From Aliarcobacter butzleri (GTDB lineage: Bacteria; Campylobacterota; Campylobacteria; Campylobacterales; Arcobacteraceae): a stretch of 64,000 nucleotides of DNA. Under the pieces are notes generated by a model. The model ran no database searches and was not told the origin of the DNA. It saw only the letters and a list, made by a program, of their open reading frames with translations. Positions 1 through 64,000 of this stretch are shown one piece after another; within the stretch, counting starts at the first letter, position 1, and the number at the start of each line of letters is the position of its first letter. The stretch is taken from NCBI RefSeq assembly GCF_900187115.1, contig NZ_LT906455.1, positions 1,178,001-1,242,000 on the forward strand. The letters run 5' to 3'. A program made the position numbers and the translations under genes.

Positions 1-1047
1 TATGATAATAACTTGTTGCTATCTATTACTAAAATTTTTAAAGATGTTCCAAAAACACTTTTAAAAGAGCACTATAGATGTAATCCAAAAATTATAGGTT
101 TTTGTAATAAAAAATTTTATAATAACGAGCTAATAGTTTTAACAAAATTTAAAAATGAAAATGAATCACCTTTAGTTTTGTTTAATACGGCAGAAGGAAA
201 TCATGCAAGAGGAAAATACAATCAACGTCAAATTGACGTAATTACTAACGAGATATTACCTAATTTAAATGATAGTAGCATAGGAATAATCTCTCCTTTT
301 AGAAAACAAGTAAATAAAATAAATGAAGAGTATAAAAATAATAAAGAAATAGAAGTTGATACTGTACATAAATATCAAGGTCGTGAAAAAAATATAATCA
401 TTTTAAGTACAGTAGTAAATGATGAAGATGAATTCGCTGATGATAAGAACTTGTTAAATGTTGCTATTTCAAGAGCTGTAGATAAGCTTTATGTAGTAGT
501 TTCAGATAGAGAAAAGAATCAAAACATGAAAGATTTAGTAGGATATATTAAGTATTATAATTGTGATATTGTAGAAAGTAAAATTTACTCAATATTTGAT
601 TTACTTTATAAAAGCTATTCTTCTCATCTAAATAAGTATCAACAAAAATATAAAAATGTATCTGAACATAAATCTGAAAATTTGATGAGTCTTATAATTG
701 ATGAAGTACTGAAAGATGATAACTTTCTTCACTTAGATGTGGTATTACATAGACAATTACGTGTGATAATTAAAGATTTTACTTTACTAAATGAAGAAGA
801 AACTAAATTTGTAAATAATGAAAATACTCATATAGACTTTTTAATATATAGCAAAATTAATAAACAGATTGTATTGGCAATTGAAGTTGATGGTTATAAG
901 TATCATGAGAATAGTCAAATTCAACTAAAGCGTGATAAATTAAAAGATGAAATATTAGAGAAATATAATATTCCAATAATAAGATTTGCAACTAATGCCA
1001 GTCAAGAAAGTAAAAAATTAAAAGAATGTTTAAAAAAGCTTGTATAA
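1..1047 (+). CDS. Superfamily I DNA/RNA helicase with C-terminal DUF2726 nuclease-like domain (5' truncated)
   Basis: The frame is open from the first base, so the gene starts upstream and only about 348 C-terminal residues are present. The visible part begins in the second RecA-like domain of an AAA_12/UvrD-like superfamily I helicase: a YRCNPKIIGFCN segment, the motif VDTVHKYQGRE, and the final helicase motif NVAISRA. After a charged linker the last ~120 residues look like DUF2726, a PD-(D/E)XK nuclease-like fold, with HIDF then EVDGYKYH spaced as expected for its acidic core. Walker A and B motifs would lie outside the window. Helicase-DUF2726 fusions occur among DNA repair and phage-defence proteins; the actual role here is unknown. 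The gene ends with TAA and is separated by 90 bp from the next small gene. Confidence 0.75.
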   Translation, partial: YDNNLLLSITKIFKDVPKTLLKEHYRCNPKIIGFCNKKFYNNELIVLTKFKNENESPLVLFNTAEGNHARGKYNQRQIDVITNEILPNLNDSSIGIISPFRKQVNKINEEYKNNKEIEVDTVHKYQGREKNIIILSTVVNDEDEFADDKNLLNVAISRAVDKLYVVVSDREKNQNMKDLVGYIKYYNCDIVESKIYSIFDLLYKSYSSHLNKYQQKYKNVSEHKSENLMSLIIDEVLKDDNFLHLDVVLHRQLRVIIKDFTLLNEEETKFVNNENTHIDFLIYSKINKQIVLAIEVDGYKYHENSQIQLKRDKLKDEILEKYNIPIIRFATNASQESKKLKECLKKLV

Positions 1048-1137
1048 CTTATTTCTAGTTTTTAATAATACATCATTTTGATAAAAATTAGTAAAATAAA
1101 TGCTAATAAAAAATTATATATTAAAGTAGGATTTTAA

Positions 1138-1236
1138 ATGGAAGATTTTCAAAATGAAGTAATAGGTTTTATAGTTGTTGCTTTAGTTGTAATTATGTTG
1201 GCTTATTATGAATCAAAAATTAGAAAAAAAGATTAA
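1138..1236 (+). CDS. Small single-pass membrane protein, 32 aa
   Basis: A 32-codon reading frame starts at ATG 1138, seven bases after an AGTAGGA ribosome-binding site. The product has a short acidic N-terminus (MEDFQNE), one hydrophobic stretch of about 17 residues (VIGFIVVALVVIMLAYY) and a basic tail (ESKIRKKD). This is the charge pattern of a bitopic inner-membrane microprotein with the C-terminus in the cytoplasm. It sits between the helicase gene and hpf and is followed by a hairpin with a T run, so it may be its own transcript. I do not recognise the family. Evidence that it is translated is limited to the ribosome-binding site and the protein-like composition. Confidence 0.5.
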   Translation: MEDFQNEVIGFIVVALVVIMLAYYESKIRKKD

Positions 1237-1255
1237 ATTAATAAAAATTTAGAGC

Positions 1256-1279
1256 AAATTGATTTTTTGGTCAATTTTT
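1256..1279 (+). terminator. Possible intrinsic terminator after the 32-aa gene
   Basis: AAATTGA at 1256-1262 pairs with TCAATTT at 1271-1277 across an 8-base loop and is followed by more T. The stem is short and AT-rich, so termination strength is uncertain. Confidence 0.35.
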
Positions 1280-1393
1280 ACTATAAAAAAATGCTTTAAA
1301 AAGTTAAAAATATTTAAAAAAATATAAAGTTTTTTCTCTAATTCTTTGCTTCTTAATACCGATATTATGGGCTTATAGCTATTTTACCTTTTT

Positions 1394-1399
1394 TATGAT
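1394..1399 (+). promoter_or_regulatory. Candidate -10 box for hpf
   Basis: TATGAT lies 31 bp before the hpf start, within an AT-rich track and without a clear -35 element, as is usual for vegetative promoters in Campylobacterota. The predicted transcript would start near 1406. This rests on sequence only. Confidence 0.35.
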
Positions 1400-1430
1400 A
1401 GAATAAATAAATTATTTAAAGGAGTATGTT

Positions 1431-1973
1431 ATGAATACAAGCATTGTAGGAAGACACATAAATTTAACGGATGCGATAAAAGATTATGTTAATAGTTCAG
1501 TTGAAGTGTTTAAAAAATATAATTTAGATATTATTTCTGTTACTTCTACTATTTCTGCAGATGAAAAACAAGGTAAAAAAGCATTTTCATTCGAATTTAC
1601 TTTAAATATTGCAAATATTGATACTGTTGTTGTAAAACAAAAAGATAAAGATTTATATGCAGCAATCGATATTGCTGTTGATAGAGTATCAAAAGTTTTA
1701 AGAAGACATCATGATAAAATAGCTTCTCACAAAGCAACAAAACTTAGTGAAGTTGAAGTAAATGAGATTGAAGATAAAATTGCAAAAGAACTTGAAAAAT
1801 TTGAAGATGAAATAATGCCAGTTAGACTTACTTCATATAAACCAATAGATATTGAAGAGGCACTTGAAGAGTTAAAAAATTCAACTGCTGTATTCAAAGT
1901 TTTCTATGATAAAGATGATAATATGAGAGTTTTATATAAAAGTTCAATCCCAGGTAAATTTGGGTTGTATTAA
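1431..1973 (+). CDS. hpf: Ribosome hibernation promoting factor, long form
   Basis: HPF binds the decoding centre of idle 70S ribosomes and, in its long form, dimerises them into inactive 100S particles in stationary phase. The 180-residue length fits the long form. Residues ~1-100 form the S30AE/RaiA domain (opening TSIVGRHINLTDAIKDYV; later ADEKQGKKAFSFEF and a basic RRHHDK segment). Residues ~125-180 match the C-terminal dimerisation domain (VRLTSYKPIDIEEALEEL, ending in IPGKFGLY). An acidic linker joins the two. The ATG follows an AAAGGAG ribosome-binding site. The gene has its own candidate promoter and a good hairpin terminator, so it is probably monocistronic, which suits a stress-induced protein. 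Confidence 0.93.
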   Translation: MNTSIVGRHINLTDAIKDYVNSSVEVFKKYNLDIISVTSTISADEKQGKKAFSFEFTLNIANIDTVVVKQKDKDLYAAIDIAVDRVSKVLRRHHDKIASHKATKLSEVEVNEIEDKIAKELEKFEDEIMPVRLTSYKPIDIEEALEELKNSTAVFKVFYDKDDNMRVLYKSSIPGKFGLY

Positions 1974-1990
1974 AAAGAGCTCTTATCAAA

Positions 1991-2024
1991 AAAAGGTATT
2001 AGCAAACACGCTAATACCTTTTTT
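1991..2024 (+). terminator. Intrinsic terminator of hpf
   Basis: AAAAGGTATTAGC (1991-2003) pairs perfectly with GCTAATACCTTTT (2010-2022) around a 6-base loop and runs into T residues, 18 bp after the hpf stop. It separates hpf from der. Confidence 0.85.
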
Positions 2025-2057
2025 ATTTTATAATGAAAAAATAGGATTAAAAAATAG

Positions 2058-3515
2058 ATGGATAACACACTAAAAAAAATAGCATTGATTGGACAACCTA
2101 ATGTAGGAAAATCTTCACTATTTAATAGAATTGCAAATAAAAGAATTGCTATTGTTTCAGATATGGCAGGAACTACTAGAGATATCAGAAAACACGAAAT
2201 AGAGATTTTAGACAGAGTTGGACTTTTGGTTGATACAGGTGGTATTGACGATACAAATGATGCAATATTTTCAAATGTAAAAAGAAAAGCGATAGAAACT
2301 GCAAAAGAAGCAGATATTATACTTTTTATGGTTGATGGAAAAAATATACCTGATGATAAAGATAAAGAGCTATTTTATGAACTTCAAAGATTAGGAAAAG
2401 AGTTAGCTTTAGTTGTAAATAAAATAGATAATGATAAAGAGTTAGAAAGACTTTGGGAATTTTTTGAATTTGGAATAGGAGATGAAAATCTTTTTGGAAT
2501 TTCAGTTTCTCACAATCGTGGAACAAAACTATTATTTGAATGGATTTACAAACATCTTCCAGTAAACCTTGAAACAGTAGCAAGGGAAGAAGCAGAAGCA
2601 TTAAAAAAACAAAGAGAAGAAAATTTTGAATTTGATGATGAAGAAGATTTTTCAAGTGAAGGTATAGAATCACTTGAAGAAGAAACTGTTGAAATAGATG
2701 ATAGCAAAATAAATGTTGCAATTATTGGAAGAGTAAATGTAGGAAAATCTTCAGTTTTAAATGCTATTGTAGGAGCTGAACGTTCAGTTGTTTCTCCAAT
2801 TGCAGGAACTACAATTGATCCTGTTGATGAATCTTTTGAATATAAAGAAAAACAAATTACTTTTGTTGATACAGCAGGTTTAAGAAGAAGAGGAAGCATA
2901 GAAGGAATAGAAAAATATGCTCTAATGAGAACTAAAGAGATGCTTGAAAAAGCAAATATGGCATTAGTTGTACTTGATGCTTCAAGAGAATTAACTGATT
3001 TAGATGAAAAAATTGCTGGATTAGTTGATGAATATGGATTAGGAACAATTATTGTTTTAAATAAATGGGATGAAAATATGGACACATTCCAAAAAATAGA
3101 AGAAGAGATAAGAAGAAGATTTAGATTTTTATCTTATGCTCCTATTATTGCAGTTTCAGCAAAAACAGGAAGAAGTATAGAAAGATTAAAAGACAAAATC
3201 ATAGAAATCTTTGATAACTATACACAAAGAATACCAACTTCACAATTAAATAAAGTTATTGAAGAAGCTGTTATTAGACACTCTCTTCCTAGTCCAAATG
3301 GTGCATATTTAAGGATATATTATACAACTCAATTTTCAACAAGACCTCCAAAAATTGCTCTTGTTATGAATAAACCAAACCTTTTACACTATTCATATAA
3401 ACGATATTTAGTGAATTTTTTAAGAGAAAGATTCAATTTTGAAGGAACTCCGATTCATGTTATAGCACGTGGAAAGAATGACAAAATGGGTGATGAAGAG
3501 TATTTAGAGAGATAA
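2058..3515 (+). CDS. der: Ribosome-assembly GTPase Der (EngA)
   Basis: Der is a tandem GTPase needed for maturation of the 50S ribosomal subunit. The first G domain has the P-loop GQPNVGKSS at residues 12-20, DTGG (G3) and NKID (G4). An acidic linker of ~45 residues follows, then the second G domain with GRVNVGKSS near residue 226, DTAG, NKWD and SAK. The last ~100 residues form the KH-like domain (opening around residue 390). At 485 residues it is normal for the family, with the linker slightly long and very Glu/Asp-rich. The ATG follows an ATAGGAT ribosome-binding site. A SulP transporter gene starts 26 bp downstream. Confidence 0.95.
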   Translation: MDNTLKKIALIGQPNVGKSSLFNRIANKRIAIVSDMAGTTRDIRKHEIEILDRVGLLVDTGGIDDTNDAIFSNVKRKAIETAKEADIILFMVDGKNIPDDKDKELFYELQRLGKELALVVNKIDNDKELERLWEFFEFGIGDENLFGISVSHNRGTKLLFEWIYKHLPVNLETVAREEAEALKKQREENFEFDDEEDFSSEGIESLEEETVEIDDSKINVAIIGRVNVGKSSVLNAIVGAERSVVSPIAGTTIDPVDESFEYKEKQITFVDTAGLRRRGSIEGIEKYALMRTKEMLEKANMALVVLDASRELTDLDEKIAGLVDEYGLGTIIVLNKWDENMDTFQKIEEEIRRRFRFLSYAPIIAVSAKTGRSIERLKDKIIEIFDNYTQRIPTSQLNKVIEEAVIRHSLPSPNGAYLRIYYTTQFSTRPPKIALVMNKPNLLHYSYKRYLVNFLRERFNFEGTPIHVIARGKNDKMGDEEYLER

Positions 3516-3541
3516 TTAAAAAAAGTTCTGGAGAAGAGTTC

Positions 3542-5116
3542 TTGGGTAAATTAAATATAATAAAAAATGATATTTTATCAGGGATCACTGTTGCTGTTGT
3601 AGCACTTCCTTTAGCTTTAGCATTTGGTGTTGTAAGTGGAGCAGGAGCAACAGCAGGACTTTATGGCGCAATAATATTAGGATTTTTTGCGGCACTCTTT
3701 GGAGGAGTTCCTGTTCAAGTATCAGGACCAACTGGACCTATGACAGTTGTTTTTGCAGCAACTTTAGCAGCTTTTCCAAATGATTTTTCATCTGCAATGA
3801 TGGTTGTCTTTTTAGCTGGACTTTTACAAATTTTATTTGGAATAGTTGATTTAGGTAAGTGGGTAAAATATATTCCATATCCAATTATTTCTGGGTTTAT
3901 GTGTGGAATAGGTGTAATTATTATGATTTTACAAATAAATCCATTTTTAGGAGTAGAATCAAATAGTTCAATAGTATACGTTCTTACTCATATTACTGAA
4001 ACATTAAAAAATATAAATTATGATGCTTTACTAATTGGTAGTATTACTTTAATAATTATGTTTTTAACTCCAAAAAGAGTATCAAAAATCGTCCCTTCTG
4101 CTTTAATTGCTTTATTTGTTGTAACTATAATCTCTATTTATATGAATTTTAATGTTATGACGATTGGAGAAATTCCAAAAAGTTTGCCTGAATTTAATTT
4201 TCCATTTTCATTTGATATTTTACATTTAAATATAATATTAACATATGCAATCACTTTGGCTCTTTTAGGTTCTATTGATACTCAACTAACATCTGTGTTA
4301 GTTGATTCAAGGATGAAAACAAAACATAATTCAAAAAAAGAGTTAATAGGTCAAGGTATAGGAAATACTATATGTTCATTTTTTGGAGCAGTTCCTGGTG
4401 CTGGTGCTACTATGAGAACTATTGTTAATATAAATAATGGTGGAACAACAAAATTATCAGGAATAATTCATTCTATTACATTATTGCTAATCATACTTTT
4501 TTTTGCACCACTTGCTTCAAAAATTCCACTAGCTTTACTTGCTGGAATTTTAATAAAAGTTGGTATTGATATATTAGATTATAGATTTTTAAAAATTATT
4601 ACAAAAGTTTCAAAAGAAGATTTAATCATTATGTTAGCTGTATTTTTCTTAACAGTATTTGTTGATTTAATAATGGCTGTTGGAGTAGGTATTACAATAG
4701 CATCAATACTTGCACTTTATCAAATTTCTATGAAAACTCAAATGAAAATCATACCATCAAAAATATCATTCAATGAACATAATAAAATTTTCGATATAGA
4801 AATTATCAGAGTTAAAGGTTCTTTATTTTTTGGAACAGCAACAGCTTTAGATAATACTTTAGAAAAAATAAAAAATGATAAAAGTATTATTATTGATTGT
4901 AAAAATATTCATTTATTAGACATTTCTGCTATTTTTAAACTTGAAGATATTATTGAAAAATTTAAAGAAAAAGAGTTAGAAATAGTTTTAGTTATGAGAC
5001 ATAGACATAAAAAAAGAATTTTATCGATTGATGATTCTGGTATTTTTAAAAATATTAAGATATATAAAAATATTGATGATGCTATAAATTATTTAAAAGA
5101 GATAAATTCTAAATGA
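3542..5116 (+). CDS. SulP-family anion transporter with STAS domain
   Basis: SulP (SLC26-like) proteins move sulfate, bicarbonate or other anions across the inner membrane. This 524-residue protein has about ten or more hydrophobic segments in its first ~400 residues, with the family signatures VSGPTGPMTVV near residue 60 and GAVPGAGATMRTIVNINNGG near residue 280. Residues ~410-520 form a cytoplasmic STAS domain (LFFGTATALDN, IIIDCKNIHLLDISAI). The best start is TTG at 3542, seven bases after GGAGAAG. The stop overlaps the hemD start by 4 bp (ATGA), so the two are translationally coupled. The substrate cannot be decided from sequence; bicarbonate or sulfate are the usual options. Confidence 0.85.
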   Translation: MGKLNIIKNDILSGITVAVVALPLALAFGVVSGAGATAGLYGAIILGFFAALFGGVPVQVSGPTGPMTVVFAATLAAFPNDFSSAMMVVFLAGLLQILFGIVDLGKWVKYIPYPIISGFMCGIGVIIMILQINPFLGVESNSSIVYVLTHITETLKNINYDALLIGSITLIIMFLTPKRVSKIVPSALIALFVVTIISIYMNFNVMTIGEIPKSLPEFNFPFSFDILHLNIILTYAITLALLGSIDTQLTSVLVDSRMKTKHNSKKELIGQGIGNTICSFFGAVPGAGATMRTIVNINNGGTTKLSGIIHSITLLLIILFFAPLASKIPLALLAGILIKVGIDILDYRFLKIITKVSKEDLIIMLAVFFLTVFVDLIMAVGVGITIASILALYQISMKTQMKIIPSKISFNEHNKIFDIEIIRVKGSLFFGTATALDNTLEKIKNDKSIIIDCKNIHLLDISAIFKLEDIIEKFKEKELEIVLVMRHRHKKRILSIDDSGIFKNIKIYKNIDDAINYLKEINSK

Positions 5117-5742
5117 AAAAAATATATTTATTAAATGAACAAAAACATGAAGATGTTGAAAATTTAGAAGTTTTTCAAATAGAGTATATAAAATCATATG
5201 TTGATTTAAAAAAATATGATGCTTTAGTTTTTACATCAAAAAATGGTGTAAAGGCTATAAACTCTTTTAATCAAGATTGGAAAAGTATTCCTTCTTATGC
5301 GATAGCTCAAAAAACAGCAAATACTATAATAAAATTGGGTGGAGTTGTCGAATTCATAGGAAACTCTGGGCATGGAAATGATTTTGCTTATGAATTAAAA
5401 AATGTTTTAAAAGATAAAAAAGTTTTATATGTTAAGGCTTTAAAAACGGTTTCAAATTTGCCAAATATTTTAAAAGAAAATGGTATTTCTTTAGATGAAA
5501 TAATCGCTTATAAAACTTCTTGTAAAAAATTAAATATTATTTTAGAAGAAAATTCTATATTTATATTTACTTCTCCTTCAAGTGTTGAATGTTTTTTTAA
5601 ACAATATTCGTGGAAAAACTCATATAAAGCTATCGTTATTGGAAAAACTACAGCTGAGTTTTTACCTTCAAATATAAATTATGAAATTAGTTCTCAAACT
5701 TCAGTTGAAGAGTGTATAAAGTTAGCTAAACAACTCTCTTAA
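5113..5742 (+). CDS. hemD: Uroporphyrinogen-III synthase
   Basis: HemD cyclises hydroxymethylbilane to uroporphyrinogen III with inversion of ring D, a branch point for heme, siroheme and cobalamin. The family is weakly conserved. Here the two-domain layout can be seen from ALVFTSKNGVKAINSF near residue 35-50, and the second-domain repeat FIFTSPSSVECFFKQY with VIGKTTAEFL further on. At 209 residues it is slightly short but within the range for Campylobacterota. It starts inside the stop of the SulP gene. Other heme genes in the window (hemB at 60.7 kb, hemW at 24.9 kb) are unlinked. Confidence 0.82.
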   Translation: MKKIYLLNEQKHEDVENLEVFQIEYIKSYVDLKKYDALVFTSKNGVKAINSFNQDWKSIPSYAIAQKTANTIIKLGGVVEFIGNSGHGNDFAYELKNVLKDKKVLYVKALKTVSNLPNILKENGISLDEIIAYKTSCKKLNIILEENSIFIFTSPSSVECFFKQYSWKNSYKAIVIGKTTAEFLPSNINYEISSQTSVEECIKLAKQLS

Positions 5743-5765
5743 CTCTAATTTAATCATTTTTTTAA

Positions 5766-5771
5766 TAAAAT
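5766..5771 (+). promoter_or_regulatory. -10 box for 6S RNA/purD
   Basis: TAAAAT ends 8 bp before the first base of the 6S closing stem (5779), which is where a -10 hexamer should lie. No -35 box is evident; the upstream track is T-rich. Confidence 0.55.
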
Positions 5772-5778
5772 ATACGCG

Positions 5779-5946
5779 TCTAAGTAGTTCGAGATTTCCA
5801 TTGTTGTGGGTCCGAATAATTAATTTTCGTAGACAATATGTAGTCAGATGGTGTGCAGCGATTCATTGCGTTCTCGCTCCTAAAATTTGCACTTGTCTGC
5901 AATTTGTGGCTTATGTGGGCCATTTAGTGGTTAACGGCTACTTGGA
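5779..5946 (+). ncRNA. ssrS: 6S RNA (RNA polymerase-binding regulatory RNA)
   Basis: This ~168-base region has no credible reading frame and is less AT-rich than its surroundings. Its ends pair: TCTAAGTAG at 5779-5787 with CTACTTGGA at 5938-5946, with one G-U pair. Inside, CCATT pairs with AGTGG to extend the long arm, AGCGA pairs with TCGCT around the apical loop, and TTGCA pairs with TGCAA as a small hairpin in the 3' half of the central bubble. That layout is typical of 6S RNA, which mimics an open promoter and holds sigma70-RNA polymerase. A location directly upstream of purD is the known arrangement in Helicobacter and Campylobacter. The T-rich stretch after 5946 may end or process the RNA before purD. 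Confidence 0.85.
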
Positions 5947-5981
5947 TAAATATTTTTTAATCTGTTTTACAAGGAATTATC

Positions 5982-7244
5982 GTGAATATATTAATACTAG
6001 GAAGTGGTGGTAGAGAGTTCTCTATTGGATTATCTATATTCAAAGAAAATGCTCATAATCTATTTTTTATGCCAGGAAATGGTGCTACTGATAAATTAGG
6101 GAAAAATATAAATATAAAAGATTATAATGATTTAGCAATTTGGGCAAAAGATAATTCTATTGATTTAACTATTGTAGGACCAGAAGCTCCTTTAGTAGAT
6201 GGTGTTGTTGATATATTTAAAAAACATAACTTAACAATTTTTGGACCAAGTGCAGCGGCAGCTAGACTTGAAGGTTCTAAAGTTTATATGAAAAATATAT
6301 TAAAAAAATATAACATACCAACAGCAGCATTTATTGAGACTTCAAATGAGAAAGAAGCTCATGATTTTATCGAGACTATGAATTTACCAATAGTTGTAAA
6401 AGCAGATGGTTTATGTGCAGGAAAAGGTGTAATTATTGCTCAATCAAAAGATGAAGCAAAAATAGCAGTTTCAGATATGCTTTCTGGTGCTTCATTTGGA
6501 GATGCTGGAACGAGTGTCGTTGTTGAAGAATACTTAGATGGATATGAATTATCAGTTTTTGCAATTTGTGATGGAGAAAATTATAAAGTTTTACCAGCAG
6601 CTCAAGATCATAAAAGAGTAGGGGATGGTGACACTGGACCAAATACTGGAGGAATGGGTGCTTATGCTCCAACTCCACTTGTAAATGACGATATTTACAA
6701 AAAAATTGAAGAAAGAGTGATAAAACCAACTTTAAAAGGAATGCAAAATGAAGGTGCACCTTTTGAAGGTGTTTTATTTATTGGTGTTATGGTTGTAAAA
6801 GGTGAACCAATTATTTTAGAATATAATGTTAGATTTGGTGATCCTGAGTGTGAGATTTTAATGCCACTTTTAGCTACTCCTGTTTCAGAACTATTTTATA
6901 AAGGTGCTACAAAACAACTTGATAAATTAGATATTAAAATCAAAGATGAATTTGGTGTGGGTGTAGTAATTGCAAGTGAAAACTATCCTTATAGTTCTAG
7001 TAAACCTGCAGAAATAACTGTTGATGAAATTGAAAATGAACTTTCGAACAGTTCTCATATTTCTTATGCAGGTGTTGAAAAAATAGATGGAAAACTGATG
7101 GCAACAGGTGGAAGAGTTCTTGTTTGTATAGGATTTGGTAAAACTATAAAAGAAGCAAGAGACAATGCTTATAAATTAACTACTAAAGTTCATTTTTCTG
7201 GTAAAAAATGTCGTTCAGATATAGCTTATCAAGCTTTAAAGTAA
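5982..7244 (+). CDS. purD: Phosphoribosylamine-glycine ligase
   Basis: PurD joins glycine to 5-phosphoribosylamine using ATP, the second step of purine synthesis. The N-terminus has the Rossmann-like ILGSGGRE motif; the ATP-grasp core includes VVKADGLCAGKGV near residue 140, PNTGGMGAYAPTPL near 220 and the metal-binding EYNVRFGDPECE near 285. The 420-residue length is standard. Translation starts at GTG 5982, six bases after AAGGA. The usual GGREHA motif reads GGREFS here, a mild variation. It lies 35 bp after the 6S RNA and probably shares its transcript; downstream genes up to pnp are closely packed. Confidence 0.95.
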   Translation: MNILILGSGGREFSIGLSIFKENAHNLFFMPGNGATDKLGKNINIKDYNDLAIWAKDNSIDLTIVGPEAPLVDGVVDIFKKHNLTIFGPSAAAARLEGSKVYMKNILKKYNIPTAAFIETSNEKEAHDFIETMNLPIVVKADGLCAGKGVIIAQSKDEAKIAVSDMLSGASFGDAGTSVVVEEYLDGYELSVFAICDGENYKVLPAAQDHKRVGDGDTGPNTGGMGAYAPTPLVNDDIYKKIEERVIKPTLKGMQNEGAPFEGVLFIGVMVVKGEPIILEYNVRFGDPECEILMPLLATPVSELFYKGATKQLDKLDIKIKDEFGVGVVIASENYPYSSSKPAEITVDEIENELSNSSHISYAGVEKIDGKLMATGGRVLVCIGFGKTIKEARDNAYKLTTKVHFSGKKCRSDIAYQALK

Positions 7245-7250
7245 TTATTT

Positions 7251-7688
7251 ATGCAACAAAATAGTTCTAACCTTCAACTAGCTTCGATGCGTTCACGTGC
7301 ATTTGCATATATTATTGATGATTTAATTATCACAATAATTGTAATGGCAATTTTTTGGGATAGAATTATGTCAGTTAGTCATGATTCAGAAGCAATGATA
7401 TACTTAATGCAAACAGAGTTAGTAACACCTTTATTTATTTTAAAAATTGTTTATCAAACTTTTTTTGTTTGGTATTATGGTGCGACTATAGGTAAAATTA
7501 TTGTAAAAATTAGAGTAATTGATGCAAACCATTGGGGTAGAGTATCAATGTTTGCAGCTTTGTTGAGAGCAGTTGGAAGAGTTTTTTCAGAAATGTTCTT
7601 TTATATAGGTTTTTTAATAGGCTTTTTTAACGATGGGAGAAAAACATTCCATGATTTTACAGGAAAAACGTTGGTAGTAAATGCGTAA
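7251..7688 (+). CDS. RDD-family inner-membrane protein
   Basis: This 145-residue protein carries the RDD family hallmarks: an Arg followed by a hydrophobic helix with paired Asp (RAFAYIIDDLIITIIV, residues ~16-31), a central helix, and the GATIGKIIVKIRVID segment near residue 80-95, with three or four membrane spans. RDD proteins are poorly characterised; some are linked to ion transport or envelope maintenance. It begins 6 bp after purD and overlaps the lptD start by 8 bp, so it is translated with lptD. That arrangement suggests, but does not prove, an envelope role. Confidence 0.8.
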   Translation: MQQNSSNLQLASMRSRAFAYIIDDLIITIIVMAIFWDRIMSVSHDSEAMIYLMQTELVTPLFILKIVYQTFFVWYYGATIGKIIVKIRVIDANHWGRVSMFAALLRAVGRVFSEMFFYIGFLIGFFNDGRKTFHDFTGKTLVVNA

Positions 7689-9858
7689 AATAATCACTTC
7701 TTTAATAATCACTTCTGCTTTATTACAAGCACAAGAAATAAACAATGAAAAATTTCAATTAATTGCAAAAGATATTGACTCAAAAGATAAAGTAATAACT
7801 GCAGTTGGAGATGTTGTAATATATTCGCCAACTTATTATCTAAGTGCAGATAAAATTATTTTTGATCAAGATAATGAAACATTTGAACTTTTTGACAATG
7901 TTTTAATTATAAAAGATAATAATATTCAAACACAAAGTAATTATGCTTTTGTTGACTTAAAAAATGATGTTTCAAAACAATATCCTACTTTTTTATATGA
8001 AAATAGTAGTAACATTTGGGTAAATACAAAAGAATCAAATAAAAATAAAGAATTAGTGGATCTTGAAAGTTCAATTATTTCTTCTTGTGATTGTGAAGAT
8101 CCAGTTTGGAGTATTAGAGCCTCTTCAATGGATTATGATACAGAAAAAATGTGGATAAATACATATAACTCAAGGTTATATGTAAAAGATGTACCAGTAT
8201 TTTATACACCATATTTTGGATTTCCTACAGATACAACAAGAAGAACAGGGTTATTGATTCCAACTATAGGTTATTCTGGAGGTGAAGGATTTAGATATTC
8301 TCAACCTATCTTTTTTGCTCCAGCAGATAATTATGATTTTGAATTAATCCCTCAAATTAGAACAAATAGAGGAGAAGGTGCTTATGGTATTTATAGATAT
8401 GCCGATTCTCCTGATTCAATGCTAAAAATTAAGACTGGATATTTTAATGAGAAATCAAGTTATATGGATGAAGAAGGTTTAAAAAATAGTGAAGACTATG
8501 GTGCAGACTTAGAATATACAAGAAGAAATCTTTTTGCAACTAAAAATGAGCATCAAGATGGAATTTACGTTTTAGCAAGATACTTAAATGATGTACAATA
8601 CAACAATCTTGATGATTCTTCTTATTCTATAAATACAGATAAAAAAGTTGAATCAAAATTTAACTATTTTTATAATACTTCAGATTATTATGCTGGGACT
8701 TATGCAAGATATTATATAGATACATCAAGAGATGCTACAACAAAAGAGATGGTTTCAAATAATGAAACTCTTCAAGAATTACCACAAGTTCATCTACACT
8801 CTTATAATAAAGAATTATTAGATACTTTAGTTTATTCTATGGATGCTAAATACATGAACTACACAAGACCACGTGGTTTAACTGCAAATGTTTATGAGTT
8901 TAATGTTCCTATTAGCTATACAAAATATTTTGCAGATGATTTTTTATACCTTACTTTAGAAAACAAAACTATTATAAATGAGTATGAATATGGTAACTAT
9001 AAAAAAGGCTTTAAATATCTAAATGGTAGTAGTAGTTACAAATATGAAGATGGAACTTTAATACAAAATAGAAGTTCAATTCTACTTGGAAGTGATTTAA
9101 TAAAACCATACAATGATTATTTACATACAATGAATTTAAGTGCTGAGTATGTTATTCCAAAAAATCTAAAAGAAGATGGTGATTTATATGGAATAACAGT
9201 TGAAAAGCAAAATGATGAAGCTAGATATAATGAATTGAGTATTTTTCCTACATTAAAAGATCAAAAATATGTAAATTTATCATTGAATCAATCTTTATAT
9301 GACAAAGAAAATTTAAAACAATTCATAAATCACAAAATGACACAAGCTATTTTATATGATGAAATAGGTGATGCAAGACTTGAAGATTATGAAAACTATG
9401 TAAAAATAAATCACGATTATGGTTCAATTTCTGGAAGAGTAATTTATAATATTGAAGATGGACAAGTTGTAGAAGATAGTATTAATAATACATTTAGATT
9501 TGGTTATTTTTCTTTTGGAGCAGGTTATTATCAATCTAAAAAAACTGAAAATATTTTTAATGATAGAGATGATTTAGAATCTTATCGATTTAATACTGCT
9601 TATAAATTAGCAAAAGATTATTCGATAAGATACTACGAAAATTATAATATAAAAGAAAAAACAAGAAATAAACAAGGAATAGGTTTAACTATTGATGATA
9701 ATTGTTGGAATCTAGATCTTTCAGTTGAAAAAGAGATTTTCCCTAGAAGTACAGGAGATTATGATGCAAAAGAACAAACAATTCTTTATGCAATTATAAC
9801 TTTAAAACCAATAGGTGGAATTAAACAAAAATATGAATTGTCAGAGAATGGTAAATAA
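7681..9858 (+). CDS. lptD: LPS-assembly outer-membrane protein LptD
   Basis: LptD is the outer-membrane beta-barrel that inserts lipopolysaccharide into the outer leaflet together with LptE. A short signal peptide (MRKIITSLIITSALLQAQ) is followed by an OstA/LptA-like beta-jellyroll domain at residues ~25-120 (ITAVGDVVIYSPTYYLSADKI) and the barrel domain with many aromatic-rich alternating strands up to the C-terminus. A Cys pair, SSCDCEDPVWS near residue 140, matches the cysteines usually found at the start of the LptD barrel domain. At 725 residues it is typical for the phylum. The start overlaps the RDD gene and the stop overlaps the next ATG by 1 bp. Confidence 0.9.
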   Translation: MRKIITSLIITSALLQAQEINNEKFQLIAKDIDSKDKVITAVGDVVIYSPTYYLSADKIIFDQDNETFELFDNVLIIKDNNIQTQSNYAFVDLKNDVSKQYPTFLYENSSNIWVNTKESNKNKELVDLESSIISSCDCEDPVWSIRASSMDYDTEKMWINTYNSRLYVKDVPVFYTPYFGFPTDTTRRTGLLIPTIGYSGGEGFRYSQPIFFAPADNYDFELIPQIRTNRGEGAYGIYRYADSPDSMLKIKTGYFNEKSSYMDEEGLKNSEDYGADLEYTRRNLFATKNEHQDGIYVLARYLNDVQYNNLDDSSYSINTDKKVESKFNYFYNTSDYYAGTYARYYIDTSRDATTKEMVSNNETLQELPQVHLHSYNKELLDTLVYSMDAKYMNYTRPRGLTANVYEFNVPISYTKYFADDFLYLTLENKTIINEYEYGNYKKGFKYLNGSSSYKYEDGTLIQNRSSILLGSDLIKPYNDYLHTMNLSAEYVIPKNLKEDGDLYGITVEKQNDEARYNELSIFPTLKDQKYVNLSLNQSLYDKENLKQFINHKMTQAILYDEIGDARLEDYENYVKINHDYGSISGRVIYNIEDGQVVEDSINNTFRFGYFSFGAGYYQSKKTENIFNDRDDLESYRFNTAYKLAKDYSIRYYENYNIKEKTRNKQGIGLTIDDNCWNLDLSVEKEIFPRSTGDYDAKEQTILYAIITLKPIGGIKQKYELSENGK

Positions 9859-10511
9859 TGAGTTCTGATAAAATATTTTTTAAAAATAGAGAAGTTGCAG
9901 CATATAAACTTCTTGATGTCTTACCAATAGATAGTATGAGACTTGAAGATTGGACGGTAATTGCAAGTTCATATGGTGGTTTTGAAATTGCAAAAATTGT
10001 GGCATCATCATTAAATGGAAAATTTGATATTATGTTTTCAAGTAAAATATATGCTCCAAATAATGAAGATTGTGAAATAGCAGTAGTTACAGAGCATGAA
10101 GAAGTTTTAATACATGATGAACTATTAAAATCTTTTGATATTAGTTTAGATTATGTATATTCAAAGTCTAAGTTAATCTTTGAAGAGTCAATAAAAGAGA
10201 GAGTGAATAAATTTAGAAAAGGTAAACAAATTGAAGCATTAGAAAATAAAAATGTTTTAATTGTAGATGAAGGAATAAATACTGGACTCACAATAATGGC
10301 TTGTATAAAGACAGCTATTAATTTAAAAGCTAAATCTATCTCTGTTGCCGTACCAGTTTTACCAACACTTAGTATTTCATCTATTGAAGCAATTGCAGAT
10401 GATTTATATTTTATAAAAAAACTAGACCATTTTGTAGAAATAGATTTTTATTATGATAGTTTAGAAGAGTTGAGTTTTGAAGATATTGAGAAAATAAATA
10501 AAGAAGGATAA
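9858..10511 (+). CDS. Phosphoribosyltransferase-domain protein
   Basis: This 217-residue protein belongs to the type I phosphoribosyltransferase fold (COG1926-like). The PRPP-binding loop is VLIVDEGINTGLTIMACI near residue 133-150, where two acidic residues precede a Gly/Thr turn. The N-terminal half has SSYGGFEIAKIVASSLN, equivalent to the PPi-loop region. The exact substrate is unknown; it lacks clear signatures of Apt, Hpt, Upp or PyrE. It is tightly placed between lptD (1-bp overlap) and pnp (6-bp gap), an order that suggests co-transcription with RNA turnover or nucleotide salvage functions. Confidence 0.75.
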   Translation: MSSDKIFFKNREVAAYKLLDVLPIDSMRLEDWTVIASSYGGFEIAKIVASSLNGKFDIMFSSKIYAPNNEDCEIAVVTEHEEVLIHDELLKSFDISLDYVYSKSKLIFEESIKERVNKFRKGKQIEALENKNVLIVDEGINTGLTIMACIKTAINLKAKSISVAVPVLPTLSISSIEAIADDLYFIKKLDHFVEIDFYYDSLEELSFEDIEKINKEG

Positions 10512-10517
10512 AAAATT

Positions 10518-12695
10518 ATGTCAAAAGTTTGTGAATTTGAATTAAATGGAAAACAAGAGATTTTTGAATTTGAAAAAGTAGCTAAACAATCAAATGGTGC
10601 TGTTCTAGCAAAAATAGGGAATGCTGTTGTTTTAGCAACTGTTGTGAGTGAATTTGATAATCCTGTTAGTGAAGATTTCACACCTTTAACAGTTCAATAT
10701 ATTGAAAAAACTTATGCTGCAGCAAAATTACCAGGAGGATTTATAAAAAGAGAAGGGAAACCTAGTGATTTTGAAACATTAACATCAAGAGTAATTGATA
10801 GAAGTTTAAGACCACTTTTCCCTAAAGGTTATGTTTATCCTACAACAATTACAGTTATGGTTTTAAGTGCTGATAAAAATGTTGATTTACAAACTTTATC
10901 TTTAAATGCAGCAAATGCAGCTTTATATACTTCAAATTTACCAATTAAAAAATCAGTTTGTGGAGTTAGAGTTGGGAAAATCGAAAATACTCTTGTAATT
11001 AATCCAACAAATGAACAATTAGAAAATTCAACTTTAGATTTATATGTAGCTGGTTCTAAAGAAGAATTATTAATGATTGAAATGAAAACTATCTCTTCAA
11101 GTGAACTTGTAGAAATTGATATTGAAGCATTTACTAAAATTCATAATACAAATGAGATGGATGAAGATGCTTTAGTTGAAGCAATTGCATTTGCACAAAA
11201 TGCTTTAAAAGAGGCTAATTTAACTTATGAAAAAGCTTTTGAAGAAGTTTCAAAAGAAAAATTTGAAGTAGAATTAGTTAAATTTACTATTGAAGAATCT
11301 GTAATAAATTATGTAAGAGACAATTTTTCTAACGATATTAAAGAAGCTATTAAAAAACTTGCAAAAAGTGAAAGAGCGACTCAATTAAAAGATGTTGCAA
11401 AAATGATTTCAAAAAATGAATATTGTATCTCAAATGAAATAGAATTTAACACTATTTATGAAGCTGTTAGTGTTGTAAAAAGAGAAATTGTAAGAGCTAT
11501 GATTGTAAATGAAAGAGTAAGAGCAGATGGAAGAGGTTTAAAAGATGTAAGACCAATTTCAATAGAAACAAACATTTTACCTTCTACACATTCTTCTTGT
11601 CTTTTTACAAGAGGTGAGACACAAGCACTTGTTATTGGAACAATTGCTGGACCTAAAGATGGACAAATGTACGAAGTTTTAACAGATAAATCAACTTCAA
11701 TGGAAAACTTTATGGTTCATTATAATTTTCCAGGATTTAGCGTTGGTGAAGCAAAACCTATGTTTGGTGTAGGAAGAAGAGAACTAGGACATGGAAATTT
11801 AGCTAAAAAAGCTTTAGAAGCAACTATTGATAAAGATTATAATGAAACTGTAAGATTAGTTTCTGAAATACTTGAATCAAATGGTTCTTCATCTATGGCA
11901 ACTGTTTGTGGTGGTTCTTTAGCATTAAAAGCAGCTGGAATTCCAATTTCTGATTTAGTTGCTGGTGTTGCAATGGGAATGGTTGTTGAAAATGATAAAT
12001 ATGCTATTTTAACTGACATTATGGGATTAGAAGATCATGATGGTGATATGGATTTTAAAGTTGCAGGAACTTCTAAAGGAATTACAGCTTTACAAATGGA
12101 TATAAAATTAGGTGGAATTGAATTATCTGTTTTAAAAGAGGCTTTACTTCAAGCAAAAGAAGGAAGAACTCATATCTTATCTTTAATGAAAGATGCTGAA
12201 AAAGACATTGTTCCAAGTGGTGCTTTACCTTTAATCGAACAATTTGCTATTGATCCAAGTAAAATAATGGTAGTTATAGGAAAAGCAGGAGCTACAATAA
12301 AAGAGATTATAGAGAAATTTACAGTATCTATTGATTTAGATAAAGAAAATGGAACAGTAAAAGTAAGTGGAGGAAATAAACAAAATATTATTGATGCTTG
12401 TGAGCATATTAAAACTATTTCAAATAATGCTCCTTCAAAAAAAGATGCTTCAAAAAATATAGATTTTGAAAAACTTTATTCAGAAGATGAAGTTGTAATC
12501 GGTAAAGTAGAAAGATTAGCAGATTTTGGAGCATTTATTCTTTTACCAAAAGGTGGTGAAGGACTTTTACATATTTCAAAAATATCAAAAGATAGAGTAA
12601 AAAATGTTGCCGATGTTTTAAGTATCGGGCAAGAATTAGAAGTAAAAGTACTAAAAGTAAAAAAAGATAGAATAGAATTATCTTCAGCAAATTAA
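10518..12695 (+). CDS. pnp: Polynucleotide phosphorylase
   Basis: PNPase degrades RNA 3' to 5' using phosphate and is a core RNA-decay enzyme. The 725-residue chain shows two RNase PH domains (FIKREGKPSDFETLTSRVIDR near residue 77, and the second with GRGLKDVRPISIE near 338 and MVHYNFPGFSVGE near 400), then a KH domain with the GxxG loop IGKAGATIKEI near residue 590, and a C-terminal S1 domain from residue ~657 (GKVERLADFGAFILLPKGGEGLLHIS). All domains are intact. It is the last gene of the purD operon and ends in a small hairpin that includes its stop codon. Confidence 0.96.
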   Translation: MSKVCEFELNGKQEIFEFEKVAKQSNGAVLAKIGNAVVLATVVSEFDNPVSEDFTPLTVQYIEKTYAAAKLPGGFIKREGKPSDFETLTSRVIDRSLRPLFPKGYVYPTTITVMVLSADKNVDLQTLSLNAANAALYTSNLPIKKSVCGVRVGKIENTLVINPTNEQLENSTLDLYVAGSKEELLMIEMKTISSSELVEIDIEAFTKIHNTNEMDEDALVEAIAFAQNALKEANLTYEKAFEEVSKEKFEVELVKFTIEESVINYVRDNFSNDIKEAIKKLAKSERATQLKDVAKMISKNEYCISNEIEFNTIYEAVSVVKREIVRAMIVNERVRADGRGLKDVRPISIETNILPSTHSSCLFTRGETQALVIGTIAGPKDGQMYEVLTDKSTSMENFMVHYNFPGFSVGEAKPMFGVGRRELGHGNLAKKALEATIDKDYNETVRLVSEILESNGSSSMATVCGGSLALKAAGIPISDLVAGVAMGMVVENDKYAILTDIMGLEDHDGDMDFKVAGTSKGITALQMDIKLGGIELSVLKEALLQAKEGRTHILSLMKDAEKDIVPSGALPLIEQFAIDPSKIMVVIGKAGATIKEIIEKFTVSIDLDKENGTVKVSGGNKQNIIDACEHIKTISNNAPSKKDASKNIDFEKLYSEDEVVIGKVERLADFGAFILLPKGGEGLLHISKISKDRVKNVADVLSIGQELEVKVLKVKKDRIELSSAN

Positions 12696-12713
12696 TCCAA
12701 TTCTGGATTAATT
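12690..12713 (+). terminator. Hairpin at the end of pnp
   Basis: AATTAATCCA (12690-12699) pairs perfectly with TGGATTAATT (12704-12713) around an ATTC loop and contains the pnp stop codon. The following T tract is interrupted (TCTCC), so it may act as a weak terminator or as protection of the 3' end. Confidence 0.5.
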
Positions 12714-12773
12714 TCTCCTACAAAAAATTTCTTTCAATATCCTTCTTTAAATATACAAAATTAATATTTTTTA

Positions 12774-12782
12774 TGCTAGTAT
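12774..12782 (+). promoter_or_regulatory. Extended -10 promoter of the che operon
   Basis: TGCTAGTAT fits the TGn-TAnnaT extended -10 pattern about 43 bp before cheY. A near-identical element, TGCTAGAAT, lies before xerH. There is no clear -35 hexamer. Confidence 0.42.
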
Positions 12783-12824
12783 ATATAAAATATTTTTATA
12801 GGTAGAACTTTTGAAGGGATTTAT

Positions 12825-13193
12825 ATGGTTAAGCTTTTAATAGTAGATGACTCTACAATGTTAAGGGATATGCTAAATTACGCATTAAATGAGGGTGGTT
12901 ATACTAACGTAACTGAAGCAGTTGATGGTGTTGATGGTTTAGCAAAAGCGAAAGCTACGAACTTTGATTTAATAATTACTGATGTTAATATGCCAAATAT
13001 GGATGGTTTAACTCTTATTGGGGAATTAAGAAAATTATCACAATATTCTAAAACACCTATTTTGGTTCTTACTACAGAAAGAAGTGATGAAATGAAAGCA
13101 AAAGGTAAAATGGCAGGAGCAACAGGATGGATTGTAAAACCTTTTGTTCCCGATCAGTTACTAAAAGCAGTTAATATAGTTTTAAGTAGATAA
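12825..13193 (+). CDS. cheY: Chemotaxis response regulator CheY
   Basis: A 122-residue stand-alone receiver domain. Acidic residues D8-D9 (VDDS), the phospho-acceptor D53 (ITDVNMP), the switch Thr in LTTE near residue 83 and K105 (IVKPF) are all in place. CheY-P formed by CheA binds the flagellar switch. It is the first gene of a cheY-cheA-cheR-cheD-cheB cluster, 12 bp before cheA, and is preceded by GAAGGG as ribosome-binding site. No CheW, CheV or receptor gene is found in the cluster. Confidence 0.92.
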   Translation: MVKLLIVDDSTMLRDMLNYALNEGGYTNVTEAVDGVDGLAKAKATNFDLIITDVNMPNMDGLTLIGELRKLSQYSKTPILVLTTERSDEMKAKGKMAGATGWIVKPFVPDQLLKAVNIVLSR

Positions 13194-13205
13194 AAAGGAG
13201 CTTTT

Positions 13206-15263
13206 ATGTCGTTTGATATTTCTAAATATAGAGAGATGTTTCTTGAAGAAGCAGTTGAACTTTTTGAATCAGCTGATAATGTGCTTTTAGAAGCAGAAAA
13301 CAATGGTTCTTTAACAGATGATGAAATGGGTCAATTATTCCGAGATGTACATACATTAAAAGGAAGTGGCGCTTCTGTAGAACTAGCTTTTTTTGCTGAA
13401 TTTACACATGATGTTGAAAACTTAATGGATAAATTAAGAAGTCACAAAATTGAATTTGTTCCAGAAATGGCTGGAACATTGATTGATGGGCTTGATGTAA
13501 TGAAAGAGATATTAGATCTTGAAGTATCTAATCAAATGACTAGGGAAAAATTTACAGAAATGACAAGCTCTTTGTTAGAAGATATTAGAGCTTATTCTAA
13601 TGGTGGTACAGTTAAAAAAGAAGAAGCACCAAAAATCGAAGTAAAAAAAGAAGAAGTTATATCTTCTAATTCTTCTGAAAACAAAGAAAATTTTGGATTT
13701 TTTGATAATGGTTTAAATGAACAAAGAGATAGTAAAAGTCAACCTTATGGAATTTTTGCAGATGATGATATGAATGAAAATCATAAAAATTACGGTTTTT
13801 TTGATGATAATTTAGAAAAAAAATCAAATGATTTAAATGATGAAGATTTTAAATTAGATAATAGCAAAGAAGATTTTGGTTTCTTTGATGATATGCCAAG
13901 CATAACTCCTGATGCAGTTATGAAAACAAACGATATAGAAGAACAAAAAGAAGAAACTCCTGTAGTTGTTCAAAAAGAATCTGAAGTAGCTACAAGAAGA
14001 ATGAAAAATAATAATGTAGAAGAAGAAGCTAAAAAAGTTCCTTCAAATAATAACAATAGTATTAGAGTAAATTTAGATAAGATTGATTTATTAATGAATA
14101 ATGTAGGGGATTTGGTTATTACAAATGCTATGCTTACTCAATTTTCTTCAACAATAGAAGAGACAAAAACTAGAGGTTCAGTTTTAGAAAGATTAGAATT
14201 ATTGGAAAGACATATCAGAGATATGCAAGATTCTATCATGAGTATTAGAATGGTTCCTATGGATTCAATATATTCAAAATTCCCAAAAGTTGTAAGGGAT
14301 ATTTCTAAAAAACTTAACAAAAAAGTAGAATTCAAACATTATGGAGATAATGTTGAAATTGATAAAGCTATGATTGAAGGTTTAACAGATCCTTTAATGC
14401 ACATTATTAGAAACTCTTTAGACCATGGTATTGAAATGCCAGAAGATAGAGTTGCTCTTGGAAAACCAGAGACAGGTTCTATTAGTATTTCAGCAGAACA
14501 AGCAAATGGGCAAATGATTATTACAATACAAGATGATGGAAAAGGTATTGATTCTGAAAAAGTTGCACAAAAAGCTTTAGAAAAAGGTCAAATTGATGAA
14601 AATCAATATAATGCTATGACTAATAATGAAAAAGCATTATTAATTTTTGGAGCTGGTATTTCAACTGCTGATAAAATCACTGATATTTCTGGACGTGGAG
14701 TGGGAATGGATGTTGTTAAAACAAACATTCATAAATTAGGTGGAGTTATTAACCTTGATACTGAAATAGGAAAAGGTACAACAATTACAATTATGTTACC
14801 TTTAACTCTTGCTATTTTAGATGGATTAGATATTAGAGTAGCAAACCAAAAATATATTTTACCATTAAGTTCTATTGTTGAATCACTACAACCAACTGCT
14901 GATATGATCAAAAAAATCGGAGATGGAACACAAGATCTATTAATGTTAAGAGAAGAATTCATACCAGTAGTTAAATTACATCAACTATTTGGTTTAGAAA
15001 AAAGTTTTGAAAAACTAGAAGATGGAATGTTAATTGTTGTTAAATCAGGAAATACAAAAGTAGCTTTATCTATAGATGAATTCTTGAATCAACACCAAGT
15101 TGTTGTTAAACCACTTGATAAAAACTTTAGAAGTGTTCAAGGAATAGGAGCAGCTACTGTTAAGGGAGATGGAAGTATAGGTCTTATTTTAGATGTTGTG
15201 GGAATTATTAATGCACAAATTAAAATAGAAAAAGATATGAATGCTATGAAGAAGGCTTCTTAA
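13206..15263 (+). CDS. cheA: Chemotaxis histidine kinase CheA with repeated linker motif
   Basis: CheA autophosphorylates in receptor arrays and passes phosphate to CheY and CheB. Domains in order: Hpt (P1) with H49 in VHTLKGSGAS; a low-complexity acidic linker of residues ~135-280 without a recognisable P2 domain; dimerisation P3 (~285-345); ATPase P4 with N-box RNSLDHG near residue 402, DDGKGID and GRGVGMDVV near 496; and a CheW-like P5 from ~535. The 685-residue chain lacks the C-terminal receiver domain found on CheA of Campylobacter and Helicobacter. The linker carries four related motifs (FGFFDN, YGIFAD, YGFFDD, FGFFDD) at residues ~162, 181, 196 and 223. These may replace P2 as docking sites; that is inference. 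Confidence 0.93.
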   Translation: MSFDISKYREMFLEEAVELFESADNVLLEAENNGSLTDDEMGQLFRDVHTLKGSGASVELAFFAEFTHDVENLMDKLRSHKIEFVPEMAGTLIDGLDVMKEILDLEVSNQMTREKFTEMTSSLLEDIRAYSNGGTVKKEEAPKIEVKKEEVISSNSSENKENFGFFDNGLNEQRDSKSQPYGIFADDDMNENHKNYGFFDDNLEKKSNDLNDEDFKLDNSKEDFGFFDDMPSITPDAVMKTNDIEEQKEETPVVVQKESEVATRRMKNNNVEEEAKKVPSNNNNSIRVNLDKIDLLMNNVGDLVITNAMLTQFSSTIEETKTRGSVLERLELLERHIRDMQDSIMSIRMVPMDSIYSKFPKVVRDISKKLNKKVEFKHYGDNVEIDKAMIEGLTDPLMHIIRNSLDHGIEMPEDRVALGKPETGSISISAEQANGQMIITIQDDGKGIDSEKVAQKALEKGQIDENQYNAMTNNEKALLIFGAGISTADKITDISGRGVGMDVVKTNIHKLGGVINLDTEIGKGTTITIMLPLTLAILDGLDIRVANQKYILPLSSIVESLQPTADMIKKIGDGTQDLLMLREEFIPVVKLHQLFGLEKSFEKLEDGMLIVVKSGNTKVALSIDEFLNQHQVVVKPLDKNFRSVQGIGAATVKGDGSIGLILDVVGIINAQIKIEKDMNAMKKAS

Positions 15264-15268
15264 ATAAT

Positions 15269-16111
15269 ATGCCAGAGAAAAATGAAGTTCATGAAAGAAT
15301 AAAAAAACTTCTTTATTCTTTGACAGGGATTACTCTGACAGATAATAAAGATATTATGATTTCTAATAGAATCGATAAATTAAAAAGAAATTGTAAATTT
15401 TATGGAGATATTGAGGACCTATTAACTTCTATTGAAAAAGGGGATAATGTAACAGAGTTTATTAACTCTTTTACAACAAACAAAACTCATTTTTTTAGAG
15501 AAGATTTTCATTTTGTTGATTTAAAAAATAGAGTTCTTCCTGAATTTGCAAAAAGTGGTCAAAAAGTAAATATGTACTGTTCTGCTTCTTCAACAGGAGA
15601 AGAACCATATTCTATGGCAATGACAGTTTTAAAAACAAGTGAAGATTTAGGAAAAGCTATAAATGCTTCAATTATTGCAACTGATATTGATACGAATGTA
15701 TTACAGTATGCAGCAAACGGTATTTATAGATATTCTAAAGCTTCAAAAGAGTTTCCAGAATGGATAAAACCACAAAAATATTTTAAAAGAAGAGTTCAAC
15801 AAAACCTTTCTGGTGAAGAAGTTTTAATAAAGGTAAATGACGAATTAAAAAGAATGATTAACTTTCATGTTATGAATTTAAATGACTCTTCATATCCTTT
15901 TTCGAAAAATCAATTTGATGTGATTTTTTGTAGAAATGTTTTGATATATTTTTCAGTAGAAGACCAAAATACAATATTAAAAAAATTGTTTGCTCATCTA
16001 AAAATAGGTGGAACTTTATATTTAGGACATTCTGAAAATCCTCATGACTTGATAAAATATGTAAAAAGAATAGGGCAAAATATTTTTATAAAAGAGAAGG
16101 AAATCTTTTGA
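15269..16111 (+). CDS. cheR: Chemoreceptor glutamate methyltransferase CheR
   Basis: CheR transfers methyl groups from S-adenosylmethionine to glutamates of chemoreceptors for adaptation. Residues ~1-80 form the helical N-domain (including SFTTNKTHFFRE, the typical TNxTxFFR motif) and residues ~85-280 the methyltransferase domain with MYCSASSTGEEPYSMAM, a variant of the usual W-SAGCSTGEEPYS signature, and VIFCRNVLIYF near residue 215. No TPR extension is present. It starts 5 bp after cheA and overlaps cheD by 4 bp. Together with CheB and CheD it makes a full adaptation system. Confidence 0.92.
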   Translation: MPEKNEVHERIKKLLYSLTGITLTDNKDIMISNRIDKLKRNCKFYGDIEDLLTSIEKGDNVTEFINSFTTNKTHFFREDFHFVDLKNRVLPEFAKSGQKVNMYCSASSTGEEPYSMAMTVLKTSEDLGKAINASIIATDIDTNVLQYAANGIYRYSKASKEFPEWIKPQKYFKRRVQQNLSGEEVLIKVNDELKRMINFHVMNLNDSSYPFSKNQFDVIFCRNVLIYFSVEDQNTILKKLFAHLKIGGTLYLGHSENPHDLIKYVKRIGQNIFIKEKEIF

Positions 16112-16797
16112 TTATAATAGGGCATAAAGACGGAAGTATTGAAAAATCTTCTTCAGTTAGATTTACTGACAAAACAAAAGGATATAACACTTACACAGTA
16201 ATTGGTGGAGAATTTGCTGTTGGTAGTGATGAAGATAATGTTGCTTTTAAAACACTTCTTGGTTCTTGTGTTGCTATTATGTTCTATGATAGAATGAAAA
16301 AAATAAAAGCTATGAATCATTTTTTATTACCTAATACCAACGATAATCGAAATGACATGAAATATGGACTTTATTCAGTTGAAGCAATGCTGAATGAGAT
16401 GTATAAACTTGGATGTAGTAAAACAAATATGGTAGCTAAAATATCAGGTGGAGCGGATATTATGTCACTAGATTTATCTTCTTCATCTAGTGATACTATT
16501 GGAAAAAGAAATGTTGAATTTGCTAAAAGTTTTTGTAAATCAGAAGGTTTTAAAATAGTTAGCGAACATACAAGAGGAGATAATGGTAGATTAATTCTTT
16601 TGGCTGATGATTTTGAAACTTTTATTAAAGTTACTCAAAAATCTGAAACTAACAGCAAAATTCTATCTACAGAAAAATCTTTACAACAAGAGATCAAAAG
16701 AGAGCCAGTTATCAAAGAATATATTGGTGGTGTTGACTTATTTGATAATAATAAAAATAAAAAAGCTGAACCAGAAATGGAAATCGAGCTTTTCTAA
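16108..16797 (+). CDS. cheD: Chemoreceptor glutamine deamidase CheD
   Basis: CheD deamidates glutamines on receptors. The catalytic Cys and His are visible: C54 in TLLGSCVAIMFYD and H71 in MNHFLLP, with KISGGADI near residue 110. The protein is 229 residues, about 60 longer than many CheD proteins; the extra part is a variable C-terminal tail (after ~165) rich in Lys and Glu with a GGVDLFD element near the end. Translation starts at TTG 16108 with AAGGA five to eight bases upstream, inside the cheR stop codon. No cheC is nearby, so CheD probably works with CheR/CheB alone. Confidence 0.88.
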   Translation: MIIIGHKDGSIEKSSSVRFTDKTKGYNTYTVIGGEFAVGSDEDNVAFKTLLGSCVAIMFYDRMKKIKAMNHFLLPNTNDNRNDMKYGLYSVEAMLNEMYKLGCSKTNMVAKISGGADIMSLDLSSSSSDTIGKRNVEFAKSFCKSEGFKIVSEHTRGDNGRLILLADDFETFIKVTQKSETNSKILSTEKSLQQEIKREPVIKEYIGGVDLFDNNKNKKAEPEMEIELF

Positions 16798-16829
16798 AAA
16801 ACTTTTAAAAGATAAATAGGAAAGGGTGT

Positions 16830-17909
16830 ATGTACACAGTTTTAGTTATAGATGATTCTGCTTCAATGAGAAGTATACTTAAAGATATGATAAATTCTAT
16901 TGAAGATTTTGAAGTAATAGCTGTAGCAACTGATGCTTACGATGCTAGAGAAAAAATCAAAGAGTACGAACCAGATTTAGTAACAATAGATATAAATATG
17001 CCTAAAATGGATGGTGTTACATTCTTAAGAAATTTAATGCGTCTTCATCCTATGCCAGCAGTTGTAATCTCTGGAGAAAGTGTTAGAGGAAATGATATTT
17101 TTGATGATGGAGCAGTAGGTTTTATTCCTAAACCAAACTCTGGTGAACCTATGTCAAATTTTGAAGCTAGAATAAAAGATACTTTGTTAAATTTAACATT
17201 CCTTTTGAGCCGATATACTTTAAAAAAATCGCCTGCTATCAAAAAACCAACAACTTATAAATCAACACATAATGTTGATTACAAAGTACATCCTGATGAA
17301 GTTATACCTCTTAGAGCAGCAAAATTCCCAGGAGCAAAAATAATAGCAATTGGTTCATCAACAGGTGGAGTTGAATCTTTATTAAGAGTTTTTAAAAGAC
17401 TTCCTAGTGGATTACCTCCAATTGTTATAACTCAACATATTCCTTATGGTTTTTCGAACTCTTTAGCTCATAGATTAAATGATCATTCAGAAGTTGAAGT
17501 TTGTGAAGCAAAAGATGGATTGACCTTAGAAAAAGGACATGCATATTTAGCCCCAGGAAATATGCATTTAACAATCGAAAAATATGGAAATGATTTTAAA
17601 ACGAGATTACTTGATACAAAAAAAGTAAGCCAGCATAAACCAAGCGTTGATGTTCTTTTTAGATCAGTTAATAATGCTGTTGGTGGTGGAGCAATGGCTG
17701 TTATGATGACAGGTATGGGAGATGATGGAACAATAGCCATGAAAGAATTATTTGATAATGGAGCATATACAATTGCGCAAAATGAAGCAAGTTGTGTAGT
17801 ATTTGGTATGCCTATGAAAGCAATACAAGCAGGAGCTGTTAAAGATATAGTTCATTTAGATGAAATTGCTGATTATATTATTGATTTTTCAAAGGGGAAG
17901 CTTAAATAA
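16830..17909 (+). CDS. cheB: Chemotaxis methylesterase/response regulator CheB
   Basis: CheB removes receptor methyl groups when its receiver domain is phosphorylated. Residues 1-~120 are the receiver with D54 in VTIDINMPKMDG and IPKP near 103. Residues ~165-355 form the methylesterase with the catalytic Ser in AIGSSTGGVESL near residue 175, His in ITQHIP near 202, and Asp in MTGMGDDGTIAM near 297. Full-length two-domain CheB is notable because Campylobacter jejuni CheB lacks the receiver. The stop codon TAA abuts the ATG of the next gene with no gap. Confidence 0.94.
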   Translation: MYTVLVIDDSASMRSILKDMINSIEDFEVIAVATDAYDAREKIKEYEPDLVTIDINMPKMDGVTFLRNLMRLHPMPAVVISGESVRGNDIFDDGAVGFIPKPNSGEPMSNFEARIKDTLLNLTFLLSRYTLKKSPAIKKPTTYKSTHNVDYKVHPDEVIPLRAAKFPGAKIIAIGSSTGGVESLLRVFKRLPSGLPPIVITQHIPYGFSNSLAHRLNDHSEVEVCEAKDGLTLEKGHAYLAPGNMHLTIEKYGNDFKTRLLDTKKVSQHKPSVDVLFRSVNNAVGGGAMAVMMTGMGDDGTIAMKELFDNGAYTIAQNEASCVVFGMPMKAIQAGAVKDIVHLDEIADYIIDFSKGKLK

Positions 17910-18503
17910 ATGCTTATTAAAATAATAGATTGTACAGAGAGTTATAATCAAGATATAGAGGGAATTATAACTTTTTTTACAAATTATTTTAATGCCTTAA
18001 ATATAAAAAGTGAAAGAATCAAATTTAAAGATTATAGAATAGTAACTTGTACACAGTGTAGATGTTGCACACAAATAAAAGGTGAAGAACCAGTAAAATG
18101 TGTTATAAAAGATGATATGAACCCTTTACTTGATAAAATAGAAGAGGGTGATGCTTATATCATTTTGGAAGATAGAAATGATTTATTTAATAAAAATAAA
18201 GTTCACGAAAAAGTAGAAAGTAGGTTAATAGCATATCATTACTGGCCTTATGGTCAAACAGATTCAATACTGCGAAAACCTATTTTAAAAAAAACATCAA
18301 TATTAATAAATTACAATACGACTAAATATTTTATGAATCATAGCTTTTATACAACTAAAATTTCCATGGAAGATGTTTCAGCTTCTATTGGAGCTGAAGT
18401 TTTAGATTGGCAAGTAATCATTCCTACAAATGATTTAATTAAAGATTATGCAAAAAGACTAAAAGAATTAGCGGATTTATTGATAAATTCATTAAAAAAG
18501 TAA
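17910..18503 (+). CDS. Flavodoxin-fold NAD(P)H-FMN reductase-like protein with Cys cluster
   Basis: This 197-residue protein resembles the NADPH-dependent FMN reductase/iron-sulfur flavoprotein group. The best signature is the segment C47-x2-C50-x-C52-C53 with C64 and VIKDDM after it, matching the family pattern CxxCxxC...C-IKDDM. The usual N-terminal phosphate-binding loop (GSPRxxGNT) is replaced by DCTESYNQDIEG, so FMN binding may be altered. It starts directly after cheB (0 bp), giving strong co-translation, and is followed by a transporter gene 9 bp later. A link to redox-related taxis is possible but unproven; it may simply be the next gene in a long transcript. Confidence 0.6.
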   Translation: MLIKIIDCTESYNQDIEGIITFFTNYFNALNIKSERIKFKDYRIVTCTQCRCCTQIKGEEPVKCVIKDDMNPLLDKIEEGDAYIILEDRNDLFNKNKVHEKVESRLIAYHYWPYGQTDSILRKPILKKTSILINYNTTKYFMNHSFYTTKISMEDVSASIGAEVLDWQVIIPTNDLIKDYAKRLKELADLLINSLKK

Positions 18504-18512
18504 AAAGATAAA

Positions 18513-19667
18513 ATGGAAAATAAAAATACAAAAGCTAAGATTTTAGGGCTGGTTAGTTTCGGTCATTTTACAAATGATACTATGCAATCGCTTATGATTG
18601 CAGTTTATCCTATGTTAAAAAATGATTTTTCTCTTACTTTTGCTCAAATTGGTTTAATTACATTAGTTTATCAACTCTCAGCATCAATTTTACAGCCATT
18701 AGTAGGGCTTTTTACAGATAGATATCATAAACCATATTCTATTGCTTTTTCTATGTTTTGTACTTTTATAGGATTAACTTCTTTAGCTTTTGCAACAAAT
18801 TATTATCTAATATTAGTTTCAGCAATCTTAATTGGAATTGGTTCATCTATCTTTCATCCAGAAGCTTCAAGAATCGCAAGAATGGCAGCCTTTGGTGAAA
18901 AATATGGATTAGCACAATCAGTTTTTCAAATAGGTGGAAATTTAGGAAGTGCTATTGGTCCATTAATAGCAGTTTGGCTGGTATTACCAAATGGTCAATA
19001 TAGTATTTTTTATATCTCAATCATTGCACTTTTATCTATTCCTATTTTAATTTATGTTGGTTCTTGGCATAAAAATTATCATGCAAGTATTAAAAATAAA
19101 ACTATATTAATAAAACAAACTCTTTCTAAACAAAAAATAAGTTTTGCTTTAATGATTTTACTTATTTTAATGTTCTCTAAATTTTTATATATGTCAGGTA
19201 TTAGCAACTATTTAATGTTTTATTTAATTCAACAATATAATATTAGTGATGAAATGGCGCAATATCATCTGTTCTATTTTTTATTGTCAGTAGCTTTAGG
19301 AACTATATTTGGAGGTCCTTTAGGTGATAAATTCGGTAGAAAGGCTATCATTTTCGCATCAATTTTTGGAATAGTGCCTTTTACATTAGCTTTACCTTAT
19401 GTAGATATTTATCTTTCTACAATATTTTTATCAATAATAGGATTTATGTTAGCTTCTGCTTTTCCAGCTATTGTAGTTTATGCGCAAGAACTTATTCCAG
19501 GAAAAGTAGGGACAATTTCAGGATTGTTCTTTGGAATAGCTTTTGGATTAGCTGGAATTGGTGCAGCAATTTTAGGATATTTTATAGATATATATGGAGT
19601 AGTTTTAATTTATAAAATCTGTTCATTTTTACCATTACTTGGTTTATTTGCTATTTTCTTACCTTAA
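18513..19667 (+). CDS. MFS transporter, fosmidomycin-resistance (Fsr)-like
   Basis: A 384-residue major facilitator with ~12 hydrophobic segments. The Fsr subgroup is suggested by LVSFGHFTNDTMQSLMIAVYP at the N-terminus and GIGSSIFHPEASRIARMAA near residue 110, both hallmark positions of this family, plus GGPLGDKFGRKAI near residue 265 (the MFS loop motif). Fsr-type proteins export fosmidomycin and related compounds in E. coli; the natural substrate is not known. It is the last gene of the che-led run and is followed by the dif/xerH region. Confidence 0.78.
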   Translation: MENKNTKAKILGLVSFGHFTNDTMQSLMIAVYPMLKNDFSLTFAQIGLITLVYQLSASILQPLVGLFTDRYHKPYSIAFSMFCTFIGLTSLAFATNYYLILVSAILIGIGSSIFHPEASRIARMAAFGEKYGLAQSVFQIGGNLGSAIGPLIAVWLVLPNGQYSIFYISIIALLSIPILIYVGSWHKNYHASIKNKTILIKQTLSKQKISFALMILLILMFSKFLYMSGISNYLMFYLIQQYNISDEMAQYHLFYFLLSVALGTIFGGPLGDKFGRKAIIFASIFGIVPFTLALPYVDIYLSTIFLSIIGFMLASAFPAIVVYAQELIPGKVGTISGLFFGIAFGLAGIGAAILGYFIDIYGVVLIYKICSFLPLLGLFAIFLP

Positions 19668-19692
19668 TTATGAAAGTAGCAATATTTATTAT

Positions 19693-19726
19693 ATTTTATT
19701 TGAAAATTATAGTTTTCAATACTAAT
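19693..19726 (+). other. difH: Candidate chromosome dimer resolution site (dif, XerH type)
   Basis: An imperfect inverted repeat lies 50 bp upstream of xerH. The left arm ATTTTATTTGAAAATT (19693-19708) and the right arm AGTTTTCAATACTAAT (19711-19726) match at 11 of 16 positions when one is inverted. The inverted right arm, ATTAGTATTGAAAACT, resembles the TTAGTTATGAAAACT-like arm of Helicobacter difH as I recall it, including the TGAAAACT core. Gene neighbours support it: dif next to xerH is known in some Campylobacterota. Binding and function are inferred. Confidence 0.55.
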
Positions 19727-19738
19727 TAATATTTGTTT

Positions 19739-19747
19739 TGCTAGAAT
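19739..19747 (+). promoter_or_regulatory. Extended -10 promoter of xerH
   Basis: TGCTAGAAT follows the TGn-TAnAAT extended -10 pattern, 29 bp before the xerH start and 12 bp after the dif-like site. A recombinase bound at the dif-like site would sit over the -35 region, so autoregulation is conceivable. Confidence 0.42.
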
Positions 19748-19775
19748 ACTTCAAAATTAGTTAAATGGATAATAT

Positions 19776-20828
19776 ATGAGATATGAGTTAGATTTTAAAA
19801 ACAATTTTAATGATACATTACTTTTCTGGCTTGAAAGATTTATTCGTAATAAACTTACAACTCTTTCAAATAGACAAGTATTACAAAAAGAGAAATTAGC
19901 TTCAATAATCCAACAATTAGTAAAAGGAACAAAATATATTGATGAATTAGCTTTTATAGCAAAAGAAGCTAGAAATATAGGTTTAGCTGGAGTGAATACA
20001 TATTTTAACCCCCTATTTAAACTATACAATTTCTTAATTAACTCAGGTCTTGCTTCTATGAAAGAGATAGATGAAGAGTTATTAAGTGATTTTTTAGCTA
20101 GTGAAACTAGTTCATTATCTGATGCTTCTAAAAAAAATCATCGAATTGCCCTACTATCTTTCTTTTCTTATATAGATAAACAAAATCAAAATGAAGATGG
20201 AAGTTCATATCTATTTAAAATTGAACTAAAAAATTGGGGAGGTTTGAGTGGAAAAAGTGGAACTAAACTACCCTCTTTTATGAATAAAGATGAAATTGAT
20301 AGATTTTTAAAAGCAATTGATGATTTTGAATTTACAGATAATACAGGTTTTAGAAATAGACTTATAATTAAAATTATCATTTATACTGGTATTAGGGTTA
20401 GTGAGATTTTAAATTTAAGAATCAAAGATATTTTTAAAGAAGATAATGTTTATATGCTTCAGATTAGAGGAAAAGGAAATAAACCAAGGGTTGTAATGAT
20501 AAAAAGTTCAATTATTGAAAAAGAGCTACAAAATTGGTTAGATATGAGAGTTTGCAATAGTGATTTATTAGTTTGCAACCAAAAAGGTGAAAGACTAACT
20601 CAAGCATATATTAGTAGAGTTGTTGAAAATATTTTAATCAGTGCAGGTATAAGAAAAGAGAAAAATGGAGCTCATATGTTAAGGCACTCATTTGCAACAC
20701 TTTTATACCAAAAACACCATGATTTGATACTTGTTCAAGAAGCTTTAGGACATGCTGATATTAATACAAGTAGAATTTATACTCACTTTGATAAAGAAAG
20801 ACTCAAAAAAACTACGGAGATTTTTTAA
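19776..20828 (+). CDS. xerH: Tyrosine recombinase XerH
   Basis: XerH is the single Xer recombinase of Campylobacterota; it resolves chromosome dimers at dif and acts alone, unlike XerC/XerD. The 350-residue chain has an N-terminal SAM-like DNA-binding domain (~1-170) and the catalytic domain with R207 (YTGIRVSE), a Lys in RGKGNKPR near residue 229, H300-x2-R303 (HMLRHS), H326 (LGHAD) and the nucleophile Y335 (SRIYTH). All catalytic residues are present. The ATG at 19776 is the first usable one, because the ATG at 19765 hits a stop at once. The ribosome-binding site is weak. The stop lies 1 bp before the next ATG. Confidence 0.9.
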   Translation: MRYELDFKNNFNDTLLFWLERFIRNKLTTLSNRQVLQKEKLASIIQQLVKGTKYIDELAFIAKEARNIGLAGVNTYFNPLFKLYNFLINSGLASMKEIDEELLSDFLASETSSLSDASKKNHRIALLSFFSYIDKQNQNEDGSSYLFKIELKNWGGLSGKSGTKLPSFMNKDEIDRFLKAIDDFEFTDNTGFRNRLIIKIIIYTGIRVSEILNLRIKDIFKEDNVYMLQIRGKGNKPRVVMIKSSIIEKELQNWLDMRVCNSDLLVCNQKGERLTQAYISRVVENILISAGIRKEKNGAHMLRHSFATLLYQKHHDLILVQEALGHADINTSRIYTHFDKERLKKTTEIF

Positions 20829-20829
20829 A

Positions 20830-21174
20830 ATGGAAGCTTTAATAATTGTAGCACATGGTAGCAAAATAAAAAGTTCAAATGATGAAATCATAGAAATTTC
20901 AAACAAAATAAAAAACAAAAATGAAAATACATTTTATGCTTTTTTAGAATTAAGTGAACCATCATTTTACGATGTTTTAAAAGAAGTTGTTGAAAAAAAA
21001 TATAAGAAAATCAAAATATTTCCTTATTTCTTAGCTGCAGGAAAACATGTTTTAGCAGATATTCCAAATATTATAAAAGAATTTAAAACTAATCACAAAG
21101 ATATAGAATTTACTGTTTTACCACATTTTGGACAATGTAATGGTGTAGAGGATTTAATTCTTTCAAACTCTTAA
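20830..21174 (+). CDS. CbiX/SirB-like sirohydrochlorin chelatase, short form
   Basis: A 114-residue protein of the short CbiX type, which inserts cobalt or iron into sirohydrochlorin and is thought to act as a dimer. The N-terminal VAHGSK with its metal-binding His, FLELSEPSFYDVL near residue 40, and FPYFLAAGKHVLADIPNII near 65 with the second His are family features. The start is set at ATG 20830, 1 bp after xerH; an in-frame upstream ATG at 20752 would overlap xerH by 77 bases and would add residues absent from the family. It ends in a shared hairpin with the convergent neighbour. Confidence 0.75.
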   Translation: MEALIIVAHGSKIKSSNDEIIEISNKIKNKNENTFYAFLELSEPSFYDVLKEVVEKKYKKIKIFPYFLAAGKHVLADIPNIIKEFKTNHKDIEFTVLPHFGQCNGVEDLILSNS

Positions 21175-21193
21175 TCTTTTTACCAAAAAGATT
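21173..21193. terminator. Bidirectional terminator between convergent genes
   Basis: AATCTTTTT (21173-21181) pairs with AAAAAGATT (21185-21193) across a 3-base loop. It begins in the stop codon of the CbiX-like gene and covers the end of the opposite gene, so the two messages overlap here. Confidence 0.5.
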
Positions 21194-21458
21194 GAGTCAT
21201 CTCATCAATATCTGATTCTATTAGTTCTAAATACAAATTTTCACTATAGTCTAAATATAAAGTATAGTCTCCAGCTAAAAACGATTTTTCAACATCTCTT
21301 TTATTGAAATAAATTGTATCACTATTATCTTCACAAAAGCTTGATAAATGATATTCAACAAGCGATGGTGCCATACTATCGATAATTGTCTCTAAAGAAG
21401 AAAAATTATTAACCCCAAAAATGTTGAATAAATAATTCTTATCAATAGACACAATCAT
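21180..21458 (-). CDS. Hypothetical protein, 92 aa
   Basis: I do not recognise this protein. It is acidic (many Asp and Glu), soluble-looking, has no signal peptide, and ends in ...DEMTQSFW. It contains one Cys. It lies 18 bp after a coiled-coil protein gene on the same strand and probably shares its transcript, at the tail of a run that starts with hemW. Its 3' end is embedded in the hairpin shared with the CbiX-like gene. The ribosome-binding site is weak. Confidence 0.55.
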   Translation of the reverse strand: MIVSIDKNYLFNIFGVNNFSSLETIIDSMAPSLVEYHLSSFCEDNSDTIYFNKRDVEKSFLAGDYTLYLDYSENLYLELIESDIDEMTQSFW

Positions 21459-21476
21459 ACAATCTTCTTTTTTTGA

Positions 21477-21953
21477 TTAATGATTAAAACCATTCAATAA
21501 TGAAGACATCCTACTCAAATCAAGTTTATTCGACTCTTCTTTCTTCTCTTCTTTTTGCTGTAAAACATTTGCAAAAGAGTTACTATCTAAATTTAGAATA
21601 TTTTCTTCTTTCTTCTCTTCTACTACTTCTTCTTTTATTTCATCTTCTTTAGAATCAAAATCAAAAGAGCTTGTTGATACATTAGTTGAAGTTGTTTCTA
21701 CTTTTCTATTTAAAATATTTTCAATTTTCCCTAATATTGAAGATAAGTTTGATTTATCTTCTTCTGTATGACCTTTTAATTGATTTATATCTTTTTCTAA
21801 ATCCTCATTCGATAACTCTAACTCTAAAACTTTTTCTTCTAATTCAGATACTTTCCCTTTTAATCCACTATTCTCTTCTTGAAGTTCTTCATAAGCCTTA
21901 ATTAAAGTAGTTAAAGCGTTATTTAATTTTGATATAGTTTCTGCATTTGTCAT
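21477..21953 (-). CDS. Coiled-coil protein, 158 aa, unknown function
   Basis: The start is placed at the ATG at 21953, ten bases after AAGGA; an upstream ATG at 22025 would overlap the M3 peptidase gene and give a sequence unlike the rest. Residues ~5-75 form a continuous coiled coil with heptad Leu/Val/Ile (EELQEENSGLKGKVSELEEKV). The middle is Ser/Thr-rich, then come highly acidic Lys/Glu stretches, and the C-terminus ends in LDLSRMSSLLNGFNH. It has no transmembrane segment. The design of a coiled coil plus a short C-terminal helix suggests an adaptor or scaffold, but no function can be named. Confidence 0.65.
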   Translation of the reverse strand: MTNAETISKLNNALTTLIKAYEELQEENSGLKGKVSELEEKVLELELSNEDLEKDINQLKGHTEEDKSNLSSILGKIENILNRKVETTSTNVSTSSFDFDSKEDEIKEEVVEEKKEENILNLDSNSFANVLQQKEEKKEESNKLDLSRMSSLLNGFNH

Positions 21954-22005
21954 AGTTATTAAATCCTTATTAGTTATATATATTAAAATCGTATTATTGC
22001 AAAAT

Positions 22006-23976
22006 TTAGCTAATAATTCCCTCAATTTTCAATAAAGAATCTATACTTGGTTCTCTTTTTGCAAAATCAAAAAATAGTTTATCCATATCGTATGAACCAC
22101 CTTGACTTAAAATAGTATCTCTATACTTAATTCCTAACTCTTTATTGAATATATTTCCAGAGTCAATAAACATGTAAAAAGCATCAGCACTTAGTACTTC
22201 TGCCCATTTATATGAGTAATATCCAGCACTATATCCACCAGAGAATATATGAGAAAAACCATTTTGAAATTTATTGTATCTTGGTGGAATAATTGCAGCA
22301 AATTCTTCTCTAATTGTATCAAGTAAAGATTGTATTTCATCTTCCATTTTGTATAACTTTTGATATAGTTTAAAGTCAAACAATGCAAATTCAACTTGCC
22401 TAACAGTTGCAAGTGAAGATTGGAAGTTTTTGGCTTTAATTATTCTATCTATCGCCTCATCATCCAAAACTTCACCCGTTTGATAATGTTTTGCAAATAA
22501 TTTTAAAACATCTTTGTCATATGAAAAATATTCTAAAAATTGTGATGGAAATTCAACTGTATCCCATGCAACACCAGAAATCCCACTAACAAATGGTTCT
22601 TCTATTTTACTCAATAAATGATGAAGAGCATGTCCCATTTCATGAAAAAGTGTTACAACGTCAGAGTGTCTTAAAAGTGAAGGTATCTCTTTTGTAGATT
22701 GAGGAAAATTCCCTACAATATAAGCTGTTGGAAGATTTATCTCTCCATTTGAATTTCTAAAATGTGAATGCCAGTTATTCATCCAAGCGCCACCTCTTTT
22801 ATCTTTTCTAGCTTCTAAATCTATATAAATTCTTGCAATAGTCTTTCCATCTTCGCTTAAATCATAAACTTTTACTTTTTCATCCCAAGCTTTAGTTTGA
22901 GTTTTTGTAAATTTAATATTAAACATTTGATGTAAAAAATCAAAAAAACCATTTAAAACTGATTGTTGCTCAAAATATGGTCTATAATACTCTTCATCTA
23001 AGTCATATTGAGCTTTTTTTAATTTTTCTGAATAATATGCCATATCACTTGATCTAAAGTCAGTTATTCCATCTTTTAAAGCTATTTCTTTTATCTCTTC
23101 AAGCTCTTCTTTTGCTTTTTTCTTAGCTTTATTTCCTAACTCTTCTAAAAATGAGATTACATCATCTTCAGTTTTTGCCATTTTAGTTGCAAGAGAATAT
23201 TGTACATAATTTTCAAATCCAAGTATTTTTACTTTTTCATCTTTTAAAGCTAAAATTTGTTCTATAATTTTTCCATTTTCTGGTGCTTTTGTGCAATAAG
23301 CTTTATAAATTTCCTCTCTTCTTTCTCTATTAGTTCCATAAGTTATATAAGCTAAATAAGAAGGCATTTGAAGTGTAAATTTATATTTTGTAATTCCATC
23401 TTCTTGAAATTTTGCTAACTCTAAATCTGATTGAGGTATCTCTTTTACATCTTCAAAATCAGTAATTATCATCTCAAAAGCATTTGTTGCATTTAAAAGG
23501 TTTTGAGAAAATTTATGAGAAAGTTCACTAAGCTTCAAATTTATTTCTTCAAGTCTTTTCTTTTTATTATTTTCTAGATTACAACCTGATAATTCAAAGT
23601 CTCTTATTTCATTTTCCAATACTTTATTTTGTATATCATTTAATATACTTTTTTCATTAAACTGTATATCTTTTAAAGATAAATAAATATTTTCATTTTG
23701 AGAAATCTCAGTTTCATATTTTGAGATAATTGGAAGGCATTCTTCATACACTTTTGTAGTTATTTCTGAGTTCTTAACTGAATCAATATGAAAGATTGGA
23801 GTCAAAAATTCATTTATGCTCTCCCCTATTTCTTGAAATGGTAAAACAAAATTTTTGTAAGTTTTATTTTCTATATTTAATAACTCATTTATTAATACTC
23901 TTTTTTCATCTAAAAGTTTTTCTAAAATTTCTTTACTATTTTCTAAATTATCTAAATTAAAATCTTTGAATGACAT
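22006..23976 (-). CDS. M3-family oligopeptidase (oligopeptidase A-like)
   Basis: A 656-residue cytoplasmic zinc metallopeptidase of family M3 (PrlC/OpdA/Dcp type), which clears short peptides left by proteasome-like proteases and signal peptide hydrolysis. The HExxH zinc motif is H445-E446-M-G-H449 followed by ALHH, and the third ligand lies about 25 residues later in VEFPSQFLEYF. C-terminal substrate loops SHIFSGGYSAGYYSYKWAE near residue 585 are typical. The N-terminal ~400 residues are helical. It lies 2 bp after prmC, clearly in one operon. Confidence 0.9.
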   Translation of the reverse strand: MSFKDFNLDNLENSKEILEKLLDEKRVLINELLNIENKTYKNFVLPFQEIGESINEFLTPIFHIDSVKNSEITTKVYEECLPIISKYETEISQNENIYLSLKDIQFNEKSILNDIQNKVLENEIRDFELSGCNLENNKKKRLEEINLKLSELSHKFSQNLLNATNAFEMIITDFEDVKEIPQSDLELAKFQEDGITKYKFTLQMPSYLAYITYGTNRERREEIYKAYCTKAPENGKIIEQILALKDEKVKILGFENYVQYSLATKMAKTEDDVISFLEELGNKAKKKAKEELEEIKEIALKDGITDFRSSDMAYYSEKLKKAQYDLDEEYYRPYFEQQSVLNGFFDFLHQMFNIKFTKTQTKAWDEKVKVYDLSEDGKTIARIYIDLEARKDKRGGAWMNNWHSHFRNSNGEINLPTAYIVGNFPQSTKEIPSLLRHSDVVTLFHEMGHALHHLLSKIEEPFVSGISGVAWDTVEFPSQFLEYFSYDKDVLKLFAKHYQTGEVLDDEAIDRIIKAKNFQSSLATVRQVEFALFDFKLYQKLYKMEDEIQSLLDTIREEFAAIIPPRYNKFQNGFSHIFSGGYSAGYYSYKWAEVLSADAFYMFIDSGNIFNKELGIKYRDTILSQGGSYDMDKLFFDFAKREPSIDSLLKIEGIIS

Positions 23977-23978
23977 TT

Positions 23979-24812
23979 TTATTCCTTATTTTTAAATTTT
24001 AGAGTAAATCCTCTATCAAAATTTTCGTAATCTTTATAAAAATTATAAGATTCAACATTAAATTGTTTAAAATACTCTTCTAAACTTTTTTTCTGGTCAT
24101 ATCCCATTTCACAAAGTAAATATGGGATTTTTTTATCATTTGTTTGTTTTATGATATCTTTTAAAAGTTCATCACCTAAATTTCCACCAAAAAGTGCATT
24201 TGATGGTTCAAACTTTACATTTAAAGGTAGTTTATAATCATTTGCAATATATGGTGGATTTGAAATTGTTAGATTTATATCATCTTCATTTACATTCTCA
24301 TATAAATTGCTAAGTCTAAAATCTATTTTTTCTAAAACATTATGTTTTATAGCATTTTCTTTTGCAAGTTCTATTGCTTTTGGATTTATATCAACTGCAA
24401 TAATTTTTATATTTTCAATTAACATAGCAAGCATTACAGATATTATTCCACTTCCTGTTCCAATTTCTAAAACTTTTATAGGCTCTTTTTTATCTTTTAA
24501 GATTTCAACTGCATTTTCAACTAAAATCTCAGTTTCAGGTCTTGGTATTAAAACACCCTCTTTTACTAAAAACTGTTCTCCATAAAAAGAAGCTTTACCA
24601 ATAATATATTCTAAAGGATAATTAGTAGCTCTTTTTTTTACTAAAGTTTCAAGCTCTTTTATTTTTGAAAATTCACTATTATAGTTTAAGTGAAGCCAAA
24701 TAACATTTTTATCTAATAAATACATTATTAATATTTCAACTTCTTTTGAAGGGATATGAGTTACAAGTTTTAGTTCATTTGAGTATTTTCTTACTGCATC
24801 TTTTATTATCAT
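23979..24812 (-). CDS. prmC: Release factor glutamine methyltransferase
   Basis: PrmC (HemK) methylates the glutamine in the GGQ motif of release factors 1 and 2. The protein has the small helical N-domain (~1-85), the SAM-binding motif VLEIGTGSGIISVML near residue 115, and the catalytic NPPYIA near residue 185, which holds the target amide. The 277-residue length is normal. It lies between hemW (42 bp upstream) and the M3 peptidase. The start has only a weak ribosome-binding site. Confidence 0.93.
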   Translation of the reverse strand: MIIKDAVRKYSNELKLVTHIPSKEVEILIMYLLDKNVIWLHLNYNSEFSKIKELETLVKKRATNYPLEYIIGKASFYGEQFLVKEGVLIPRPETEILVENAVEILKDKKEPIKVLEIGTGSGIISVMLAMLIENIKIIAVDINPKAIELAKENAIKHNVLEKIDFRLSNLYENVNEDDINLTISNPPYIANDYKLPLNVKFEPSNALFGGNLGDELLKDIIKQTNDKKIPYLLCEMGYDQKKSLEEYFKQFNVESYNFYKDYENFDRGFTLKFKNKE

Positions 24813-24854
24813 CTGAGTTTTTTACCTTTTAAAAGTTTGGATTATATTATAAAA

Positions 24855-25928
24855 TTAATCTAAAATATATAAAGCTAATTCATCAGCTAATAAAAAGTTT
24901 TTATTAAAAACCTTATTATTCTCTATGTAAACTTTTTCATAACTAATTAGTTCATCTATTTTTTTTAGTTCTTTTTCATCAAAAAGTTCTAATTCAACAC
25001 CATTTAAACATCGAAATCCTAATAAAACTTTTTCTACTTTTATATCATCTTCATCTATTTCTTCAATCTCAACAAATAAAGGATTTTTTATGTACTCTTC
25101 AAGATTTTTTAAAGGATATTCTCTTCTCTTATTTATATATCCAACTGCACCAGCTCCAACGCCTAAATACTCTTTATGTTGCCAATATCCATAGTTATGT
25201 TTTGATTGAGAATTTTTATTTCTTGAAAAATTTGATATTTCATATTGAGTAAATCCATTTTTTGAAAAATAATCAAATATTTCATAAGATAAATCCTCGT
25301 CATCAATTTTTACACTATTTTTATCAAGTTTAAAAAATTTTGTTCCTTCTTCAATTGTCAATGAATATGCACTTATATGCGTAATTGGGAGTGAAAAAGC
25401 AATATCCAAATCTTCTTTTATACTATTTAATGTATCATTCTTAACACCATAAATAATATCACAATTAATCTCTTTAAAACCAATTTCTGAAGCATTTTGT
25501 ATAGCTTTAATAGCACTATTACTATTATGACTTCTTCCTAAAAATTTTAATTTTTCATTCTGAAAACTTTGAACTCCAAAGCTCACACGGCTTACACCAA
25601 GGCTTTTCATAGTTTCTAACCATTCAAAAGAAGCAGAATTTGGATTTGCTTCAGTTGTTATTTCAACTTTTTCTTCTAAATATGGATTTATTATTTCAAA
25701 AATCTCTTTATATTCAAAAGCTTTTATAGTAGAAGGTGTTCCTCCTCCTATAAATACTGTTTCGATTTTTTTATTTCGATTTTTTACATATTTTTCTATA
25801 TTGTTTTTTAACTGTATTTTTAAGGCTTTCATATAATCATTTTTTAAACTAAACTTGTCTGTATATGAGTTAAATGCACAATAAAAACATTTACTATCGC
25901 AAAAGGGAATGTGTATATATAAAAGCAA
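24855..25928 (-). CDS. hemW: Radical-SAM heme chaperone HemW
   Basis: HemW is a HemN-like radical-SAM protein thought to bind and deliver heme rather than to oxidise coproporphyrinogen. The N-terminus holds the 4Fe-4S motif C-x3-C-x2-C in PFCDSKCFYCAF; the fourth Cys of true HemN (CxC) is replaced by Phe, which favours HemW. Further features are FIGGGTPST near residue 65, EANPNS near 95 and the QSFQ segment near 120. The 357-residue length is right for HemW. It is divergent to rppH with only 55 bp between the start codons; this pairing is also known in Campylobacter. Confidence 0.88.
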   Translation of the reverse strand: MLLYIHIPFCDSKCFYCAFNSYTDKFSLKNDYMKALKIQLKNNIEKYVKNRNKKIETVFIGGGTPSTIKAFEYKEIFEIINPYLEEKVEITTEANPNSASFEWLETMKSLGVSRVSFGVQSFQNEKLKFLGRSHNSNSAIKAIQNASEIGFKEINCDIIYGVKNDTLNSIKEDLDIAFSLPITHISAYSLTIEEGTKFFKLDKNSVKIDDEDLSYEIFDYFSKNGFTQYEISNFSRNKNSQSKHNYGYWQHKEYLGVGAGAVGYINKRREYPLKNLEEYIKNPLFVEIEEIDEDDIKVEKVLLGFRCLNGVELELFDEKELKKIDELISYEKVYIENNKVFNKNFLLADELALYILD

Positions 25929-25983
25929 TTTTTAATCCTAATTATCTTAAAATATCTGGCTAATTATAAGGGAAAATATATTT

Positions 25984-26481
25984 ATGACTGATAAAAAAGA
26001 AAAGAAAACAATTAACGAGAAAAAAAACTTTAGACCTAATGTTGCAGCTATCGTACTATCAGCAAAATATCCTCATAAGTGTGAAATTTTTATTGCCTCA
26101 AGAACTGATGTTGAAAATGCTTGGCAGTTTCCTCAAGGTGGAATTGATGATGGAGAATCATCAAAAGAGGCTTTATTTAGAGAGTTAGAAGAAGAAATTG
26201 GTACAAGAGATGTTGAAATCATCGCAGAATATCCTACTTGGGTATCTTACGAATTTCCTCCTGCTATTGCTAAAAAAATGTATCCTTATGACGGGCAAAG
26301 ACAAAAGTATTATTTAGTTAAATTAAAAAAAGGCGCTACAATTAACATAGATACTGAGATTCCTGAATTTAGCGAGTATAAATTTGTGCCTACTGAAAAT
26401 ATTTATGAATATATAACTTTTTTTAAAAGAACTGTTTATAAACAAGTTATAAAATATTTTAAAAATGAAGGTTATATTTAA
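25984..26481 (+). CDS. rppH: RNA pyrophosphohydrolase (Nudix)
   Basis: RppH removes pyrophosphate from the 5' end of mRNA to trigger decay. The Nudix box starts at G52-G53-I-D-D-G and continues REL-EEEIG to about residue 73, with all catalytic Glu residues. WQFPQGGIDDGES and the later YDGQRQKYYLVK are typical of RppH/NudH. At 165 residues it is the usual size. The N-terminal ~15 residues are Lys-rich. It is 17 bp ahead of lysC, with AAGGAT in between. Confidence 0.92.
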   Translation: MTDKKEKKTINEKKNFRPNVAAIVLSAKYPHKCEIFIASRTDVENAWQFPQGGIDDGESSKEALFRELEEEIGTRDVEIIAEYPTWVSYEFPPAIAKKMYPYDGQRQKYYLVKLKKGATINIDTEIPEFSEYKFVPTENIYEYITFFKRTVYKQVIKYFKNEGYI

Positions 26482-26498
26482 AAAGGATAAAAAATTAG

Positions 26499-27710
26499 AT
26501 GTTAAAAGTACTTAAGTTTGGTGGAACAAGTGTTGGTACACTTGATAGAATACAAAATGTTGCAAATATCATAAAAAAAATAAAAGACGAAGGTCACGAT
26601 GTAATTGCTATTGTTTCAGCTATGAGTGGAGAGACTAATAAGCTATTAGATTATGCTGGTTATTATTCAAAAACTCCAAAACTAGATGAAGTTGATATGC
26701 TTTTAAGTTCAGGGGAAAGAGTAACTTCAGCACTTTTATCAATTGCTTTAAATGAAATGGGTTATAAAGCTATGTCTATGAGTGGAAGACAAGCAGGAAT
26801 CATTACTGATAATGCTCATACAAAAGCAAGAATTGAAAATATCGATACAGCAGAGATGAAAAAAGCAATAAAAGATGGAAATATCATCATTGTTGCAGGT
26901 TTTCAAGGGGTTGCTCAAGATACTTTAAGAGTTTCAACTCTTGGTCGAGGAGGAAGTGATTTAACTGCTGTTGCAATTGCAGGAGCAATAGAAGCTGATG
27001 TTTGTGAAATATATACTGATGTTGATGGTATTTATACAACAGACCCTAGAATTGAACCAAAAGCTAAAAAGTTAGACAAAATTTCATATGATGAGATGCT
27101 TGAACTTGCTAGTTTAGGTGCAAAAGTATTACAAAATAGATCAGTAGAAATGGCGAAAAAATTAAATGTAAATTTAGTATCAAGAAGTAGCTTTACGCCA
27201 GAAGTTGAAGGTACATTAATAACAAAGGAAGAGAATATTATGGAAAAACCAGTTGTAAGTGGAATTGCGTTAGATAAAAATCAAATTAGAGTTGGAATGT
27301 ATGGAGTTACAGATAGACCTGGTATTGCTTCAGCTATTTTTACTGCACTTGCTGATGCAAATATCAATGTTGATATGATAGTTCAAACAAGAGGATTAGA
27401 TGGAACAACTGATTTAGATTTTACAATTCCTACGACTGATTTTGAAATCTGTAAAAAAGTTATGGAACAATTTAAAGCTCAAGCTAAAAATATAGATTAC
27501 AATGAATCTATTTGTAAAGTATCTATTGTTGGTGTTGGTATGAAATCTCATACTGGAGTTGCTTCAAAAGCATTTACAGCAATGGCTAATGAAAATATTA
27601 ATATAAGAATTATTTCAACTAGTGAAATCAAAATTTCTATGATTATCGATGAAAAATATGCAGAGCTTGCTGTTCGAGCTTTACATGAAGCTTATCATTT
27701 GGATAAATAG
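26499..27710 (+). CDS. lysC: Aspartate kinase
   Basis: Aspartokinase phosphorylates aspartate, the first step to lysine, threonine, methionine and diaminopimelate. The N-terminal KFGGTSVG, SSGERVTSALLS near residue 70, and TLGRGGSDLTAVAIA near 147 mark the kinase domain; tandem ACT domains follow from ~residue 265 (MYGVTDRPGIASAIF and VGVGMKSHTGVASKAF), which bind regulatory amino acids. The 403-residue length is normal. The hobA start lies 2 bp after the stop, so the two are coupled. Confidence 0.95.
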   Translation: MLKVLKFGGTSVGTLDRIQNVANIIKKIKDEGHDVIAIVSAMSGETNKLLDYAGYYSKTPKLDEVDMLLSSGERVTSALLSIALNEMGYKAMSMSGRQAGIITDNAHTKARIENIDTAEMKKAIKDGNIIIVAGFQGVAQDTLRVSTLGRGGSDLTAVAIAGAIEADVCEIYTDVDGIYTTDPRIEPKAKKLDKISYDEMLELASLGAKVLQNRSVEMAKKLNVNLVSRSSFTPEVEGTLITKEENIMEKPVVSGIALDKNQIRVGMYGVTDRPGIASAIFTALADANINVDMIVQTRGLDGTTDLDFTIPTTDFEICKKVMEQFKAQAKNIDYNESICKVSIVGVGMKSHTGVASKAFTAMANENINIRIISTSEIKISMIIDEKYAELAVRALHEAYHLDK

Positions 27711-27712
27711 TA

Positions 27713-28264
27713 GTGCAAGAATTTTTAAATTGGACAGTTGATACAATCAGGAAAGACAAATATCTTTCTCCTTGGCTAGAAGAAAAAAAATATGAATGGA
27801 CGCCTTTAGTATCTAAAAATATCAATAATCTTTTAGAAAGGAATTTTTCTATTATTGTTATTACAGATAAGGATAGAGAGTGGTTTTTAGAGTATGCTTT
27901 AACAAACATTAACTCTACAAGATTAAATAGACCATTTTTGCCATATTATGATTTTAAGTCTTTTTATAAATATATCGACAATGTAAAATCGGATGAAGAT
28001 ATTTCATATATAAAAGATATGTTAACTATTTCATTCCCAAATGGTTATTGTTTTTGGTATATTGGAAAAGGACAAGATATAAGAGCGACTATTCCAAAAG
28101 TCTTGAAAAATTCATTTTTATGGCTTTTTGATGAAGAAAAACAAGATGCTTTTAACTTAAAATCAAATGATGAAGCATTAGATATGAAACTTTTACAAAT
28201 GTTTAGATTGTATAATAAAACATTGAGTGCTTCATTATTTGCTGAAATAAATGTGGAAAATTGA
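27713..28264 (+). CDS. hobA: DnaA-binding initiation factor HobA
   Basis: HobA is a Campylobacterota-specific protein that forms tetramers, binds DnaA domain I and promotes orisome assembly; it is the structural counterpart of DiaA in other proteobacteria. The 183-residue length, the opening with WTVDTIRKDKYLSPWLEE, and the position between lysC and the DNA polymerase III delta-prime gene all match HobA. Translation starts at GTG 27713. The last codons overlap the next gene by 4 bp. The identification relies on remembered family sequence and gene order. Confidence 0.85.
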   Translation: MQEFLNWTVDTIRKDKYLSPWLEEKKYEWTPLVSKNINNLLERNFSIIVITDKDREWFLEYALTNINSTRLNRPFLPYYDFKSFYKYIDNVKSDEDISYIKDMLTISFPNGYCFWYIGKGQDIRATIPKVLKNSFLWLFDEEKQDAFNLKSNDEALDMKLLQMFRLYNKTLSASLFAEINVEN

Positions 28265-28896
28265 TTTTGTTAGATTTTATTGAAAACTCTTCTATTTTAA
28301 TAGTAAATAATATTGAGGAAACTTTAAATTTAATGCTTCCAAAATATCCTTTGCACTCTGTAAGAGTTATTAAAAATGAGGAAAAAGAAGAGTTTTTAAT
28401 AGCTCAAGCAAATGAGACTATTAAAGAAGCTTTTATTGCAACAAGTGAAAAAAAATATCTATTTTTATGTGGTTCAACTTTTAGAAAAGAGGCACAAAAT
28501 GCTCTTTTAAAAATTTTGGAAGAACCACCTAGAAATATCGTTTTTATACTTATAACAAATTCAAAAACATCTCTTTTACCGACTATTTATTCGAGATTAC
28601 CATATAAATATCTAAAAAAATCTGAACAAAAAATTGAGTCATCTTTAGATTTAAATAGACTTGATTTAAAAGATATTTATACTTTTTTACAAGAAAATCA
28701 AAAGATTTCTAAACAAGAAGCAAAAGATATAGTTGAATCACTTTTATTAAAAGCTAATAATCAAAAAATCAAATTTTCACAAAAGAAACTTGATTTCTTT
28801 TCTAAAGCAATAAAATTATTGGAATTAAATTCAAAACCAATAAATGTTCTTACAACTCTACTTTTATATTTATCAAATCAAAAAAATCAAAACTGA
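28261..28896 (+). CDS. holB: DNA polymerase III subunit delta-prime
   Basis: Delta-prime is a stator subunit of the clamp loader. This short 211-residue form has the conserved EAQNALLKILEEPP helix near residue 76-90 and the following SRLPYKYL segment, equivalent to the SRC/arginine-finger region. There is no P-loop, as expected for a non-hydrolysing stator. Translation most likely begins at TTG 28261, overlapping the hobA stop. The chain is about 120 residues shorter than E. coli HolB, typical for this phylum. Being coupled to hobA places initiation and elongation factors in one message. Confidence 0.8.
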   Translation: MILLDFIENSSILIVNNIEETLNLMLPKYPLHSVRVIKNEEKEEFLIAQANETIKEAFIATSEKKYLFLCGSTFRKEAQNALLKILEEPPRNIVFILITNSKTSLLPTIYSRLPYKYLKKSEQKIESSLDLNRLDLKDIYTFLQENQKISKQEAKDIVESLLLKANNQKIKFSQKKLDFFSKAIKLLELNSKPINVLTTLLLYLSNQKNQN

Positions 28897-28907
28897 AAGG
28901 TTTTTAT

Positions 28908-30047
28908 ATGAAAACATATAAAATATCACTAAATGATTCAAAAAAGTTTTTTGAAAATCTTGGTTGTGATAGTGGCGGTATTTCGATTTTATCAAAAAAA
29001 TCAAAACTTCATACTTTATATATAAAAGATTTACATGTTGGTGCTGCAAATATTTTAAAACAAGATGCTTTATCTATTGGAGCAGATTTAGCTGTACCAA
29101 ATGGAGTTATAATTGCAAAAGATAAATATGTAAATGCCTTACTTATAGGAACTACAAAACATTTTGAGAATTTAGCAAAAAAAGAGTTAGCACAACCTTT
29201 TGGATTAAAAGAGTTAGCAAAATCTTTAAAAGATTATGTAAAAGAACAAAACTATCCTACAAAAATAATGGGTGTTTTAAATGCAAATGAGGATTCATTT
29301 TTTAAAAATAGTAGATTTGATAACTCTGAAGCTTGTCAAAGAATAGAAAAAATGATAGAAGATGGTGCAAATATAATAGATATTGGTGCAGTTTCAAGTC
29401 GTCCTGGAAGTTTACCAGTTAGTGAAAATATAGAACTTGATAGACTAAAAGATATAGTTCAAACTATTTATCAAAATAAATATTATGAAAAAGTTGATTT
29501 TTCCATAGATTCTTTTTCTCCAAAAGTTATAGAATATGTTTTAAATCATGGCTTTAAAATAGTAAATGATATAACAGGTTTGCAAAATGATGAAGTTTGT
29601 AAACTTGTATCAAAATATAACGCTCAAGCAGTTATTATGCATATGCAAAATAATCAAACAAATATGCAAGAAGCTCCTTTTTATGAAGATGTTATAGTTG
29701 AAATTGATGATTTTTTTACCAAACGATTAGAAAAAGTAAAAAGTTTTGGGGTAAAAGATATAGTTTTAGATGTGGGTATTGGTTTTGGAAAAACTTTGGA
29801 ACACAACCTACTCTTACTTAAAAATTTAGAACATTTTAAACACTTTGGATATGAGTTACTAATTGGTGCAAGTAGAAAATCCATGATAGATAAAATAACA
29901 CCAACTGAAGTTATAAATAGACTTCCAGGAACTTTGGCTATTCATTTAGAATCTATTAGAAATGGTGCTTCAATTATTAGATGCCATGATGTAAAAGAAC
30001 ACTTTCAAGCAATAAAAGTTTTTGAAGCGATAGAAAATATAAATTAA
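28908..30047 (+). CDS. folP: Dihydropteroate synthase with N-terminal extension
   Basis: FolP condenses p-aminobenzoate with dihydropterin pyrophosphate in folate synthesis and is the sulfonamide target. The TIM-barrel part begins near residue 118 with IMGVLNANEDSFF, then GANIIDIGAVSSRPGS near 155 and DVGIGFGKTLEHN near 290, and LLIGASRKSMI near 322. The first ~110 residues are an extra domain, which I believe is shared by Campylobacterota FolP. The usual GILNVTPDSFSD reads GVLNANEDSFF here. It ends the lysC operon and is followed by a strong hairpin. Confidence 0.9.
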   Translation: MKTYKISLNDSKKFFENLGCDSGGISILSKKSKLHTLYIKDLHVGAANILKQDALSIGADLAVPNGVIIAKDKYVNALLIGTTKHFENLAKKELAQPFGLKELAKSLKDYVKEQNYPTKIMGVLNANEDSFFKNSRFDNSEACQRIEKMIEDGANIIDIGAVSSRPGSLPVSENIELDRLKDIVQTIYQNKYYEKVDFSIDSFSPKVIEYVLNHGFKIVNDITGLQNDEVCKLVSKYNAQAVIMHMQNNQTNMQEAPFYEDVIVEIDDFFTKRLEKVKSFGVKDIVLDVGIGFGKTLEHNLLLLKNLEHFKHFGYELLIGASRKSMIDKITPTEVINRLPGTLAIHLESIRNGASIIRCHDVKEHFQAIKVFEAIENIN

Positions 30048-30055
30048 GATTATTG

Positions 30056-30095
30056 TTCCATTGTTAATCTTATTAGATTAACATGGAAATTTTTA
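30056..30095. terminator. Terminator between convergent folP and DUF3833 gene
   Basis: TTCCATTGTTAATCT (30056-30070) pairs with AGATTAACATGGAA (30075-30088) around TATT with one bulged T, followed by ATTTTTAA. It ends folP and could also act on the opposite strand. Confidence 0.8.
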
Positions 30096-30105
30096 ATACT
30101 AAAAA

Positions 30106-30633
30106 CTAATCTTTTATTATAGTAATCACAAGTTCTCCAACAACAAAACCAAATTTTTTCAGTTTAGAGTGATTTATAATAACACCATCATCTTGTAAAT
30201 GAAGCCAATCTCGAACACTTAAATCAATAGTTGAGTCCTTATAAGGAGTTCTCATAACATAATCAAGCATAACAGTATTTCCATTTGCTATCATAGGACT
30301 TTCACCGATAATATCATTTGCAGTGGCGATAAATTTCTTATTTTCAGTTGGTTTTAAAGTCCAAACCCTTTTCATCTCTTCACCATCGTTGTAAACAAAA
30401 TACTCATCAAGTGTTCCAATACCATTTTTGTCCCAAGAACCAATCATAGTTCCTTTGAATGTTCTTGTTATTTTTCCATTTCTATCTTTTACGATACCAT
30501 AGGCTCTTAGTTTGCCATTAAAATATTCTTGAGGAATAAACTCTGGTTTTGTGTTGTTAAAATCTTCTATTTTCATGCTTGTACATCCTGTAAATAAAAT
30601 TGTTGTTAAAAAAATAAATATTAAATTTTTCAT
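30106..30633 (-). CDS. DUF3833 lipoprotein
   Basis: A 175-residue protein with a lipoprotein signal peptide: hydrophobic stretch then LFTGC with C17 as the acylated residue. The mature part matches DUF3833, a beta-rich domain (GKLRAYGIVKDRNGKITRTFKG; later DWLHLQDDGVIINHS). Function is unknown, but DUF3833 genes regularly sit beside cyclopropane-synthase-like methyltransferases and DUF1365 genes. It overlaps that methyltransferase gene by 4 bp and closes the seven-gene - strand cluster. Confidence 0.8.
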   Translation of the reverse strand: MKNLIFIFLTTILFTGCTSMKIEDFNNTKPEFIPQEYFNGKLRAYGIVKDRNGKITRTFKGTMIGSWDKNGIGTLDEYFVYNDGEEMKRVWTLKPTENKKFIATANDIIGESPMIANGNTVMLDYVMRTPYKDSTIDLSVRDWLHLQDDGVIINHSKLKKFGFVVGELVITIIKD

Positions 30634-31856
30634 GCGATTAATCCTTTATTTAAATCTATATTTTGATCTCTTGTAAAAACCAATTGATGAAGATTTATAT
30701 TTCTTGTTAAAAATGCCGCTTCACAATAGTTTAGATACATTTTCCACATTCGTATAAAATACTCATCAAACCCTAATTTTTTAACTTCTTCTAATTTTTT
30801 TTCAAAATTTTCATGCCAAATATTTAAAGTCTTTGCATAATCTTCTGTGAACTCTTCAAGATGATTTAGATTTAATCTTGTATGTTTTGATGTCACTTCA
30901 AGTATTTTAGAGATACTTGGAAGATGACCTCCTGGGAAAATATATTTTTGTATAAAATCAGTCCCTTTTGAGTAAGCTTTATATCTTTGGTCAGGCATTG
31001 TGATTACTTGTAGAACTAAAACTCCATTTGGTTTTAGTAACTCTTGACACTTTTTAAAGAAGATATGAAAATACTCTTTGCCCACAGCTTCAAACATCTC
31101 AACAGCAATTATTGCATCAAATTTACCATTTAAATCTCTGTAATCTTTAAGTAAAATATCGATTTTATCTTCTACATTATGTTCTTTAAATCTATTTTCG
31201 CAAAGTTTTTTTTGCTCAACACTTAAAGTAACCGTTGTAACTTCACAACCTTTGTAATTTGCCAAATGAAGTGCCATCGCTCCCCAACCTGAACCAATTT
31301 CTAAAACTTTTGAGCCCTCTTTTAGATTTAGTTTTGATGAAAGTTTTTCTAACTTATTTTTTTGTGCTTCATATAAATCTTGATTTTTATGTGAAAATAC
31401 AGCACTTGAATACATCATTGTTTCATCAAGCATTAGTTTGTAAAAATCATTAGATAAGTCGTAGTGAGCTGAGATATTTTTTCTTGAGTTTGTTTTTGAG
31501 TTTTTTCGTAAATTATGTTTGATTTTATTAAAAACTGGCATAAGGTTTATTAGTCTGTTTTTTTCATTTTCACTTGTAGTTCCAAGATATTGTGCATTTA
31601 AAAGTGCTAATTCTATTAGTTTTGTAAGATTTGAAGTTTCAAAATCTTTATCTATAAAACTCTCACAAAAACCAATGTCTCCATAAAGCATAATCCTTGT
31701 AAAAAATCTATTGTTTTTTATTTCTAAAGTGATTCTTTCTTCAACTGTTTTTTCTCCATAAAGTTTGATATTTCCATCTTTATAGATTACTTCAAGTGTT
31801 CCAGTTTTTATTTTTGAAAAGAAGTTATCTCCAAATTTATTCCATAATTTTTGCAT
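30630..31856 (-). CDS. Cyclopropane-fatty-acyl-phospholipid synthase-like methyltransferase
   Basis: A 408-residue SAM-dependent enzyme of the CFA synthase family, acting on unsaturated acyl chains of membrane phospholipids to form a cyclopropane or a methyl branch. Signatures are ISAHYDLSNDFYKLMLDETMMYSSA near residue 125-150, VLEIGSGWGAMALHLA near 185, and EMFEAVGKEYF near 250, followed by FIQKYIFPGGHLPS. It lies 2 bp after the DUF1365 gene. In other bacteria, the FAD oxidoreductase-DUF1365-CFAS set is linked to oxidative or singlet-oxygen stress and to modified fatty acids; the product here is unknown. Confidence 0.88.
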   Translation of the reverse strand: MQKLWNKFGDNFFSKIKTGTLEVIYKDGNIKLYGEKTVEERITLEIKNNRFFTRIMLYGDIGFCESFIDKDFETSNLTKLIELALLNAQYLGTTSENEKNRLINLMPVFNKIKHNLRKNSKTNSRKNISAHYDLSNDFYKLMLDETMMYSSAVFSHKNQDLYEAQKNKLEKLSSKLNLKEGSKVLEIGSGWGAMALHLANYKGCEVTTVTLSVEQKKLCENRFKEHNVEDKIDILLKDYRDLNGKFDAIIAVEMFEAVGKEYFHIFFKKCQELLKPNGVLVLQVITMPDQRYKAYSKGTDFIQKYIFPGGHLPSISKILEVTSKHTRLNLNHLEEFTEDYAKTLNIWHENFEKKLEEVKKLGFDEYFIRMWKMYLNYCEAAFLTRNINLHQLVFTRDQNIDLNKGLIA

Positions 31857-31858
31857 TT

Positions 31859-32611
31859 TTAATACCTCCTTATTTTGTCATTTTCTCTTGGAAAATAGAT
31901 TTTTAACCCTTTTAAATAAAGCCTAAATGCATGATAATAAGTTCGAGAAACCACTAAAAAAGTGCTGAACATATATCTAAAAAATATTTTTAGTATATTT
32001 TTAAAAGTGTATGGCTTTCCTTTTGAGTTAAAAATTGCTGTTAATTTGTGTTGTTTATTTTCGTATAAATCTATTTTTATAAATAATTTGTTTTTTTCAT
32101 ACTTTAGCTCAAATTCATAAACTCCCTCACACTCAAAAAAAGGTGAAACATACATATCTTTTTTTACAACTCCAAAATAAGAATTATTTCTTCTTTCAAG
32201 CTTTACAGGGTAAACAACACGACCGTTGTTGTAGTTATGAACTTCAGCTAAAATATGAGTTGGAAAATTTTCTTCATCAAATAAAACTAGAACACTAATT
32301 GGATTAAAAACAAAGTTTAAAACCCTTGGAAGTGTTAAAAATCTCATTTTAGAAGCCATTTTTAAATCAAACTTTTTTAATAACTCTTCTATGTTTTTTA
32401 TAAATTCAGTACTTTCTCCAAAGTGGTCAAAACTTTTTAAACTCATAAAATTTAATTTGTTTATAGAAAAGATTCTGTTTTCCAAACTTTTTAAATCAAA
32501 TACATCAATATCAAGCAGGTAAAAATTATATTTAAAATCATGCTTTTTAGGAAGAAATCTTTTATGATAGATAGTTCCTTCAAAAATATTGTGATTTGAT
32601 AAATTTTGCAT
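31859..32611 (-). CDS. DUF1365 protein
   Basis: The start is set at the ATG at 32611, directly after the stop of the FAD oxidoreductase; an upstream ATG at 32653 would add 14 residues overlapping that gene. The product of 250 residues fits DUF1365: IYHKRFLPKKHDFKYNFYLL at the N-terminus, TLPRVLNFVFNPISVLVLFD near residue 95, and MYVSPFFECEGVYEF near 155. No membrane span or catalytic motif is obvious. The family is nearly always paired with the FAD oxidoreductase and methyltransferase flanking it here. Confidence 0.85.
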   Translation of the reverse strand: MQNLSNHNIFEGTIYHKRFLPKKHDFKYNFYLLDIDVFDLKSLENRIFSINKLNFMSLKSFDHFGESTEFIKNIEELLKKFDLKMASKMRFLTLPRVLNFVFNPISVLVLFDEENFPTHILAEVHNYNNGRVVYPVKLERRNNSYFGVVKKDMYVSPFFECEGVYEFELKYEKNKLFIKIDLYENKQHKLTAIFNSKGKPYTFKNILKIFFRYMFSTFLVVSRTYYHAFRLYLKGLKIYFPRENDKIRRY

Positions 32612-32612
32612 T

Positions 32613-33851
32613 TTAGAACTCACATCCAAGTTTTGAAGCCACTTTTGTAGCACTTAATAGTCCATCTTCATGGAAACCATATCTCCAATAAGCTCCTGCA
32701 AAATATGTGTTATTATGTCCACAAATCTCATCTTTTTTACTTTGCATTTTTATTGCCTTTGAGTCAAATTGAGGATGTTCATAAGAGATTTTTTCAATCA
32801 CGTTATTTATATTTTGTGTCTCGTTTAATGATACAAAATAATCTTTTTTGGTTTTTAGATTTTGTAGAGTATTTATCCAATAGCTAAGAGTTACAAGCTT
32901 ATTTTGTTTGTTTGAACTTGTGTAATTCCAGGCTGCGTACATTTTTCTATTTGGATATAAAATATTATTGTCATTATGTAAAACAGCGCTATTTTCTTTA
33001 TATTTAAAGGCACTTAAAATCTCAACTTCTTTTGATGTAGGATTTTCTAAAATCTCTAAAGCTTCAGGTGCGTGCATAGCTAATACAACTTTGTCATAAA
33101 AAGATCTATTTCCATTTTTATGAATCAAATAAACACCATTTACTTCTCTTTGAACTTTTATAACATCAGAGTTTAAAAAGATTTTTCCAGAGATTTTCTC
33201 TTTTATTTTATTTACATAATTTATACTTCCATTACTAACAGTTAGCCATTGATGATGAGTTGAAACTCCTAAAAGTCCATGATTTTTAAAAAATGTCAGA
33301 AATGTTCTTGCTGGAAAATTATTCATCTCATCACTTGGAGTTGACCAAATAGCAGCACCCATTGGAAGTAAATATCTTTGTTTAAAGGCATTTGAATAAT
33401 CTTTTATGTATTCCCCTAAAGTTTTGTCTAAATTTGAATTACACTCTTTTAAATCTTGATTTGCTTTTTTATTAAAATCTAAAATATCTTTTATCATTTT
33501 ATAGTGAGTTAGAGAAAAAAGATTTCTTTTTTGGGCAAACATTCCTTTTAGTGATGAACCATTGTAAGCTCTGTTTATATCTTTGTCCCAAAAAGCAAAA
33601 CTCATATCTGAGTTTTCTATTTTTACATTTAATTCTTTAAATAGTTTTGTCAAAAGTGGATAAGTAGGATGATTAAAAACTAAAAAACCAGTATCAACAC
33701 CAAAGATTTTATCCTCATCTTGAACCATTGTAGTTCTAGCATGACCTCCTAATCTATCCTCTTTTTCGTATAAATCAACTTCATGTTTAGAACTCAAAAT
33801 ATAGGCACTTCCAAGTCCACTAATTCCAGCTCCTAAAACTGCTATTTTCAT
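32613..33851 (-). CDS. FAD-dependent amine-oxidase-like oxidoreductase (COG2907 type)
   Basis: A 412-residue flavoprotein. The N-terminal dinucleotide-binding motif is AVLGAGISGLGSAYIL with the acidic end of the second strand in DLYEKEDRLGGHARTT; FGVDTGFLVFN follows near residue 52. The C-terminal FAD contact FAGAYWRYGFHEDGLLSATKVA near residue 385 is typical. Homologues in Rhodobacter-type lipid clusters are proposed to desaturate or modify methylated acyl chains; the substrate here is inferred from the CFAS and DUF1365 neighbours. It overlaps the lipocalin gene by 4 bp. Confidence 0.85.
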   Translation of the reverse strand: MKIAVLGAGISGLGSAYILSSKHEVDLYEKEDRLGGHARTTMVQDEDKIFGVDTGFLVFNHPTYPLLTKLFKELNVKIENSDMSFAFWDKDINRAYNGSSLKGMFAQKRNLFSLTHYKMIKDILDFNKKANQDLKECNSNLDKTLGEYIKDYSNAFKQRYLLPMGAAIWSTPSDEMNNFPARTFLTFFKNHGLLGVSTHHQWLTVSNGSINYVNKIKEKISGKIFLNSDVIKVQREVNGVYLIHKNGNRSFYDKVVLAMHAPEALEILENPTSKEVEILSAFKYKENSAVLHNDNNILYPNRKMYAAWNYTSSNKQNKLVTLSYWINTLQNLKTKKDYFVSLNETQNINNVIEKISYEHPQFDSKAIKMQSKKDEICGHNNTYFAGAYWRYGFHEDGLLSATKVASKLGCEF

Positions 33852-34336
33852 TTGTATCTTCCTTTTGGGTCAAGTTTTGTAAAAACTAATTTTGAAATAT
33901 CCATTTTGTTTTCTAAATCATCTAAAATTTTTTCTAATTCATTTTTATCTATATTTGGCGTTCTACTCATAATCCAAAGATTTGAATAATCATCATTTGA
34001 AACAACTGCTGTTTTATAATCATTTAGATATTCAATTTTGTATGAACTTCTAAAAACAAAAAAATATCTCATAAAAAGTTGGTTATTTTCTAGTTTTGCA
34101 AAACCGTTATATTCTATTAGTTTTCCATCTAATTCATTTTCAAAACATCTATTATAAACATCATATGTGTTGTTTTCTTGAAGTTTGTACTCCACACTTG
34201 AAGCTACACAAGAGGTTTGAAAACTATTTTCAATTCTTGCTATTTCATACCAAAGTCCAGAAAATTTTTTAATATCAACAAGAGTATTTGCAAAGATTGA
34301 TGAAGAAAAAAATATTGTTAAAAATAAAAACTTCAC
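33848..34336 (-). CDS. Lipocalin (Blc-like), exported
   Basis: A 162-residue protein with a signal peptide (hydrophobic start, then IFANTLVD) and the lipocalin first-strand signature KFSGLWYEIARIENSFQ. The later NDDYSNLWIMSRTPN segment and the C-terminal half match bacterial lipocalins, which bind fatty acids or lysophospholipids. There is no Cys directly after the signal, so it looks periplasmic rather than lipid-anchored, unlike E. coli Blc. The setting in a lipid-modifying cluster supports a lipid-handling job. Confidence 0.83.
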   Translation of the reverse strand: MKFLFLTIFFSSSIFANTLVDIKKFSGLWYEIARIENSFQTSCVASSVEYKLQENNTYDVYNRCFENELDGKLIEYNGFAKLENNQLFMRYFFVFRSSYKIEYLNDYKTAVVSNDDYSNLWIMSRTPNIDKNELEKILDDLENKMDISKLVFTKLDPKGRYK

Positions 34337-34393
34337 AAATTACCCTTAGTTGATATTTGTAACTTTATTATAAAAAAATAGAATTTTGTATAC

Positions 34394-35656
34394 TTATTTT
34401 GTCATTTTATATTTTAATAAAAAAATTATAGAAAATATTTTAAAAATTATAGGCATTATTGAATATAAAAAAATGATTGCATAAATTGAAGTTTGATTTA
34501 TATTTTGACTTTCAAAATTTGTAAACTCTAAACTTATAAAAGAAATAGCAACAGCTAAAGATAAAGAGAGTTTCGTAATCATTGCCCAAAAACCAAATAA
34601 TACTCCTGTTAAATCTTGATGTTGTTTTTTTGTTTCTTGTGCTACATCAGCTTGAATAGAAGATGGTAATGCCATATCAGCTCCCAAACACATTCCAGTT
34701 ATCACACAAATAAATACAAAGTAAAAAAAATCTCCTTCATTTAAAAAAGGTACAAAACTAAAAGCACTAATTGCAATTAAAATTGACAAAATCCAAGTAG
34801 ATTTTTTTGAGATTTTAGTTGAGAGTTTTATCCAAAAAGGAAAAGTTATAATTGCACTTAAAAAATAGATTATTAAAAAAAAACCAGTTTTTTCTTCTAA
34901 AACTAACACATATTTTACAAAAAATAAAAACAAAGTTGCAGGAAGTGCATTTGCTAGATTATTTAATAAAAAAGCAAAAAATAGTTTTTTGTGATCTGGA
35001 AAATTTATAAAAAATGTTTTTAAGGATATAAAAAAGTTTTCATTTCTTAAAAGCTCCTCTTTTTTTTCCAAGTGTTTTAGTTTTGTAAAAAATAGAAGTA
35101 AAAAAATAGGAAAAATAATCAAAATTGTATAAAGTAAAAGTTCTAAACTCTTTTTTGAATCATTTGAAACTAAAAATATATAAGGAATTAATAAAGAGAT
35201 TAGAACTCCAACTATTATAAAAATTTCCCTTGAAAAAGCAAGTTTTGTATTCTCTTGTTCATTATTACTTAAAATTGAGTTTAAACTAAGATAAGGAATT
35301 AAAACAAAACTATAAGAGATATATGTAAGAATAGAAAATAAAAATAACCAAAAAGAATTATAAAAAATAGGTTTTATTAAAAAAAATAGTCCAAAAACTA
35401 AAAAGATAGAAGAGATGAAAATAATATTAAACTTTTTGCCATAAATATCACAAAATCTTCCAATAAATGGGTCAACAATCATATCAAGTAATCTTGCAAC
35501 TAATAAAATAGCTCCAACAATTCCAACACCTAAACCAATATTTTCAACATAAAAAGTTGGTAAATAAATATATAAGGGAAAACCCAAAAAAGCAATAGGA
35601 ATCCCCAATGTTCCATATAAAAGAATTTCTTTGCTTTTTAGCTTATTATTATTCAT
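34394..35656 (-). CDS. MFS transporter of the GPH/MelB-like (MFS_2) type
   Basis: A 420-residue protein with ~12 membrane segments. The MelB-like group is suggested by the N-terminal YGTLGIPIAFLGFPLYIYLPTFY, the DMIVDPFIGRFCDIYGKK loop near residue 60 (D-x3-DP motif) and DMALPSSIQADVA near residue 325. Such transporters accompany the CFAS/DUF1365 clusters in many proteobacteria; their cargo there is not known, and sugar transport is not implied. It sits 57 bp before the lipocalin gene. Confidence 0.78.
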   Translation of the reverse strand: MNNNKLKSKEILLYGTLGIPIAFLGFPLYIYLPTFYVENIGLGVGIVGAILLVARLLDMIVDPFIGRFCDIYGKKFNIIFISSIFLVFGLFFLIKPIFYNSFWLFLFSILTYISYSFVLIPYLSLNSILSNNEQENTKLAFSREIFIIVGVLISLLIPYIFLVSNDSKKSLELLLYTILIIFPIFLLLFFTKLKHLEKKEELLRNENFFISLKTFFINFPDHKKLFFAFLLNNLANALPATLFLFFVKYVLVLEEKTGFFLIIYFLSAIITFPFWIKLSTKISKKSTWILSILIAISAFSFVPFLNEGDFFYFVFICVITGMCLGADMALPSSIQADVAQETKKQHQDLTGVLFGFWAMITKLSLSLAVAISFISLEFTNFESQNINQTSIYAIIFLYSIMPIIFKIFSIIFLLKYKMTK

Positions 35657-35696
35657 AAAATCAAATCTATATATTTCACAAGAATTTTAGTTTTAA

Positions 35697-36455
35697 TCAT
35701 TTTAAAAATCTTTTTGTTATTGAAAAACTCCAACTATATGGTAAAAAGCTAAGTAATTTTAAGAAACTTGAAAGTAAAAAAGGAAACGATATCTCAAATT
35801 TATAAGGCTTGTTTAAGCCTTCAAATATCTTTTTAGCTGCATAATCAACTTGCATTAATTGTGGCATTTCAAAATCATTTTTAGCTGTTAGTCTTGTTTT
35901 TACAAAACCATGATTTATAATCTGTACATAAATATTTTTTCTTTGTAATTCCGGTTGTAAAGATTGTGCAAAATTAACTAAAGCAGCTTTTGAAGCACTA
36001 TAAGCTCCACCATAAGGTAAACCAAAATAACTAGCTAAACTTGCATTTAAAACAATAGTCGATTTACTTTTTTGTTTTTCTAAATAAGAAATAAGAGGTT
36101 TTAAAACTCTTAAAATACCTAAATAATTAATGTCTATCATAGATTCAAAATTTGAAATATTCCATTGCTCGTAAGTCATAGATTCATAGACTCCTGCATT
36201 GTAAAAACAAATATCTAAACCATTAAAAATATTAAATGCCTTATCCACACTTTTGATAACATTTTCATTATCTAAAACATCAATATTTAAAAGTTGTAGA
36301 TTATCTTTGTGCGTTGATTTTAGATTTAATAGTTCATTAGAAGTTTCTATATTTCTTGAACTTGCTATTACTAAATAATTATTTTGTAACCACAACTTAA
36401 CTAATTCTAAACCAATTCCACTACTAGCACCAATAATCCAAACTTTTTTTATCAT
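35697..36455 (-). CDS. Short-chain dehydrogenase/reductase
   Basis: A 252-residue SDR with the cofactor motif GASSGIGLEL at residues ~9-18, the NAG motif in CFYNAGVYES near residue 88, the catalytic Ser near ASLASYFG, and the Tyr-x3-Lys pair in YSASKAAL near residue 153. All catalytic residues are present. The last ~35 residues are hydrophobic and basic, suggesting membrane contact. As first gene of the - strand lipid cluster it may reduce or oxidise a lipid intermediate; the substrate cannot be read from sequence. Confidence 0.85.
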   Translation of the reverse strand: MIKKVWIIGASSGIGLELVKLWLQNNYLVIASSRNIETSNELLNLKSTHKDNLQLLNIDVLDNENVIKSVDKAFNIFNGLDICFYNAGVYESMTYEQWNISNFESMIDINYLGILRVLKPLISYLEKQKSKSTIVLNASLASYFGLPYGGAYSASKAALVNFAQSLQPELQRKNIYVQIINHGFVKTRLTAKNDFEMPQLMQVDYAAKKIFEGLNKPYKFEISFPFLLSSFLKLLSFLPYSWSFSITKRFLK

Positions 36456-36489
36456 ATTAAAACCTTTATTAAATACTAATTTTGCTCAA

Positions 36490-36495
36490 ATTATA
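36490..36495 (-). promoter_or_regulatory. Candidate -10 box for the SDR-lipid cluster
   Basis: On the - strand, TATAAT lies ~35 bp before the SDR start. No conserved -35 is visible and no ECF-type motif stands out. The region 36456-36554 otherwise holds only AT-rich spacer between the SDR and tyrA. Confidence 0.4.
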
Positions 36496-36554
36496 TATGA
36501 ATAAAAAGTTTTTTTGTAATATTAATATGTTAGTTTATATTAAAAATAGATGCA

Positions 36555-37391
36555 TTATAATATTTCATGCAAGCTATTTGCTTTTTTCATCCACTCTTCT
36601 AAATTTTCATAATTTTCATTTTTTATCATCTCTTTTGCATCATCTAATTGATTTTCAAATGATTCAATAGCTTTTAAAAGGTTTTCTCTATTTTGTTTGA
36701 AAATATCACTCCACATTCGTGGACTTGATTTTGCAATTCTACTCATATCCTTAAATCCACCAGCAGCAAGTGCAATAATAGATTTTGGATCTTCATGACT
36801 CATAACAGTATTTGCCAAAGAAAAAGATATTATATGAGGTAAATGAGAGATATAACAAGCATGAATATCGTGTTTATCACTATCCATAACTACTATTCTC
36901 ATACCTATTTCTTGAAATATTTTAAAGGCTCTATTTACATGAAGATTTGCATTTTGTTCTAAATCACAAAAAACAACAGTTTTTCCTTCATATAAATCAT
37001 CAATAGCAGCTTTTGGCCCTGATTTTTCAGTTCCTGTCATAGGATGTGCCGCAATAAAGTTTTTTCTTATTTTAGGTGGAATACTTTTTACAATATACTC
37101 TTTAGTTGAACCCATATCTATAATAGTTGTATTTTCATCTATATCCAAAAAGTTTGGAAACATTGAGATAATAGCATCTACAGGAATCGCTAAGATAATA
37201 ACATCAGAAACTTTTTTAAGTGTTTCTAAATCTACTAATTCATCTACTAAATTTAAATCTAAAATATCTTTTTTATTTTTTTCACTATTTGTAAAACCAT
37301 AAACTTTTGAAGCAATACCATATCTTTTTACAGCTTTTGCTAAAGAACCTCCCATAAGTCCTAAACCTATAATTCCAATATTCAAAGTCAT
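36555..37391 (-). CDS. tyrA: Prephenate dehydrogenase
   Basis: TyrA oxidatively decarboxylates prephenate to 4-hydroxyphenylpyruvate for tyrosine. The NAD-binding motif GIIGLGLMGGSLAKA opens the protein; AAHPMTGTEKSGPKAA near residue 115 carries the catalytic His, and HLPHIISFSLAN near 190 the second conserved His. No chorismate mutase or ACT domain is fused, and the length of 278 is that of the monofunctional enzyme. It is divergent from bamA; between them are 101 bp with AT-rich promoter sequence. Confidence 0.93.
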   Translation of the reverse strand: MTLNIGIIGLGLMGGSLAKAVKRYGIASKVYGFTNSEKNKKDILDLNLVDELVDLETLKKVSDVIILAIPVDAIISMFPNFLDIDENTTIIDMGSTKEYIVKSIPPKIRKNFIAAHPMTGTEKSGPKAAIDDLYEGKTVVFCDLEQNANLHVNRAFKIFQEIGMRIVVMDSDKHDIHACYISHLPHIISFSLANTVMSHEDPKSIIALAAGGFKDMSRIAKSSPRMWSDIFKQNRENLLKAIESFENQLDDAKEMIKNENYENLEEWMKKANSLHEIL

Positions 37392-37492
37392 AACCTTTTT
37401 ATAAAATTCGTTCGTGATTATACATTACTTTATATTTATATAAACTATATTTAGATATATTAATGCCCTACAATGTAAATTTAAGGATTATT

Positions 37493-39769
37493 GTGAAAAA
37501 TAAAATCATATTATTATCTTTAGCTTGTGCCACAATACTAAGTGCAGAAACTATAAAATCAATAGAGTTTAAAAACGTAAGTAAAATTTCACCGCAAATT
37601 TTAGACGAAATTTTAGATATGAAAGTTGGCGATACAATCGATGAAAATAGATTGAATGAAGCTTTGGTAAAGTTTTATAAACAAGGATATTTTGAAGATA
37701 TTCAAATTTTAAATGAAAATGGAAATTTAAAACTAATTTTTAATGAGAAACCTTCTATTGCAAATGTTGATATTAAAGGTTATAAAACAAGAACCGAAGA
37801 TATAGAAACACTTAAAACTACTATAAAATTGAAAAAAGGTTCAATGTATAGTGAAAAAAGAGTGAAAGAAGCAAAAGAAAAACTTCTTAGTATGTTAGAG
37901 AGTGAAGGTTATATCAATTCTGTTGTTGAAACTGAAGTTGAAAAAATAAATGAAAACTCTTTAAAAATTACTTTTAATGTAAATAAAGGTGATGAAATCA
38001 TCATCAAAAAAGCAAACTATCATGGTTCTGATAAACTCGAACAAGATGATTTTGATCATGTAACTGCAAATAAAGAAGTAGAATTTGCTTCTTGGTGGTT
38101 TGGACAAAATGATGGTGAAGTAAAAATTGACCAACTAAAATATGATGCAAGAAGAATAAATGATCTTTATTATGAAAAAGGTTATTTGGATGCTCAAGTA
38201 AAAGAACCATTTTTAGATATTGATTTTGCTTCAAATCAAGCAAAATTAGACTTTTTTATCACAGAAGGTGAACAATACACAACAAATAATATAAAAATCT
38301 ATTTAGATTCTTCTATTGTTGATCCTGAAACAATTTATCCTGAATTAAAACTTATTGTAGGAAGAACTTTTAATATTAAAAAATTAAGAGAAGACCAAGA
38401 TTACATAAAAACGCAAGTTGCAGACCAAGGTTATGCATATGCTGAAGTAAAATTTGATTTAAAGAAAAATGAAGAAACTAAATTAGTTGATGTCATTTTT
38501 AGTGTAGTTCCAGGTAAAAAAGTTTATATAAATGATGTAAAAATATCTGGAAACACAAGAACATTAGATAGAGTTGTAAGAAGAAATGTTTATTTAGCTC
38601 CTGGTGATTTATATAACCTTACAGATTTTAAAGATTCTACAAATAAACTAAAACGTTCAAGATTCTTTGATGATGTAAAAATTGAAGAAAAAAGAATTAG
38701 TGATGATAAAATGGATATCATCGTAAAAGTAACCGAAGCCGCTACTGGTTCATTGATGCTTGGAGGAGGATACGGTTCTTATGACAAATTTATGGTTAGT
38801 GGTTCTGTAAGTGATGCAAATATTTTTGGTTCAGGTCTAGCTTTAGGATTAAGTACAGATTTATCTGCTCATAGTAATAGATTTGAGCTTAGCTTAAAAA
38901 ATCCAGCAATAAGAGATAGTGATTATAATGGTGAAGTTGAAGTTCACTCAACTGAATATGAAATTGAAAGATCAAAATATGATTCAGATGTTGATACTAA
39001 AGGTTTCTCTGTTGCTATTGGTAAAGAATTAATTAGAGACCTTTACGTAGGAACTAGATATAAATTAGACTTTGTTAGTGAAAATTATGATTATTCAAGT
39101 GATTTTATGAGTACTTATAATGCCAAAGATGCTGCATTTAAAGCAAAAAATAAATTATTTACAAATCAAGATTATGTAAATAGTTCTATTACTCCTTATC
39201 TTAATTATGATAACACAGATGATTACTACTTCCCACGAGAAGGTTTTAGAGCAAATACATCTTTAGAATATGCAGGAGTTGGTGGAGATTCAAAATATGT
39301 AAAATCAACTTCTAGCTTAAAATATTTCTATTCATTAGAAGATTTAGCTGAATTAGACTGGGTTTTAAGACTTAAAACTCAAGTTAAAATGTTATTTGAT
39401 AATGGACAAATCAATCAAGGAGACTCTTTATATCTTGGAGGTCCTAAAACTTTAAGAGGGTATAAATCATATGCCTTCCCTAAAAATGATTCTGGATATT
39501 ATACTGATCCATATAAAAACATGTGGGCAAACTCTGCAGAAATGAGTTTCCCATTAGTTCCTAGTGCAAAAATGAGATGGGGAATTTTCTATGATTATGG
39601 AATGATAGGTCAAGATTCATTCGATGATATAGAAAGATCAGGAGCAGGATTATTATTAGAATGGGTTTCTCCAATGGGTCCATTACAACTAATCTTTGCA
39701 AGAGCACTTGATGATGAGCCAGGTGATGATACATCTTCATTTGAATTCTCTTTTGGAGCTAGTTTCTAA
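37493..39769 (+). CDS. bamA: Outer-membrane protein assembly factor BamA
   Basis: BamA is the Omp85 protein that folds beta-barrels into the outer membrane. The start is placed at GTG 37493, five bases after AAGGA, giving a proper signal peptide (MKNKIILLSLACATILSA); the ATG at 37463 adds ten residues without a ribosome-binding site. Five POTRA repeats occupy ~residues 20-420 and the barrel runs from ~430 to the terminal Phe. The L6 lock motif reads LRGYKSYAF near residue 655, in place of the usual VRGF. 758 residues is standard. It overlaps mqnC by 1 bp. Confidence 0.94.
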   Translation: MKNKIILLSLACATILSAETIKSIEFKNVSKISPQILDEILDMKVGDTIDENRLNEALVKFYKQGYFEDIQILNENGNLKLIFNEKPSIANVDIKGYKTRTEDIETLKTTIKLKKGSMYSEKRVKEAKEKLLSMLESEGYINSVVETEVEKINENSLKITFNVNKGDEIIIKKANYHGSDKLEQDDFDHVTANKEVEFASWWFGQNDGEVKIDQLKYDARRINDLYYEKGYLDAQVKEPFLDIDFASNQAKLDFFITEGEQYTTNNIKIYLDSSIVDPETIYPELKLIVGRTFNIKKLREDQDYIKTQVADQGYAYAEVKFDLKKNEETKLVDVIFSVVPGKKVYINDVKISGNTRTLDRVVRRNVYLAPGDLYNLTDFKDSTNKLKRSRFFDDVKIEEKRISDDKMDIIVKVTEAATGSLMLGGGYGSYDKFMVSGSVSDANIFGSGLALGLSTDLSAHSNRFELSLKNPAIRDSDYNGEVEVHSTEYEIERSKYDSDVDTKGFSVAIGKELIRDLYVGTRYKLDFVSENYDYSSDFMSTYNAKDAAFKAKNKLFTNQDYVNSSITPYLNYDNTDDYYFPREGFRANTSLEYAGVGGDSKYVKSTSSLKYFYSLEDLAELDWVLRLKTQVKMLFDNGQINQGDSLYLGGPKTLRGYKSYAFPKNDSGYYTDPYKNMWANSAEMSFPLVPSAKMRWGIFYDYGMIGQDSFDDIERSGAGLLLEWVSPMGPLQLIFARALDDEPGDDTSSFEFSFGASF

Positions 39770-40842
39770 TGGTTAAAAAAGTTGAAGTCGATTTAGAAAA
39801 ACGACTTACAAATGAAGAAGCTTTAGATTTAATAAGAAATGCTTCACTTTTAGAATTAGGTGAAATGGCAAGTATCAAAAAAGCTGAACTTCATCCTGAA
39901 AAGATAACAACATTTATAGTTGATAGAAATATTAACTATACAAATGTTTGTTGGGTTGATTGTAAGTTTTGTGCGTTTTTTAGACATGGTAAAGATGAAG
40001 ATTCATATGTTTTAAAATTTGATGAAATTGATCAAAAAATTGAAGAACTTCTAGAAATTGGTGGAACTCAAATACTTTTTCAAGGTGGAGTTCATCCAAA
40101 ACTAAAAATTGATTATTATGAAGAATTAGTAGGACATATTAATACAAAATATCCACAAATTACTATTCATGGATTTTCAGCGATTGAAATTGATTTTATT
40201 GCAAGAATTTCAAAAATATCTAAACTTGAAGTTCTAAAAAGATTACAAGCAAAAGGTTTAAGTTCAATTCCTGGAGCTGGAGCTGAAATTTTAAGTGATA
40301 GAGTAAGAGATATAATTGCACCAAAAAAAATGGATACAGCGCAATGGTTAGAAGTTCATAGACTTGCTCACTCAATTGGTATGAAAACAACTGCAACTAT
40401 GATGTTTGGAACAGTTGAAACTGATGAAGAAATAATCGAACATTGGGAACATTTACGAAAACTTCAAGACGAAACAGGTGGTTTTAGAGCATTTATTATG
40501 TGGTCATTTCAAGGTCAAAATACAAAACTAATAGAAGAACATCCAGAAATCAAACCTCAATCATCAAATAGATATTTAAGATTACTTGCAGTTGCGAGGA
40601 TTTATTTAGATAATTTTCAAAATATGCAAAGCTCTTGGGTAACACAAGGAAGCTATATAGGACAACTTGCCCTTAAATTTGGTGCAAATGACTTAGGAAG
40701 CACTATGATGGAAGAAAATGTAGTAAAAGCAGCAGGTGCTGCAAATAGAATGAATCAAGATGAAATGATAAGACTTATAAAAGATATCGGTGAATATCCT
40801 GCAAAAAGAAATACTGCTTACGAAATTTTAGAAAGATTTTAA
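39769..40842 (+). CDS. mqnC: Cyclic dehypoxanthine futalosine synthase (radical SAM)
   Basis: MqnC cyclises dehypoxanthine futalosine in the futalosine route to menaquinone, which is used by Campylobacterota instead of the Men pathway. The 4Fe-4S motif is C-x3-C-x2-C in NVCWVDCKFCAFFRH near residue 65, followed by ILFQGGVHP near residue 105 and the GAGAEILSDRVRD segment near 168. At 357 residues it fits MqnC better than MqnE. The start overlaps the bamA stop. Confidence 0.88.
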   Translation: MVKKVEVDLEKRLTNEEALDLIRNASLLELGEMASIKKAELHPEKITTFIVDRNINYTNVCWVDCKFCAFFRHGKDEDSYVLKFDEIDQKIEELLEIGGTQILFQGGVHPKLKIDYYEELVGHINTKYPQITIHGFSAIEIDFIARISKISKLEVLKRLQAKGLSSIPGAGAEILSDRVRDIIAPKKMDTAQWLEVHRLAHSIGMKTTATMMFGTVETDEEIIEHWEHLRKLQDETGGFRAFIMWSFQGQNTKLIEEHPEIKPQSSNRYLRLLAVARIYLDNFQNMQSSWVTQGSYIGQLALKFGANDLGSTMMEENVVKAAGAANRMNQDEMIRLIKDIGEYPAKRNTAYEILERF

Positions 40843-40845
40843 GAT

Positions 40846-42138
40846 ATGAAAATAAAATACTGTTTTTTATTTATAATAGCAATTTTACAAGGAAATTTAA
40901 TGAGTGCTACAATAAAGCATATTAATATAAAAGGTACAGAAGTACCAATAATTTTTGAAGAACAAAAAGATTTACCAATTTTAAATTTACAATTAGTTTT
41001 TCAAAATTCTGGTTATATTCAAGATAAAAATAAAAGTGGTTTAGTAAATTTATCTTCAAGTATTTTAAATGAAGGAACAAAAGAGCTAGGTAGCTCAAAT
41101 TTTGCTCAAATACTTGATGAAAATGCAATAACAATCCATAGTTCAAATGGATTTGAAACATTTGTTATTGAAGTTTCAAGTTTAAAAGAACAATCAAAAA
41201 AAGCAGTTAGTTTATTAAATGATTTACTAAAATCTCCAAACTTTACACAAAGTTCTTTGGATAAAATAAAAACTATTCAAACTGGATATTTAAAAAGAAA
41301 AGAAAATGATTTTGACTTTATTGCACAAAATCAGTTAAAAGCTCTACTTTTTAAAAATACAGCTTTAGAAAATCCATCAAGTGGAACAATAGAATCTATT
41401 TCAAAAATAGAATTAAAAGATATAGAAAACTTTTTATCAAAAACTATATCTTTAAATAACTTGATTATTGTTGCAGGTGGTAATTTTACACAAAAAGAGA
41501 TAGAAACTCTAATAAAACCTATTTTGGAAAATCTAAAAATAGGCGAAAAATCTGAAGTAAAAAAAATAGACTTTAAATCACAAAAAAGTGAAAAAACTCT
41601 TCAAAGAGATACAGAACAAGCTTATATTTATTTTGGAAGTTCATTTAATATAGATTCAAAAGATGAAGAGAATTATAAAGCAAAAGTTGCTTCATTTATT
41701 TTAGGTGGTTCTGGTTTTGGTTCAAGATTGATGGAAGAAATTAGAGTAAAAAGAGGTTTAGCTTATAGTGCTTATGGAAACATCTCTATAAACAAAACTC
41801 ATACATATTTTAGTGGTTATTTACAAACAAAAAATGAAACTGCAAAAGAAGCTCAAGAATTAGTTTCAAAATTAGTAGATGAGTTTGTAGAAAATGGTGT
41901 TACTCAAGAAGAGTTAACAGCTGCTAAGAATTTTTTATTAGGAAGTGAACCTCTTAGAAATGAAACTTTAGCACAAAGATTAAATAAATCATTTACACTA
42001 TATTATCGAGGATTAGACCAAGATTATTCTAAAAAAGAATTAGAAAAAATCCAGAATCTAAAACTTGAAGATTTAAATAACTATATAAAATCTCACAAAG
42101 AGATAAATAATTTAACATTCTCAATAGTAAGGAGATAA
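40846..42138 (+). CDS. M16-family peptidase homologue lacking the zinc motif
   Basis: A 430-residue two-lobed M16B-type protein with a signal-like N-terminus (to ~residue 20). Aligning its [15 protein letters not shown] (residues ~64-78) with the family HxxEH region GLAHxLEHMLFKGT puts N68, S71 and S72 at the three catalytic positions, so zinc cannot be bound in the usual way. The second-lobe R/Y signature [22 protein letters not shown] near residue 288 is intact. In M16B pairs one subunit keeps HxxEH and the other keeps only R/Y; this looks like the latter. No active partner is present in the window. Confidence 0.8.
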
Positions 42139-42140
42139 TT

Positions 42141-43442
42141 TTGTTAAGATTTGCCCCAAGTCCAACAGGAGACATGCATATTGGAAATTTACGAGTTGCT
42201 ATTTTCAATTATATCGTATCTAAACAACTAAAAGAAGATTTAATAATAAGAATTGAAGATACAGATAAAGAAAGAAATATAGAAGGAAAAGATAAAGAGA
42301 TTTTAGAGATTTTAAATCTTTTTTCAATAGAGTATAAAACAGTATTTTATCAAAGTGACAACTTAAAATATCACCAAAAAATGGCATTACAATTAATGAC
42401 TCAAAAAAAAGCTTTTGCTTGTTTTTGTAGTGATGAAAAACTTGAAGAATTAAGAGAAGAATCTATAAAAAAAGGAATTCCTTTTAGATATGATGGATTT
42501 TGTGAAAATTTATCTGATGAAGCAGTTTTAAATGTAAATGCGCCTTTTACTGTTAGATTAAAAAAACCAGATCATAATATAAAATTTACTGATTTACTAA
42601 AAGGTGATTTTGATTATGCACCTTTTGATATTGATAGTTTTATAATTTTAAGACAAGATAAAACTCCAACTTATAATTATGCTTGTTCTGTTGATGATAT
42701 GTTAATGGATATTTCAATAGTTATTCGTGGAGAAGACCATGTTTCAAATACACCAAAACAAATACATATTAGAGATTCATTAGGATATACAAAAGAGATA
42801 AAATATGTTCATTTACCAATTATTTTAAATGCACAAACTGGTAAAAAAATGAGTAAAAGAGATGATGCAAGTAGTGTAAAATGGCTAATTGAGCAAGGAT
42901 TTCTTCCAAGTGCTATTGCAAATTATCTTGTGTTGATGGGAAATAAAACTCCAACTGAAATTTTTACTTTAGAAGAAGCCATAGAGTGGTTTAAAATAGA
43001 AAATATTTCAAAAAGTTCAGCAAAATTTGATATAGATAAATTAAGATTTATAAATAGAAAACATATTGAAAATCTTGATGATATGAGATTATCAAAAATT
43101 TTAGGTTTTGCAGATGGTGATATAGGAAAATTAGGAAAACTATTTTTAGAAGAAGCAAGTACTATAAAAGAGATAAAAGAGAAGATTGAGCCAATCTTTG
43201 CTACAAAAACAACTCTTGAAGGTTTTGAAAATGAATTTAAATCTATCAAAGAGTGTTTACAAAAAGCTACATATTTCGATAATTATGAAGATTTAAAAAA
43301 TTATATTGTAAATGAAACTTCTTTAAAAGGGAAAAATCTATTTAAACCATTAAGATATATCTTAACAGGTGTTGAAAATGGTCCAAATTTATCAGATATT
43401 TACCCTTTAATTAAAAACTATTTAGGAGATATTATAAAATGA
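42141..43442 (+). CDS. gltX: Glutamyl-tRNA synthetase
   Basis: GltX charges tRNA with glutamate. Class I signatures are [12 protein letters not shown] (residues 5-16, the HIGH motif reads HIGN) and KKMSKRDD near residue 236. The 433-residue length is typical of Campylobacterota, which carry two GluRS paralogues, one for tRNA-Glu and one that loads tRNA-Gln for later amidation; which one this is cannot be decided by eye. The start is TTG 42141, six bases after AAGGAG. It overlaps yggT by 4 bp. Confidence 0.92.
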
Positions 43443-43711
43443 TAGATGCACTATTAACTTCGATTTTTACACTGATTTTTAGTATTATTTTTTTATATAA
43501 GTGGGTTGTTATTATTTCAGCACTTTTAACTTGGGTAAAACCTGATCCTTATAATCCAATAGTTCAAATTCTTTATAGATTAACTGAACCAGTTTATGCT
43601 TTTATAAGAAGATATATACCAACAGTATTTGGTGGAATGGATTTAGCTCCACTAATTTTAATTTTTGGATTAATTTTCATAGAGACACTTCTAAAAAACT
43701 TATTCTTCTAA
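43439..43711 (+). CDS. YggT-family membrane protein
   Basis: A 90-residue protein with two membrane segments and the YggT signature: [20 protein letters not shown], followed by [23 protein letters not shown]. The family is found near cell-division or envelope genes and has no settled function; some members are tied to osmotic tolerance or cell division. It overlaps gltX by 4 bp and precedes the slt gene by 9 bp. Confidence 0.88.
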
Positions 43712-43720
43712 AGCTTTGAT

Positions 43721-45379
43721 ATGAAAAAAATTTTGATATTTTTGCTTTTTGCAATATCTTTAAATGCAGATATTGCAACAGCAACTACTGATTTTATGCA
43801 AAAAGACTTTAAAATAACCCTATCTTGGCTTCAAGAAAAACCTAAATCACCTGCAAAAGATTTTTTTATTATTCAATATCTAAATCAAGAGGAAGATTTA
43901 TCTTTTGAAGAAGCTAAAACTGTCTATGATATGAGATATGGTAAAAATGCTTCTTTAGATAAACTTTTCAATCAAAGATATAAAAAGAATATCCCCGAAG
44001 AAGATTTGAAATGTTATAGAGCTTCAATTGAAGAGTTAAAAAATAGCGATGTAAGATGTATTGCCTTAGGATTATCTTTAAAAGAGGCTTCTTTATTGTC
44101 GAAAAAAGATTTAGAATTTTTTATTAACAAATTAGATTCTTACCCTACTTTAAAAAATAACTTAAAACTTATTTCATCAACTGATCCTTTTAACTCTTTT
44201 ATAAATAGTGGTACAAAAAAGTTTTTACAACTATTTTTTGAGCTTGAAGATAGTTATACTATAAGATATTTAAATAAAGAATTACCTTTAGGTTTTTTAA
44301 CAAAACTTACACAAGAAACTGATTTTAATAGATTTTTACGAACTATTATTTTTAGTAAAGATTTTCCAAATATTCAAAAATCTTTGTATGCTCTAAATAG
44401 TATTAAAACATTTACACCTGATATTGATTTTATTCTTGGAATTAATGCAATAAATAACAATAATCCAACAATTGCAAAAAGCTTTTTTCTTACTTCTTTT
44501 AATAAAACAAACCAAAGAGACATGAAAGATAAGGCTGCTTTTTGGTTATATTTAGTAACAAAAGAAAATTACTATTTAGAAGAACTAGCTAAAAGTTGGG
44601 ATAATAGTTTATATGTTTTATATGCAAAAGAGTTGTTAAATATAAAACCAGATAATATTATTTACAATCTTGAAACAAAAAATCAAAAAAGTTCTTATGA
44701 TATTTATAATGCTTTTGATTGGTTAAATGTTGTTGAAGATACTAAAACAAACCTTGATGATATAAAACTACAAAAGTACTCAAATATTTTTACAGATGAA
44801 AATACAATGCCACATTTAGCTTTTGTTTTAGAAAGATATAATAAATCTAAAATTCAATATTTTATAACTCCATATAAAGATATAATTGGAAAATATAATA
44901 TATATAAACAAATTTTACTTTATTCTCTTGCTAGACAAGAAAGTAGATTTATTCCCTCTTCTATTTCTGTATCTTCAGCTTTAGGTGTTATGCAAATAAT
45001 GCCTTTTTTATCTTTGGATATTTCACAAAAATTAAATGAAGATTATAATATTTATGAACAATTTGTTCCAAAAAAGAATATTGAATATGCAAGTTTTCAT
45101 TTAGATACATTAATGACTCAATTTGATAATAATCCTTTATTTATAGCTTACGCTTATAATGGCGGTGGTGGATATACTAAAGGTCAATTAAAAAAAGGAT
45201 TATTTAAAGAAAAAGGTAAATTTGAACCATTTTTAAGTATGGAGTTAATATCTTCTGGTGAAACAAGAGAATATGGGAAAAAAGTTTTAGCAAACTTTTA
45301 TGTCTACAACAATTACTTAAATAGTGAAAATAAAATTTCACTATCTACTATTTTGCAAAACCTAGTGTCACCTTATTAG
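43721..45379 (+). CDS. slt: Soluble lytic murein transglycosylase
   Basis: A 552-residue exported enzyme that cleaves peptidoglycan to 1,6-anhydro-muropeptides. It has a signal peptide (MKKILIFLLFAISLNADI), a long helical superhelix domain, and a C-terminal lysozyme-like domain beginning near residue 390 with the catalytic Glu in LARQESRFIPSSISVSSALG, then VMQIMPFLS and YNGGGGY, all family motifs. The 3' end overlaps the opposite-strand lipoprotein gene by 32 bp. Confidence 0.92.
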   Translation: MKKILIFLLFAISLNADIATATTDFMQKDFKITLSWLQEKPKSPAKDFFIIQYLNQEEDLSFEEAKTVYDMRYGKNASLDKLFNQRYKKNIPEEDLKCYRASIEELKNSDVRCIALGLSLKEASLLSKKDLEFFINKLDSYPTLKNNLKLISSTDPFNSFINSGTKKFLQLFFELEDSYTIRYLNKELPLGFLTKLTQETDFNRFLRTIIFSKDFPNIQKSLYALNSIKTFTPDIDFILGINAINNNNPTIAKSFFLTSFNKTNQRDMKDKAAFWLYLVTKENYYLEELAKSWDNSLYVLYAKELLNIKPDNIIYNLETKNQKSSYDIYNAFDWLNVVEDTKTNLDDIKLQKYSNIFTDENTMPHLAFVLERYNKSKIQYFITPYKDIIGKYNIYKQILLYSLARQESRFIPSSISVSSALGVMQIMPFLSLDISQKLNEDYNIYEQFVPKKNIEYASFHLDTLMTQFDNNPLFIAYAYNGGGGYTKGQLKKGLFKEKGKFEPFLSMELISSGETREYGKKVLANFYVYNNYLNSENKISLSTILQNLVSPY

Positions 45380-45845
45380 ACGCTTGGTCTTGTAAAACTA
45401 AATTTAAAACAAAACTTTTTTTATCATCATCTATTTTTATATTATTGAATTTTACTAAATAATAGTTCCCCCAATAATTTTTAAGCATTAAATCTTTGTA
45501 TTTTTCATTGCCTTTTTCAATTTTTTCAATAGATACTGGCTCATTTTCATTTAAAAAGAAAAGATATCCATTATCTTCTATATTTTGAGAATCTAAACTA
45601 GAAAAATATATAAACACCAAAAAATCTTCCGTTTTTGTATCATCCTTCATATTATCTACTTGATTTAAATATGTTGCCATAAAAATAACATTAACCTCTT
45701 TGTCTTTTACAATATCAGCTTTTTTTGTAGCTTTTATTCCTTTAGCTTCTAACTCAGCTTTATCAAAATACCTAAATGCATTATTTTTTGATGCACATGA
45801 AACTAAAAATAGTGAAATAAATAGAAAAATTAAAATTTTAAACAT
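45348..45845 (-). CDS. Putative lipoprotein, 165 aa
   Basis: A signal peptide with lipobox FLVSC (C17) marks a lipoprotein. The mature part has NNAFRYFDKAELEAKGIKATKKADI and a beta-rich body with mixed charge; I recognise no family. Its last 32 bases run into the end of slt on the other strand. It has its own upstream region shared with mobB (97 bp, AT-rich). Confidence 0.7.
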   Translation of the reverse strand: MFKILIFLFISLFLVSCASKNNAFRYFDKAELEAKGIKATKKADIVKDKEVNVIFMATYLNQVDNMKDDTKTEDFLVFIYFSSLDSQNIEDNGYLFFLNENEPVSIEKIEKGNEKYKDLMLKNYWGNYYLVKFNNIKIDDDKKSFVLNLVLQDQASNKVTLGFAK

Positions 45846-45929
45846 GGATCCCCTTTTTTATCTATTTTATATTTTACATTACAAAGGCTTTAAAAAATAT
45901 TTCTAAATTTACTTTAACGTTTCTTTAGA

Positions 45930-45935
45930 TAAAAT
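45930..45935 (+). promoter_or_regulatory. -10 box of the mobB operon
   Basis: TAAAAT followed by CCGAC lies 7 bp before the mobB ATG, so the transcript would have almost no leader. The same TAAAATCCGA string occurs at the hemB promoter. Confidence 0.38.
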
Positions 45936-45942
45936 CCGACTT

Positions 45943-46440
45943 ATGAATAAAAAAAGATTAGTAGTAGCCTTTTCAGGTCCGTCAAATAGTGGTAAAACAA
46001 CTGCTATTGTAAAAGTTGCAAGTATTCTTCAAGATCAAAGTTTTAAAGTATGTATAGTAAAACATGATCCAAAAGATAAAGCTATGTTTGATAGAGAAGG
46101 AAAAGATTCTTTCAAATTCTTTCAAACTGGTGCTGATGTTGCTGTTGTAAGTCCAAATAAAACAACTTATTTCAAAAAATCTACATCTTCAATTGATGAT
46201 TTAATAGAACTTTTTAAAGATTTTGATTATTTATTAGTTGAAGGATTAAAAACTCTAGAACTTCCTAGAATCTCTATTTTTAGAGATAGATTAGATGAAA
46301 GTTATTTTGAAGTAACAAATGCAATAGCATGCGATGAAACTATTAATAAAAATGATATTCCAAAAAATATTGAAATCTTAGATTTAAATAATCCAGATGA
46401 AATAATAAACTGGATAGATAAAAATGCAAAAAGAGTGTAA
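45943..46440 (+). CDS. mobB: Molybdopterin-guanine dinucleotide biosynthesis protein B
   Basis: MobB is a small GTP-binding protein that helps MobA complete the molybdenum cofactor. The P-loop is SGPSNSGKTTAIVK near residue 11-24; VKHDPKDKAMFDREGKDSFKF near residue 40 and YLLVEGLKTLELPRI near 95 are typical of the family. At 165 residues it is the standard size. It starts the run mobB-fbp-small protein-metG, with 3 bp before fbp. It has almost no 5' leader if the upstream -10 is right. Confidence 0.88.
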   Translation: MNKKRLVVAFSGPSNSGKTTAIVKVASILQDQSFKVCIVKHDPKDKAMFDREGKDSFKFFQTGADVAVVSPNKTTYFKKSTSSIDDLIELFKDFDYLLVEGLKTLELPRISIFRDRLDESYFEVTNAIACDETINKNDIPKNIEILDLNNPDEIINWIDKNAKRV

Positions 46441-46443
46441 AAA

Positions 46444-47286
46444 ATGCAAGAAATAATGAAAGCAATAGAAGAATCAGCAATAAAAATCAAACATTTAATA
46501 GAAACTGGTGATACAGGCAAAAGTGAATTTGAAAATTCAACTGGAGATACTCAATTAAAACTTGATATTGCAAGTGACAAAATTATTGAGGATATTTTTA
46601 AAAATATTCCAAGTATCAAAGCAATTGTGAGTGAAGAACAAGAAGCTATTGTAAATTTACATGAAAATGGTAAATATTTAATTGCTTATGATCCACTTGA
46701 TGGTTCATCTTTAGTTGATGTAAACCTATCTGTTGGTTCAATTTTTGGTATTTATGAAAATGAATTTAATGCACAAAATATAGTTGCTTCAGTTTATGTA
46801 GTTTTTGGTCCAAGAGTTGAAATGGTAGTAACTACAACTGATGTAAAAATGTATAGATTATTAGATGGTAAATTTACTTTTATTCAAAATATTAAGCTTA
46901 ATGAAAAAGGTAAATTAAATGCTCCTGGTTCTACACAAAATTGTTGGGCACCTTTTCATAAACAGTTAATTGATGACATTTTTAATGATGGTTATAGATT
47001 AAGATATAGTGGAGGAATGGTTCCAGATTTACACCAAATTTTATTAAAAGGTGGTGGACTTTTTTCATATCCAGGAACAAGTGATAAACCAAAAGGAAAA
47101 TTAAGACAGTTATTTGAAGTTTTCCCTTTTGCATTAGCTTATGAAAAAGCTGGTGGTCAAGCTGTTGATGGATTTAAAAGAGTTTTAGAAGTGCAAACTA
47201 CACATATTCACGATACAACTCCTTGCTTTTTTGGCTCAAATAGCGAAATAAATAGAGTTTTAGAAGTTTATAAAAAAAATGTCTGA
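46444..47286 (+). CDS. fbp: Fructose-1,6-bisphosphatase, class I
   Basis: Fbp hydrolyses fructose-1,6-bisphosphate in gluconeogenesis, needed by bacteria that lack phosphofructokinase. The metal-binding SEEQEAI near residue 60, [24 protein letters not shown] near residue 82, and [17 protein letters not shown] near 195 mark class I. At 280 residues it is shorter than E. coli Fbp (332) but matches the phylum. It overlaps the next small gene by 8 bp. Confidence 0.92.
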
Positions 47287-47485
47287 ACACGAAGAAATTG
47301 TACTTGATGAATGGGAATTAAAACTAGAAAAAATGCTAGTAGAATTAAAAAGTTGTCAAGAATCAAATAGTTTAAAATCTTGCACTCCTTGTAGTGCTTT
47401 TTTTGAATGCGAATTAAGAAAAAAATATGTAATTTCTGTCTATGAATCTATGAATAAAGGTTCTACTGGTGGATTTGAATTTTAA
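47279..47485 (+). CDS. Small Cys-rich protein, 68 aa
   Basis: Soluble 68-residue protein with an acidic helical N-terminus and four cysteines: C26, C35, C38 and C44. The C35-TP-C38 pair plus C26 and C44 could bind zinc or an iron-sulfur cluster. It overlaps fbp by 8 bp and precedes metG by 14 bp, with AAAAGAGG as the metG ribosome-binding site. The family is unknown to me; the tight overlaps with housekeeping genes suggest it is a real, conserved gene. Confidence 0.65.
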
Positions 47486-47499
47486 GAAAAGAGGTAAAA

Positions 47500-49452
47500 A
47501 TGCAAGAATCTTGTAAAAATGTTTATATCACAACTCCAATATATTATGTAAATGATGTAGCTCATATCGGTCATGCTTATACTACAATCATTGCAGATAT
47601 GTTGGCAAGATATTCAAGATTGACAGGTTCAAATACATTCCTTTTAACAGGAACTGACGAACATGGACAAAAAATAGCACAAAGTGCTGAGATTAGAAAT
47701 AAAACACCAAAAGAGTATGCTGATGAAATTTCAGGAAAATTTAGAACTTTATGGGATGATTTTGATATAACTTATGATAAATTTATTAGAACTACAGATG
47801 AAGAACATAAAATCGGAGTTCAAAAAGCTTTCGAAATAATGTATAAAAAAGGTGATATTTATAAAGGTGAATATGAAGGTTTTTATTGTGTACCTTGTGA
47901 AACTTTTTTTCCTGAATCACAACTTGTAGATGAACAATTTTGCCCAGATTGTGGAAGAGCTACTACTTTAGTAAAAGAAGAAAGTTACTTTTTTGAATTA
48001 TCAAAATATGAAGAAAAACTTCTTAAATGGTATGAAGAAAATGAAGATTGTATTTTACCAAGAAGCAAAAAAAATGAAATTGTAAACTTTGTAAAAGGTG
48101 GTTTAAAAGATTTATCAATTTCAAGAACATCTTTTAGTTGGGGAGTAAAACTTCCAGAATCTATGAATGAACCAAAACATGTTATGTATGTTTGGCTTGA
48201 TGCTCTTTTAAACTATATTACAGCACTTGGTTATGGAACTGATGATAAAAATATGAATTTTTGGCCAGCAAATATTCATCTTGTAGGAAAAGATATTTTA
48301 AGATTCCACTCTATTTATTGGCCAGCATTTTTAATGTCTTTGGATTTACCTCTTCCAAAACATATTGCAGCTCACGGTTGGTGGACAAGAGATGGTGAAA
48401 AAATGTCAAAATCAAAAGGAAATATCGTAAATCCAAAAGAAGTAGCAGATGCTTATGGACTTGATGCATTTAGATATTTTATGTTAAGGGAAGTTCCTTT
48501 TGGTCAAGATGGAGATTTTTCACAAAAAGCTTTAATAGATAGAATTAACTCTGATTTAGGAAATGATTTAGGAAATTTACTAAATAGAATTTCGGGAATG
48601 AGTGGAAAATACTTTGATTATAAAGTAAGTTCAGTTGATGTTGAAAAATTCCATAAAAAAGAGTTAGATGAAGTAAATGAAATTTTAGATGGTGTTCAAA
48701 AATATATTTATAATATGCAAATAAACAGATATCTTGAAGAGATATGGAAAGTTTTAACTATTGCAAACAAAGCAATCAATGATTATGAACCTTGGAATTT
48801 AATAAAAGATGGAAAAAATGCTGAAGCTATGGCATTAGTTGCTTTAATTACAAATATTATGGCTAAAGTTGCCCTACTTTTAGATTCAGTAATGCCTGAA
48901 AAGATTAAACTAATTGCTCAATCTTTAGGTATGAATATAAATACTGAAACTTTTAATAATTTAATTATTAATAAAGAGTTATTAGCTGATACAGTTATAA
49001 CAAAAGTTGAACAACTTTTCCCAAGAATAGAAGAAATTTTATTAGAACAACCAGCAACAGCTGATGAAACAAAAGCTGAGTGTGAAATAAAAAAAGAACA
49101 AGAACCTACAAAAGTTGAAGATGACAATCTAATTACTATTGATAAATTTTTTGAAACAACTTTAAAAATTGGAACAATTGTAGAAGCAGTTGAAGTTCCA
49201 AAATCTGCAAAACTTCTAAAACTACAAGTTGATTTAGGAGAAGGAAGAAATAGACAAATTTTAGCAGGAATCAAAGAGTATTATTCAGCTGAAGAATTAG
49301 TTGGTACTCAAGCTTGTGTAGTTGCAAACTTAAAACCTGCAAAACTTATGGGAATGTTAAGTGAAGGTATGTTAATGGCAGCACGTGATGAAAATGGTTT
49401 ATCACTTTTAAGACCAGAAGCACCTAAAAAATCTGGAACGAAAATAAGCTAG
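47500..49452 (+). CDS. metG: Methionyl-tRNA synthetase
   Basis: MetG charges initiator and elongator tRNA-Met. It has the HIGH motif at residues 22-26 (AHIGHAY), a zinc knuckle with CVPC and CPDC near residues 127-148, and the KMSKS motif in DGEKMSKSKGN near residue 300. A linker rich in Glu and Lys leads to a C-terminal EMAP-like tRNA-binding domain (~545-650; LKLQVDLGEGRNRQILAGI). 650 residues is normal for the fused form. An initiator tRNA-Met gene is at 56.5 kb. It overlaps the next gene by 1 bp. Confidence 0.95.
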   Translation: MQESCKNVYITTPIYYVNDVAHIGHAYTTIIADMLARYSRLTGSNTFLLTGTDEHGQKIAQSAEIRNKTPKEYADEISGKFRTLWDDFDITYDKFIRTTDEEHKIGVQKAFEIMYKKGDIYKGEYEGFYCVPCETFFPESQLVDEQFCPDCGRATTLVKEESYFFELSKYEEKLLKWYEENEDCILPRSKKNEIVNFVKGGLKDLSISRTSFSWGVKLPESMNEPKHVMYVWLDALLNYITALGYGTDDKNMNFWPANIHLVGKDILRFHSIYWPAFLMSLDLPLPKHIAAHGWWTRDGEKMSKSKGNIVNPKEVADAYGLDAFRYFMLREVPFGQDGDFSQKALIDRINSDLGNDLGNLLNRISGMSGKYFDYKVSSVDVEKFHKKELDEVNEILDGVQKYIYNMQINRYLEEIWKVLTIANKAINDYEPWNLIKDGKNAEAMALVALITNIMAKVALLLDSVMPEKIKLIAQSLGMNINTETFNNLIINKELLADTVITKVEQLFPRIEEILLEQPATADETKAECEIKKEQEPTKVEDDNLITIDKFFETTLKIGTIVEAVEVPKSAKLLKLQVDLGEGRNRQILAGIKEYYSAEELVGTQACVVANLKPAKLMGMLSEGMLMAARDENGLSLLRPEAPKKSGTKIS

Positions 49453-50450
49453 TGCAAATCTCATCTATTTTAGATATTGTTGATGGAAAGCTTTTAAACT
49501 CTCCATCAATCTCTTTTATATATTCAATCAAAACAAACGTTTCAAAAGTAAAAGAAGGCGATTTATTTATAGTTAAAGATCCAAATGAGATTGAAATAGC
49601 TCTAAAAAATGGTGCATTTGCAATTCTTATCGAAGAAAATCATCTGATACTTGATAATGAAATAGCTTGGATAAAAGTTGAGAATATTGATTTAGCTATA
49701 ATAAAATTAATTCGTTTCAGCTTATCTACTAAAAATTTGAAAGCTTATTTTTGTGAAAAAGAGACTTATGATTTACTAAAAATATATTCAAATAACTTCG
49801 AAAAAGCTATAAAACTAATTCCAAATAGATTAGAAAACTTTTTTAAACAATTAGAAAACATAGAAAATGACGATATTATTATCTCTTCGGATAAAACAAT
49901 TCTAGATAAACTTTACCCAAACAATAGTGATTTCAATGATATAGTTTTAGTTGAAAATATAGAAAATTTAACGGAACACTCTTTGTTTGAAACATCTTTT
50001 TCATATAAAGAAAGATATTTTTCAAGATTAAAAATTTCAAGCTTATATCTTACAAATTTTATAAAAGTTTATAATTTTCTAAATCAAAATATAGATTTCT
50101 CAAAATTAAAAGCTTTTCACAACTTAAAAGCTCTTTTTTTAGATAAAAATTTCAATCTTATAGAATTTGGTAAAAGTGATAAATTTATAATTTGTCAAAA
50201 CAATGAAGATTTATATAAAAAAGAGATTTTATATATAAAAGAAAAATATAAATATGCGAAAGCTATTTTTATTTCAAATTTTTATGTGGACTTTTTAGAC
50301 AAAGATGAACAAATTATCATAAAAGATTTAGAAGAGTTAAAACCTATTTTAAAAAGCTTAAAATTCAACGCTGTTTATATTATGGGATTTAACTATAAAT
50401 GTGTAATAAACTATTTTTTAAAATCGCAAAAATTCCCAACACTCTTTTAA
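49452..50450 (+). CDS. MurF/MurE N-domain-like protein without ATP-binding motif
   Basis: A 332-residue protein started by GTG 49452, overlapping the metG stop by 1 bp. Residues ~1-90 look like the N-terminal substrate-binding domain of Mur ligases (DSRxV-like SIKTNVSKVKEGDLFIV, then KNGAFAILIEE and AWIKVEN). The GxxGKT/S P-loop of Mur ligases is missing, and the rest is low in glycine and rich in Lys, Phe and Asn. So it is not a functional amide ligase; it may be a decayed paralogue or a structural relative. I cannot name a function. Confidence 0.55.
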   Translation: MQISSILDIVDGKLLNSPSISFIYSIKTNVSKVKEGDLFIVKDPNEIEIALKNGAFAILIEENHLILDNEIAWIKVENIDLAIIKLIRFSLSTKNLKAYFCEKETYDLLKIYSNNFEKAIKLIPNRLENFFKQLENIENDDIIISSDKTILDKLYPNNSDFNDIVLVENIENLTEHSLFETSFSYKERYFSRLKISSLYLTNFIKVYNFLNQNIDFSKLKAFHNLKALFLDKNFNLIEFGKSDKFIICQNNEDLYKKEILYIKEKYKYAKAIFISNFYVDFLDKDEQIIIKDLEELKPILKSLKFNAVYIMGFNYKCVINYFLKSQKFPTLF

Positions 50451-50474
50451 GATTAGTAAACTAATCCAAAAGAG
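50442..50474. terminator. Bidirectional terminator between convergent genes
   Basis: Outer stem CTCTTTT (50442-50448) with AAAAGAG (50468-50474) and inner stem GATTAGT (50451-50457) with ACTAATC (50460-50466). It contains the stop codons of both flanking genes, which are only 2 bp apart. Confidence 0.7.
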
Positions 50475-51109
50475 CTTATCACTTTTCCTAAAATTTCTAA
50501 ATCATTTTTATTTAAAACTTGTGATGGATAATCTTTGTTATCAGAAATAATATCTAGTTTCCCATCAACTCGTCTTTGTATTCTTTTTACAAATAAACCA
50601 TGAATTGTAGTAAAAGCATAAATTCCATCTCTTGATACATCATTTTTTGTTTTATCAATAAATATTATATTATCACTATTTAATGTCGGTTCCATAGAAT
50701 CTCCAATTACATTTATAGCATCAATATTTTTTAAATTTTCATTTCCACCTAACATATTAACAAAATATCGTGGTAGTTCTAATGACTCAAAGTTATCTTC
50801 ACTTTCATAAGCTCCACCTCCAGCACTAACGGAAACAGAAGGATAATATTTAATCCAATATTTATCTGTTGCATCAATTAAAGAATCTGGATTTTGATTA
50901 TATAAAAGCCAATTTATAGATATTTTCTTTTTAGCACAAAAATTTAGAATATTTGTAAATGGAATTTTTCCTCTATTTTTCATAGTCGCAAAATTTGCTT
51001 GGCTTAATTCTAAAGATTTAGCTACATCTTTATCAAATACTTTACCATTTTTTCCATCTGCACTTATAATATCTTTTAACTTTTCTATAATCTCATCAAC
51101 AATGAACAT
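50453..51109 (-). CDS. HTH repressor with S24 (LexA/CI-type) self-cleavage domain
   Basis: A 218-residue regulator. Residues ~5-70 contain a lambda-repressor-like HTH (KDVAKSLELSQANFATMKNRGKIP). Residues ~85-218 are a peptidase S24 domain: the Ala-Gly cleavage bond A96-G97 within SVSAGGGAYES, the catalytic Ser S138 in VIGDSMEPT and the Lys K175 in FVKRIQRR. All elements for RecA-assisted self-cleavage are present, so it could be a DNA-damage or prophage-type switch. Its promoter region faces a 31-residue ORF and carries paired operator-like repeats. No prophage genes are near. Confidence 0.85.
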   Translation of the reverse strand: MFIVDEIIEKLKDIISADGKNGKVFDKDVAKSLELSQANFATMKNRGKIPFTNILNFCAKKKISINWLLYNQNPDSLIDATDKYWIKYYPSVSVSAGGGAYESEDNFESLELPRYFVNMLGGNENLKNIDAINVIGDSMEPTLNSDNIIFIDKTKNDVSRDGIYAFTTIHGLFVKRIQRRVDGKLDIISDNKDYPSQVLNKNDLEILGKVISSFGLVY

Positions 51110-51137
51110 TTTAGCTCCTTTTTTTATTTTTCAAAAT

Positions 51138-51199
51138 TATATTACAATTTGAAATATTTTTCAAGTATATTTTATTTTATATATATAATTTGCAATATA
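51138..51199. promoter_or_regulatory. Candidate operator region of the S24 repressor
   Basis: Two copies of TATATTRCAA stand in opposite directions: TATATTACAA at 51138-51147 and, inverted, TTGCAATATA at 51190-51199. Between them is a perfect palindrome TTGAAA-TATT-TTTCAA at 51149-51164. The segment lies between the divergent repressor and small-ORF starts. That repressor binds here is inferred. Confidence 0.5.
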
Positions 51200-51218
51200 A
51201 AACAAAAAGGATATATTT

Positions 51219-51314
51219 ATGCAAATAAAAATAATAAAAACTAAAGATAGTGTTATAAATTTCTTTAAAAAAGTTGATGATTTTATTTATGAATTTGGTG
51301 AAAAAATCTTATAA
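51219..51314 (+). CDS. Tiny basic/amphipathic protein, 31 aa, divergent from repressor
   Basis: ATG 51219 follows AAAAGGA by eight bases and opens a 31-residue frame: a Lys/Ile-rich start (MQIKIIKTKDSV), then INFFKKVDDFIYEFGEKIL, which could form an amphipathic helix. It is expressed, if at all, from the operator region facing the S24 repressor, in the position of a lytic or toxic gene in phage switches. It could also be a remnant or chance frame. The 120 bp after it lead to the OadG-like gene and hold only AT-rich spacer with a possible -10 (TATATA near 51388). Confidence 0.4.
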   Translation: MQIKIIKTKDSVINFFKKVDDFIYEFGEKIL

Positions 51315-51434
51315 ATAATAAAAACTATTAAATTTTAGAATTTGTCAAAAAAACAATAAAAATATAAATATTACTAAAGCAACTTTTATATATGATTACA
51401 CTCATATTTACAAATGGTAACCACGGAGAGAAAT

Positions 51435-51710
51435 ATGGAAGGGCTAAATACGATAGCAGAATTAGTAACAAGCTTTCTAATAGTAATGGGGATAGTATCA
51501 ACAGTATTATTAATATTAGGTTTTTTGCTAAAAGCAAAAGGAGTAACATTTGTAGAGTTTTTTCCGAAAAAACAAGAGAATGTTAGTCAAACACCAAATA
51601 TAATCTATAACACAATAACAAATCCTGTTGTATCAAATTCAGGGATAGACCCAAGAAAAGTAGCAGCAATAATGGCAGCAATACAACATCATACAAAGTT
51701 AAAAGGTTAA
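51435..51710 (+). CDS. OadG-like membrane subunit (sodium pump decarboxylase gamma)
   Basis: The start is taken as ATG 51435, six bases after GGAG; the upstream ATG at 51414 has no ribosome-binding site. The 91-residue protein has one N-terminal membrane helix (TSFLIVMGIVSTVLLILGFLL), a cytoplasmic Pro/Asn-rich linker, and a C-terminal conserved segment GIDPRKVAAIMAAIQHH, which matches OadG. OadG anchors OadA to the sodium-pumping OadB subunit. It is 6 bp ahead of an OadA/PycB-type gene. No oadB is in the window. Confidence 0.72.
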   Translation: MEGLNTIAELVTSFLIVMGIVSTVLLILGFLLKAKGVTFVEFFPKKQENVSQTPNIIYNTITNPVVSNSGIDPRKVAAIMAAIQHHTKLKG

Positions 51711-51716
51711 TAGGAT

Positions 51717-53549
51717 ATGTCTAAGAAGTATATAGATATTATGGATACAACCTTTAGAGATGGATTCCAATCTGTCTTTGGAGGAAGAGTTTTAATGAAT
51801 GACTTTTTTCCAGCAGTAGAAGCTGCAAAAGAGGCTGGGATAACTCACTTTGAATTTGGAGGAGGAGCAAGATTCCAATCGTTGTTCTTCTACTTACAAG
51901 AAAATGCTTTTGATATGATGGATAAATTTAGATCTATCGTAGGACCAGAAGCAAACTTACAAACTCTAGCTCGTGGTATAAATACAGTAATGTTAGATAC
52001 TGGTTCAAGAGAATTAATAGACCTTCACGCAAAACTTTTTGCAAAACATGGAACAACAACAATTAGAAACTTTGATGCTTTAAATGATGTTCAAAACCTT
52101 GAATACTCTGCACAATGTATAAAAAATCATGGATTAAAACATGAAGTAGTTGTAACACTTATGGATTTACCTCCAAACTGTACAGGTGCACATGATGTAC
52201 CTTTTTATGAAAAAACTTTAAGAAGTATTCTAGATAGCGGATTGCCTTTTGATTCTGTTTGTTTTAAAGATGCAAGTGGAACATCAAGCCCACAAAAAGT
52301 ATTTGATACTATTAAAATGGCAAGAAACCTTTTAGGTGATTCTACTCATATAAGACTTCATACTCATGAAACAGCAGGAGTTAGTATAGCTTGTTATTTA
52401 GCAGCTCTTGAAGCAGGTGCTGATGGTATAGACTTAGCTGCATCTCCAGTTAGTGGAGGAACATCTCAACCAGATATCCTAACTATGCTTCATGCTGTAA
52501 AAGGTAAAAACTTTGATTTAGGTGGTTTAGAAATTGATAAAATTCTAAAATATGAAGAGACTTTGGCTCATTGCTTAAAAGATTACTTCCTTCCACCAGA
52601 AGCAACTCAAGTTTCACCACTTATTCCTTTTTCTCCAATGCCTGGTGGTGCATTAACTGCAAATACTCAAATGATGAGAGATAATGGAACTTTAGATAAA
52701 TTTCCAGCAGTTATTAAAGCTATGCAAGAAGTGGTTGTTAGAGGAGGATTTGGTACATCTGTAACTCCTGTTTCTCAATTTTATTGGCAACAAGCATACG
52801 CTAATGTTATGTTTGGACCATGGAAACAAATAGCTCCAGGATATGGAAGAATGGTTTTAGGATACTTTGGAAAAACACCAGTTGAAGCAGATCCTGAAAT
52901 AATAAAATTAGCAAGTGAAAAATTAAAACTAGAACCAACTAAAGAGAATCCTTTAGATATTGCTGATCGTGATGAGAAAAAGAAAATATCTGTTTGGAAA
53001 CAAAGATTAGAAATAGAAAATATTCCTGTAACAGAAGAGAATATTTTTATTGCAGCTGCTTGTGATGAGAAAGGTATTGCATTTTTAAAAGGAGAGAGTC
53101 CTTTAAATGTAAGAAAAAAAGAGAATGAAATAAATAATAGTAATAATAAAACAAAAGGAGATAATAAAATGGCAAATGGGAACTATACAGTAGTAGTAGA
53201 TGGACAAAGATTTAATGTAACAGTAGCTGAAGGGATTGTAGATAATATACAAGTTGCACAACCTGTTGTACAACAAGTAGTTCAACAACCAGTTCAAGCT
53301 CAAGTTGCACAAACTCCTGCAAAACCAGTTTATAATGGAACAGAAGTTCCAGCAGCAGTTAATGGGAATGTATGGAAAATACTTGTTAAAGAGGGAGATA
53401 GAGTTGAAAAAGATCAACAAATTATGATTTTAGAAGCTATGAAAATGGAAATTGACATTACTGCTCCTGTTTCTGGTACTATCTCTAAAATCTTAGTTGA
53501 ACCTTCTTCTTCTGTTGACGAAGGTCAAACTTTAGCTGTTATTGCTTAA
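51717..53549 (+). CDS. pycB: Pyruvate carboxylase subunit B / oxaloacetate decarboxylase alpha
   Basis: A 610-residue carboxyltransferase-biotin carrier protein. The catalytic domain starts with DTTFRDGFQS (usual form LRDGHQS), followed by HTHETAG near residue 222 with metal-binding His residues. Residues ~535-610 are the biotinyl domain with the biotin-accepting Lys K576 in EAMKME. A Asn/Lys-rich then Gln/Val/Pro-rich linker (~460-530) joins them. In Campylobacter the homologous pycB lies beside pckA and works with a separate PycA. Here the OadG-like gene upstream raises the option of an oxaloacetate decarboxylase pump. Confidence 0.88.
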   Translation: MSKKYIDIMDTTFRDGFQSVFGGRVLMNDFFPAVEAAKEAGITHFEFGGGARFQSLFFYLQENAFDMMDKFRSIVGPEANLQTLARGINTVMLDTGSRELIDLHAKLFAKHGTTTIRNFDALNDVQNLEYSAQCIKNHGLKHEVVVTLMDLPPNCTGAHDVPFYEKTLRSILDSGLPFDSVCFKDASGTSSPQKVFDTIKMARNLLGDSTHIRLHTHETAGVSIACYLAALEAGADGIDLAASPVSGGTSQPDILTMLHAVKGKNFDLGGLEIDKILKYEETLAHCLKDYFLPPEATQVSPLIPFSPMPGGALTANTQMMRDNGTLDKFPAVIKAMQEVVVRGGFGTSVTPVSQFYWQQAYANVMFGPWKQIAPGYGRMVLGYFGKTPVEADPEIIKLASEKLKLEPTKENPLDIADRDEKKKISVWKQRLEIENIPVTEENIFIAAACDEKGIAFLKGESPLNVRKKENEINNSNNKTKGDNKMANGNYTVVVDGQRFNVTVAEGIVDNIQVAQPVVQQVVQQPVQAQVAQTPAKPVYNGTEVPAAVNGNVWKILVKEGDRVEKDQQIMILEAMKMEIDITAPVSGTISKILVEPSSSVDEGQTLAVIA

Positions 53550-53558
53550 GATAGGTTT

Positions 53559-53576
53559 ATTGATATTTTTATCAAT
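53559..53576 (+). terminator. Weak hairpin after pycB
   Basis: ATTGATA (53559-53565) pairs with TATCAAT (53570-53576) around TTTT, 9 bp after the pycB stop, followed by ATTT. It may reduce transcription into pckA. Confidence 0.35.
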
Positions 53577-53622
53577 ATTTGAATAATATAATAAAATAAA
53601 AATAAAATAGGAAAGTTAAATT

Positions 53623-55200
53623 ATGTCTAATATTAAAGACTCGTTAGGTTTAGAAAACGTTGGAATTGTTCATAGAAATTTAGATGTTGATTCATTAATT
53701 AAATTTGCAATTGAAAATGAAGGTGCAAAAGTATCTTCAACTGGTGCTTTAATGATTGATACAGGTATCTTTACAGGAAGAAGTCCTAAAGATAAATTTT
53801 TTGTTAATCAAGATCCATCAAATAAATATATAGCTTGGGGTGAAATAAACAGAAAAGTTTCAAAAGAAGTTTATGGAGATCTTTTAAAAACATCAAAAAA
53901 ACAGTTAAGTAATAAAGATATATTTGTAACAGATGTTTATTGTGGTTCATCTTTAGATTCAAGAAGAGCAGTTAGATTTATAACTGAAGTTGCTTGGCAA
54001 GCTCATTTTATTCAAAATATGTTTATTCTTCCAACACAAGAAGAATTAGCTAATTTTAAACCAGAATTTACAATATATAATGCTTGTAAAACAGTTGATA
54101 TGGCTTATGTTAGTCATGGTTTACACTCAGAAGTTTATGTTATTTTTAATGTTGAAGAAAATACTGCAATTATTGGTGGAACTTGGTATGCAGGTGAGAT
54201 GAAAAAAGGTGTATTCTCAATGATGAATTACTGGCTTCCATTAGAAGGAAAACTTCCAATGCACTGTTCTGCTAATATAGGAAAAGATGGTGATACTGCC
54301 CTATTCTTTGGTCTTTCAGGAACAGGAAAAACTACACTTTCAACAGATCCAAATAGAGCATTAATTGGTGATGATGAACACGGTTGGGATGATGAAGGAG
54401 TATTTAACTTTGAAGGTGGTTGTTACGCAAAAGTAATAAACTTAGATAAAGATAGTGAGCCTGAAATCTTTAATGCTATAAAAAAAGGAGCTATATTAGA
54501 AAATGTAGTTGCTGATGAAAATGGTGTAGTTGATTTTACAGATAAAACAAAAACTGAAAATACTAGAGTTTCATATCCAATAGATCATATAGAAAATCAC
54601 ACTCCAACTTTAAGAGGTAATCATCCAAAAAATATCATTTTCTTATGTGCTGATGCATTTGGTGTTTTACCTCCTGTTGCAAAATTAGATAAACAACAAG
54701 CTATGTACTACTTTTTAAGTGGATATACAGCAAAAGTTGCAGGAACAGAAAGAGGAATTAATGAGCCAATAGCTACATTCTCATCTTGCTTTGGTGAAGC
54801 ATTTTTACCTTTAAACCCAACTGTTTATGCTGAGTTATTAGGTAAAAAAATTGACAAACATAATGTAAACGTTTATTTAGTAAACACAGGATGGACTGGT
54901 GGTGCTTATGGTGTTGGAAAAAGAATGAGTATAAAAAATACTAGAGCTTGTATCAATGCTATTTTAGATGGTTCTATTAACAATTCTGAATTTGAAACTA
55001 TGTCAATATTTAATTTATCTATTCCTAAAACATTAAAAGGTGTAGATACTGAAGTTCTAAATCCAAGAAATACTTGGCAAGACAAAGTTGCTTATGATGA
55101 AACAAAAATCAAATTAGCATCAATGTATATTGAAAACTTTAAAAAGTATTTAACATTAGAAAGTGAATACGATTTTACTGCTGCTGGACCAAGCTTATAA
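53623..55200 (+). CDS. pckA: Phosphoenolpyruvate carboxykinase (ATP)
   Basis: PckA turns oxaloacetate and ATP into phosphoenolpyruvate, the entry to gluconeogenesis; with PycB and Fbp it supports growth on amino and organic acids. The P-loop is [11 protein letters not shown] near residue 230, followed by the kinase-2 motif [12 protein letters not shown] near 250; the N-terminal [10 protein letters not shown] near residue 51 is the substrate-binding signature, and the [14 protein letters not shown] segment near 428 closes the active site. At 525 residues it is standard. It has a strong hairpin terminator. Confidence 0.96.
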
Positions 55201-55232
55201 AAAAAGGAGAAGTTTTTTAACTTCTCCTTTTT
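55201..55232. terminator. Terminator between convergent pckA and ribB
   Basis: AAAAAGGAGAAGTT (55201-55214) pairs perfectly with AACTTCTCCTTTTT (55219-55232) around TTTT, immediately after the pckA stop codon. It is symmetric and can serve both strands. Confidence 0.88.
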
Positions 55233-55236
55233 AAAA

Positions 55237-56268
55237 TTAACCTTCTATTTGTATCTCTTCTACTATTTCTAACCCAAAGCCTTGTAAACCAACAAAAGAG
55301 TGTTTTCCTCCACTTGTCATAAGTTTAATTTGTTTTATATTTAAAGAGTTTAAAATTTGAGCCCCTATTCCATAGTTTTTTTCTAACTCACTATTTTTTC
55401 GCCCATTATTTAGAAATATCAAAATTCCACCCTTTGATTGCATAAAGTTTATTGTTTTTAGCATTGAATGTAATTTATCATCATTTAAAAACATTTTTAT
55501 ATCTGGTCTAATTGTATGAAATTTTATATGACTTATCTCTTTTATTTCACCAAAAATAATTGCTGTATGAATATTTCCTAAATGATCTTTAAACTCTTTT
55601 TGTATTACATCTTTTGAAAAGAATTTTTTATTTGCACTTGAAATCTCTTCAACAAGTTTTTCATGAGATAATCTATACTCAACTAAATCAGAAATATATA
55701 CTTGTTTTAAATTATGTTTTAATGCAAAAATATCTAAATCATCTCGTCTTGCCATTGTTCCATCTTCTTTTAAAATTTCACAAATAACAGCCTCACCATT
55801 TAAACCTGCAAGTTTACATAAATCAACACTTCCTTCTGTATGACCTGTTCTAACTAATACTCCTCCATCTTTTGCAATCAAAGGAAAAATATGACCTGGT
55901 CTTACTAATTCATTTGTTCTTGAAATAGGATTTGCTAATATTTTTATAGTATCATCTCTCTCAATTGCACTAATTCCAGTAGCTGCACTTGCTGCATCAA
56001 CTGAAACTGTAAATGCTGTTTCATAAGAAGATGTATTTGATGTAACCATAGGATTTAACTCTAATCTATCTGCTGTTTCTTTTGGTAAAGAAACACAAAC
56101 TAATCCTTTTGCATGTGTTACCATAAAATTTACCATATCTGGCGTACTTAATGCAGCAGAATAAACTAAATCACCTTCATTTTCTCTGTCTTCATCATCA
56201 AGCATTATTACCATATTACCTTTTTGAATCTCTTTTATAGCTTCTTGTACTCTTTTTATTGCATTCAT
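55237..56268 (-). CDS. ribB: 3,4-dihydroxy-2-butanone 4-phosphate synthase with degenerate GTP-cyclohydrolase domain
   Basis: Residues 1-~200 are an intact RibB domain: DDEDRENEGD near residue 24-33, RPGHIFPL and TGHTEGSVDL near 120-150, with the catalytic Asp, Glu and His residues. It converts ribulose 5-phosphate to the four-carbon riboflavin precursor. Residues ~205-343 align in place with RibA of a RibBA fusion, but the zinc site C-x10-CxC and the HRQEGRNIGL motif are missing. A separate, intact ribA lies at 60106-60681, so this half is probably structural only. No FMN riboswitch is visible upstream. Confidence 0.9.
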   Translation of the reverse strand: MNAIKRVQEAIKEIQKGNMVIMLDDEDRENEGDLVYSAALSTPDMVNFMVTHAKGLVCVSLPKETADRLELNPMVTSNTSSYETAFTVSVDAASAATGISAIERDDTIKILANPISRTNELVRPGHIFPLIAKDGGVLVRTGHTEGSVDLCKLAGLNGEAVICEILKEDGTMARRDDLDIFALKHNLKQVYISDLVEYRLSHEKLVEEISSANKKFFSKDVIQKEFKDHLGNIHTAIIFGEIKEISHIKFHTIRPDIKMFLNDDKLHSMLKTINFMQSKGGILIFLNNGRKNSELEKNYGIGAQILNSLNIKQIKLMTSGGKHSFVGLQGFGLEIVEEIQIEG

Positions 56269-56342
56269 TCTTACACTTCTTTATATTTATTAAATTTTTC
56301 ATAGGATTATATCAAAAAATTCAAAATTTAATCTAAAACAAC

Positions 56343-56371
56343 TTGACAAAACAACTCTATTTAATTATAAT
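56343..56371 (+). promoter_or_regulatory. Consensus sigma70 promoter of the tRNA cluster
   Basis: TTGACA (56343-56348), a 17-bp spacer and TATAAT (56366-56371) give a perfect sigma70 promoter, with the tRNA-Gln gene starting 14 bp later. Perfect -35 boxes are rare among promoters of this phylum. Confidence 0.85.
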
Positions 56372-56385
56372 GACACTCCTTAAAT

Positions 56386-56460
56386 TGGGGTATCGCCAAG
56401 CGGTAAGGCAACGGTTTTTGGTACCGTCACTCGAAGGTTCGAATCCTTCTACCCCATCCA
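56386..56460 (+). tRNA. tRNA-Gln (anticodon TTG)
   Basis: 75 bases. Acceptor stem TGGGGTA pairs with TACCCCA; the anticodon stem ACGGT/ACCGT encloses the loop TTTTGGT, which reads TTG (Gln, CAA codons). A T-arm with GGTTCGAATCC and an encoded CCA end are present. Confidence 0.95.
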
Positions 56461-56484
56461 CAAAAATGAAAATCATTTTTATAT

Positions 56485-56561
<77 letters not shown>

Positions 56562-56637
56562 AAAATACAATTTAAAATGATTTTTATAAGTTTTTATTAA
56601 GTAGTAGATTTATATAATTCGAAGCTTAATTTATAAC

Positions 56638-56714
56638 GCTGGTGTAGCTCAGTTGGCTAGAGCAGCTGATTTGTAATCAGCAGGTCGGGGGTTCGACTCC
56701 CTTCACCAGCTCCA
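56638..56714 (+). tRNA. tRNA-Thr (anticodon TGT)
   Basis: 77 bases with encoded CCA. Acceptor stem GCTGGTG pairs with CACCAGC; anticodon stem GCTGA/TCAGC encloses TTTGTAA, giving TGT (Thr, ACA codons). A TATAAT at 56613-56618, 20 bp upstream, may be an extra promoter. Confidence 0.93.
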
Positions 56715-56727
56715 CCTATTTTCTAAT

Positions 56728-58743
56728 TTAGATAGTTATCTCTTTAATATCAGCAATTTTTCTAAACCCTTGATAGATTACTCCTACAAGATTTTTTCTG
56801 TTTATTTTTATTTTTTCATTTTCATGATTTACAAAAACATTATCAAAGAAATTATCAAGCTCAGGTTTTAAAGCAAATAAAGCTTCAAGTTCTTCATCAT
56901 AAGTTTTATAAGTTTTTGATTGAACTTCATTAAATTTAGCAAATAACTCTTTTTCTTCTTTATCTTCAAAAAGTTTTTCATCAATTAAAAGTTTAGAGTT
57001 TACATCAACATCTTTTATGATATTTGCAACTCTTTTAAATGTTGCAACATAATCTTTGAAATTATCACTTTGAACTATTGGATTAAGTGCACAAAGCTTT
57101 TGAGAAATTTTATAGATATCTGTTTCACCACTTGCAAGAACAGCTTTTAAAACTGTTGGATTTACTTCAAATATTTTAAATAATCTTTCGTTGAAAAACT
57201 CTATTAAAACTTTTTTATCTAAATTTTTATAGTTAGTTGATAATTCATCAATAATCTTTGATAAATCAATTGGAAGTTTATGCTCCATTGCAATTTTTAC
57301 AATTCCAGCTGCTGCACGTCTAAGACCAAATGGATCTTTTGAACCTGTTGGGATTTTTCCTACACTAAATAATGCCATTAAATTATCTAATTTATTTGAT
57401 AATGCAACTATTGATGAAAATACATTTGAAGGAAGTTCTGAGTCTTCACCAGTTGGCAAATATTGCTCTTTTAATGCTAAAGATACTAAATTATCCTCTT
57501 TTGCAATTTTTGCATAGTAATATCCCATAAGGCCTTGGAGTTCTGTAAATTCATAAACCATTTCGCTCATCAAATCAGCTTTTGAAAGCATAACCGCTTT
57601 TTGAATTAACTCTTTTTCTTTTACTTCAAATGTATTTGCTAAATAAGAAGCAATTTTTGCTTCTCTTTCGCATTTATCATACATTGAACCTAAACCTTCA
57701 ACAAATACTAGTTTTTTAAGCCCTTCATTTGATAAACCATTTTTAATATCATTTTTGTAAAAGAACATTGCATCAGCAAGTCTTGGTCTTAAAACTTTTT
57801 CATTTCCTTGAATGATATATCCAAAATCATTAGTTTTTGCATTAGAAACAACGATAAAATTATTTGTTAGATTTCCATCTTTATAAACTGCAAAATATCT
57901 TTGATTTTCTTTCATAGATGTTACAATTACCTCTTCTGGTAACTCTAAAAACTCTTCATCAAATTTTCCAATTAAAGCTGTTGGATACTCTGTGATAGCT
58001 ACAACTTCTTCGAGTAATTCTGTATCTATTTCTATTTTAATATTGTGTCTTTGCTCAATATTTTTCATCTGTTCTAAGATGATTTTTCTTCTTTCATCTG
58101 GATATAAAATAACTCCACTTTTATCAAGTTTACAAAAATAATCTCCAGCAAAAGAGTAAGTAAATGGTTCATAAGAAACCATTCTATGAGCAAATGAGAA
58201 ATTAGATGATTCAACCCCAAAAAGTTCAGCATCAACAATCTCTTCACCTAAAAGAACAGATAAACTTCTAATTGGTCTAATAAAACTATCAGTTCTACTT
58301 GCCCATCTCATAGATTTTCCAAAGTTTAAAGAAGCTACAAATTCGTTTATCATCTCATTTAATAAAGTTTTTGATTCGCTACCAATAACTTCTTGTTTGA
58401 AATATAAAACTTCACCTTTTCCTAAATCTTTTTTTTCTAAAACACTTACATCAATTCCCAATTTAGCAGCAAAACTAATAGCAGCTCCTGTTGGAACTCC
58501 ATCTTTATAAGCTATTTTAATAGGTGCTCCAAATTGTTCAATAGTAGAATCTTCTTGTTTTACTTGGAATTCTCTATGCCATAGTACTAATCTTCTTGGT
58601 GTATAAAAAAAGTCAAAATCACATAATAATCTATTTCTTTCTAAAATATCACTCCATTTTTTCTCAATATTTGGAAGTTCATTTAAAAATGGAATTGCTG
58701 GTAATTCTTCTACACCAATCTCAATTAATAATGGTTTATTCAT
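56728..58743 (-). CDS. glyS: Glycyl-tRNA synthetase beta subunit
   Basis: GlyS is the tRNA-binding subunit of the bacterial alpha2-beta2 glycyl-tRNA synthetase. The 671-residue chain starts with the family signature LLIEIGVEELPAIPFLNEL, contains TPRRLVLW near residue 49, FAHRMVSYEPF near residue 183 and an SKADLMSEMVYEFTELQGLMGYYYA segment near 390, which marks the HD-like part, then the C-terminal anticodon-binding helices. The glyQ partner is not in the window. The start overlaps a small membrane-protein gene by 8 bp. Confidence 0.94.
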   Translation of the reverse strand: MNKPLLIEIGVEELPAIPFLNELPNIEKKWSDILERNRLLCDFDFFYTPRRLVLWHREFQVKQEDSTIEQFGAPIKIAYKDGVPTGAAISFAAKLGIDVSVLEKKDLGKGEVLYFKQEVIGSESKTLLNEMINEFVASLNFGKSMRWASRTDSFIRPIRSLSVLLGEEIVDAELFGVESSNFSFAHRMVSYEPFTYSFAGDYFCKLDKSGVILYPDERRKIILEQMKNIEQRHNIKIEIDTELLEEVVAITEYPTALIGKFDEEFLELPEEVIVTSMKENQRYFAVYKDGNLTNNFIVVSNAKTNDFGYIIQGNEKVLRPRLADAMFFYKNDIKNGLSNEGLKKLVFVEGLGSMYDKCEREAKIASYLANTFEVKEKELIQKAVMLSKADLMSEMVYEFTELQGLMGYYYAKIAKEDNLVSLALKEQYLPTGEDSELPSNVFSSIVALSNKLDNLMALFSVGKIPTGSKDPFGLRRAAAGIVKIAMEHKLPIDLSKIIDELSTNYKNLDKKVLIEFFNERLFKIFEVNPTVLKAVLASGETDIYKISQKLCALNPIVQSDNFKDYVATFKRVANIIKDVDVNSKLLIDEKLFEDKEEKELFAKFNEVQSKTYKTYDEELEALFALKPELDNFFDNVFVNHENEKIKINRKNLVGVIYQGFRKIADIKEITI

Positions 58744-58894
58744 CTATTTGTTCCTTTTTAGAAGTTTTATTTTCTTCATTTTCTTCAAGTTTATCTGTAT
58801 ATTTTTTTATTTGTTGTTTGTTGAAATTTATAATAAATAAAGCCACCATAATAACAAACATAATAACTATTATTGTGTCTAATATATCTTTCAT
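58736..58894 (-). CDS. Small single-pass membrane protein, 52 aa
   Basis: An ATG at 58894 opens a 52-residue frame that ends inside the first codons of glyS. One membrane helix (DTIIVIMFVIMVALFIINF) follows MKDIL, and the tail is strongly charged, rich in Lys and Glu, probably a cytoplasmic coil. Its position in the ribA-rsmG-PP0621-glyS run and the 8-bp overlap with glyS argue for real translation. No family is recognised. Confidence 0.6.
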   Translation of the reverse strand: MKDILDTIIVIMFVIMVALFIINFNKQQIKKYTDKLEENEENKTSKKEQIDE

Positions 58895-58922
58895 TATTTT
58901 CCTTTAAAAGGGGTTATTTTAT

Positions 58923-59306
58923 CTAAGAATCACTTAACTCAAGCAAATATTCATAGATTGCGCCATCTATTTCATTTTTAGCTATTTGCTCAAATTCATC
59001 ATTTGATTTTATTATTGCCAGATTTTTTGAATCAAACATATAATTATCTGCAATTTTTTGTATCTCTTTTGCTAAATCTTGATTGCTTATTATGTATTTT
59101 GCATTTAAACAATTTGCATAAATTGCTTCTTTTATTGAAGTTACAATAACTGCACTTGATATACTATTTTCACTAACATATTTTAGTAAAACTTCATCAT
59201 AATTAAATATCAAAGTACTATTTGCTTTTGTATTTTTTATATCTTGTATTGAACTAATAAAAAAGATATTTTCAAAATGTATTAGTTTATCACCAATTAC
59301 TAACAT
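58923..59306 (-). CDS. Hypothetical protein, 127 aa
   Basis: No signal peptide or membrane span. It starts MLVIGDKLIHFENIFFISSIQDIKNT and reads as an alternating alpha/beta domain (STLIFNYDEVLLKYV, SAVIVTSIKEAIYANCLNAKYIIS), with an acidic C-terminal helix. The two parallel-like strands followed by helices suggest a small Rossmann-like fold, and ALAIK-type motifs are absent. It lies 6 bp after the PP0621-like gene and is transcribed with rsmG. I cannot assign a function. Confidence 0.6.
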   Translation of the reverse strand: MLVIGDKLIHFENIFFISSIQDIKNTKANSTLIFNYDEVLLKYVSENSISSAVIVTSIKEAIYANCLNAKYIISNQDLAKEIQKIADNYMFDSKNLAIIKSNDEFEQIAKNEIDGAIYEYLLELSDS

Positions 59307-59312
59307 AATTAC

Positions 59313-59525
59313 CTACTTATTTAAACAATCTTTTGAGCAATAATATTTTCCATTACTTAATATTGCTTCATTCAAAGATACATAAGTTTTACAACTTTCG
59401 CACTCTATCATATCATCTGTAATCATTTTATCTTTTTTTGCTATATCATTTTGTCTTGATTTTTTGAAAAAAAGAAAATAGATCACAAATCCTACTATTA
59501 CTAGTCCTAATACTTTTAAAATCAT
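59313..59525 (-). CDS. PP0621-family membrane protein with Cys4 zinc-binding tail
   Basis: A 70-residue protein with an N-terminal membrane helix (LKVLGLVIVGFVIYFLFF) and a C-terminal treble-clef-like motif: C42-x2-C45 and C63-x3-C67 (ECESC ... YCSKDC). This matches the PP0621 family, whose role is not established. It overlaps rsmG by 4 bp. The zinc binding is inferred from cysteine spacing. Confidence 0.72.
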   Translation of the reverse strand: MILKVLGLVIVGFVIYFLFFKKSRQNDIAKKDKMITDDMIECESCKTYVSLNEAILSNGKYYCSKDCLNK

Positions 59526-60106
59526 ATTAACCCTTTTATATATAAATAATTTCTATCTTTTTTATTTACTATTTTATAATTATTAACTTTTGCATTTTCA
59601 AGTTCACTTTCTAACATGCTTCCTTTATAAAAAAGATAGGAACTATTTGGCTTTTTTATATTTTTTGTGATGTCCAAAAGTAAAGAAGTATTTGTAACTG
59701 CTCTTGATGTTATCAAATCAACTTGCAAATCTTTAACCTCTTCTACTCTATTACATAAAACCACTAAATTATCAAGTTTTAAAGTTGCTTTTACAAAATT
59801 TAAAAATGATACTCTTTTTATTCTAGGTTCAATTAAATAAGCTTTTGTATCTCTTAAAGCTATCGCTAAAATAAGTCCTGGATACCCTGCTCCTGTTCCA
59901 ATATCAGCAAAACTTTCATATTTTTCAATAAAAGTTAAAGGATATAAAGAATCCAAAATATTTTCATAAATATCATCTCTTGTTAATCTTCCACTAAGAT
60001 TGTGAATAGTTCCCCATTGCTGAAGAAGTTTTACAAAAACTTCACAATCTTCATAAAATTTATCTTCAAATTTTAAATTATTTGCTTCAAGCAACTTTTG
60101 TAACAT
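59522..60106 (-). CDS. rsmG: 16S rRNA (guanine-527-N7)-methyltransferase
   Basis: RsmG (GidB) methylates G527 of 16S rRNA; its loss confers low-level streptomycin resistance in many bacteria. The SAM-binding motif FADIGTGAGYPGLILAI near residue 68 and WGTIHNLSGR near residue 33 are family signatures. At 194 residues it is normal. It overlaps ribA by 1 bp and the PP0621 gene by 4 bp, forming one message. Confidence 0.92.
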   Translation of the reverse strand: MLQKLLEANNLKFEDKFYEDCEVFVKLLQQWGTIHNLSGRLTRDDIYENILDSLYPLTFIEKYESFADIGTGAGYPGLILAIALRDTKAYLIEPRIKRVSFLNFVKATLKLDNLVVLCNRVEEVKDLQVDLITSRAVTNTSLLLDITKNIKKPNSSYLFYKGSMLESELENAKVNNYKIVNKKDRNYLYIKGLI

Positions 60107-60681
60107 TAAAGTAGATGTCCCATTTTCTCTTTTTTAGTAAATAAATAACCTTCATTATATTTATTTGCTTTTATAATTGCAGGAATTCTTTCAACTATTT
60201 CAACGCCTAAAGACTCTACATATTTTATTTTTTCAGGATTATTTGTAATTAGTTTCAATTTTTTGATTTTCAAATCATCAAAAATATATCCAACAATACT
60301 ATAATCCCTTTCATCTTCGGCAAATCCTAATTCCAAATTTGCTTCAATAGTGTTTCGTCCTTTATCTTGAAGAGCATAGGCATTTATTTTATTTACTAAA
60401 CCTATGTTTCTTCCTTCTTGTCTATGGTATATTACCAAACCACCATTTTGCGCAATAAATTTTAAAGATAAATCCAATTGGCTTTGGCAGTCACATTTTA
60501 GACTTCCTAAAGTATCTCCAGTAAGACATTCTGAGTGAATTCTTACATAAGGAGCATCTAAATTTTCAAAATCTTGACTCATTATCGCTAAATGTTCTTG
60601 ATGTCCGTCTTTATAAGCTTTTATTCTAAATTTTCCATATTTTGTCGGTAAATTTGCTATATTTGATTGTATTATATTCAT
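60106..60681 (-). CDS. ribA: GTP cyclohydrolase II
   Basis: RibA opens GTP to start riboflavin synthesis. Zinc ligands C52, C63 and C65 (SECLTGDTLGSLKCDCQSQ) and the catalytic HRQEGRNIGLVNKI motif near residue 89 are intact, in contrast to the decayed domain fused to RibB at 55.2 kb. At 191 residues it is a stand-alone RibA. It is the first gene of the run ribA-rsmG-PP0621-unknown-small protein-glyS, and is divergent to hemB. Confidence 0.93.
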   Translation of the reverse strand: MNIIQSNIANLPTKYGKFRIKAYKDGHQEHLAIMSQDFENLDAPYVRIHSECLTGDTLGSLKCDCQSQLDLSLKFIAQNGGLVIYHRQEGRNIGLVNKINAYALQDKGRNTIEANLELGFAEDERDYSIVGYIFDDLKIKKLKLITNNPEKIKYVESLGVEIVERIPAIIKANKYNEGYLFTKKEKMGHLL

Positions 60682-60702
60682 TTGTATTTTTAAACCTTAA
60701 AC

Positions 60703-60711
60703 TGTTAAAAT
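60703..60711 (+). promoter_or_regulatory. Extended -10 promoter of hemB
   Basis: TGTTAAAAT fits the TGn-TAnAAT extended -10 pattern, 32 bp before the hemB ATG, and continues CCGA as at the mobB promoter. Confidence 0.45.
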
Positions 60712-60742
60712 CCGAAGATTATAACCAAAAGAGGTAAATATT

Positions 60743-61717
60743 ATGTTTAAACGATTTAGAAGATTAAGAATAAATGAAACACTAAGAAATTTAGTGCAAG
60801 AGACTGTTTTAACGCCAGAAGATTTCATATATCCACTATTTGTTAAAGAAGGTAAAGGTATAAAAACAGAAGTTGCATCAATGCCAGGTGTTTATCAAAT
60901 GAGTCTTGATGAAATATTAAAAGAGTGTGAATATTTACATAGCATAAATTTAAAATCTATTATTTTATTTGGAATTCCTGATGTAAAAGATTCTGTTGGA
61001 AGTGAATGTTTATGCGAAGAGAGTATTATTGCTAGAACTATAAAAGCTATAAAGGCAAAATTCCCAGATATGTTTATTGTAACAGATTTATGTTTTTGTG
61101 AATATACAGATCACGGACATTGTGGAATACTTGATCCAAAAACGCAAACTGTTGATAATGATAAAACTTTAGAAATATCTGCACTTCAAGCTTTAGTTCA
61201 TGCAAAAGCTGGTGCTGATATGATAGCACCAAGTGGAATGATGGATGGAATTATTACAACTTTAAGAACTGCACTTGATGCTAATGGTTTTAAAGATTTA
61301 CCTATTATGGCTTATTCAACTAAATTTGCAAGTGGATATTATGGTCCATTTAGAGATGTAGCTGAATCAACTCCATCTTTTGGAGATAGAAGAAGTTATC
61401 AAATGAATCCTGCAAATAGACTTGAAGCAATAGAAGAGTCTTTAGAAGATGAAAGACAAGGGGCAGATATACTTATGGTTAAACCAGCACTTGCTTTTTT
61501 AGATGTAATTAGAGATATTAGAAATGAAACAAATCTTCCACTTTGTGCTTATAATGTAAGTGGTGAATATGCGATGTTAAAACATGCAGGACTTGCAGGA
61601 TTGATTGATTATGAAAGAGTTATGATGGAAACAATGATTGCTTTTAAAAGAGCAGGAGCAAATATCATCATAACTTATCATGCAAAAGAAGCTTGTGAAA
61701 TTTTAAGAAAAAAATAA
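60743..61717 (+). CDS. hemB: Delta-aminolevulinic acid dehydratase
   Basis: HemB condenses two aminolevulinate molecules into porphobilinogen. The metal-binding Cys cluster [16 protein letters not shown] near residue 118-133 has three cysteines, the zinc form. The Schiff-base Lys lies in [12 protein letters not shown] near residue 245 and the second Lys in [17 protein letters not shown] near 190-206. At 324 residues it is normal. AAGAGG precedes the ATG. The sensor-kinase gene begins 8 bp after it. Confidence 0.95.
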
Positions 61718-61725
61718 CTATATAA

Positions 61726-62805
61726 ATGAACAACTACCAAAAGGCCATAGAGAGTTCAAATATTGTTTCAAAAACTGATATAAATGGGATTATCACATTT
61801 GTAAACGATGAGTTTTGTCATCTTTTTGGCTTTACTAAAGATGAGTTAATTGGTAAAAATCACAATATAGTAAGACATCCAGATACTCCAAAAGAGAATT
61901 TTCAAACTCTATGGAGTACGATTTTAGATAAAAAAGTGTATAAAGCTACGGTTAAAAATCTTACTAAAGATAAAAAAAATGTATATCTTAATACGACAAT
62001 TATTCCTATTTTAGATGAGTTTGAGAATATTATAGAGTTTATTGCAATAAGATATGATATTACAAATGAAGTAATGCTACAACAAAAACTTGAAGAAAAA
62101 CAAAAAATCATCTTTTTACAATCAAGAATGGCTAGTCTTGGTCAAATGTTAGCAAATATTGCTCATCAATGGAGACAACCATTAACTGAGCTAAATTTAT
62201 GCCTATTTAATCTTAAAAAAGCTTTTGAAAAACAAAATAAAAAAGAGTTTGAAAAGTTATACAATGACAATAAAAATACAATATTCCTAATGTCACAAAC
62301 AATAGAAGATTTCACAAACTTTTTTAAACCACAAAAAAATAAGAAAATTTTTTCAGCAAAATCAGTTATAAATGAGACTTTAAAAATTTTATCAAGAATT
62401 ATTGAAGATGAAAAAATAGTTATTGAAACTTTTATAGATGAAAAAATAGAGATATTTGGAATAAAAAATGAATTAATCCAAGTAATTCTAAATCTAATAC
62501 AAAATTCAAAAGATGCTTTTAATCAAAATAATATAAAAAACAAAAAGATAGTTATAAAGATATATAAAGATAATAAAAATATATTTTTAGAGTTTATTGA
62601 TAATGCTTTGGGAATAGACAAAGATTTAATAGATAAAATCTATGAACCTTATTTTACAACAAAACATCAAAGTAGTGGTACAGGACTTGGACTTTTTATC
62701 TCTAAAATCATTATTGAAAATAGTTTTGAAGGAGAAATTTTATATGAAAAGCTTGAAAATGGCTCAAAATTTATCTTAAAATTTCCAGTTGGTAGTCAAA
62801 AATGA
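61726..62805 (+). CDS. Soluble PAS-domain histidine kinase
   Basis: A 359-residue kinase without membrane spans. Residues ~1-115 form a PAS domain with the Aer-like signature TDINGIITFVNDEFCHLFGF and RHPDTP near residue 50, which in related proteins binds FAD or heme. A short coil then leads to the HisKA-like H-box IAHQWRQPL with H147, and the ATPase domain has NLIQNSKDAF near residue 258, DNALGID near 287 and GTGLGLFIS near 320. It overlaps its response regulator by 4 bp. The Aer-like PAS form suggests redox or oxygen sensing, as inference. No ribosome-binding site is evident at the start. Confidence 0.85.
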   Translation: MNNYQKAIESSNIVSKTDINGIITFVNDEFCHLFGFTKDELIGKNHNIVRHPDTPKENFQTLWSTILDKKVYKATVKNLTKDKKNVYLNTTIIPILDEFENIIEFIAIRYDITNEVMLQQKLEEKQKIIFLQSRMASLGQMLANIAHQWRQPLTELNLCLFNLKKAFEKQNKKEFEKLYNDNKNTIFLMSQTIEDFTNFFKPQKNKKIFSAKSVINETLKILSRIIEDEKIVIETFIDEKIEIFGIKNELIQVILNLIQNSKDAFNQNNIKNKKIVIKIYKDNKNIFLEFIDNALGIDKDLIDKIYEPYFTTKHQSSGTGLGLFISKIIIENSFEGEILYEKLENGSKFILKFPVGSQK

Positions 62806-63464
62806 AATCATTAAAAGTTCTAATAGTAGAAGATGAAATAAAACTAGCAAATTTGATAAAAGCATCTATAAAAGAGTTATTTTTTAAAGTAAATATTGCA
62901 AAAGATGGAATTGAAGGTCTTAAAAAGTTTCAAAGCTTTAAACCAGATATCATAATAAGTGATATTACTATGCCAAATCTTGATGGTTTAGAAATGTGTC
63001 AAAGAATAAGAGAAGAAAGTAATATTCCAATAGTGATTTTGAGTGCTTATAGCCAAAAAGAAAAGCTATTAAAAGCTATTGATTTGGGAATTAACAAATA
63101 TTTTATTAAACCTTTTGATATTGAAGAATTTTTAGAATATCTTAAAAACTTATCTAAAAATATAAAAAAGATTAAAACTTATAAATTAAAAGATAATTTT
63201 GTATTTGATAATAACTCTGTTTGTTTATATAAAGATGAAATTCTAATAAATCTTACAAAAAGAGAAAGAGAATTTTTGAATATTTTGATAAAAAATAAAA
63301 ACTCTTTAGTAAAAAAAGAAGATATCAAAACACTTTTATGGAATGAAGATGTAAGTGACGAAAGACTAAGAACTTTTATTAAAAGATTGAGATTAAAAAC
63401 TTCAAAAGATTTAGTTGAAAATGTATCTTCTCAAGGTTATTTAATTTCGGTATTCGACAACTAA
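62802..63464 (+). CDS. OmpR-family response regulator
   Basis: A 220-residue regulator. The receiver domain has E10-D11 (VEDE), the phospho-acceptor D54 in IISDITMPNLDG and the Lys in YFIKPFDIEE near residue 104. The C-terminal winged-helix DNA-binding domain starts near residue 125 (LTKREREFLNILI, then RLRTFIKRLRLK). It forms a two-component pair with the adjacent PAS kinase. Its last 24 bp overlap the end of the convergent radical-SAM gene. Targets are not visible. Confidence 0.88.
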   Translation: MKSLKVLIVEDEIKLANLIKASIKELFFKVNIAKDGIEGLKKFQSFKPDIIISDITMPNLDGLEMCQRIREESNIPIVILSAYSQKEKLLKAIDLGINKYFIKPFDIEEFLEYLKNLSKNIKKIKTYKLKDNFVFDNNSVCLYKDEILINLTKREREFLNILIKNKNSLVKKEDIKTLLWNEDVSDERLRTFIKRLRLKTSKDLVENVSSQGYLISVFDN

Positions 63465-64000
63465 TTTTGAGTTATCTATCAAATTTTTATCCAAACTTCT
63501 TGATTTTTTAATATTTCCAATATTTGATGAGGTTTCTAAGAAATTTTGTATATAGTAAGTATTATTATAACCTATACAATGAACAGTATTTATTATCTCA
63601 TTTATATCATTTTCATCAATCAAGCTTGTATTTACAGTAGTTCTAAGTTCAAAAGAAAAATCTATTTTTAGTAAGTATTTTATTGTCTCAATTAATTTAT
63701 CGTAACTATTTATTGAAGTTATGGATTTAAATTTACTTTTTGGTGCTTTAAAATCAAGAGATATAAAGTCCAAAAGATTATTTGATATTAGTTTTTTGAT
63801 GAGTTTTAGATTTGTTCCATTTGTATCAAGTTTTATTTTATAACCTAACTTTTTTATCTCTTTACAAAAAGGTACAAGGTTGTGTATTGTAGCTTCTCCA
63901 CCAGAAAGTACAACAGCACTAAGTAAAGTAACTCTTTTTTTTAAAAAATCTAAAACTTCATTATGAGAATATTTTCCTATTCTTGAAAATACAAGATTGT
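63441..64000 (-). CDS. nrdG: Radical-SAM activating protein, NrdG-like (5' truncated by window end)
   Basis: The - strand frame is open from the window end at 64000 to TAA near 63441, giving ~186 residues of the C-terminal part. It contains the SAM-binding VVLSGGEATIHN, then KLDTNGTNLKLI and DFISLDFKAPKSKF, typical of the NrdG/pyruvate formate-lyase activase group. The 4Fe-4S motif (CxxxCxxC) would lie just outside; the first visible residues fit the segment after it. Anaerobic ribonucleotide reductase activase is the likely role, but no nrdD is visible, so a related activase remains possible. The TTG at 63773 is internal, not the start. Confidence 0.75.
   Translation of the reverse strand, partial: NLVFSRIGKYSHNEVLDFLKKRVTLLSAVVLSGGEATIHNLVPFCKEIKKLGYKIKLDTNGTNLKLIKKLISNNLLDFISLDFKAPKSKFKSITSINSYDKLIETIKYLLKIDFSFELRTTVNTSLIDENDINEIINTVHCIGYNNTYYIQNFLETSSNIGNIKKSRSLDKNLIDNSKLVVEYRN

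Follow-up and report, generated by a model that had tools for sequence, protein, structure and literature searches.

A conserved array of aromatic-acidic motifs in the P2-less CheA linker of Aliarcobacter butzleri and its putative role in REC domain docking

The linker between the P1 and P3 domains of the A. butzleri CheA is predicted to be disordered and contains no P2 domain. Instead it carries four short aromatic-acidic motifs that are conserved across the Arcobacteraceae. We give about even chances to the explanation, drawn from sequence comparison, that this linker is an array of linear docking motifs that would replace P2 in receiving REC domains.

Domain organisation of CheA and its linker

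The cheA gene lies in the 64,000-nucleotide stretch of A. butzleri DNA analysed here (the window), and a protein search of the genome found it to encode the only CheA. The gene order cheY-cheA-cheR-cheD-cheB spans positions 12825-17909 of the plus strand. PMC9321776 reports this order for the F7 class, which Arcobacter acquired laterally, and the window CheA is assigned to the F7 class following that study. The features are:

12825..13193, plus strand: cheY (F7-CheY), immediately upstream of cheA and in the same frame
13206..15263, plus strand: cheA, 685 aa; P1 (Hpt), disordered linker with four motifs, P3, P4 and P5, without P2
13605..14060, plus strand: P1-P3 linker, CheA residues 134-285, from Pfam, AlphaFold2 and column identity
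13692..13709, plus strand: motif 1, FGFFDN, residues 163-168; family consensus [DE]NFGFFDDDLNEQ[RK], also written DNFGFFDDDLNEQ
13746..13763, plus strand: motif 2, YGIFAD, residues 181-186; consensus YGIFADDDI; G182 and F184 invariant in 20 genomes
13791..13808, plus strand: motif 3, YGFFDD, residues 196-201; consensus NYGF[FY]DDELEEIS
13875..13892, plus strand: motif 4, FGFFDD, residues 224-229; consensus [ED]NFGFFD[DE]MPxITPxS; FGFFD invariant in 20 genomes
15269..16111, plus strand: cheR, downstream of cheA
16108..16797, plus strand: cheD; tail with GGVDLFDN (16726-16749) and terminal EIELF (16780-16794)
16830..17909, plus strand: cheB, contains a REC domain

Pfam recognised Hpt (residues 8-97), H-kinase_dim (284-347), HATPase_c (394-534) and CheW (540-670) in CheA, and no domain between Hpt and H-kinase_dim. 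The linker alone (residues 134-285) matched no Pfam family at E ≤ 0.1, and no sequence recognisable as a P2 or CheY-binding domain was found between P1 and P3 of the window CheA. Nor was there a sign of an alpha/beta fold spanning some 80 residues: AlphaFold2 gave the linker no fold and low confidence, and its model of CheA alone was poor overall. The view that a P2 is present and merely too divergent for Pfam finds no support in these predictions. In the family alignment, mean column identity was 0.42 for the linker versus 0.90 for P1 and 0.88 for P3-P5.

A preliminary description of this DNA had claimed that CheA is devoid of a folded P2 and that its linker holds four GFFD-type motifs. The Pfam and AlphaFold2 results bear out the former, and the motifs were indeed located, with starts at residues 163, 181, 196 and 224, at most one residue from the positions given there. 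None of 200,000 shuffles of the window linker produced four copies. A DNA pattern matching the motif occurred 13 times in the genome, and three of these occurrences were in cheA. Since the reversed control was equally frequent (13), the motif is no general feature of the genome. Outside cheA, none of the matches that encode the motif within an open frame lies in a recognisable chemotaxis protein, and this genome-wide pattern thus gave no indication of the motif elsewhere in chemotaxis proteins.

Conservation and spread of the motifs

Relatives comprised 31 genomes of the genus, 61 genomes of the family and 20 loci on genome contigs, and copies were counted by the pattern [FYWILV]G[FILVY][FY]. 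The preliminary description had taken the motifs for repeated short linear motifs with variable spacers and proposed to count them in Arcobacteraceae. This view was confirmed by their conservation across the family, with two to four copies in each of 61 distinct linkers (four in 50/61, three in 6/61, two in 5/61). The mean was 3.74 copies, compared with 0.016 when each linker was shuffled, and the maximum of 2000 shuffled means was 0.08. While the motifs make up 9.4% of the positions in these 61 linkers, they contain 610 of the 679 aromatic residues (90%). The only invariant linker columns in the 20-genome alignment are G182, F184 and F224-G-F-F-D228, which belong to motifs 2 and 4. In the family alignment, motif columns had a mean identity of 0.70 and the remaining linker columns one of 0.37; when four windows of 6 residues were placed at random 20,000 times, no placement equalled the motif columns. 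Shuffles, placements and alignment identity rule out chance or low complexity as the origin of the motifs.

The 50 four-copy linkers keep slot identity, order and spacing (median spacings of 18, 15 and 28 residues), and 29, 31, 21 and 8 distinct DNA 15-mers were counted for slots 1 to 4, respectively. Since the slot peptides are kept while the codons vary, it is the peptide that is under selection. The slots also retain their own sequences under varying DNA spellings, and the copies are therefore not recent duplicates. Three genomes of the genus (L032-L034) have lost motif 1, and their motif 4 is shrunk to GFFDD or DFFED, which hints at FF[DE]D as the minimal motif core. Where Arcobacteraceae encode a second CheA, this protein lacks the GFF motif and contains a P2-like segment; apart from one weak Pfam match (L170, E 0.014, below the cut-off), that segment was recognised by visual inspection.

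The same CheA lineage occurs in two other Campylobacterota families, for which we use the tool labels f6 and f9. Linkers of f9 carry two to four copies of [AP]FELFD[DE] (FELFDE type), and those of f6 mostly one or two copies of GF[MAV]LFDPxxI, with three FELF/YELF copies in one f6 member (L196). At least one motif copy was found in 94/94 linkers of the clade (76 Arcobacteraceae, 10 f6, 8 f9) and none in 27 CheAY linkers, while 18 P2-type CheAs showed a looser core pattern at about the shuffle level. The motif is mutually exclusive with P2 and with the FliM-like sequence described below. In a maximum-likelihood tree of P3-P5, Arcobacteraceae, f6 and f9 are monophyletic (100/100 support). Their sister is a proteobacterial group (98/90) that includes a P2-less betaproteobacterial CheA (CP099603.1), the linker of which reads VAFGFFDDAEATPAS and contains FGFFDDAE. 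The Cupriavidus CheA that adjoins CP099603.1 in the tree lacks the motif and contains a P2-like segment. When plasmids were searched by tblastn with the motif-bearing segment of the betaproteobacterial CheA, the self-match alone was returned.

Aromatic residues clustered at regular spacing within a charged linker would also suit a chain of stickers and spacers: aromatics of the acidic, disordered linker would then mediate weak contacts between CheA molecules, as clustering or condensation, and no specific partner would be involved. We regard this as very improbable, since neither an invariant FGFFD nor slot-specific sequences are needed for stickers, and since f6 and the betaproteobacterium have single-copy versions.

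Two further observations concern other parts of these proteins and other families. Four f9 CheAs (L188, L189, L060, L187) have two Hpt domains, and another type of P2-less CheA, in a family labelled f8 (L064-L067, L074, L079), contains a different conserved linker segment, FHDDVDxxIQxLI...LPPEERDMDLI.

FliM-like sequences and candidate partners

The preliminary description had also proposed Helicobacter and Campylobacter for comparison. In the other families sampled here, the CheAY linkers are devoid of the motif and have a FliM-peptide-like sequence instead. This sequence (MSPEEVEA / LSPEELDA) was present in 22/27 P2-less CheAY linkers of other Campylobacterota, with 0.04 expected by shuffling; FliM in these genomes starts with [FI]LSQ[DE]EIDALL. 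Judged by this likeness, the CheAY sequence may be a docking peptide for CheY or for the protein's own REC domain. The form [ML][ST][PADE]EE[VIL][ED]A is seen in CheAY of L062, L063, L068-L070, L076-L078, L081-L083, L103 and L178-L185. A strict FliM-like pattern ([LMF][ST/D]x[DE..][ED/Q][ILVM][DE]A-like) was found in 4/10 f6 linkers and in 0/76 Arcobacteraceae linkers. By this pattern the latter have no FliM-type peptide, which counts against the docking of REC domains. In f6 the aromatic core is merged with a FliM-like helix (GF[MA]LFDPAQIEA, e.g., FALFDPAQIEA). P2-less CheA linkers of Azospirillum (L250, L262) read VTLDELEALWN / LTLDELEAIWN, which resembles the FliM peptide. The CheA linkers of L076 and L083 contain a segment of about 40 residues (NINLDEITLENADEIDLDSLSPEELDAVLEHLVELRNK) twice in tandem.

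The preliminary description had named CheB as a potential docking partner. As a conserved partner CheB has to be dismissed: no CheB match was obtained in five f9 genomes, among them two that are 99% complete, whose CheA has two to four motifs of the FELFDE type. The f9 genomes with the motif also had no CheD above the cut-off and no CheC, so that all three proteins are ruled out as conserved partners. This leaves the REC domains of CheY or CheV, CheW-like domains, receptors, and CheA itself as candidates. CheB is a possible extra client in A. butzleri. We tentatively entertain that in Arcobacteraceae the motifs serve more than one client, CheB among them, and in f9 only CheY and CheV, which would extend the docking of REC domains and not exclude it. 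In favour of this, the operon includes cheB, whose product in Arcobacteraceae carries a REC domain, a similar GGVDLFD is found in the CheD tail, and E. coli P2 binds both CheY and CheB. However, motif-bearing f9 genomes have no CheB, which makes it an added client at most. The extra CheD tail, with GGVDLF[DG] and the C-terminal EIELF, is kept in relatives and is loosely similar to the CheA motifs. EIELF is also similar to EWESF, the receptor pentapeptide in this genome, where about half of the receptors have a [DE]WESF C-terminus. Mimicry of this CheR/CheB tether (xWxxF at the C-terminus) by CheA was rejected, since the motifs are internal and have no W in the window.

From sequence comparison, REC domains of CheY or CheV are most likely the partners. 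They are favoured because the motif occurs where P2 is missing, and because further P2-less CheAs have FliM-peptide-like sequences in the corresponding position. F7-CheY would be the most likely docking partner of the CheA motifs. The residues by which E. coli CheY contacts FliM are missing from F7-CheY of Arcobacter (PMC9321776), and therefore the REC face used may differ.

The neighbours of cheA are cheV, a receptor gene, cheW and cheY in f9, and cheV, a receptor gene and cheW in f6. Since CheV, CheW and receptors adjoin cheA in both families and are common to all motif-bearing lineages, the motifs could bind a REC-less array component (CheW, the CheW-like part of CheV, receptor tips or CheA P5) and act in array organisation or polar positioning. 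A CheA region of Vibrio that is present only together with ParC/ParP binds ParP (PMC5706961), which is in line with such a role. Nevertheless, we consider a REC-less partner rather unlikely, as it leaves unexplained why the motif is found where P2 is missing and why other P2-less CheAs have FliM-like sequences. Beside cheV, the f6 che cluster (L211 9456-10442; L212 437-1771) encodes a protein with a C-terminal REC domain and an N-terminal half that resembles a WD40-type propeller.

Since cheY and cheA share a frame, AlphaFold2 was applied to the natural read-through product, from CheY across the stop codon to CheA residue 285, with 38 aligned sequences. The linker was mostly unstructured, with pLDDT values of 52-62 near motifs 3-4 versus about 36-46 elsewhere in the linker. 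The same relative rise (residues 201-240) was seen in the poor model of CheA alone, and CheY is thus not singled out. This slightly higher confidence in CheA alone could reflect docking of the motifs within CheA, on P1 or P4, by which access to the kinase would be controlled. We judge this quite unlikely: the effect is small and the model poor, the number of motifs varies from one to four while P1 and P4 are conserved, and docking within CheA gives no reason for motif loss when P2 is present.

Proposed function and relation to known systems

Loss of P2 is well documented and applies to over half of CheAs, in which the region is called unstructured and motifs are not mentioned (PMC10782961). 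In E. coli, P2 speeds phosphotransfer to CheY (PMC10782961), and a replacement of P2 would be useful, given this acceleration. That phosphotransfer in E. coli can dispense with P2 (PMC10782961) counts against the proposal. We infer from the sequences that each motif would dock a REC domain belonging to a client of CheA phosphotransfer, primarily CheY and also CheV. The general motif form is aromatic/hydrophobic - x - [F/L/I] - F - [D/A/S] - [D/E/P], with acidic residues downstream of it. The REC face used would most likely be alpha4-beta5-alpha5, as for FliM and CheZ peptides and for P2 in E. coli. A bound client would be kept near the phosphorylated Hpt domain next door, and multiple copies would raise the local client concentration. 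Each Arcobacter genome has five CheY paralogues served by one kinase (PMC9321776), which would be a reason for several docking sites, and on a speculative note the four distinct slots could serve different paralogues.

A broader idea, which we put forward as possible though doubtful, is that P2-less CheAs commonly recruit response regulators by linker motifs. These would be FliM mimics (CheAY, Azospirillum) or aromatic-acidic repeats (Arcobacteraceae, f6, f9, some betaproteobacteria), and the four non-equivalent slots of Arcobacter would split the output among CheY paralogues and CheV. If conserved linear motifs replace P2, capture and choice of response regulators become testable with short peptides, and the array suggests how the more than half of CheAs without P2 might still deliver their signal. 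FliM-like peptides on the kinase would compete with the motor for CheY-P, and this would alter views of signal release and termination, including in relatives of Campylobacter and Helicobacter.

In the open-access literature we found no published description of these CheA linker motifs, and a study of chemosensory evolution in Campylobacterota does not discuss the linker (PMC9321776). With the P2 domain (PF07194, PF09078) the Arcobacter linker shares the location between P1 and P3 and the expected recruitment of CheY, but it is foldless, has no Pfam match and presents four short motifs in a disordered chain. The FliM N-terminal peptide, a type that binds CheY better in its phosphorylated state, is likewise a short acidic-hydrophobic, disordered segment with a hydrophobic pair followed by a helix-capping S/D, and LFDPAQIEA of f6 comes close to the FliM sequence. 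In contrast to it, the Arcobacter motifs have no I-D-A helix, are fourfold, and lie on the kinase and not on the motor. The CheZ C-terminal peptide is a short acidic-aromatic linear peptide recognised by CheY; unlike the CheA motifs it is C-terminal, present in a single copy, and part of a phosphatase. The receptor C-terminal pentapeptide is also a short aromatic tether for chemotaxis enzymes in the same genome, but is C-terminal and contains tryptophan, whereas the CheA motif is internal and contains Gly-Phe-Phe. Finally, the ParP-binding LID of Vibrio CheA, which we liken by its description, is known only together with ParC/ParP, but like the Arcobacter linker it is an extra conserved CheA region that recruits a partner.
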